Shown here: positions 1-31,894 of the stretch, one piece after another
Layout: every line of letters starts with the position of its first letter
How positions within the stretch are numbered: the stretch's first letter is position 1
Virus record (IMG/VR): IMGVR_UViG_3300030012_004552
Span: 1-31,894 of that record
Length of the DNA stretch: 31,894 nt
DNA from: a virus
Direction: 5' to 3' (one strand)
Notes under the pieces: model-generated
Databases searched by the model: none
Seen by the model: only the letters and a program-made list of their open reading frames with translations
Told to the model about the DNA's origin: nothing
Made by a program: the position numbers and the translations under genes

Positions 1-918
1 AACATCACCTGGTTCAATTTTCATATTAGCAAAGTTTACTGTGCTTTCATTACCATCTGTCTGCCACGCACCCAATCCTGCCCATGCACTTTGTTGCATG
101 ATCAATTGTGTTGCTTGATTGGCTACACGGATGTGCGGTAATGCTTGGCGTAATGGACTAGAGCCCCAAACACTGCCAAGTTCTTTTGTAAATCTAAACA
201 CACAAAACATTTGTGCAGGTGATTGTACTTCTTCTAACAATTGCATCTTGTCTTCAGCAAACACTCTGTACATCATTGTTTTGTCGCTTGGTAATTGCAA
301 ACAAGTTTCTAAAATTTTAACTTTGCTTTGTGGATTTTTTTCTGCTTGTTTGTGTATTTCTGTCCCCACCCTGTCGCCATATTTTTCAACGACATATTGT
401 GCTGGCAAATGATGTTGCCTAAACACTGTATCAACTTCACCTTTGTAGTTGTCTAAGAAATACAATTGGTAAGTTGGTATGGCCATAAAGTCTATGCCTT
501 CATCTGTTTCAACCATTGTTAATGCACCAGTACCACTGATCACACAATCTGTAAGTGCTTCTGAAGCCGCTACATAAAAACCGCTGTCTCTGATTGTTTT
601 AAACACAACCTTGTTGGCCATGTCTAACATTCTTCTTACATCTGGTGCTACTTGTGGTTTAATTTCATCTCTTACATCAATGTGTGCCCACTGTTGGTTT
701 TGTGGTATCAACAATGTAAGAATGGTAGATACTAAATTTTGTACACCATCAGCCGCTGTTGCATCAAACAATTTTGTTCTATCAACATCGCCTTCTTGTA
801 CACGCCATATGTCTCTGTTAGGGAAGGTAAATTTGTACGCTTCACTTATTTCTGGTTCGTGTAATTCTCTAGCCGCTTTTGCTTGTGAGAATATTTTTTT
901 GATAACTGATTCATGCAT
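1..918 (-). CDS. Portal (head-tail connector), N-terminal part; gene crosses the contig ends
   Basis: This is the first 306 codons of a T7 gp8-like portal, the dodecameric ring through which DNA enters and leaves the capsid. The frame starts at ATG 918 (MHESVIKKIF), four codons after the stop of the preceding small gene, and stays open to base 1. Typical features are the N-terminal helix with AKAARELHEP, a WRVQEGD segment, and the LVSTILTLLIPQNQQW stretch common in podovirus portals. Because bases 1-138 repeat bases 31757-31894, the frame continues at 31756 and ends at 31139, giving 511 aa, close to the T7 connector (about 535 aa). No clear Shine-Dalgarno precedes ATG 918, so translation may be coupled to the upstream gene. 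The identification rests on sequence pattern and on the late-gene order TerL, small proteins, portal, scaffold. Confidence 0.93.
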   Translation of the reverse strand, partial: MHESVIKKIFSQAKAARELHEPEISEAYKFTFPNRDIWRVQEGDVDRTKLFDATAADGVQNLVSTILTLLIPQNQQWAHIDVRDEIKPQVAPDVRRMLDMANKVVFKTIRDSGFYVAASEALTDCVISGTGALTMVETDEGIDFMAIPTYQLYFLDNYKGEVDTVFRQHHLPAQYVVEKYGDRVGTEIHKQAEKNPQSKVKILETCLQLPSDKTMMYRVFAEDKMQLLEEVQSPAQMFCVFRFTKELGSVWGSSPLRQALPHIRVANQATQLIMQQSAWAGLGAWQTDGNESTVNFANMKIEPGDV

Positions 919-921
919 ATA

Positions 922-1203
922 CTAATATCCGCCGATTTGACCAAGAAGTGTCCGTCTTGTTTCTGGACCAATAGGTTCTGTTGGAATACCAATTGAACCC
1001 GCACCGCCCCGTTTAGTTAATAATCTGCCTCTGCCTTTTCGCTTACGCATAGATTGACGAAGTTCATTTGCCGCATCAGTTCTTTTGATTTCTTTGTCAA
1101 TTCTGATTTGACGCATTTCTCTTTCTTGTGCAATCTTGTCTTGTGCTCTGGCCATTTCTTCAGGTGTAGGAGCAGGTGGTATTTTTGGTTTCATAAATCC
1201 CAT
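922..1203 (-). CDS. Small basic phage protein, 93 aa (paralogue of the preceding gene)
   Basis: A 93-aa basic protein of unknown function. The N-terminus is Pro-rich (KPKIPPAPTPEE), followed by a charged helical segment (about 18-55) and a C-terminal block with KGRGRLLTKRGGAGSIG and RRTLLGQI. The same C-terminal pattern (RGRGALITRRGTALGV ... RRGLLGMI) ends the 114-aa protein encoded just upstream, so the two look like a duplicated pair. ATG 1203 shares its A with the TAA stop of the upstream gene (TAATG), a sign of translational coupling. Small proteins with a Pro-rich head and an RKGR-like tail often sit near the portal in T7-like phages; a virion or packaging role is inferred from position only. 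Confidence 0.8.
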   Translation of the reverse strand: MGFMKPKIPPAPTPEEMARAQDKIAQEREMRQIRIDKEIKRTDAANELRQSMRKRKGRGRLLTKRGGAGSIGIPTEPIGPETRRTLLGQIGGY

Positions 1204-1547
1204 TACTGTACTCCTAGTTTGTCACCAACAAATCTAATCATTCCTAATAGGCCTCTTCTTTCACCCATTGGATTTGATTCAACTCCTAGTGCAGTGCCTC
1301 TTCTTGTAATCAACGCTCCTCTGCCTCTTGCTCTTCTTCTATTTGCTGTTGTACTCATATCTCTTCTTCTAGTTTCGCTTCTTGCACCAGAACTGTACAC
1401 AACTGTAGGTGGTGGAGGTGGTGGCGGAGGTGGTGGTGGAGGTGGACTGCCGCCGCCGCATAACGCGACTGGGCCATCATATTCGTAACTATCTTCTTCT
1501 ATGATATTGCCGTCTTTATCCCACACAATTTTATTGTAAATTTTCAT
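1203..1547 (-). CDS. Small phage protein with poly-proline tract, 114 aa
   Basis: The N-terminus (MKIYNKIVWDKDGNIIEEDSYEYDG, first 25 residues described by key residues IVWD and SYEYDG) reads like a small beta-hairpin module. It is followed by Cys30, GGGS, and an uninterrupted run of 13 prolines at about residues 35-47 (bases 1407-1445). The tail is Arg-rich with RGRGALITRRG and RRGLLGMI, matching the tail of the downstream 93-aa protein. An AAAGGAT ribosome binding site lies 9 nt before ATG 1547. The gene sits between TerL and portal, so a structural or assembly role is plausible but unproven. The poly-Pro run should stall ribosomes unless EF-P acts, which could limit expression. The run is GGT/GGC-repetitive on the plus strand and may vary in length. 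Confidence 0.82.
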   Translation of the reverse strand: MKIYNKIVWDKDGNIIEEDSYEYDGPVALCGGGSPPPPPPPPPPPPPTVVYSSGARSETRRRDMSTTANRRRARGRGALITRRGTALGVESNPMGERRGLLGMIRFVGDKLGVQ

Positions 1548-1604
1548 CGCTTTGTATCCTTTTACGCATGTGCGTTAAGTTATATATATAATATACATAT
1601 CCCT

Positions 1605-1622
1605 GTTATGCGTTTGCATAAC
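1605..1622 (-). terminator. Hairpin after TerL
   Basis: A perfect 7-bp inverted repeat (GTTATGC / GCATAAC) with a 4-nt loop lies 15 nt past the TerL stop on the minus strand. It has no T-run, so it is not a standard intrinsic terminator. It could be a processing or stabilising hairpin before the next gene. The AT-only stretch at 1580-1597 next to it could hold a promoter for the 114-aa gene, but no -35 box is visible. Confidence 0.4.
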
Positions 1623-1636
1623 ACTGTAGTTATTTA

Positions 1637-3094
1637 TCAATCCAATCTTGATATTTTTGCAACACCACCATTATTTTGTATGGTGCTTTGTACTGCAGGT
1701 ATTCTACTTACATCAACTGCAGGTTCTGGTAAGTGTGATATTGATTCACTAACAGCATCTATGCAGTCATCATGTGCATTCATAGGAAAGTCTTCAAGCT
1801 CACTCATAAAGTTACTACCTTCAACAACTCTTTGATGTACATACATTCTGCCAATTTTGATCAACGGCTCTAAAGTTTGTGCAATAAACACACGCTTGTT
1901 TTGTGTTCTAAATTTGTTTACAAAATTTATTTTGCGTTTCATTTCTTTGCAAATTCTTTTGGCTTCATTCAATAGTGATGCTGAAAAGTTTTCTTCAATG
2001 AATACTGTGCCTATGCCATACTTGTTACAAGCATGTACTATCTGCACAATTTGATTTGAAAAGTCTTTGGTTTCTTTGTCTACTGCATTTAGTTCTATCA
2101 CATCATGCACATACACATTGCCTTTGTCATCACGCATGGTCACAGCAAACACAGAACTATCCCTACCGTGCAATCCTGTTGCTGGGTCCCATGCTCCTGC
2201 CATACGCCTTATGTTAGGTGCGCCTTCTTTTTCACCCAAGCGTACCACAGGCAAGTATCCACCGAATGGTTGTGCCAAATGATGTACTGTGATGTTTTCT
2301 TTGTAGTATTGGATTTTGTCTAATTCAATAAGTGGTTCATATGTTTTACTTGGTATAAGCATGTACTGTGATTTGAAGTCACCTTCTGTAGTAGATGCTC
2401 TTTCACGCTCCAACCATTCCCAACTAAATTGTCCTTCTGGGTGATTAGGCCAAGCAAGTTGTTCTGTTTCTGCATTGTACACAGGTATTTTGTGTATATG
2501 ATATCCAATATCCACCAAGTGATCGTAGAGTGATTCACTGCTGTGCGGCGTACCACATAGCAAAATGTTTGGTGCCATCTTTGAAAATTCTGACACACGC
2601 TCTTTAATTCTTTCTCTTGCATCTTTGGTAATGCTGTTGTCTGAAACTTCTAAGTCGTCACCAATGATTAGATCAGCATGAAGTCCTGTGTATGACGCGG
2701 CCAAACTTGTAACAGCAACACTTGGATTCAAACTGATTACATCTCTATCAACTGTAAAGTTTTGTACTTGCCATTGTGTTAAATCTTTTTTCAAATGTTG
2801 TGTAAGAGGATTGCTTTCAATAATGGTTCGTATCATCAACGAGTTACGCAATGCAACATTTCTTTTTGCAGATATAATGATGCAAGTAAAATTTGGATTC
2901 ATCAACAAACGCCACACCACATACAAACAAGTCAAATGACTTTTGCCTGCATGTCTAAACACTTGTATTATGCGTCTTGGATCTTTTTGTGTTTGTTCAA
3001 ACCAATCACACATTGCCAAATGCAAGTCTGGTGTTGTACGCCCGTCAAGAATATTTTGTACATCCACAAATTGGCGAAATGGAATATAGTCCAT
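1637..3094 (-). CDS. terL: Terminase large subunit (TerL)
   Basis: A DNA-packaging motor of 485 aa with an N-terminal ATPase and C-terminal nuclease, of the T7 gp19-like kind. Visible motifs are a Walker A variant FRHAGKS (46-52), Walker B LIIGDDLE with D146/D147/E149, the coupling-type motif CGTPHS (180-185), and the RNase H-like nuclease acidic residues: D303 in AWDPATG, E367/E368 in FIEEN and D442/D443 in HDDCIDAV. It starts three bases after the small terminase stop and is followed by a hairpin. All key residues are present, so it should be active. T7-like TerL suggests concatemer packaging, yet the contig closes as a circle, so the true physical ends are not known from the sequence. Confidence 0.97.
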   Translation of the reverse strand: MDYIPFRQFVDVQNILDGRTTPDLHLAMCDWFEQTQKDPRRIIQVFRHAGKSHLTCLYVVWRLLMNPNFTCIIISAKRNVALRNSLMIRTIIESNPLTQHLKKDLTQWQVQNFTVDRDVISLNPSVAVTSLAASYTGLHADLIIGDDLEVSDNSITKDARERIKERVSEFSKMAPNILLCGTPHSSESLYDHLVDIGYHIHKIPVYNAETEQLAWPNHPEGQFSWEWLERERASTTEGDFKSQYMLIPSKTYEPLIELDKIQYYKENITVHHLAQPFGGYLPVVRLGEKEGAPNIRRMAGAWDPATGLHGRDSSVFAVTMRDDKGNVYVHDVIELNAVDKETKDFSNQIVQIVHACNKYGIGTVFIEENFSASLLNEAKRICKEMKRKINFVNKFRTQNKRVFIAQTLEPLIKIGRMYVHQRVVEGSNFMSELEDFPMNAHDDCIDAVSESISHLPEPAVDVSRIPAVQSTIQNNGGVAKISRLD

Positions 3095-3097
3095 TTG

Positions 3098-3463
3098 TTA
3101 GTCCTCTTTTTTTAACTCTATTATTTCTGCCTGTTCTGCTTGATGTTTAAGTTGTTCTTCAATTCTTGATTTTGCTTTGGCCAATAAATCATCTGCTTGT
3201 TTTTTTTCTGACATATGATTTTTGCCTTGTGGATGCACAGCACCGCTGGCATGTTGTGCTAATGATTTTAACAATGCTAGGTGTGCCTTTCTTGCATTCA
3301 CTGTAAAAGTTGTTTTCTTTATGTAATGCGGATCGTCTAAACTTGGCCAAGCCGCATCAGAAAATAATTCGTGTGCATGTATTACTTCGCTTTCAAAATA
3401 TTTTTCTGCAAGTTCTTTTAATATTTTTGTAAATTCTTCATCTACTCTGTTGTTATCTGTCAT
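3098..3463 (-). CDS. Probable terminase small subunit, 121 aa
   Basis: An acidic-to-basic helical protein with no family-defining motif that I can name. Position directly before TerL (3-nt gap), size and the coiled-coil-like C-terminus rich in K, E and Q (about 85-121) fit a T7 gp18-like small terminase, which recognises phage DNA and regulates TerL. The frame is open further upstream to an ATG at 3583, but ATG 3463 (MTDNNRVDEEF) is chosen: AAGG lies 8 nt before it, and the extra N-terminal residues would be encoded by an inverted repeat. ATG 3478 is an alternative that adds five residues. This is the first gene of the leftward late series, so the promoter should lie in 3464-3618. Confidence 0.75.
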   Translation of the reverse strand: MTDNNRVDEEFTKILKELAEKYFESEVIHAHELFSDAAWPSLDDPHYIKKTTFTVNARKAHLALLKSLAQHASGAVHPQGKNHMSEKKQADDLLAKAKSRIEEQLKHQAEQAEIIELKKED

Positions 3464-3486
3464 TTCATTTACCTTCATTTTGTGCA

Positions 3487-3532
3487 ACAGGGTGCATTTT
3501 TTGAATTGGAGGTTCGCGACACTGCACCCTGT
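3487..3532. promoter_or_regulatory. Inverted repeat in the TerS leader / divergent intergenic region
   Basis: ACAGGGTGCA at 3487-3496 is matched exactly by TGCACCCTGT at 3523-3532, a 10-bp inverted repeat with a 26-nt spacer. It lies between the divergent TerS (minus) and oxygenase (plus) genes. In the TerS mRNA it would form a long hairpin ending about 24 nt before the start codon. It could be a two-site operator or a leader hairpin. There is no U-tract. Confidence 0.5.
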
Positions 3533-3579
3533 TTGATATAGGAGTAATTGATGGATGGCTGTCCACATCAAATTACTTC

Positions 3580-3597
3580 GCATAAGTATTTATAAGC
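3580..3597 (-). promoter_or_regulatory. TATAAATACTTATGC motif, candidate late promoter upstream of TerS
   Basis: The minus strand reads TATAAATACTTATGC at 3594-3580, about 117 nt before TerS. It equals the T4-type late -10 element (TATAAATA) by sequence. A near-perfect copy (TATAAAAACTTATGC) lies at 4638-4624 and a related palindrome at 26150-26135. The core ATAAATA recurs on the minus strand at several late-gene boundaries. No T4 gp55-like factor was seen, so promoter function is inference. Confidence 0.4.
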
Positions 3598-3618
3598 AAA
3601 CAAAACGAGGTAATTGAA

Positions 3619-4134
3619 ATGAATCTAAATGAATATGTAATGGTGCTACCCATAGCAAACGCAAGAGTATGCAAAGAACTTATTAATCAATACAACACAG
3701 ACAACTTACATGAAGCCACAAGTGCTACAGCAACAGGCAACAAAGTGGTTGAAACGCATAGAAAATGCGACACAGTTGGTATTAATGACCAGCGTGTGGA
3801 TGACATTGTGTGGGAAGCACATGATGAATACAGAAGAAGACACCCATTGATGTACTGCAAAACACAAACAGAATCACAGTTTTTACGCTACGGACCAGGT
3901 GGTAAATTTGAGGAACATGTTGATACATACAGTTCAGCACCACGCACAATTAGTGTTTCTATTATATTAAATGATGATTACACAGGTGGAGAGTTTATGT
4001 TTTTTAACAAGGAACTTATTATCAAACCCACAGTAGGTGATGTTATTATGTTTCCATCAAACTTTATGTTTCCACACGGTGTTATGCCTGTAAAGTTTGG
4101 CACAAGATTTGCTGTAGTAAATTGGCTTAATTAG
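3619..4134 (+). CDS. 2OG-Fe(II) oxygenase, prolyl-4-hydroxylase-like
   Basis: A 171-aa single-domain dioxygenase that should use Fe(II), O2 and 2-oxoglutarate to hydroxylate a substrate. The double-stranded beta-helix motif is complete: H100-x-D102 in FEEHVD, distal H153 in FPHGV and R163 in GTRFAVVNW for 2OG binding, preceded by FLRYGPGGKF as in P4H-like members. Such genes are common in marine phages, where their substrates (protein, nucleic acid or other) are mostly unknown. GAGG lies 8 nt before ATG 3619. The gene is divergent from TerS and its stop overlaps by a few bases the stop of the opposing 75-aa gene. A 14-codon ORF with its own AGGAG site (3551-3595) precedes it and might be a leader peptide. 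Confidence 0.88.
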   Translation: MNLNEYVMVLPIANARVCKELINQYNTDNLHEATSATATGNKVVETHRKCDTVGINDQRVDDIVWEAHDEYRRRHPLMYCKTQTESQFLRYGPGGKFEEHVDTYSSAPRTISVSIILNDDYTGGEFMFFNKELIIKPTVGDVIMFPSNFMFPHGVMPVKFGTRFAVVNWLN

Positions 4135-4358
4135 TCTTTTTTGTCTTTTTCTTTATCTTCATAGATAGAAAAATCAACGCCTTTGGGTGGATGGCCTATT
4201 ATTCTTATGTACTCATCTCTCAGTTTGAGCATGTTTTCATTTATTTCTTTTTGTCCCCATTCGCCACTTTCAATCTTTTTTTTAATATTTGCCACTGCCT
4301 GTTCTGCAATTGAATCTGCTTCTTTGGTTCCATATTTTGTTTTTGGATCGTCAGGCAT
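4131..4358 (-). CDS. Hypothetical protein, 75 aa
   Basis: A charged, Lys/Glu/Asp-rich protein that I do not recognise. It is mostly predicted helical (about 10-50), with a short GHPPKGVDFS segment and a strongly charged KEKDKKD tail. Its ATG overlaps the stop of the upstream 89-aa gene as TAATG, so the two form a coupled minus-strand pair. Its 3' end overlaps the end of the convergent oxygenase gene. Codon use matches the neighbouring genes. A cytoplasmic accessory role is all that can be said. Confidence 0.72.
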   Translation of the reverse strand: MPDDPKTKYGTKEADSIAEQAVANIKKKIESGEWGQKEINENMLKLRDEYIRIIGHPPKGVDFSIYEDKEKDKKD

Positions 4359-4627
4359 TATGTTTCACTATCGTATTCTATGTCGCCCATTGCATATTCA
4401 TCATTGTCTGGCAAATCCCATCCAATGTGGCCGTCATATATTACGCATCTACCATTTGCTCTAATAGGATCTGGATTTGATGATTCATCTGTATCATCAA
4501 AGTCACTGTTTTTACCTGCTTCAATGGCAATCTTTTCTGCTTCTTCAATGTTGTCTGCTTCTATTTCTTTAAAAGCACCCCATTCAACCTCAACAAAATG
4601 CGTGTATCTGATCGTGTATTTAGGCAT
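4358..4627 (-). CDS. Hypothetical acidic protein, 89 aa
   Basis: An acidic 89-aa protein of unknown function. The N-terminal half looks like a beta-strand, helix, strand module (YTIRYTHFVEVEWG, then IEEAEKIAIEAG), a pattern seen in small phage proteins that bind partners. The rest is Asp/Ser-rich. There is no ribosome binding site. ATG 4627 lies inside a TATAAAAACTTATGC motif, so a message starting there would be nearly leaderless. It is the first gene of a two-gene unit with the 75-aa gene. Confidence 0.72.
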   Translation of the reverse strand: MPKYTIRYTHFVEVEWGAFKEIEADNIEEAEKIAIEAGKNSDFDDTDESSNPDPIRANGRCVIYDGHIGWDLPDNDEYAMGDIEYDSET

Positions 4628-4716
4628 AAGTTTTTATACTTGATATACAAAGTGTTGTAAATTATATTTGTGGCGCTTGTAAGGTGCTTAAAATAGGATT
4701 AAAGCACCATTTATAT

Positions 4717-4792
<76 letters not shown>

Positions 4793-4803
4793 CTAAAAAG
4801 TGC

Positions 4804-4822
4804 TTACACATTCTTTACACAT
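4804..4822 (+). repeat. Pair of TTACACAT direct repeats, candidate integrase arm sites (left pair)
   Basis: TTACACAT at 4804-4811 and 4815-4822, spaced exactly 11 bp start to start (one helical turn), 12 bp past the tRNA 3' end. An identical pair with the same spacing lies at 4985-5003. Spaced direct repeats beside a tRNA and an integrase gene fit arm-type sites of lambda-family integrases. Confidence 0.5.
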
Positions 4823-4984
4823 ATCAATTATTGATCATTAAAACCCAATAGAACTAACAATAATATGCTAAACAGGTACATTTGTAACAAAGGCTTTCAC
4901 CCAAAAAACACAGCAAATACAACAAAAAACAAGCAAACAAGCCATATATTGATAGTTTACTCTTGCAATGTTTTGTTATAGACT

Positions 4985-5003
4985 TTACACATATTTTACA
5001 CAT
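4985..5003 (+). repeat. Pair of TTACACAT direct repeats, candidate integrase arm sites (right pair)
   Basis: TTACACAT at 4985-4992 and 4996-5003, again 11 bp apart, overlapping the integrase start codon (ATG 5002). Binding by integrase here could also repress its own gene. The stretch between the two pairs (4823-4984) is AT-rich and holds no credible ORF. Confidence 0.5.
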
Positions 5004-6165
5004 GAAGAAACACACAATTAGAGATGGCGCCATTACATTGCATTTGAGAGAAAATAGCGATAAATGGCAGGTATACATCAACCTAAAAGGCGAACGCCCT
5101 ATTAGGCAAAGCACAGGCACCAGCAACTTAGATGAAGCCAAACAATTTGCATCCAACTTGTATGATGAAAGTCGCTACAAACAAAAACAAGGCATAGCGA
5201 TTCGCACATATGGTTTTACTGCTGTTGCAGACATGTACATCAAAGACTTGGCCAGCAACAAGGACAACAGCATATCAGCATATCGCAAACACAGGACCAA
5301 CACTGGCCATATTGAAAGATACTTGAAGCCATTTTTTAAGGACAAAAGCATCAATGAATTTCAAATCAAACACATCACAGATTACAAGCGTTGGCGTAAA
5401 ACAAACTATCTAAAAACAGTGCCCAGCGACAACACCATTAGGTTAGAACTAAATGCACTTGCACAGGTGTTTAAGACAGCAGTCAATAATGGCATGTGCT
5501 TACAAGCAGAAGTGCCTAGTATTAGTGCCCCAACTGCAAAAAATCGCAGACCAGACTTTCAAAAACAAGAGATACCTATTATCAAAGACAAACTGCAAGA
5601 ATACATAGACACAGCACCAGATGATAGAATACGCAACAGGCGTATTGATTTAAGAGACTATGTACTACTGCAATTGCATATTGGTTGTAGAAATGAAGAA
5701 CTGCTGAACTTGGGTGCAAAGCATTTAGAAAAATTTATAGTTAGTGGCCAGCAATGTTATATTGCAACCATAGATGGCAAAACGAATCAACGCCGTGTGT
5801 TTGTAGATGCTTTTGCTACAGACATTATCAACAAGCGTGTGCAAAGACACAACGACAAGTTGCACAATAGATTGTGGCAGGTTGTAGACTTTAGCAATAT
5901 ATTTGGCAATTGGATTCGTTGGAGTGGCTTAGAATACAACGCCAACAATGAAAAGCGTACCATGTACAGTTTGCGCCATACCTATGCTACACAAAAAATT
6001 ATAGACACCAAAGGTGATTGGGGTGCTGTTGCACTGCAAATGGGTACATCAATTGAGATGTTGCAGAAACACTACAGCCATGTGCTGATAGAAAATCAAG
6101 CACATGTGTTGGATGGTAAGCCGCAGTTGGATACAACTTTTAATAAATTATTTGAGCTCTCGTAA
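5002..6165 (+). CDS. int: Tyrosine recombinase / phage integrase
   Basis: A site-specific recombinase of 387 aa that should insert the phage into, and with a partner excise it from, the host chromosome. The N-terminal arm-binding-like part (about 1-60) is followed by a core-binding SAM-like helical domain (about 70-165) and the catalytic domain. Catalytic residues visible are R230 in HIGCRNEELL, K260 in DGKTNQRR, R325 in YSLRHTYAT and the nucleophile Y358 in KHYSHV. The usual first His of box II is Tyr322 and the LGH His is Thr349 (MGTS), as in a known phage integrase subgroup. The frame opens at 4963, but ATG 5002 (MKKHTIRDG) gives the usual N-terminus. No ribosome binding site precedes it. 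The neighbouring tRNA-Thr is the likely attP locus. Confidence 0.95.
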   Translation: MKKHTIRDGAITLHLRENSDKWQVYINLKGERPIRQSTGTSNLDEAKQFASNLYDESRYKQKQGIAIRTYGFTAVADMYIKDLASNKDNSISAYRKHRTNTGHIERYLKPFFKDKSINEFQIKHITDYKRWRKTNYLKTVPSDNTIRLELNALAQVFKTAVNNGMCLQAEVPSISAPTAKNRRPDFQKQEIPIIKDKLQEYIDTAPDDRIRNRRIDLRDYVLLQLHIGCRNEELLNLGAKHLEKFIVSGQQCYIATIDGKTNQRRVFVDAFATDIINKRVQRHNDKLHNRLWQVVDFSNIFGNWIRWSGLEYNANNEKRTMYSLRHTYATQKIIDTKGDWGAVALQMGTSIEMLQKHYSHVLIENQAHVLDGKPQLDTTFNKLFELS

Positions 6166-6312
6166 TACTTCAAGTGCCATTGTAAGTTTCTTTTTTTCAT
6201 TATTATATCTTTGCACTGAATCTTGTTTGTAAGCAATTTGCGTTACTGTGTCTTCAATTGTTTGTTGTATTTCTTGTATTTTTTTCATTAGTTTTTTTTC
6301 TGCTTCTGTCAT
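6148..6312 (-). CDS. Small coiled-coil protein, 54 aa
   Basis: A 54-aa Lys/Glu/Gln-rich protein (starts MTEAEKKLMKKIQEI, ends EVLRELK) that should form one continuous amphipathic helix or coiled coil. A clear AGGAG lies 5 nt before ATG 6312. Its last 18 bp overlap the convergent 3' end of the integrase gene. It is the last gene of a minus-strand mini-operon headed by the glycosyltransferase. Function unknown; short coiled-coil proteins of this kind can be chaperones, regulators or virion parts. Confidence 0.75.
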   Translation of the reverse strand: MTEAEKKLMKKIQEIQQTIEDTVTQIAYKQDSVQRYNNEKKKLTMALEVLRELK

Positions 6313-6320
6313 GTTTGCTC

Positions 6321-6578
6321 CTATATCGTTTTGTAGTCAAATTGATCTGTGTTAAATATTTTATTCATTTTCTTTGCTAAATTTACAGCAGTACCTTCTT
6401 GTGCAAATGCAGTGCGTTGATATTTTGCACCTTCTGCCAATTCATTTTGTGTTTTTATTACTACAGGTTTGCCTTCATATGTTAATACAAACATATTATC
6501 TGGTTGCATGATGATATGTTGTTTTCCAAAATCATCTGCTTCTGTTTGTATTGCAATTTTTACAAGAGGCTTAGCCAT
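6321..6578 (-). CDS. Hypothetical protein, 85 aa
   Basis: An 85-aa protein of unknown function, mostly beta-strand-like in its first half (KIAIQTEADD, NMFVLTYEGKPVVIKT) and helical at the end (AVNLAKKMNKIF). It has a strong GAAGGAG site 7-8 nt before ATG 6578. The gene begins inside the 3' end of the 44-aa membrane protein gene (19-bp overlap) and is followed 8 nt later by the 54-aa gene, so it is co-transcribed with the glycosyltransferase. No homologue is recognised. Confidence 0.8.
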   Translation of the reverse strand: MAKPLVKIAIQTEADDFGKQHIIMQPDNMFVLTYEGKPVVIKTQNELAEGAKYQRTAFAQEGTAVNLAKKMNKIFNTDQFDYKTI

Positions 6579-6694
6579 AGCTCAACTCCTTCTATTACCA
6601 CTATAATGCCAAGTTCAACTGCAAGAATAGTGTGATACACAGTCCATAACACAGACTGTTTTTGTCCATCTATTGATTTATATTTCTTTTTCAT
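6560..6694 (-). CDS. Small single-pass membrane protein, 44 aa
   Basis: A short gene read MKKKYKSIDGQKQSVLWTVY, then a hydrophobic segment (TILAVELGIIVVIEGVELWL) that would span the membrane once, with a positively charged N-terminus. ATG 6694 has AAGGA 8 nt upstream; ATG 6700 is too close to that site. The gene overlaps the glycosyltransferase 3' end by 17 bp and the next gene by 19 bp, a normal phage arrangement. Similar short K-rich one-helix proteins occur in marine phages. A holin-like or glycosyltransferase-partner role is possible but unproven. Confidence 0.7.
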   Translation of the reverse strand: MKKKYKSIDGQKQSVLWTVYHTILAVELGIIVVIEGVELWLSLL

Positions 6695-7568
6695 TTTCAT
6701 CTTCCTTCATTGCAAATAATTTAGATACATCCCCATTGAATGCATAAGTGCCCATGTGCACCAAACTGATGCGTGGGTCCAACCAAATTTTTAATCCAAG
6801 ATTTTGTGCCAATCTTGAAAAATAATAATCTTCTGACAAGTAGCGTCTTGAATCTTTTACAAAACTTAATGCACCTTCGCCTTCTATGCCCGTGTCAAAA
6901 AATGCATAACTGTTTGCAACAACATCAGGGTGTAAATTTTTTACATCATTGTCATATTTCAATTGCGGATATGCCTTTATCATTTTTTCAAACACACTGC
7001 GTTTGATCATCATAAAGCCAGTGGGTGCATCATGTAGTTCTATCAACCCATTTGTCATGTCCATTGTTTCGCTTTTAAAATTTATTGCATAGTTATTGCT
7101 GTGTTTTTCAATCATTCTTGCATCGCATTCGCCACGCTTTACAGCACGGACTACGCTTTCCCAATTGATACCTTTTTTAGGATATGCACCTGTTACTATG
7201 TCAACATCATCACGCATTGAATCCCATAGCATTTTAACTATGTAATCACCTTTGAATCCAATATCAGCATCTATAAAAAGCAAATGCGTTGCTGTTGGTT
7301 GTGCTAGGAACATGCCAACCAAAATATTCCTACCTCGTGTTATTAAACTTTCGTTTGTTATTGTTGATGTGTTTACTTGTATGCCAGCATTACCCAGCAC
7401 ACGCAACGCATCCATCATGCTTTGATAGTACGCATGATAATACATACCCCCAAATGCGGGCGTACATATCTGCACAACTGGTTTGGTCTTGTGCAATTCT
7501 GTTAAGTCCATTGTAATTGGACGGTTAAGTTCGTTTTGAAATTCATCAAATTTTTTTTGTGTGTCCAT
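6678..7568 (-). CDS. Phage-type glycosyltransferase (GT-A fold)
   Basis: A 296-aa protein resembling the short GT-A glycosyltransferases of marine phages, which transfer a sugar from a nucleotide-sugar donor. Visible are an N-terminal ICTPAFGGMY strand-loop (34-43), the TITNESLITRGRN region (69-81), the metal-binding DAD motif at 100-102 in LLFIDADIGF, and YPKKGINW (129-136), which together are characteristic. No signal peptide or membrane segment, so it is cytoplasmic. ATG 7568 lies only five bases past an ATAAATA motif, with no ribosome binding site, so the message may be leaderless. It leads a four-gene minus unit. The substrate is unknown: virion protein, DNA or host surface glycan are all possible. 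Confidence 0.85.
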   Translation of the reverse strand: MDTQKKFDEFQNELNRPITMDLTELHKTKPVVQICTPAFGGMYYHAYYQSMMDALRVLGNAGIQVNTSTITNESLITRGRNILVGMFLAQPTATHLLFIDADIGFKGDYIVKMLWDSMRDDVDIVTGAYPKKGINWESVVRAVKRGECDARMIEKHSNNYAINFKSETMDMTNGLIELHDAPTGFMMIKRSVFEKMIKAYPQLKYDNDVKNLHPDVVANSYAFFDTGIEGEGALSFVKDSRRYLSEDYYFSRLAQNLGLKIWLDPRISLVHMGTYAFNGDVSKLFAMKEDENEKEI

Positions 7569-7617
7569 GCAAATATTTATCTCGCTAAATAGTAGTACTT
7601 TATGAAAGGTAAAAATT

Positions 7618-8160
7618 ATGGCTAAAATTACATATTATACATCTGCAAAACAATTAGACGACTCTTGCAAGTCAGGGTTCGCTGGCAGAATGACTACATT
7701 TGAAACTTGCGGAATAGACAAGACACAAACAGAAAACAAACAACCAATTGAAGCAACCACAATTGAATTACCAACAACGGATATACATTTGGCAGAAATG
7801 GTTGCTGTGCAATCTGCATTGGAACATGCAATCAGTTTGGGTGCATCATCTGGCACAAGATTAAGTGTGTGGTGCGATAATGACGGCGTTGTAACAAAAA
7901 TACACAACGACATGGCAGACAGACAAGACAACTTTGACGGTGTTACTGATGAAGTTGTACAAACAATTCGTTTGCATTTAAAAAGATTAGGTCGCAAAAA
8001 AGGATGGCCTATTGTGCAAACACGCACAAACACTAATTCAATTTCAAAAGAAATTACAGAAGCAGTTGGAGGAGAAACACAACAACAGGACAAACCTGTG
8101 ATGGAAGATCCTTTAACTATTGTTGCAAAATTGCGTGAGGCTAATAAGAAGAAAGTTTAG
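7618..8160 (+). CDS. Possible RNase H-fold protein, 180 aa
   Basis: The central part has the order expected of an RNase H-like domain: E60 on a helix (HLAEMVAVQSALEHA), then a strand with D87/D89 (SVWCDNDGVVTKI), then a helical region and a late NSISKE helix. The usual first catalytic Asp (DGS-type) is not clear; the N-terminus has YYTSAKQLDDS instead, so it may be inactive or use D14/D15. The family assignment is tentative. AAAGG lies 9-10 nt before ATG 7618. It is divergent from the glycosyltransferase (49-bp gap) and convergent with the 182-aa gene (20-bp overlap). If active it could process RNA primers, which would matter in a phage without other replication genes. Confidence 0.8.
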   Translation: MAKITYYTSAKQLDDSCKSGFAGRMTTFETCGIDKTQTENKQPIEATTIELPTTDIHLAEMVAVQSALEHAISLGASSGTRLSVWCDNDGVVTKIHNDMADRQDNFDGVTDEVVQTIRLHLKRLGRKKGWPIVQTRTNTNSISKEITEAVGGETQQQDKPVMEDPLTIVAKLREANKKKV

Positions 8161-8689
8161 TAACATAAGGACGGGGTTTCATATACTCAGCGGGATAAAC
8201 ATATCCTGGCACTTTGTTGTATGTTTGAAACGGTCCTTGCAACATCAATATATAACCACTTGATTGTAGTCCAAAGCAAATAGGTTTTGGACTATAATTA
8301 TTCAATGTTTCACTGCTGTGTGTCCAAGCATCTATAACACGACTATCAATATTATTTTTCAACAAATCCATTTTACACTTGTCTAAGTTTTCACCTTTGA
8401 ATGAAGTATTGTTTATCAATGCTACAAAAGGAATATCTTTCATAATGTAACGCATGTGTTTAAGTTCTTTGGGCATGCCATTCCATTTGTTGATGCCTAT
8501 CACAAACATGCCTTTTTTATGAAACATGTATGTTTTTATATTGTTGTAATCTTTGGGTTGCGGTCCGCTACGCATAAAAACTCTTAATCTTAAACTTGGT
8601 AAAAAAGTATGAGGGCATGATACACGCACTGAATGAGTTGCATGAGCTATATCTTGGATTGTTCTACTGTTTATTATTATTGGATGCAT
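8141..8689 (-). CDS. Unknown protein, 182 aa, directly after the holin-like gene
   Basis: I do not recognise a family. The protein is basic with several aromatic and Pro/Tyr-rich stretches near the C-terminus (GYVYPAEYMKPRPYV). No signal peptide or membrane segment is obvious. Its ATG overlaps the stop of the holin-like gene (TAATG), so they are translationally coupled, and it ends the late minus series. In many podoviruses the gene beside the holin encodes the endolysin, and no other lysin is visible, so this is the positional candidate. I see no muramidase, amidase or peptidase motif, so that function is not claimed. Confidence 0.75.
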   Translation of the reverse strand: MHPIIINSRTIQDIAHATHSVRVSCPHTFLPSLRLRVFMRSGPQPKDYNNIKTYMFHKKGMFVIGINKWNGMPKELKHMRYIMKDIPFVALINNTSFKGENLDKCKMDLLKNNIDSRVIDAWTHSSETLNNYSPKPICFGLQSSGYILMLQGPFQTYNKVPGYVYPAEYMKPRPYVTKLSSY

Positions 8690-8913
8690 TACAACATTGC
8701 TTGAACTAATAAAACAACAACACTAATTAACACACCTACCAATGTTGAAAATGTCCACCACTGTGTTTTTTTAAGATTGGTAACATCATTTTGTAGATGT
8801 TGTAGGTGGTTGTTGGCAAGTATATCTAATTTTGTTTCTATTTTAGCAACTTGCACTTCTACTAATGTTAATCTATCTGTTTCTTTTTCATTCATTTTTA
8901 AGCCACTTTGCAT
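8689..8913 (-). CDS. Holin-like protein (XhlA-type layout), 74 aa
   Basis: An N-terminal coiled coil (about 15-50, [18 protein letters not shown]) leads into one C-terminal membrane helix (about 51-72, [18 protein letters not shown]). This layout matches the XhlA/hemolysin-like holins, which form or assist membrane lesions at lysis. The gene overlaps the tail fibre 3' end by 16 bp and the next gene by one base. ATG 8913 has a weak GGAA site; ATG 8895 (MNEKET) would give 68 aa and begin just after the fibre stop, and is equally likely. Confidence 0.75.
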
Positions 8914-11900
8914 ATTGTTCCGTTTGTTAAATCTGCGTATGCACTAATGTTACCATCTGCATATGATTGATTTATTTCAAAATTAATTGTGTCATTTACA
9001 GCAAGTTCTTGCACAACATTTACAGTGGCACTACCAAAATTATTACCACTTTCAACATCAGCAACTTGGTCTCTTGCACTTAACACACCACTGCCATTTA
9101 CTTTAATTGTAACGCCAACTTGTCTTTCACCACCACTTGTAGTAAATGTTCCTGTGAAATTTATTTGATATAAACCTGCTTTTGTTACAGTAAATGTACC
9201 ACTGCTGTGGGTGATGTTTGCACTGTTTATAATTGTCATATCAGTTATGTTTGCACTTGCGTTTGTGTTCATATTTGAATTTAGTTTCCAAGTTGCATAT
9301 GATTTGTTTGTTTGAACTAAATCTCCGCCAACTGTTACAGTTTCATTACCTGCATCAACTTTTAACACATCATCGTTAGTGTCACCATGCACCACAAAGT
9401 CAATGTTTGCATTTTTTGGATTGACAACCATTGAGTCACCATTCATGTCACAAACACTCAGTTTGTCTTCTGCACCACTTGGTGTTGCACTAAACTCTAA
9501 TCTTGTTGGATATGATGTTTCTGTCCAATCATCTGTTGCTCTAATATACATGGCCGCTGTTGCCGCCGCAGATTTGTAACTTGTTGGAAAGTTACTAAAG
9601 TCACCATTGTTCCAACCATTGCTACCAATACTACCACCTCCAAAGAAGCCACCCAATATTTGCATGTTTTCTACTGCTGATGGATTTGCATCATCTTTGT
9701 CTTGGTTGTAACGCATAAACCAAACATTACCATAACCTTGTGCATTGGTTACTCTTGTGTCTGTGCCACTGGTTTCACTACCACCACTGTCTAAATGGCT
9801 AAATGCTAATGTAGGCCAGTTTGCGGCGTTTCTTGCATCATCTGTTTTACCATTGATCTGTATACCAGTGTTGTAAAGTAAATCTGTATTAGGTGTGTCT
9901 GTGCCTGCTTCAATTGATTGCACACCATTTAAATGGAATGCTCCACCGCCCCAACCATAACCACTGTATGGTCCGTTGTCACTTGAATCACCTGCACCTG
10001 TTTGGTCTGGTTTGAATACCATGTGTTTGTTGGATGCACGAGTAACTACTTTGATACTTCCATCATCTTCACAATCAATCATTTTTGTGCCGTTGGATTC
10101 AAGTGCTATTCTACCTGCTTCAAAGTGTAGTTCTGGTTCTGATGTTCTTATACCTCTTGTGTTAAGTACATCTCTTGCACTGAATCTTGCAAAACCAATG
10201 TCTGCTAAATCTGATGTTGCGGCTGTGCTGTTAAAATCTGTGTCATATTCAAGTTCAACTGCATTTGTACCAATTGAATTAACTGCTGTTACTGTACCTG
10301 TTACAACACCTGTGGTTGCTGTGCTTGTTGCAAAACTACCACCACTTACACCTTGTAAATAAATTTTTCTGTCTGTTGTGTTTACATCTAATAGTTTACC
10401 TGTAACTGAACCTTGTGTAATTGTTGAACCAGTGTTACCTCTATACGGAACTCCAATGTCAAATGTTGTTCTTGTTTTGGTGCTTTCACCTCTGTCTCTA
10501 ATTTGTATGTTCAATGGTGAATAAATCAAACCAGAACCAATGTTACCACCACCGTGATTTACACCTGAGTATGAACCATCTGTGTCAATTACAAAAGCAA
10601 GATTTTGTTTACCAACATTTGAACCTGTGCCTTGTTGCATAATGATTGCATGATCTTTGCCTGCTGTTGGACCTTGTAATCTTACTGCTCTTGAATCTGA
10701 TGAACTAAATCCACCATAACTGCCAGTTGATGGTGTTACAGTTGTTCCTGTTAATGCATTTGTTTGTGTGTCTAAATCTCCACCAAGTTGTGGTGTTGTG
10801 TCTTCTACGACATTGCTTAAACCACCAGTTGAAATTGTAATATCACCACTGCCTAATAGTGTAGTGCCATTTATTGATTTTATATTTGTGCCACTTACCA
10901 ATGTTGCTTGTGCATCAGTAATTCCATAACCTGACAGTGTAGTTGGTTTGCTTGACAATGAACCAAATGCACCATCAAATGCATCTGTAATTCCGTAACC
11001 AGATATTGTGGTTGGTTTGCCTGTTAATGAAGCAAATGATTGTGCTGGTACACTTGTTAAGTATCCTGCTACACTGTGGTCACCCCAACCATATGCTGTA
11101 TTCCATTGTCCAACATTTGTGTCAGAAATAATATTAGCACCCATATCAATTTCATGACCATTGGCGTCAAGTTGTCCGCCAAGTTGTGGTGATGTGTCAT
11201 CAACTAAACCTGTTAATCCACCTGTGCTTATTGTTGTGTTTATTAATTGTCCACTGCTATTAAATTGTAAAACTTGTCCGCCAGTTGGTGATGATAATAT
11301 TACATCACCTAGGTCATTTATGTTTAAACCATGTGATGTAAATGTTGCTTCACCACCTGACATTTTTAAAAATTCTCCATCACTGCCTTTTCCTGTTGGA
11401 AATTCTAACCATGTGTCTGGATTTTCATCGTCACTACCAAAAATAATTTTACTTCCTACACCACCAGCAACTATGTGTATGTCACCATCAGCAATCAATT
11501 CAATTGCACTAGGATACACACCCATTGCAGTTGATGTTGTTGTGTTTGTTAATGTGTCACTGCTGTTGGTTGTAAATGTGCCTGTAATGTTGCTTAATAA
11601 AAATCCTTTTATTGTACCTGGATAAACTTTCCAAACTTTACCAGTTGCACCACTGTTTGTTTGTGTAACAGTGTCACCAACGCTTGGTGTTGTGTAACTA
11701 TTATTTGATAAATTTGTTTTAATATATCTTGTTGCAGATGTACTACTGCCAGCTCTATCAAATAAATGTATGTAAGAACCACTGGTGCTTACGCTTGACG
11801 CAAGTGTTAATGCAGAAGCATTGTTCCAATTAGTAGTATCAATTTGTCCATGCAATCTGTTGTACGGACCACCAATACCAACTTCTACTTTTTCATCATG

Positions 11901-13199
11901 TAATCTAATACCATAGTCTGGCACTGTATTGTTGTTAACAATTTTAAATCCATCTACATCCAAATCACCAATCAAAGTTGTAGCGGCAGTACCACTTGTT
12001 ACTTGCCATTCATTTGCAGATGCATTGTATTTTAAGAATTGATCATTTGTTACACCAGTTGTGTTAACATCTGCTAAATCATTAATGTTCATTGTGCCTA
12101 CTTTTGTAGCCACTCTTGCATCTGTGTAGTATAAATTTGTTGAACCTTCTGCAACATTATCTGTGTTTTTGGTTGCTAATCTTGTGTCAAAGTCTGTGTT
12201 AGCTCTTGCACTTGTGTAATATAAATTTGAACCTGTAGTTAATCCTTCTGGTAAATCGTCAGTTGTTTTGCCATTTATATATTTGTTTGTGCTACCTTCT
12301 GTTAAATCGTCTGTTGTTTTTGTTGCAAGCCTTGTGTCAAAATCTGTGTTAGAAAAATTGTTGTCATCAGCAATGGCCCATTGTGCACCGTTGTATTTTA
12401 ATATTTTACCATTTGCTACACCTGTGGTGTCAACATCTGTCAAATCATTTAATGATGATGCTGTTGTAGATGCTGTTACATTACCACTGCTATCAAATGC
12501 CAAATATTTGTTTGATCTGTTTGCAACTGTTGGTAATGTCAATGACACACTCAATTCACCATTTGCATGAAAATTAGTTGAATCTTCCACAGCAACTCTG
12601 ATTGCTTCATCTCTAAATTTTTTGTTGTCTCTTGCGGCAATGTTTAAGTTGTCAAATTCTTCATTAAATGTTGCGGCACTAATTACACCACCATTTGAAA
12701 AGTCTGTTGTTCTGCTTGGTGTTCTGTTGCTGATTATAAAAATAGATCCGCTCAATGGTGGATCTCTAAATGCAACTGTGCCTGTAGATGATGTGCCGTC
12801 TGTGGTATCATTTATTTCATACACTGTTGCATTACTACCACCTTGAAAAGTAACAGAAGGGGAAGTGGTGTAACCTGTGCCGCCATTGGTAACTGTGATA
12901 GATGTTACTGCACCTCCACTTATTGTTGCCGTTGCTGTTGCACCAGAACCACCGCCCCCTATCAACGATACTGTTGGTGCTATTGTGTAATTGGTGCCTC
13001 CTGTGCCAACTGCAATGCTTGTTACAGCGCCTGCGGCTACTGTTGCAATTGCTGTTGCTTTTGTGCCCAATGTTTGTAGCGTGGTATCGTTGTAAACTTG
13101 TATGTCATTCTTATCCATTATTTCAAAATTAAATGGAAAGTCTGTAGTACCGCCATTTGCGGTGTATTTTATGCGTGGTGTTGTGTTTGAAACTGCCAT
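8898..13199 (-). CDS. Tail fibre (T7 gp17-type N-terminus), 1433 aa
   Basis: The receptor-binding fibre. The first about 190 residues carry the T7 gp17-like attachment domain ([51 protein letters not shown]). This domain is interrupted at about 45-125 by two glycine-rich repeats of the type [13 protein letters not shown], normally found in other surface proteins. The shaft has repeats with YYTSAR/YYTDAR (about 310-380), [18 protein letters not shown], and [11 protein letters not shown] plus [13 protein letters not shown] (about 690-770). The last about 130 residues ([33 protein letters not shown]) resemble a C1q/TNF-like jelly roll. The start is ATG 13199 with GAGGA upstream. No intramolecular chaperone domain is seen. 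The fibre is more than twice the T7 length (553 aa), typical of marine podoviruses. Confidence 0.93.
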
Positions 13200-13227
13200 A
13201 ATTTAATGTAATCCTCGTAAGTATTTA

Positions 13228-16083
13228 TTAAAAAGTATCCTCTACCCATTCTAAAAGTTTCTTTGGTTCCTCAATCAAAAATTCTTCTGGTGTTACCCTT
13301 TTTGCGTTTTCTTTTGCTTCACGCTTTTGTTTTCTGCGATATGCTGACGGATCAAATGTTGCATCATAATAATCAACAATCATGTCTATAAAATAATTCA
13401 AACCTGGCATACTTGGTTTAATAGTGTCAATTGCACTGCCGCCAAATTCTTTTAACATTTTTGCTCCACCTTTAATATCGCCAAACATTGGACTTAACAA
13501 TGCACCAGATCCAAATATCATTAATTCAATTGCTTGTGATAATGCAGGACCATATCCATCTGTGTATGTTCTTCTCAATGCACGCCACATTGCTTCTGCT
13601 GTGCTACCTGCACTTGCTATTTCAAATGGTAATTCTGGTAACATTTGTATAAAAGGTGTTACTGCCCATTTACCAAGTGTACCTGTTCTTAAAAATGCAC
13701 ATTTGTGTAATTTAGGATCTGTCCAACTGTACAAACCATTGCCTCTACCAGCCTGTCTTACTTGACAGTTTGTAACAGCACCCAAATACATAATGCTTGT
13801 TAACATTGCAAATGAAGATGCAACTCTGCCGTAACCACCAAGTTTCATATCACGCTGATAAACTCTTTGATGAAAACCTAATTGGAAACTTGCAAATTGA
13901 AACAATGCACCTTTAATCATGTTAAGTGTGTCTTGGTCTTTACGCACAGTGAATAAAAACTTTTCTAATTGATATTGGTTTGCTCTCATTCTTCCCATTG
14001 CATCAACTCTGTTTTGGAAATAACTTACCCATGTGTCATATGCTGTGTAACCTCTCGCACTCAAAGTTTTACCTTGGTCTGTAATCAAAAACGGATCAAA
14101 ATGTCCTGTGCGTTTGTCTATAAGTTTGCCATTTGCAGTGTCTCTTGCAGTTTGATTAAACAAGTCTCTGCCAATGCCTGCTTCATTTAATTCTGTCATT
14201 CTTATTTTGTAATCAGGTTGTTTAGTTGCCCAATCCCATGCACTTTTTTCACCAGCATTTTTATATTTGCGTTGTGCTTCTAATAAAAAGTCATGCATGT
14301 CACCTTTTAAATAACCATAACTTTTCATTGCCTGCATATCACTCAATGCAGTTGATTGTGTAATTTGCAACCATCTGTTTGCTAATCGTCTAGAAAATGT
14401 TGATGCTCTATCCATTTGTAAATTAGTTGTTACATCACCACCAAAAAATCTATTGGCCAATGCACCACTGATATGTTCAATTGCAATACCATCCCATCTT
14501 GCAAATTTTAATGCCGCACGAGGATTTTTTCTTGCAGTTGTAAAAGCATCATAGGCCATAAACTTAAATGGATTTTTACCTCTGTATCTTTCATTTTGTT
14601 TCATTCTGCCAAATGCAAAAAATGTTTCTTGGAATATTTGTTCAAAAGGAATACCACCTAGTTTCAACACTTGTAAGTTTTTAACAAATGTAAGTACTCT
14701 ACCAACACGGTGTGTAGCAATTTGTCTATTATCAACAAATGCTTTTATACCTGCTTCTAAGTCACGCCATTCTGCTATGCCATGATATTCTTTTAATACA
14801 GGATCTCTTTTTATTTGTTGTTCAAATTTTCTAAACCATTCTCTTGGTCTTGCACCAAACTTTTTAACTAATGCGTGGTTCCTGCTTAACTTGTTAAACT
14901 GTGTCCACATCATGTTAAATGAATCTTCTTGTGTAAAATCTTTTATAATTTGATGATGTAATGCACCATCTTTAAATATCCTAAAGTTTGTGTTGCCTAA
15001 ATCATCAAGTGCAAAATCTTTGTCAGCTCTTGAATATAAAATTGTGTCAATGTCATTTTCAGCAAGTAGTTGTTTGTATTTTGTTATTTCAAGTTCACTT
15101 AATGCTTTGTTACCAGTCCTTACTTCAAAACTATCTGTTGATACATTGTATTGTTCTCTTGCTTTGTCATGTTTAAAAATATTAATTACAGTTGCATCAT
15201 CATATGCATCTACCAATCTTTGGATTGCATTTTCTCTGCCATGTTTTTTAATATATCTTTCAAGTCTAAATTTATTAAAGATTGGTTTTACAGACAAATT
15301 AAAGTGACTCATTTTACCGCCAGCAATTTGGTTTTCATCAACCATTCTGTTCATGCTTTGTCTTGCAAACAACACAAAGTCTTGCTCCATGCTACTTTCC
15401 ATTTTAGGCATGTATGCAGGATCTTTGGCCATTGCATTTATTTCATTTAACAATCTAATATTGCTTTCATCATCATTGCCAATCCTGTCCCACCAGTTCC
15501 AACCATGTCTTTCTGTCATTGGTTCGTCAATCATTCTGCCCCAATGTATTGCTGTTGTTGATTGTATAAGTCTGTCTAAGTGGCCAGTGCCATATTCATT
15601 CTGTGAAAGTATGCTGTCAAAAAATTTACCTGCAAAAAAACTTAAATCACCTTTGGATAAATCTGCTTGTGTAAGTGTATCAGTTGGTCCTTTGCCAATG
15701 CTTTTACGCCATTTTTTTACTTTAGGGTCGTTGGTGTAATTTTGTAAATGAAACAACATGCCTTCTTTAAGTGCTTTGACTTGTCTTATTGCTCTGTTGG
15801 CTTCTATGAATTGTGGTTTGAATCTTGCTACAACATCTTTTAATTGTTCTTTCATAACACGATTTACTATGTGTTCTAGTGCTGTAATACCTTGTTCACC
15901 ACCAATTTCACTTGCATCAATACTTGCCAAGTCAGCATCTAATTTTGTTTCGTGTTGTCTTACTTCTTTTTCAATTTGTGTTTGTATTTTTCTTTTTTGG
16001 GACAATGTCAAAACTTCATATGGTGATTTATCACCTCTTGTAGCCTGTATGTCTAAAATATTTTCACAACTAAATTTTGCCAT
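13228..16083 (-). CDS. Internal virion protein, gp16-like C-terminal part, 951 aa
   Basis: A large soluble internal core protein. Position right before the tail fibre and after gp15-like genes corresponds to T7 gp16, the ejected protein that helps DNA cross the cell envelope. The sequence is helical and basic in the middle (KFGARPREWFRKF; RRLANRWLQITQST) with a hydrophobic segment near 760-785 (SFAMLTSIMYLGAV). I see no transglycosylase motif in it. Together with the preceding 655-aa protein it totals about 1600 aa, close to a large gp16, so gp16 may be split in two genes here. Only the T7-like order and general composition support the name. Confidence 0.85.
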   Translation of the reverse strand: MAKFSCENILDIQATRGDKSPYEVLTLSQKRKIQTQIEKEVRQHETKLDADLASIDASEIGGEQGITALEHIVNRVMKEQLKDVVARFKPQFIEANRAIRQVKALKEGMLFHLQNYTNDPKVKKWRKSIGKGPTDTLTQADLSKGDLSFFAGKFFDSILSQNEYGTGHLDRLIQSTTAIHWGRMIDEPMTERHGWNWWDRIGNDDESNIRLLNEINAMAKDPAYMPKMESSMEQDFVLFARQSMNRMVDENQIAGGKMSHFNLSVKPIFNKFRLERYIKKHGRENAIQRLVDAYDDATVINIFKHDKAREQYNVSTDSFEVRTGNKALSELEITKYKQLLAENDIDTILYSRADKDFALDDLGNTNFRIFKDGALHHQIIKDFTQEDSFNMMWTQFNKLSRNHALVKKFGARPREWFRKFEQQIKRDPVLKEYHGIAEWRDLEAGIKAFVDNRQIATHRVGRVLTFVKNLQVLKLGGIPFEQIFQETFFAFGRMKQNERYRGKNPFKFMAYDAFTTARKNPRAALKFARWDGIAIEHISGALANRFFGGDVTTNLQMDRASTFSRRLANRWLQITQSTALSDMQAMKSYGYLKGDMHDFLLEAQRKYKNAGEKSAWDWATKQPDYKIRMTELNEAGIGRDLFNQTARDTANGKLIDKRTGHFDPFLITDQGKTLSARGYTAYDTWVSYFQNRVDAMGRMRANQYQLEKFLFTVRKDQDTLNMIKGALFQFASFQLGFHQRVYQRDMKLGGYGRVASSFAMLTSIMYLGAVTNCQVRQAGRGNGLYSWTDPKLHKCAFLRTGTLGKWAVTPFIQMLPELPFEIASAGSTAEAMWRALRRTYTDGYGPALSQAIELMIFGSGALLSPMFGDIKGGAKMLKEFGGSAIDTIKPSMPGLNYFIDMIVDYYDATFDPSAYRRKQKREAKENAKRVTPEEFLIEEPKKLLEWVEDTF

Positions 16084-16086
16084 TTG

Positions 16087-18054
16087 TTATCTCCACTTTG
16101 CAATGTTTTTAATTTTACATGCAATATATCTTGGTAATCTGTCTTTTAATTTTTGCATTGTTGTTTTTTGTATATTCAAATCATCATTAACTTGTTTTAC
16201 TAATGTTAAATCTGTATCAACTGAATCTGGATTTGCTCTTTTTTCATCAGTTGTAGGTTTTCTTGTTGTTTGATTATTACGCACAGCATCAATGTCTGCA
16301 TTTTTTGTACCACTGGCTTGTGCTAAATTATCTAATGCATCTATGTCTGTATCATTAACAATGTTATCTATTTTTTCTTGATGTGCTTTTTTTGTAGCAA
16401 CAATGTTTTCATTTACTACTTCAAATTCTGGCACTTCTTCATCACTGGTGTTTATGTCGTCTATTTGTCCTTCTTGTTCTTTTTTTCTTGCTTTCATAAA
16501 TTTTTTTAATCCAGCAAAGTTTTTGTCTTCAATAAATTTTAACACCATTGTTGTTTCTGCTTTGGATAACACTTCACCACCTTTGAAACTGCCGTCAGCA
16601 TTTTGCAATACAATGTTTTTGCTACCATCATATCTGTTTTCATATACCAACATTTGTGTGCCATCAGTGCCTTTGTACAAACGCACAGTAGGTTGAATTG
16701 GCTCTCTAGCCGCATGTCTTGTAGTACCAACAGTTCTTAACACTTCACTCAAGTTGTCTAATATTTGTGTTCTAGTAAATTCAAACTCTTGTCGTGTTCT
16801 TTTGTTTGCACTGTTGTAAATAATTCTAACTTTTTCTTCTTTCAAATTATCAACAATCATTTGTAAAATTTTTTGTGTGTTAACTTTTTGATGTATTTTT
16901 AATTCAAGCATACCGTCAGCACCTCTGCTTATTTCAAGCATCATTTGTCCTTTGACTTTTTGTGCTTTTGCAGTTCTGCCTTTTTGTTGATCTATTTTTT
17001 TAAGTTTGTTGTAGGCTTTGCTTATTTTCTTTTTTACTGCACTGTCTAAATTTTTCCATTCAGGTGAATTTGGTCCTTTGGTTGCATTCCAATATTCTTC
17101 TGCATTTTTATATGTAAGTGCTTCAACAACTTCTGTACGCATAGGTGTGTTAATTTTTTGTCCATCTTTGTTGTACATGTTAACATCACGCACACCCACA
17201 GTGTCAACACCAAGCACAACATTTTCTAAATCATCTGGCGCACTGTCAATTCTGTCATGTTCTATTGTTGTAACATCTATTTCATCTGTGCTTTCATTTA
17301 ATTTTGTTTCAATTAAATTTTTTGTTTCTTGCAATTGTTGATTTTCTTTTTTCAACATTTCTTGTTTCTTCATTGTTCTTGCATTAAAAAAATCACCAAT
17401 CTTACTACCAGCACCACCAAATGCTCCACCAACTACAGTTGCTAGTCCAATGTTTTTAAATTGTTCACTCAATGTTACTTCTCTTTGTCTTCTGTTCCAT
17501 TCTGCTTGTGGATATATTAAAAATTGTTCTGCGGCAGAATATGCGGCTGTAGTTGCGGCACCTGCCATAATGCTTTTGTATAACTTAGGTACTTTGCTTA
17601 ATGCTTTGAAACCATTTACACCAATACCAAACGGTATTAAGTTTGTTTCATCTGCAAACATGCTAACACCCATACGCAACACTTCATTAACAGTTTGTGC
17701 ACCACTGCTGACTTGTCCTTGTTTTATTGCATAGTCATAATCATCATCATATGTTTCTGCCAACAACCTAGCATCAGTTCTTGTCATGCCAGGAAACCAA
17801 TCTATTGCATTTGTGCCGTCAGCATTTTTTCTGTAGTAAAAATTTTTTTCATTCCAATCATCTTCATCAATCAAATCTGTAAGTTCATCTATTGTTTGTG
17901 AAAAATTGAATGCATCACCAAACTCTGCAAAAATTGTATCTTTTCTACCTTGTTTCCAAATGTCTTCCCAAAAGTCTGGTCCGTCTGCTTTGGTAGGTAT
18001 TTGACTTGTGTCATCATTGATCCAGTCAATTTTATATTTGTTAATCTTGGCCAT
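16087..18054 (-). CDS. Internal virion protein, gp16-like N-terminal part, 655 aa
   Basis: An acidic start (about 1-120, DFWEDIWKQGRKD, DDDYDYAIKQG) is followed by two hydrophobic glycine/alanine helices at about 165-245 (SIMAGAATTAAYSAA; GLATVVGGAFGGAG) that could insert into membrane during DNA ejection, then a long charged helical region. It overlaps the upstream gp15-like gene by 14 bp and ends three bases before the 951-aa gene, so all are co-translated. It is best read as the first half of a gp16-like ejection protein or as a separate core protein. No lytic transglycosylase signature is seen. Confidence 0.85.
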   Translation of the reverse strand: MAKINKYKIDWINDDTSQIPTKADGPDFWEDIWKQGRKDTIFAEFGDAFNFSQTIDELTDLIDEDDWNEKNFYYRKNADGTNAIDWFPGMTRTDARLLAETYDDDYDYAIKQGQVSSGAQTVNEVLRMGVSMFADETNLIPFGIGVNGFKALSKVPKLYKSIMAGAATTAAYSAAEQFLIYPQAEWNRRQREVTLSEQFKNIGLATVVGGAFGGAGSKIGDFFNARTMKKQEMLKKENQQLQETKNLIETKLNESTDEIDVTTIEHDRIDSAPDDLENVVLGVDTVGVRDVNMYNKDGQKINTPMRTEVVEALTYKNAEEYWNATKGPNSPEWKNLDSAVKKKISKAYNKLKKIDQQKGRTAKAQKVKGQMMLEISRGADGMLELKIHQKVNTQKILQMIVDNLKEEKVRIIYNSANKRTRQEFEFTRTQILDNLSEVLRTVGTTRHAAREPIQPTVRLYKGTDGTQMLVYENRYDGSKNIVLQNADGSFKGGEVLSKAETTMVLKFIEDKNFAGLKKFMKARKKEQEGQIDDINTSDEEVPEFEVVNENIVATKKAHQEKIDNIVNDTDIDALDNLAQASGTKNADIDAVRNNQTTRKPTTDEKRANPDSVDTDLTLVKQVNDDLNIQKTTMQKLKDRLPRYIACKIKNIAKWR

Positions 18055-20914
18055 TGAGTGCGTCCTGTATTAATACATACAAAGTGCCTGCTGGTGTTAG
18101 TTTGTAACCAGTTCTAAGTGTAGAAAAACCACCTTGTTCACGCATGTCTGGCCAGTTAGCAACAACATAATCTCTTACCTGTGGATCCATTAAACCTTCG
18201 TATGCTGAGTATTGCGATAGATATAATAATTCGTCTTCAGTCCATGTAGCACCATCTTGTGCGTTCTTTAACATGATACCGCTTATTACTTGTTGTTGGT
18301 TTGGTACATTTGTAATGTGCTGTGTAAATGTATCTACAAAATTGCTTTCTTGACTTATTCTAAAATATGCAATTTCATAATTTTCATCGTTGTCTTTGGG
18401 TCCGTCCACTTGTGTCATAAGTTCTTGTAGTTGCATTTGCAACACCATTAATCTTTGTGATGGCCCCATCTTTAATGCATGTTTGATAGAATCAGGTCCT
18501 TGTCCAGAATCTATTTTTGCAATCTCATCTTCAACAATTCTTATTTCATTTTGTATAGCAACAATGTTTTCATTTTTGTAATTTTCTGCAATCTCAATTG
18601 GTTGTGATAATATTTCTTTAGATGCTGATGTTATTTCGTGATCCCAATGTTTGTTTTTGTTTGGATTTTTATTTGGATCCTGTCTTGAATTACTGTCAAT
18701 GTTTATCTCAACTCTACCAACAGTAATTTTATCGTTTTCAGCATTTTGTGGATTTTTAATTGAAACAGGTATTCCACTTGTACCGCCTTCATTGTCTTGT
18801 TGTACAATAACCAATGTGCCGTTCCTGTATTCAATTGCATAGTTGTCTGTGCTAAAGTCTTCAACTAATGTGTTGCCTGGTAATACAAATCCATACTTTA
18901 CTTGATTAGTTAACATGTCTTCCAAGTATGCTTCTGTTTGTTCCCAATTGGCTTCATCAATTGCGGCAGGTACTAAAAACTTTTGGTCTCTAAAGTCTTC
19001 AAGTCTATAAACTTTTTCCATCATTTTTATTGCTTCATCAACTGCTGTTTCACCTGTCATACCTTTGATGTTTGCTCTTTTGTCTACAGCAACTAATTCT
19101 AAAAATTGTTTTACTCTGTTAAATGTAACAGGATCCAAGTCTTCAAAATCAACAAGTTTAGTGTTTAATGTGTCTATTAACTCTTTGTATGCACTATCAC
19201 CTGTACCACCATCAAGTATTACACTTTTTAATTTTGCAATGTTTTCGTCATATCTAATTTCACTTTGTGCCAACATGTTTTTGTTTGTCATATCTGGCAT
19301 TAATATGATTGCTTCTTTGGTAATGTCTAAACCAAGTTCAGTAAGTATTTGTGGATTGTCTAAATCAATACCAAGTTGTTCTGCAAAATTTACTGCTGTA
19401 ACAACATCATTTACACTCATGCTGTCAAGTTGTGACACTAATAATTCTTTTTCTTTTTTATCAAACAACGGCAATGAATCTGGATTGCCAATTCCTAATT
19501 TTTTTGCAAGTAAGTTTCTTCTCACAATGTAATCTTCTGCTGTGTTTATTTCATAGTCACCAAGCAACAAACTGTATGCTTCTCCATTGTCATATGCAGT
19601 TGCAATTGTTTCCATTCTTTTGGTAAGCACACCGTTGGCTAATTTGTTTACTTCATATAACTTTAATCCTTCTTCAGTGGTGTCACTAGTTTGGCCCATT
19701 ATAATTTCACCTAAGTCAATTTTTTTCTGTAATTCTTCTAAGCCTAATTTTTCATGTCCAATCAATATTGTTTCTGCATCACTGTAGATTTCATGTTGTC
19801 TCAACATGGCCGCAATAACATCATCATCAATGTCTTGATCTAAACCAAACTGCACAATTGATTCTTTGGTAATTACTTCCTCAATCAATTTGTCTGGATT
19901 CAACCATCCTTCTTCAATTTGATTCATTTGTTTTTCTGCCATCCACTTTTTAAGTTCTGTGTTTTGTTCTTGTTTTTCTGCAAACTCTGTAGATGCTTTT
20001 GCAATTATTTTTGCAAGTTGTGTGTCAGTTGGTTTGTTAAAATCAAAATCAGGTAATATTTCTTGCAACATACCTGCATATTCTTTTTGGATTTTATCAA
20101 CTATTTCATTTTCTGTTGCAAAAAATGTAACACCTTGATTTTTTACTTTTTCTAAAAATTCTAATTTTTCTGCATCAGTTTCTAAACTGTTGAAATATTT
20201 TTTTATTTCACCTTCAAATACAGGCACAACCAATAATTGTTTGTATGTGTTAATATTAGTTGCATCAATGTGTCCTTGTTCAACTAATGAATTGATAATA
20301 CCAAGTGCTTCTGCAAATAATTCATCACCACTGCCGTCATCCAAAGTTATGGCTTCTGCAATGTTTTCAGTGATAATGTTTATCCTGTCAGTTTGTTTTG
20401 CAACATTCATGTTTATTTCTTGTTGCAAATTTATTCCTGCAAGTTTTACAGTGTTACTAGCAATTGCTTGATCTATTTTTGGTAACAATAAAGATTGCAA
20501 GTTTGATGGTGTTTCTTGTGCAACTTTATCTCTGTATTTTTTTGCTTCTTTTTCAAATCCTTCACCGTCACCAGTTGCTTTGTAATTGTTAAACAAGTTA
20601 CCAAGCTCTGTGGTCATTTCAGTGCTTTTTTCTGCTACAAATGCCGCCTGTGCACCTTTCTTGTAACTGTTGCCTCTAATAGTAAAAGATGATTTTTCAC
20701 TAATCTCTTTGATAGGTTTTTGATTAGTACCTTCAGTTACTTCTGTGTAACCTTGATCATATCCTTCTTCTTTGGCTTTTTGGTCAAGTATATTGTGTCC
20801 AATGTCCGCAACACCTTTGTAAATTTTACTCATGCCATCTTGTAATTGAGGTGCTCTAAAAGTTGGTTGCACTTGTTTGTTTGATATTGGTTGTGGTATT
20901 TTTTTTACTGCCAT
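18041..20914 (-). CDS. Internal virion protein, gp15-like, 957 aa
   Basis: A very acidic, mostly helical protein of 957 aa that follows the gp14-like gene and precedes the gp16-like pair, the place of T7 gp15 (747 aa). Its N-terminus (APQLQDGMSKIYKGVADIG, DQGYTEVTEG) matches the usual beginning of podovirus gp15-like core proteins: short helix, then a YDQGY-type motif. No membrane helices. It should form part of the internal core around the portal and be ejected with gp14 and gp16 to build the conduit across the periplasm. AGAGGA lies 6 nt before ATG 20914. Confidence 0.88.
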   Translation of the reverse strand: MAVKKIPQPISNKQVQPTFRAPQLQDGMSKIYKGVADIGHNILDQKAKEEGYDQGYTEVTEGTNQKPIKEISEKSSFTIRGNSYKKGAQAAFVAEKSTEMTTELGNLFNNYKATGDGEGFEKEAKKYRDKVAQETPSNLQSLLLPKIDQAIASNTVKLAGINLQQEINMNVAKQTDRINIITENIAEAITLDDGSGDELFAEALGIINSLVEQGHIDATNINTYKQLLVVPVFEGEIKKYFNSLETDAEKLEFLEKVKNQGVTFFATENEIVDKIQKEYAGMLQEILPDFDFNKPTDTQLAKIIAKASTEFAEKQEQNTELKKWMAEKQMNQIEEGWLNPDKLIEEVITKESIVQFGLDQDIDDDVIAAMLRQHEIYSDAETILIGHEKLGLEELQKKIDLGEIIMGQTSDTTEEGLKLYEVNKLANGVLTKRMETIATAYDNGEAYSLLLGDYEINTAEDYIVRRNLLAKKLGIGNPDSLPLFDKKEKELLVSQLDSMSVNDVVTAVNFAEQLGIDLDNPQILTELGLDITKEAIILMPDMTNKNMLAQSEIRYDENIAKLKSVILDGGTGDSAYKELIDTLNTKLVDFEDLDPVTFNRVKQFLELVAVDKRANIKGMTGETAVDEAIKMMEKVYRLEDFRDQKFLVPAAIDEANWEQTEAYLEDMLTNQVKYGFVLPGNTLVEDFSTDNYAIEYRNGTLVIVQQDNEGGTSGIPVSIKNPQNAENDKITVGRVEINIDSNSRQDPNKNPNKNKHWDHEITSASKEILSQPIEIAENYKNENIVAIQNEIRIVEDEIAKIDSGQGPDSIKHALKMGPSQRLMVLQMQLQELMTQVDGPKDNDENYEIAYFRISQESNFVDTFTQHITNVPNQQQVISGIMLKNAQDGATWTEDELLYLSQYSAYEGLMDPQVRDYVVANWPDMREQGGFSTLRTGYKLTPAGTLYVLIQDALNGQD

Positions 20915-20916
20915 TG

Positions 20917-21513
20917 TTATCCTCTCATTGCAAACCTAGTGCCGTAATCAAGTAATGTTCCAAATGCTTGTTGTTTACCAAACGCTCTTTGGTTTCTTGC
21001 TTTGACCATATTGCTGTAAATTCTATTTTGTGTTTCAAATGCATCTGCGTATCCTTCGTATGCAAATTCAGCCGCAGTATCACCCATAACATCAACAGGT
21101 GTTCCTTGTAGTGGATCAACTCCACTGCTACCATACAATGCTAATTGTGTACCAATCGCTCTACGCATTTTCTTTTTTCTTTCACTTTGTCTAAGCGCCG
21201 CGGCTTGTTCCATATTTTTTATTTCATATTCTGTTAGTGATGCTTGTGCATTTGCCAACGCCATTTGATTTGCCGCCAATGCCGCTGTACTACCTGCTGT
21301 AATAAAAGGTACTGCTATTGAAAGTCCTGTTAGTATAGGTTGCATTGCACCATATATGCTTGAAAGTGTTCCTAATAATCCAGCACTTGCACTAGCACTT
21401 GCCGCCGCTGTTGCAGAAGCCGCCGCTCCTACTGCCGCGCCTTGTGCCGCCGCACCAGCCGCCGCCGCTGTTCCGCCTGTTCCTAATAATGATGATAATG
21501 CTAAAAATGCCAT
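20917..21513 (-). CDS. Internal virion protein, gp14-like, 198 aa
   Basis: The first about 90 residues are nearly pure Ala/Gly/Ser with hydrophobic stretches (LSIAVPFITAGSTAALAAN), apt for outer-membrane insertion during ejection. The second half carries the signature of T7 gp14-like proteins: KMRRAIGTQLALYGSSGVD followed by GTPVDVMGDTA and YEGYADAFETQNRIYS. Size agrees with T7 gp14 (196 aa). AAGGA lies about 6 nt before ATG 21513. It sits between gp12- and gp15-like genes as in T7. Confidence is high because of the conserved GxxGVDxxxGTPxxV block. Confidence 0.9.
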   Translation of the reverse strand: MAFLALSSLLGTGGTAAAAGAAAQGAAVGAAASATAAASASASAGLLGTLSSIYGAMQPILTGLSIAVPFITAGSTAALAANQMALANAQASLTEYEIKNMEQAAALRQSERKKKMRRAIGTQLALYGSSGVDPLQGTPVDVMGDTAAEFAYEGYADAFETQNRIYSNMVKARNQRAFGKQQAFGTLLDYGTRFAMRG

Positions 21514-21536
21514 ATTATGTCCTTACTGTGTATTTA

Positions 21537-23666
21537 TTAACCACTCCCTGTTGTGTCTAACGGCACTTTGTATTCAATAGTTGCGCCTAGTATTGTACAT
21601 TTCAACGGATCATTAACATTTGCTGTTATAGTCAAATCTGGTCCCATGCCAGTCAAGTAAACAATCTTTGTGCCTGTGTAAGTTGTTGGTGTTGAATTAA
21701 TTGTTGTTGTGTTAAATGTTTCAAAGCCCACATCAAAACCATCAAATGTAATTGCTTGTGTGTTGCTTAATACTATGTCTGCTCTTTTCTTTGTAATCTG
21801 TTCACCACGCTGTGAGTATGTTTGTCCAACTATCACAGTTGCTGGTAATGTTTCTATGTTTGATGCATAGTGCAATCCTGCCGCTACATTTGTAAATGTG
21901 CCGTTCAAACTGCCTTGCCCACTTGCATTCAATGACAAGTTTGCATGTACACTTTGATCTGTAACAACTCTCACAGTTTCGTTTGGTAAGTGTGATAGTG
22001 TTATTGCACTTTGTGATGTAGTAGCATCTGCCAAATATGAATCTACATAATATTCATTGTCTGCCATTTTTTCTAAGTACACTCTGTCTGCACCGTTTAT
22101 TGTTCTTTTAACAAGTACATACAAACTGTTGTCAACTTCTAAACATCTTAAAAATTGTCCATCTGTTTGTATCCTGCTCCAGCCTAGTACATCTTTTTCT
22201 ACATTGATTGACATACATGCCATTTCACCATCGCCATTTACCACAAACACAAAGTTTGAATTTGTGTCTGCAAATGATCTTATGTGTGCTAAATCAATTG
22301 GATTGTTTAGTACATGGTGACTGATAAGTGTGTAGTTCTTTGCTTGGTAACCGTCTGTGTTGTAGTTGTAAGCAAAAGCTCTAAGTTCTGTGTTGTTGGA
22401 TAGGAACATTGCTTCCGTGTCAACAATCAACGGCTTGTGTCCATTGTCAATGATACCGTAGTTGGTTTGTCTTGTTACATTTACACTTGTTGGTGTAACA
22501 GGTTGTCCTTCCATTAACCATTCACCACCACTTGCAAATATGTATAGTTGCTGTTGTGATATTAAATGTTGTATGACATTTACTTCATCACTGGCCATTG
22601 TAAAATTAAAGCCAGCATCATCTGTTACAATACCTTGTATGTGTTCTTCTGTTTCAATTGTTGAGTTACCATTTGTAGTTGTTGTGGTTTTTTCAATTTC
22701 AACTGACTTTGTGGTAGGTTTAAAATTAAACACTGATGCAGTTTGACTGCCAAATACTGTTTGTGGTTTGTCTCTGCTACCACCAAATATTAATCTGTTT
22801 TGGTGAAAGGTTACACTTCTTGGCCAACCGCCACCATATGTTGCTGATAAATTTGAAAATGCATCTATGTCCCATTCGTCTGCAAGTGCATTGTCATCAT
22901 TAACAAATTCTTCTTCAACTGTGCAGTATGCTCTTGTTGTTGAATCCACTTGATGTATTTTTGCAAGTCCACCATTGATAAAAATGTGCATGTTGATGTG
23001 TCCATCTGGTGCACTTGAATTAGTCCATTGGTATGTACCACCATTAATATCTAGTTGTACATTTGCACCAAAAGAAACATTGGGTTCACCATTTGAATGA
23101 TTGTTTACTGCACTTACATTTATGCCACTGTCAAATCCAAAGTTGGTAAGTGGAACATAATCAAATTCTAAATATCTTGCTGTCCAATCTGTATGTGATG
23201 CGCCACGCACAATTTTTACAGGACGCATGTTTTTTGAAACTAGTATGAGTGTGTCAAGTGTTTGTGTAAATCTAAATTCATCAATGTTTGTGGTTGTGAT
23301 TGGTAACACATCACTGTTGACAGTGTCTTCAACTGTTGCTTGATACAAATCATTTTTGTACACATGCATTTTTGCATTTGTAGAACTGTGTGCAGGCTCA
23401 AATACTAGTACATACTCTTGTTCTGCACTAAAATTAAATGCAACAAGTCTTGCTTGTGCATGAAACCCTGCATCAGCACCCACAGTTTGTGGATGATCAT
23501 CAATAAATTCAAAGCCTGGTCTTCTTTTTAATCCACCTTGTGGTAAAATTAACCAGTTCTCGCACTTTCTCAAACCACTTTTGTAGATGTTGGTGTCAGC
23601 CCTTGCTTCCATGTACGGGCCAACTTCACCTTTAGTAAATAAAAATTGCGTTTGCTTTAGTGTCAT
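21537..23666 (-). CDS. Tail tubular protein B, gp12-like, 709 aa
   Basis: The tail nozzle protein that extends the short tail below the gatekeeper ring and attaches the fibres. The N-terminus (TQFLFTKGEVGPYMEARAD, CENWLILPQGGLKRRPG) is the typical opening of gp12-like proteins: F..GE..P...AR.D, then a QGG..RRPG turn. The rest is beta-rich, including GGWPRSVTFHQNRLIFGG, another family hallmark. Length is near T7 gp12 (794 aa). The ATG overlaps the tail tube A stop by ATGA. The stop is followed by TAAATAC, one of the repeated boundary motifs. Confidence 0.95.
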   Translation of the reverse strand: MTLKQTQFLFTKGEVGPYMEARADTNIYKSGLRKCENWLILPQGGLKRRPGFEFIDDHPQTVGADAGFHAQARLVAFNFSAEQEYVLVFEPAHSSTNAKMHVYKNDLYQATVEDTVNSDVLPITTTNIDEFRFTQTLDTLILVSKNMRPVKIVRGASHTDWTARYLEFDYVPLTNFGFDSGINVSAVNNHSNGEPNVSFGANVQLDINGGTYQWTNSSAPDGHINMHIFINGGLAKIHQVDSTTRAYCTVEEEFVNDDNALADEWDIDAFSNLSATYGGGWPRSVTFHQNRLIFGGSRDKPQTVFGSQTASVFNFKPTTKSVEIEKTTTTTNGNSTIETEEHIQGIVTDDAGFNFTMASDEVNVIQHLISQQQLYIFASGGEWLMEGQPVTPTSVNVTRQTNYGIIDNGHKPLIVDTEAMFLSNNTELRAFAYNYNTDGYQAKNYTLISHHVLNNPIDLAHIRSFADTNSNFVFVVNGDGEMACMSINVEKDVLGWSRIQTDGQFLRCLEVDNSLYVLVKRTINGADRVYLEKMADNEYYVDSYLADATTSQSAITLSHLPNETVRVVTDQSVHANLSLNASGQGSLNGTFTNVAAGLHYASNIETLPATVIVGQTYSQRGEQITKKRADIVLSNTQAITFDGFDVGFETFNTTTINSTPTTYTGTKIVYLTGMGPDLTITANVNDPLKCTILGATIEYKVPLDTTGSG

Positions 23667-24262
23667 GTGTAAGTAACTTTGAATTGCCCTTGATGTGCAT
23701 CAATTAAACTGCCTCTTCCAATTATTTTTTGAGGTGGATTTTCTTGACCGTCAGCAATTCTTGCCTTTCGTAACTTTTCTCTAAACTCTGTAAACAATCT
23801 TTCTTGTACAGACCCTATGCCAGTTATTGCTTCAGCCATTTCAAATGCCAATTTAGTTACCAAACATTCTGTAAAGAATGATGGAAACTGATTTTCAGTT
23901 TGCAATTCAATGTACTGTAAATTTGCGCCACTAAATGTTGTGTAAATTTTGTTGTTTTCTACGCTGTAGTTGGTGTAATAATTACCATCGTTGTCAAACA
24001 CGCCAATAACTCTAACTGTGTTGGCAGGCATAGAATAAACTGCTGTGTAGTTTTTATCTAATATGGTTTCACTTAACTGTGCTAGTGTTTTCTTTTGTGT
24101 AGCAAAGTTCCATTGTGCGTAGTTAAACAATGTTTCTTTGACAGTGTCATACATATTGGACACGACTTGGGCTTCTCTAGTGTTTGCTGTAAAATCTGTG
24201 ATTGGTGCACCTCCTAAACGGATAAGTGCCATTGAAGCAATCTTTTCTTTTGTCATAGTCAT
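23663..24262 (-). CDS. Tail tubular protein A, gp11-like gatekeeper, 199 aa
   Basis: A T7 gp11 homologue by length (196 aa in T7) and sequence: KIASMALIRLGGAPITDF at the start, YDTVKETLFNYAQWNFA and the region AVYSMPANTVRVIGVF are the standard gp11 helix, Trp-containing motif and strand. It forms the ring under the portal that closes the head after packaging. AGGA is about 9 nt before ATG 24262; the internal ATG at 24256 is an alternative start. The gene follows the capsid gene after a strong hairpin. Confidence 0.94.
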   Translation of the reverse strand: MTMTKEKIASMALIRLGGAPITDFTANTREAQVVSNMYDTVKETLFNYAQWNFATQKKTLAQLSETILDKNYTAVYSMPANTVRVIGVFDNDGNYYTNYSVENNKIYTTFSGANLQYIELQTENQFPSFFTECLVTKLAFEMAEAITGIGSVQERLFTEFREKLRKARIADGQENPPQKIIGRGSLIDAHQGQFKVTYT

Positions 24263-24286
24263 CTGTGTGTTTCCTACTAATATTTA

Positions 24287-24312
24287 GTAAGGGCAAGTCG
24301 CCTTGCCCTTAC
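24287..24312 (-). terminator. Strong GNRA-capped hairpin after the capsid gene
   Basis: An 11-bp perfect stem, GTAAGGGCAAG / CTTGCCCTTAC, closes a GCGA loop (GNRA type) on the minus strand, 10 nt past the capsid stop. TAAATATTAG follows instead of a U-run. Position between capsid and tail genes suggests partial termination or 3'-end protection that makes capsid mRNA more abundant than tail mRNA. Confidence 0.65.
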
Positions 24313-24322
24313 AATCATCTTA

Positions 24323-25204
24323 TTACTCAGTTACATCAATCTGCACTAAGCCTGCAGTGTCAATAACTGCACAACCTTGTGTAAATTCTGCTGTAACTAG
24401 GTTAGCAACTTTTTGTGGGACATAATCAAATCTTGATGTAATGTCCTTACCAATTGCACAACCAATTGAGTCACGATCAAATGCATAACAAGCTCTGCTT
24501 GATGACGCACCTGTGTTTGTTAACAAGTTAGAAACAACAATGTTGAAACCCATTACATTTGGAATGAAACCAGTTTGTAAACCTTGGTTAGCAACATAGT
24601 CTGATGATACAAGTGTTGTATCACTTAATAAGTCTGTTAACGCCGCTGGTGAAATAACAAGCATTCTGTTGTCACCCATTGGAATTGATTGATCGTTTAA
24701 TGCTTCCGCCGCCTCAATTAATTTGGCTTTGTTTAAGCCTGAACCCGCTGTTACAGTTGTACCTGGTGTTGCCGCGTCCATAGTTGCGATAAGTTCATTA
24801 TCGTAAGCTCTGTTAAGAGCGGCCGCAATCGCACCTTGGTATGATTGTCTGTAATCAACATTCGTTCTTAATTGGTCGATGTCTTCAATGTATTCACCAG
24901 TAACAAATGAGTTCATAGTTGCTGTCACAACTGCGTGTGCCGCCGTGCCACCTGTGTATGAATCACCGTGTGTTGGTGCTGAGAATGATGCAGAATCACT
25001 CATTGGTAAAATATCTGCGTTTCTCAATTTGTTTTTTGTGTATCCACCTTTGCCTAGTGTGTGAAATTTATACTGAGATCCAACAACACCACGCACAGTT
25101 CTAACTGCACCTTGTAATTTAGATGCTTTTTGTTGTGCTAGATGAGTAACATCTTCAGACCACATTTGGATAAATGCATTGGATACTGTTCCGCCTACTG
25201 CCAT
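24323..25204 (-). CDS. Major capsid protein, 293 aa
   Basis: The main head protein. It has the general layout of HK97-fold podovirus capsids: an N-terminal arm (VTHLAQQKASKLQGAV), a region like the E-loop/P-domain helix (RQSYQGAIAAALNRAYDNELI) and a late domain with MLVISPAALTDLL and a FIPNVMGFNIVVSN strand. It lies downstream of scaffold in the minus series (with an inserted plus-strand island) and directly before gp11/gp12-like genes, as in T7. AAGGAG lies about 9-10 nt before ATG 25204. Codon use shows more alternative codons (for example GCC/GTT) than its neighbours, as expected of a highly expressed gene. Confidence 0.92.
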   Translation of the reverse strand: MAVGGTVSNAFIQMWSEDVTHLAQQKASKLQGAVRTVRGVVGSQYKFHTLGKGGYTKNKLRNADILPMSDSASFSAPTHGDSYTGGTAAHAVVTATMNSFVTGEYIEDIDQLRTNVDYRQSYQGAIAAALNRAYDNELIATMDAATPGTTVTAGSGLNKAKLIEAAEALNDQSIPMGDNRMLVISPAALTDLLSDTTLVSSDYVANQGLQTGFIPNVMGFNIVVSNLLTNTGASSSRACYAFDRDSIGCAIGKDITSRFDYVPQKVANLVTAEFTQGCAVIDTAGLVQIDVTE

Positions 25205-25348
25205 AGTAAGTACTCCTTCTAAAAAGTATTAATTTATTTCTTGCAAACTAAATCGTGGAATTGTTGATTGATGTGTTCAAGGCCTTGTGGTTATCTCTAC
25301 TGCACAATCAGTTCTAAACAATTAGTTTATTACCTGTTGTGTGTGGGC

Positions 25349-25380
25349 ACAGTTGACTGTGTTGTCCATTTTCAACACAG
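25349..25380 (-). promoter_or_regulatory. Overlapping hairpins in the capsid leader
   Basis: CACAGT/ACTGTG (25349-25354 with 25357-25362, 2-nt gap) overlaps CTGTGTT/AACACAG (25357-25363 with 25374-25380, 10-nt loop). The two are mutually exclusive, inside the 187-bp non-coding leader between the 80-aa gene and the capsid gene. An ATAAATA motif adjoins at 25382-25388. This may be a processing, attenuation or operator site for capsid expression. Confidence 0.4.
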
Positions 25381-25391
25381 TTATTTATGCT

Positions 25392-25634
25392 TTACCAGTT
25401 TTTGCAACTCCAATATCGTGCCGTCATTTTGTTTTTGGCAGTGGCGCATTTGTGCCTTGCCCTAAATGACTTCCTTGCTTTGGGATTTGATTTTCGTATC
25501 TTCATGTTGGGATCACCAAAACGAATTGTTTTGATGTTGCCCGTTTTGGGATTTTTTACATACACTTTAAATTTTTTGGGTCCACCACTGGTCCTAATAG
25601 GTTTGTTGAGTGGTCCTTTTTTCTTTGCCGCCAT
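25392..25634 (-). CDS. Small conserved basic marine-phage protein, 80 aa
   Basis: A very basic protein with a recognisable conserved core: PLNKPIRTSGGPKKFKVYVK at the start, FGDPNMKIRKSNPKARKSF in the middle and RARHKC...ARYWSCKNW at the end, including two Cys (62 and 77 region) and paired Trp. Near-identical patterns occur in many marine phages, usually near capsid or portal genes. I recall them as unannotated; a nucleic-acid-binding or head-associated role is inferred from charge and position. AAAGGAT lies 5 nt before ATG 25634. It follows the 56-aa gene and precedes the capsid leader. Confidence 0.88.
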   Translation of the reverse strand: MAAKKKGPLNKPIRTSGGPKKFKVYVKNPKTGNIKTIRFGDPNMKIRKSNPKARKSFRARHKCATAKNKMTARYWSCKNW

Positions 25635-25637
25635 GTG

Positions 25638-25808
25638 TTATCCTTTGTATGCAGTCTTGGCCGCTCTACGCACAGCGGCTTTGGTTACAAAACCCTTTTT
25701 GCCACGCTTGATTGGTTTCTTGCCCGCGGCTTTGCGTTTGTTTGCGTAGTAGTACAATCCTTTGCGGGCTGTCCTGCCGTCTTTGGTCTTGTGGGTCTTT
25801 GCGGCCAT
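25638..25808 (-). CDS. Lys/Arg-rich small protein, 56 aa
   Basis: A 56-aa protein (starts MAAKTHKTKDGRTARKGLYY, ends AAKTAYKG) with about one third Lys plus Arg. The KDGRTARKGLYYY block and the KKPIKRGKKGF block look like conserved features rather than noise. It sits in the minus unit 32 aa, 56 aa, 80 aa, capsid, with three bases between its stop and the next ATG. No Shine-Dalgarno is obvious, so it may be translated by coupling from the 32-aa gene, whose stop lies three bases upstream. Probably binds nucleic acid or sits in the head; function unknown. Confidence 0.8.
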   Translation of the reverse strand: MAAKTHKTKDGRTARKGLYYYANKRKAAGKKPIKRGKKGFVTKAAVRRAAKTAYKG

Positions 25809-25811
25809 AAC

Positions 25812-25910
25812 TTACTTACCGTAACCCTTCATTTTGTATTTGCCTTTAGATTTTTTTGTCTTCTTTGATTTTTTAGTTTTCTTTGAGTATGATTTTTTTC
25901 CGTATGCCAT
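25812..25910 (-). CDS. Very short Lys-rich protein, 32 aa
   Basis: A 32-codon ORF, MAYGKKSYSKKTKKSK at its start and YKMKGYGK at its end, about half Lys. A good AAGGAG lies 7 nt before ATG 25910, which makes it likely to be translated. It is the first gene of the capsid-proximal minus unit. Comparable Lys-rich mini-proteins with MAYGKK-like starts accompany capsid genes in marine phages. The promoter for the unit should lie in 25911-26163, a 253-bp non-coding divergent region in which I see no clear -35/-10 pair. Confidence 0.68.
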   Translation of the reverse strand: MAYGKKSYSKKTKKSKKTKKSKGKYKMKGYGK

Positions 25911-26134
25911 TTTGTTTCTCCTTGTGTTTGGTACTGTGCAACTGCCAACATTACTGTTGTGTACATCCGCGGCCCAGTGCTTTGAATAGACCCTAATTGG
26001 ATGTGCAACACCAATTCCGTTGCAAGTTCAGACTCCGTAGTTACACACAGTACTGAATGCCAAACACATGATTAATGTTACAGTTGTGCTAGTGAGGGTA
26101 TCAGCGCCTAACTGTGCAAACCATTTCCTGTTTA

Positions 26135-26150
26135 GCATAAGTATTTATGC
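26135..26150. promoter_or_regulatory. GCATAA-GTAT-TTATGC palindrome with ATAAATA core
   Basis: A 6-bp inverted repeat with 4-nt centre. On the minus strand it reads GCATAAATACTTATGC, sharing 13 of 15 bases with the motif at 3594-3580. It lies 13 nt before the HNH start (plus) and 225 nt before the Lys-rich capsid-proximal genes (minus), so it could serve either direction. Confidence 0.4.
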
Positions 26151-26163
26151 AGAGAGAGGCACC

Positions 26164-26508
26164 GTGACACAACGCAATCCCAATATTTCAAAATGGACAC
26201 CACGATTGTTCCGTGCAAATTGTACAGTGGATCAACACGGTTGTTGGATATGGCAACGCACAAGGACCACACAAGGCTACGGTGTACTGCACCATAAAAA
26301 ACGCAGATGGTTGGCGCACCGTTTCGCAGTGTTGCTGTATGGTAAATGTTCACTGGCTAAACTAGAAAGAAATGTAGTGTTACACGCATGTGATAGGGGT
26401 ACGCAAGGTTGTGTTAACCCCAAACATTTAAATGTGGGCACACAGTGGGACAATGTGCAGGACTGTCGTTTGAAGCGTAGATACCGCCACCCCAAACAAA
26501 AGGATTAA
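26164..26508 (+). CDS. HNH endonuclease (HNH_3-like), 114 aa
   Basis: A small free-standing HNH nuclease that nicks or cuts DNA. Key pattern: CWIW (27-30), GYG (38-40), AHRFAVLLYG (51-60), VVLHACD with catalytic H74, CVNPKHL with N85 and H88, then GTQWDN..D (92-100). GTG 26164 is chosen because AGAGAGG precedes it by 4-5 nt and homologues start near here; an in-frame ATG at 26068 would add 32 unlike residues and cross a palindrome. It may be a homing endonuclease spreading itself, or help packaging, as HNH proteins do in some phages; distance from terminase favours homing. It begins the plus-strand island. Confidence 0.88.
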   Translation: MTQRNPNISKWTPRLFRANCTVDQHGCWIWQRTRTTQGYGVLHHKKRRWLAHRFAVLLYGKCSLAKLERNVVLHACDRGTQGCVNPKHLNVGTQWDNVQDCRLKRRYRHPKQKD

Positions 26509-26516
26509 ATACATAC

Positions 26517-26708
26517 ATGACACACTGCATACAGTTCGTAAACTTGACAGATGCTGAAGCGGCACGGTTCATACGCTGGTGCTCAAAAGTGTGTTTCCAC
26601 AAATATGATGTTGACTATGTGAATGGTGAATATCACTTTCGTTTCTATGACAGAATGGATGCAGACAGATTTGTGTTGTGCCATCGCGATTTTTTAGAGG
26701 CTTTATAG
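26517..26708 (+). CDS. Small hypothetical protein, 63 aa
   Basis: A 63-aa protein, rich in Asp, Phe, Cys and His, with three Cys (4, 22, 26) plus Cys55. It follows the HNH gene after 8 bp and has AAGGA about 10-11 nt before ATG 26517, so it is probably co-transcribed. The pattern DAEAARFIRWCSK, YHFRFYDRMDADRFVL suggests a small alpha/beta fold (strand, helix, two strands, helix). No family recognised. It ends just before a hairpin (26729-26752). Confidence 0.65.
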   Translation: MTHCIQFVNLTDAEAARFIRWCSKVCFHKYDVDYVNGEYHFRFYDRMDADRFVLCHRDFLEAL

Positions 26709-26728
26709 AAAATGGTGGCCGTTTTAAA

Positions 26729-26752
26729 TTTGTGTAGCCGCGTGTACACAAA
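26729..26752. other. Hairpin after the 63-aa gene
   Basis: TTTGTGTA (26729-26736) pairs with TACACAAA (26745-26752), an 8-bp stem with a G/C-rich 8-nt loop, 20 nt past the 63-aa gene stop. It could end the HNH/63-aa message, but no U-tract follows on the plus strand. Confidence 0.4.
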
Positions 26753-26755
26753 ACT

Positions 26756-26774
26756 AAAAAAGGGGTGGCCACCC
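26756..26774 (-). terminator. Intrinsic terminator facing leftward transcription
   Basis: On the minus strand GGGT-GGCC-ACCC (26774-26763) plus a C is followed at once by six T (26761-26756), a short intrinsic terminator. It would stop leftward (late) read-through from the scaffold side before it reaches the capsid unit, or antisense transcripts across the plus island. The stem is short (4 bp, G/C-only core), so strength is uncertain. Confidence 0.5.
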
Positions 26775-27193
26775 TGTAAAAAACAACCACTATATGCCAA
26801 AATCCTGTAACCTTGGCCAATCCAGTTTAGTACAAGCAAACAAGGTCAACAGATTTTCTCTGTAGTATCAATGACTTACATCGCCACCGTGGCCAACCGT
26901 GTAACAAATGTGTAAACAGAGTATCCAGTTTTACCAGCACGGGCTGAAACAGAATCCAGTTTTGGTAGCAAGGGCTGAAACACACCACCGTCCAACACGC
27001 TGAGATTGAAGCGTTCATCACGGTGAACTACGGTGGAATCGCACGGTGAAGCAGAGTGATGTACAATGATGCCTCTTTTATAGGTGAGCGTGTATCACAA
27101 TCACGGGAGCTGTGCGTTTAGTTAATAAAGCACAATGTTATCCAAAATAATCCACCATTCACCATTGTCCAACGCACACACAGACTTTAATAT
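26775..27193. other. Non-coding repeat-rich stretch, candidate origin or operator region
   Basis: I see no credible gene here. It holds two 29-bp direct repeats (26923-26982) and five copies of ACGGTG or its complement CACCGT within 165 bp (26885, 26986, 27020, 27030, 27043), two of them as CACGGTGAA (27019, 27042). There is one DnaA-box-like TTATCCAAA (27138-27146, one mismatch to TTATCCACA) followed by TAATCCACC. Clustered short repeats beside the early promoter fit a replication origin or a repressor-operator array; neither is proven. Confidence 0.4.
26923..26982 (+). repeat. Two tandem 29-bp direct repeats (31-bp period)
   Basis: Copies at 26923-26951 and 26954-26982 both begin ATCCAGTTTT and end GGGCTGAAACA; 25 of 29 bases agree. 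The end part, GGCTGAAACACAC, recurs exactly at 29139-29151 in the other non-coding stretch. The 31-bp period is about three helical turns. Confidence 0.85.
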
Positions 27194-27349
27194 GTGAAAG
27201 TGAAACAGCGTTCAAAACACAAGCGTTCTAAATTGGACAGCAAGTATAGACAGCAAGAGTGTAAGCGAGAGGAATATGCAGTGGCCAGAATTATGTCACA
27301 ACTACAAGCAGTTTCAGAAAAATCCTCTTTAGTCAAGAAAAAAGATTGA
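27194..27349 (+). CDS. Possible small basic protein, 51 aa (GTG start)
   Basis: A frame from GTG 27194 reads VKVKQRSKHKRSKLDSKYRQ at its start and ends AVSEKSSLVKKKD. The composition is protein-like (basic helical, one Cys). No Shine-Dalgarno precedes it and an in-frame stop lies just upstream, so it could be a real short gene, a remnant, or chance. Its TGA (27347-27349) sits inside the -35 box of the early promoter, so if transcribed from further left it would read into that promoter. Confidence 0.35.
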   Translation: MKVKQRSKHKRSKLDSKYRQQECKREEYAVARIMSQLQAVSEKSSLVKKKD

Positions 27350-27374
27350 CAACAACACACTTTTTTGCTATTAT
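27346..27374 (+). promoter_or_regulatory. Consensus sigma70 promoter of the early operon
   Basis: TTGACA (27346-27351), 17-bp spacer, TATTAT (27369-27374). This is a near-perfect host-type promoter, the clearest in the genome, predicting a start near 27381. It would drive the plus genes from 27515 on, before any phage protein exists. The leader (27381-27514) contains AACAGC/GCTGTT complementary segments and CAATTGGAAG. Confidence 0.88.
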
Positions 27375-27514
27375 GTATGTAATTGCTTAAAACAATTGGA
27401 AGGAACAGAACAACAGCGAGAAATGTGCTGTTATCTGTTGGATATTAGCCTTTTCACCAAATACAGCCATTTTTCGCCAAACTAAATACAAATGTAATGA
27501 ACAAGGAGGCGACA

Positions 27515-27880
27515 ATGACAGCGACACTACAACAGCAACAGCATTTAATCAATGTGCTGGCGGAAACACCCAAACAATTCAATTATGACATCCCCGTGTA
27601 TAGGACACAAACAATCACACTTGAACACAAGCTCACAGCAGATGAATTGAAGCAGTGGGCATTAGAACGACACGATTTTGAGCAACAAACCATTGATTAC
27701 TACATACCCACAGCAAAAGAGTGGGAAGATTGGAATCAGCAGTATTTGGACAACTTACAGGACAATCACGCTTGGGCATATTTGGAAGATTGGAACACGG
27801 ATTGGGAACGCACAGCAGATTACGGAGATTGGGAATTGGACGGTGAAATTGACACTTGGACGGACAAGGAGGGTGCGTAA
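27515..27880 (+). CDS. Early hypothetical acidic protein, 121 aa
   Basis: First gene of the early operon, very acidic and Trp/Asp-rich in its second half (NTDWERTADYGDWELDGEID). The frame opens at 27497, but AAGGAGG at 27503-27509 lies 5 nt before ATG 27515 (MTATLQQQQHL), which decides the start. The N-terminal motif QQQQHLINVLAETP is echoed in the next protein (QQQQLVDILSDKP). A strong ribosome site, strong promoter, small size and high acidity are usual for early takeover or DNA-mimic proteins, but no family is recognised and that role is a guess. Confidence 0.85.
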   Translation: MTATLQQQQHLINVLAETPKQFNYDIPVYRTQTITLEHKLTADELKQWALERHDFEQQTIDYYIPTAKEWEDWNQQYLDNLQDNHAWAYLEDWNTDWERTADYGDWELDGEIDTWTDKEGA

Positions 27881-28188
27881 TGACCACACTATTAAAACAA
27901 GCAGTTGAAAACATCAAACAGCAACAGCAATTAGTTGACATATTAAGCGACAAACCCTTGCGTGTAATACCAATTGGACAAGCACAAGCACCAATTAATA
28001 TGATGATTAACGCAGTAGAAGTGAATAGGCTTGCGTGGCGGCAAATGAATGAACAGCAACGCTTGGAACATTTACAGCATCTATTGGAGGAAAAGTACTA
28101 CAAAGCAATTGATGATGCTATTAGAGGATTGAAAACAGAGGATTTTAAATTGGATGTGTATGAATATGAATTGGAAGGGGAAGAATAA
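27880..28188 (+). CDS. Early hypothetical protein, 102 aa (related N-terminus)
   Basis: Begins at ATG 27880, overlapping the previous stop as TAATG, with AAGGAGG 7 nt upstream inside the previous gene. The N-terminal helix (LLKQAVENIKQQQQLVDIL) resembles that of the preceding protein, so the two may be diverged tandem copies. The middle is helical (NRLAWRQMNEQQRLEHLQHLLEE) and the tail acidic (VYEYELEGEE). Function unknown. An in-frame ATG at 27856 is rejected because it lacks a ribosome site. Confidence 0.82.
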   Translation: MTTLLKQAVENIKQQQQLVDILSDKPLRVIPIGQAQAPINMMINAVEVNRLAWRQMNEQQRLEHLQHLLEEKYYKAIDDAIRGLKTEDFKLDVYEYELEGEE

Positions 28189-28255
28189 GTCAAAAAACAC
28201 CTATTTCAGCACGAAAAAATGATGTTTTGCTAAATACTATTGGAGGACGCAAACA

Positions 28256-28813
28256 ATGATACAAATTACAGCACAAGAACACGCATATGACGGCGAACTT
28301 GTCCACGGACAAGACGCAAGTGTTAGAATAGTATGCGATGAAAACAGCAATGTACTACTACATAACACAATTAGAGACGGGTGTTTAGCAGTGGCACACT
28401 ATATTGAAAAGCGTTTTGGAGAAGATGAATTCAAACGCAAACTAAACAAACACCCTTTCAAAAAACAAAAGGGCAAAAGCACACTACAAGAGATAAATTG
28501 GTTTACGCACACTAAAAACAAAGCGTGGAGACAACAGCACGGTTTTGGCAAATATTATACGCACGAAGAATTGATTGATAGTATGCTAAACAAATGTGGC
28601 AAAACAATCAAAAGCACAGGTGGACTACAGCACTATACAAAAGCAATGATAAATCGTTGGAACAGATATATGCGTTATATGAACTTGTTAGAACACAGGG
28701 CATATGAGGGTGCTTTTGACACTTACAAAGTACAAATTAAAACACAACAAACACACAAAGTATTACCCAGTAAAAAAGGACACTTATGTGGAGTGGAGAT
28801 AGCACAATTATGA
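28256..28813 (+). CDS. Early hypothetical basic protein, 185 aa
   Basis: The largest protein of the early operon: an N-terminal beta-like part (MIQITAQEHAYDGELV), then a strongly basic helical region (FKRKLNKHPFKKQKGKS) and a helical core with HYTKAMINRWNRYMRYMNLL. GGAGG lies about 9 nt before ATG 28256. Net positive charge and aromatic/basic pattern suggest nucleic-acid binding. It is a positional candidate for a replication initiator in a genome with no other replication gene, but no known initiator motif is visible and this is speculation. It overlaps the next gene by ATGA. Confidence 0.82.
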   Translation: MIQITAQEHAYDGELVHGQDASVRIVCDENSNVLLHNTIRDGCLAVAHYIEKRFGEDEFKRKLNKHPFKKQKGKSTLQEINWFTHTKNKAWRQQHGFGKYYTHEELIDSMLNKCGKTIKSTGGLQHYTKAMINRWNRYMRYMNLLEHRAYEGAFDTYKVQIKTQQTHKVLPSKKGHLCGVEIAQL

Positions 28814-29070
28814 TACACGAAGTTGATTGGTGCGTGGACAAAGAAAAACACGCAAATGTGGCTGTGCTACGCTTCAAAACAAAAGCAAAACGCAACAAGC
28901 AAGTACCAGCGGATGTACGCAAACAAATGATACAGCGTTATTTACGAGGTGAATTTGGCAAGTGTACATACATAGAAGCAGATATGAACAAGCAAATAGA
29001 TGCTTATATAAAACGCAAAAACATCAAACACACAAACAGAGAATACATCAAACACTTTCTTTTTGGTTGA
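28810..29070 (+). CDS. Early hypothetical basic protein, 86 aa
   Basis: Last gene of the early operon. ATG 28810 overlaps the upstream stop as ATGA, and GGAG motifs lie 11-16 nt before it; an ATG at 28786 would add eight residues and is less likely. The protein is basic (RFKTKAKRNKQVPADVRKQM; YIKRKNIKHTNREYIKHF), mainly helical after residue 30, and could bind nucleic acid. No family recognised. A non-coding, structured stretch follows. Confidence 0.78.
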   Translation: MIHEVDWCVDKEKHANVAVLRFKTKAKRNKQVPADVRKQMIQRYLRGEFGKCTYIEADMNKQIDAYIKRKNIKHTNREYIKHFLFG

Positions 29071-29101
29071 TTTTTTCAATTGGAAGAAAGTATAATATTT
29101 T

Positions 29102-29123
29102 TTTAGGCACACTTTAGGCACAC
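29102..29123 (+). repeat. 11-bp tandem duplication TTTAGGCACAC
   Basis: Two exact head-to-tail copies, 29102-29112 and 29113-29123, one helical turn apart, 31 bp after the last early gene. Same spacing as the TTACACAT pairs at the integrase. Likely a protein-binding site; the protein is unknown. Confidence 0.7.
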
Positions 29124-29448
29124 ACAATTACTGATACAGGCTGAAACACACACTAATATTGGCTATATAGTTTCTCAACAAACACAGCAAAATGCGGTTG
29201 AAATATACAGGTGAATTGCTTGAAACCGTTGGTGTTAGCGTTATTAACACAAAGTCAGCAACGAAACTGCGTAGATGACACGAGGCAGTATAATACAATT
29301 GTTGAAGGTTGGGTTAGGACAAAGCCCTGTTGCTCATGACTTGCGTACAGCAAAAAATACCTTCTGTCTAAAAGGGCAAATGCTTTTTTTATATGACACT
29401 TGCGTACGGTGTCGTATGAGCAAATGATAGATTATAATTCAATTGGAA

Positions 29449-29512
29449 AGTGTTTAATACGAAGCACTGCTTCGTATTATTAGTGCTGTAGCAACGCTAC
29501 AGCCTAAACACT
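29449..29512 (+). other. Three-way-junction RNA/DNA structure
   Basis: An outer pair AGTGTTTA/TAAACACT (29449-29456 with 29505-29512) encloses two perfect hairpins: TAATACGAAG/CTTCGTATTA with a 5-nt loop (29455-29479) and GCTGTAGC/GCTACAGC with a 3-nt loop (29485-29503). Outer and first stem share two bases at 29455-29456, so they compete at the edge. No U-run follows on either strand. Could be a bidirectional terminator pair, a small structured RNA, or a cruciform origin element. Confidence 0.6.
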
Positions 29513-29626
29513 GCTTACAACAATTATCATGAAGTTGATCACAAAAGAAGAAAGGACTGCTATGCCAAACAGCCCTTTCAATCGTAATGTAAAGGAGAGA
29601 CATATATGTCAATGCCTCAAAAATAT

Positions 29627-30409
29627 TTATCCACCCAACTGAGTTAGTTTTTCATACAGGCGATATAATTCAGCTCTTTTTTGGTCGCCAATGGGATCAC
29701 CTTGCGGCAATGACATTTGCGGGCTGTTTCTCAACTCATGTATTTTTTCTCGTATGCTGATTGTGTCTTCAGTTCTTGACTGCGTGTTTACAATTGGATT
29801 AGGCATTTTACCACCATCCATCATGTTGTACAACATTTCAAGTCCATCCGCTGTGTCAGTCAAAGGCATCGTCAGTACATGTGGTGGCAAATTACTAGCA
29901 TATTTTTTTACTGCGGCCAGTTTGCTGTCGTAATCATTACCCCATTTTGTTTTCAAATTTGCGTTCTCTTGTTCTAAGTCAGCACGGACAGGCATTTGTT
30001 TTTGGTATTGTTCATCAATAGCACCCAATTGATCTTTGTACAATGCTACTACACCTTCAATTTGTTTTTGCGACATGTTTAATGTGCGGAACAAATCTTC
30101 TGCTTCTCGTTTTGTGTCTTCATCACCAGTCAAATCCATGTCAAAATTATTGACAAAATCCCAGTTGTACTCTTTGGGTGCTTTGGGTATGTCTGCCAAT
30201 TTCTTTTCAAGTTCAGTGTATGATTTGGCCAAATCTTCTGGTGTTTTGAATTTTTCTGGTAACCAATCATATTGTTGTGCAGACTGATCGTCGGACTGAT
30301 TGTCATTGGTTTTTGGTTGTGTTTCACCTAATAAACCTTGTGTTTCTGTTGCGGCAGTTTCCGTAGTTTCAACTGCTTGTTCTGTTGCTTGTGTGTTTTC
30401 ATCACTCAT
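29627..30409 (-). CDS. Capsid scaffolding protein, 260 aa
   Basis: T7 gp9-like scaffold that shapes the procapsid and leaves before maturation. The acidic, low-complexity N-terminus (TEQAVETTETAATETQ, QPKTNDNQSDDQ) is followed by YDWLPEKFKTPEDLAKSYTE, the phrase typical of podovirus scaffolds, and a helical C-terminus (REKIHELRNSP, DQKRAELYRLYEKL). It lies downstream of the portal as in T7, but the capsid gene does not follow directly; a plus-strand island intervenes. The start overlaps the Bbp19-like gene by 8 bp. The stop falls in a GGATAAATATTT boundary motif. Confidence 0.92.
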   Translation of the reverse strand: MSDENTQATEQAVETTETAATETQGLLGETQPKTNDNQSDDQSAQQYDWLPEKFKTPEDLAKSYTELEKKLADIPKAPKEYNWDFVNNFDMDLTGDEDTKREAEDLFRTLNMSQKQIEGVVALYKDQLGAIDEQYQKQMPVRADLEQENANLKTKWGNDYDSKLAAVKKYASNLPPHVLTMPLTDTADGLEMLYNMMDGGKMPNPIVNTQSRTEDTISIREKIHELRNSPQMSLPQGDPIGDQKRAELYRLYEKLTQLGG

Positions 30410-30644
30410 CGTAAGTATCTCCTGTTAAGTTTGTTTTATTTTCATTCAGTTCCATCATATTGCGGATACGCTGGATCAATTGTTGTTGTGCTATTTTGTA
30501 GATAGCACTGTTGCTGTTGGGTGCATCACTGCTGATCCTAGTTTGGTTTGTTATGCGTTCTAAGTCATTCATAACAGCACGGCCACTATCAGTGTCAAAC
30601 ACACGCAAATAGCATTCTTTCAGTTGTTTCATGTTTGGTTTCAT
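30402..30644 (-). CDS. Bbp19-like small phage protein, 80 aa
   Basis: A helical protein with the pattern YLRVFDTDSGRAVMNDLERI near the start and IYKIAQQQLIQRIRNMME near the end, which resembles the Bbp19 family, small proteins found beside portal or scaffold genes. The ATG at 30644 overlaps the stop of the GNAT-like gene, and its 3' end overlaps the scaffold start, so the three are translated in series. A head-assembly role is inferred from place. Family assignment is moderately sure. Confidence 0.82.
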   Translation of the reverse strand: MKPNMKQLKECYLRVFDTDSGRAVMNDLERITNQTRISSDAPNSNSAIYKIAQQQLIQRIRNMMELNENKTNLTGDTYDE

Positions 30645-31105
30645 TTCAGTTTCCTTGCATATGTGTAGCCAGCTCGTTCCAATCCCAATCTTTCAAAAAC
30701 TTTGACATAGGCTGGACGGTCGCTCCAACTAAACAGGTACAACATGTTTGCACTTCTGCGTTGTCCCCATTCAGCAAAACGATCTATCAACATTTTTGGA
30801 TATTTAGGATTGCATGGTCTGTTTGTAAGCAACACGATTACACTGCAATCAACACTCTGTATCCAATAGTTTTCCATCAATTCACCCACTATCAAACAAT
30901 GCAAATGTCCAGTTTCGTCTTCAATGCCTTGTGTGTAGCCATAACCAGGTTTGCGTATATCCAAGTTGATCATGTGATCTAACCATCTATCGCAGTATGG
31001 TTTGCCTTTGTCGTGTTTGTGATGTTCAACCCATTGTTTTGCCATGTTAACAAGTACTTGGCGTTTTTTAGGTGTGGTGTAGTCTTGTCCGTTTACAAAT
31101 TTCAT
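30641..31105 (-). CDS. GNAT-like acetyltransferase homologue, 154 aa
   Basis: The C-terminal part (RPAYVKVFERLGLERAGYTY at about 129-148) fits the closing motif of GNAT N-acetyltransferases, where a Tyr/Phe-rich helix is followed by a G(F/L)...GY strand. The middle strand SVDCSVIVLLTNRP and the helix PKMLIDRFAEWGQRRSANMLY also agree with the fold. The acetyl-CoA loop (Q/RxxGxG/A) is not clear, so activity is uncertain. Similar proteins are encoded between portal and scaffold in marine podoviruses and may be virion-associated. It starts 33 bp after the portal stop. Confidence 0.8.
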   Translation of the reverse strand: MKFVNGQDYTTPKKRQVLVNMAKQWVEHHKHDKGKPYCDRWLDHMINLDIRKPGYGYTQGIEDETGHLHCLIVGELMENYWIQSVDCSVIVLLTNRPCNPKYPKMLIDRFAEWGQRRSANMLYLFSWSDRPAYVKVFERLGLERAGYTYARKLK

Positions 31106-31138
31106 TTGTGTTCATTTCAGTTTGTTTAGTTTTATTTA

Positions 31139-31894
31139 TTAGCCAGTTGGACCCATGCCGCTAGGCGGTACAACTTGCTGTGGGTTCTGTTCTTGTAAGC
31201 CTTCAGTTGCTTGTTGTAGCATCTGTGCTTGTTGTTGTTGTTGCATTCTTTGATTCACTTCTTCTTCATCAAGTACAACCTCTGGTGATAAGTCACCATC
31301 TCTAATAATTTTTCTTGCCAATGCACCCATGTTAATTTGTGCAACGCCTTCTGGTCCTAGTTGTGAAATAATTTGTAATATCTGCAAGTCTCTTTGTATT
31401 TCTGACATGCTGATACCTTTCTTCACTGCTGAATTAACAACTATCTCATATTGCGTACCATCATTGATAAACTCTGGTAGTTCGCCTCTTAGTTGCAAAC
31501 GCTTGATCAAATTTTTGATTATTGGGCGTAAAAATTCTTGCTCCATGCGTAGTCCAGCAGGACCAATCTTTCTAAAAAATTCTGCTTGTCTTACTTGTAC
31601 TTCAAATGCAGTCATTTGCTGTGATTGTTCTGGTGATATGATTGAATCATTAAACAATAGTTTGTTGATTTTCATACGCTGATCTTCTACTGCTTGGAAA
31701 CTAATTTGGAAGTTGCCTGGAAATGGTATTGGTTGTAGCGGACTATCAACTGTAATAACATCACCTGGTTCAATTTTCATATTGGCAAAGTTTACTGTGC
31801 TTTCATTACCATCTGTTTGCCACGCACCCAATCCTGCCCATGCACTTTGTTGCATGATCAATTGTGTTGCTTGATTGGCTACACGGATGTGCGG
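31139..31894 (-). CDS. Portal (head-tail connector), C-terminal part
   Basis: Residues 261-511 of the portal begun at 918-1; residues 261-306 are encoded twice because of the contig overlap. The part from WAGLGAWQTDGNES through the wing and stem (EDQRMKINKLLF, QMTAFEVQVRQAEFFRKIGP, GRLRMEQEFL-like helix) ends in a Gln-rich tail (RMQQQQQAQMLQQ) and NPQQVVPPSGMGPTG. MTAxEV/QxR...GP...R...E is the classic T7-type connector motif. The stop is followed by TAAATAAAAC, one of the boundary motifs. An internal ATG at 31861 is not the real start. Confidence 0.93.
   Translation of the reverse strand, partial: PHIRVANQATQLIMQQSAWAGLGAWQTDGNESTVNFANMKIEPGDVITVDSPLQPIPFPGNFQISFQAVEDQRMKINKLLFNDSIISPEQSQQMTAFEVQVRQAEFFRKIGPAGLRMEQEFLRPIIKNLIKRLQLRGELPEFINDGTQYEIVVNSAVKKGISMSEIQRDLQILQIISQLGPEGVAQINMGALARKIIRDGDLSPEVVLDEEEVNQRMQQQQQAQMLQQATEGLQEQNPQQVVPPSGMGPTG
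31757..31894. repeat. Contig-end overlap with bases 1-138
   Basis: 138 bp identical to bases 1-138 except at 28/31784 (A/G) and 61/31817 (C/T). Both changes are third-position synonymous in the portal (Ala GCT/GCC; Gln CAG/CAA). This shows a circular or permuted genome of 31,756 bp assembled from at least two co-existing variants, not true terminal repeats of one molecule. Confidence 0.93.

Follow-up and report, generated by a model that had tools for sequence, protein, structure and literature searches.

The order of the head genes is one of the most stable traits of tailed phages, and in T7-like phages the scaffold and capsid genes are neighbours running in one direction. The podovirus genome analysed here holds a block of opposite-strand genes between the two, which raises the questions of how its capsid gene is expressed and of what the intervening island does. 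The window, i.e. the whole stretch of 31,894 bases under analysis, is a contig representing an essentially complete podovirus genome; a 138-base overlap between its two ends, with 2 mismatches, closes it into a circle of about 31,756 bp and makes the portal gene whole. The encoded proteins include a capsid protein (PF19821), a head-tail connector (PF12236) and a T7-type terminase, together with tail and virion proteins, tail tubular and internal virion proteins among them, and a tyrosine integrase (phrog_1, 4963-6165). In a scan that covered the window proteins except the tail fiber and some of the smallest ORFs, neither a phage RNA polymerase nor a DNA polymerase or helicase was recognised. 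With T7-like phages (Autographiviridae) the window shares the T7-type terminase domain and the tail tubular and internal virion proteins, but it has an integrase and its head genes are split by the island. The label "T7-like" of the preliminary description is a loose one, since the scanned proteins include no recognisable phage RNA polymerase. Its capsid family, a 32-35 kb genome and the order terL-portal-scaffold-capsid-tail are held in common with HTVC010P, MEP301 and Vibrio phage 1.254; these three, however, keep scaffold and capsid adjacent on one strand, and their capsids are only about 27-32% identical to that of the window. HTVC010P-like traits are present (a Phage_capsid_2 capsid and a podovirus head-tail connector), but the portal tree, in which the outgroup branches are long, places the window outside the HTVC010P group, in a separate group of 43 rows. 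An open literature library, with many journals outside its coverage, yielded no description of the gene order or of the RNA reported below.

Just upstream of the integrase, here and in the related contig G001, lies a complete tRNA-Thr gene (TGT, 4717-4792), which may be an attachment-site marker or relate to tRNA-dependent lysogeny (PMC10865867). A search of bacterial genomes for prophages, made with the capsid alignment, gave none. The tail fiber gene (8898-13199) is large, repetitive and strongly divergent among relatives, the G001 contig ending within its repeats. A 2OG-Fe(II) oxygenase gene and an RNase H-like gene are placed on the plus strand between late units (3619-4134 and 7618-8160), and a 2OG oxygenase gene comes immediately after scaffold in L073, L075, L077 and L088.

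Layout of the head genes in the window and its relatives

On the minus strand, g3098, terL, portal, an acetyltransferase-like gene, an 80-aa gene and the scaffold-like gene precede the island; beyond it the same strand continues with a 32-aa basic ORF, two small ORFs, the capsid gene and the tail genes (Table 1). The gap from scaffold-like gene to capsid measures 4.4 kb and contains seven plus-strand ORFs, which bears out the initial observation that an opposite-strand region separates the two. The capsid assignment is firm, and the scaffold-like gene is so called from its position and from weak profile matches to phrog_3742 (unknown function) and phrog_458 ("protease").

Table 1. Features of the split head-gene region and associated signals (window coordinates).
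Feature	Position	Strand	Basis or remark
Second exact copy of ATAAATACTTATGC, upstream of the g3098-terL unit	3580..3593	-	conserved in G001, G002
Major capsid protein	24323..25204	-	Pfam Phage_capsid_2 E 1.6e-51; phrog_3437 E 6e-48
Two small basic ORFs of the capsid unit	25392..25808	-	
Opening gene of the capsid unit, a basic 32-aa ORF with Shine-Dalgarno	25812..25910	-	sequence reading
Capsid-unit copy of ATAAATACTTATGC, a candidate late promoter motif	26135..26148	-	
HNH endonuclease	26164..26508	+	phrog_1872, E 2.9e-16; start probably GTG 26164
63-aa island gene	26517..26708	+	homologs, substitution pattern
GGGTGGCCACCC palindrome, leftward T-run	26763..26790	-	invariant in aligned relatives
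Small basic ORF where the island DNA is best conserved	27194..27349	+	
Sigma70-like promoter TTGACA-17-TATTAT	27346..27374	+	hexamers invariant in relatives, spacer varies
Island gene, variable among relatives	27497..27880	+	homolog in L025
Island gene, variable among relatives	27880..28188	+	
185-aa island gene	28256..28813	+	homologs in L057, distantly G011
94-aa island gene	28786..29070	+	
Promoter-like TTGATT-18-TATAAT before the RNA gene	29067..29096	+	
Structured noncoding RNA, core matched by model R3	29164..29384	+	conservation, covariation
Two tandem hairpins inside a closing stem	29449..29512		stems invariant, loops vary
Predicted leftward intrinsic terminator after scaffold	29541..29579	-	12-pair hairpin, T-rich tail
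Scaffold-like gene, last of late unit 1	29627..30409	-	position and profile

Both flanks and the island recur in four other contigs (G001, L009, L012 and L013), several of them mutually close and hence not four fully independent genotypes; G001 (32,516 nt, full-length, its ends overlapping within the fiber repeats) has the window gene order. The group consists of uncultured marine and estuarine phages, and a portal-based scan yielded 57 loci. Opposite-strand ORFs follow scaffold in L057, L059, L061, L068, L073, L075, L088 and L090, and a split layout with other gene content is found in G002, L057, L073, L075, L088, L090 and others. The G002 contig (terL 78% identical) breaks inside the island, where it carries plus-strand ORFs of different content and an HNH gene. 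In L077 the junction is long and its ORFs are mostly on the late strand; L071, L081/G011 and L106/G023 have a short one with HNH and the 63-aa gene in late orientation. All 43 ingroup rows of the portal tree fall into a single group (100/100), across much of which opposite-strand genes come after scaffold. These cases, L090 excepted, all belong to one 28-row subgroup (99/98), many rows being of unknown junction state because their contigs end early. On this tree the history of the junction would need several changes, the count of gains and losses being unsettled.

The distinct architecture put forward in the preliminary description is thus real, kept in relatives and unusual, the outgroups holding scaffold and capsid side by side. 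The term "inserted" suits this contrast with the outgroups, but less so the gene content of the junction, which differs among relatives; judged from these comparisons, the junction is a repeatedly used or exchanged site, at which different relatives hold different genes.

Coding content of the island

Five island ORFs have usable homologs, and in these the changes are mostly silent, at third codon positions, with dN well below dS wherever dS is estimable; they are therefore real genes. The small ORF at 27194..27349 shows an unusually low dS. The homolog of the 185-aa gene in the L057 island is 31% identical, and the distant one in G011 (24% identity, E 2.1e-10) sits outside the head series on the non-late strand, next to an RNase H-like gene. 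AlphaFold2 models of the 185-aa protein reached a mean pLDDT of 46 with 3 sequences and of 60 with 5; a PDB search returned nothing usable, and matches in a viral library were to uncharacterised proteins only. In L090 the junction island encodes a clamp-loader-like AAA+ ATPase (6693-7289), a protein that belongs here to phages in which no DNA polymerase is recognised.

The island genes had been described as early, a timing for which their orientation and the sigma70-like promoter speak, and against which stands the heptamer TAAATAC ahead of three of them. Given the orientation, the promoter, the G011 homolog outside the late series and the clamp-loader of L090, the island is probably early and regulatory. 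Our preferred explanation, which we hold with reasonable confidence, sees the island as a module conserved within the lineage, probably with an early regulatory role, set between two late units that would be transcribed separately. On the other hand, the junction could be a cargo hot spot that the HNH homing endonuclease may hold open, with exchangeable passengers instead of early control genes. The variation of its gene content between relatives and the presence of HNH in most of them, in either orientation, would agree with such a site; the promoter, the RNA gene and the 185-aa gene are nonetheless conserved in the window lineage and the L090 island holds a replication-type gene, and we consider this alternative rather unlikely.

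Transcription signals around the island

The DNA around the island promoter (26984-27492) is about 84% identical to that of L030. Downstream of the promoter, a conserved leader (27381-27490) can form the hairpin AACAGC...GCTGTT and is a possible antitermination or regulatory leader. For the leftward direction, a terminator had been placed near 26760 in the preliminary description; a site does exist there, the GGGTGGCCACCC palindrome, and its core is conserved, but a stronger one just after scaffold (29579-29541) had gone unlisted. The latter is conserved in L030 and L025, where the T-runs are longer, and the palindrome would represent a weak terminator or an operator.

The 14-base motif ATAAATACTTATGC occurs exactly twice in the window, in both cases on the minus strand and once upstream of each late unit; with up to 2 mismatches allowed, 5 matches are found versus 0.61 expected. 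In L006 the alignment puts an exact copy ahead of the capsid unit, and in L030 and L025 the motif is altered there. A related copy lies ahead of the fiber gene in the window. All eight TAAATAC heptamers of the window stand before or at the start of a correct-strand gene, an enrichment that is weaker in several relatives. As before late genes, the heptamer is found just upstream of three island genes, which may therefore undergo late transcription too. That the capsid unit has a promoter of its own, as anticipated within 25911-26163, is likely, the candidate at 26148-26135 falling inside this range. The T4 late promoter is TATAAATA and its cyanophage form NATAAATA (PMC2984593). Like T4 late promoters, the window motif has an ATAAATA core, is devoid of a matching -35 and is located near late genes; unlike in the T4 system, the late sigma, co-activator and sliding clamp find no family match in the scanned window proteins, though remote versions may be present. 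We take the likeness as a resemblance only.

These control signals fit separate transcription units. As read from the sequence, host RNA polymerase would transcribe the island rightward, at least from 27346-27374, and a second promoter (29067-29096) would make the structured noncoding RNA at the downstream end of the island; late unit 1 (g3098-terL-portal-scaffold) would run leftward and stop just after scaffold, and the capsid-tail unit would restart leftward from its own copy of the motif (26148-26135). The TAAATAC heptamers at three island genes, the weak enrichment in several relatives, the failure to recognise a T4-type late sigma and the short junctions with late-orientation genes of L071, G011 and G023 all count against this scheme. 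Alternatively, one long leftward transcript could make capsid, the terminators leaking and the antisense RNA silencing the island late. Antitermination can override bacterial terminators, and the stem of the one at 26763-26790 is short; the terminator after scaffold is, however, strong and conserved and the capsid unit has its own motif copy, and such read-through appears improbable to us. That the island is an assembly inversion or chimera can be set aside, nothing having been found in its favour beyond 2 mismatches in the 138-base end overlap, and the window order recurring in contigs of several metagenomes at about 60-97% protein identity. Overall, the observation made in the preliminary description is confirmed and its interpretation partly supported.

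A structured noncoding RNA gene closing the island

The convergent stretch 29071-29626 is structured, as had been noted, but the first reading missed the plus-strand RNA gene inside it. Its transcript probably starts near 29103. The segment 29201-29500 is 80-100% identical to relatives at the DNA level, in contrast with the upstream 185-aa gene, whose synonymous sites are near saturation. Homologs of the RNA were retrieved by DNA pattern in L091, L106, L104 and L107 and by covariance model in G002, with further ones in L127 and L125. In seven sequences, 92% of the cells are paired under the proposed structure versus 33-44% in shifted controls, and compensatory cells number 44 versus at most 5 in controls. 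The RNA is structured, its compensatory base-pair changes exceeding those of controls. Three sequences outside the building of model R3 scored 145, 66 and 61 bits (E below 1e-12, a rough value); 96.6% of their cells are paired and 16 pairs are changed on both sides, in an alignment that was fitted to the structure and favours it. Model R2 was dropped, helix P4 having been lost from its alignment.

Rfam 15 gave no match at gathering score for any member tested, permissive scans returning only chance-level hits, and among GenBank phages the RNA had no match at the DNA level. With the structured phage and marine RNAs already catalogued (Rfam 15; PMC2864571) it shares its structured nature and its occurrence in marine phages; unlike them, it has no Rfam match above threshold. 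Several candidates were rejected: the sole bacterial-genome match to the motif, in Poribacteria (L109), appears to belong to a protein-coding gene; the pattern matches L110-L114, L126, L128 and L131-L136 are coding or repetitive and due to chance; and a weak match in pelagiphage Hodr (E 0.003) overlaps an annotated gene. Readings of the RNA as a group I intron or as RNase P, judged by eye, had no Rfam support.

Among the carriers, L127 has a terminase of a different family (phrog_979), L125 encodes an SbcC-like nuclease subunit and a RusA-like resolvase, and L107 a DNA methyltransferase; with gene contents so different, the RNA crosses phage lineages. TAGGCA repeats precede it in the window (29102-29122), in the podovirus-clade members L030, L025, L041, L091 and L106 and also in L127, and are absent in L104 and L107. 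The RNA gene is located at the island end in the window lineage and beside an RNase H-like gene in G023 and L091. A role in trans during infection would be the likeliest, although we propose it tentatively and at well under even confidence; a function as replication primer is possible, suggested only by the RNase H-like neighbour in those two relatives. It is a balanced call whether the following holds as a whole: that this is an undescribed phage RNA family with a core of about 220 nt, several members having TAGGCA repeats before the core and tandem hairpins after it; that the podovirus clade shares the family with several unrelated lineages and that its RNAs act in trans in infection; and that the capsid operon restarts from a T4-late-like motif without a recognisable T4 late sigma.

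Implications

As a candidate for a new family the RNA is concrete and testable: it covaries across unrelated phages and is searchable in existing metatranscriptomes. As to the head genes, an opposite-strand block kept in a clade suggests that a capsid operon tolerates being split, with a restart after the break, and the split layout provides a natural test of the coordination of scaffold and capsid dosage.
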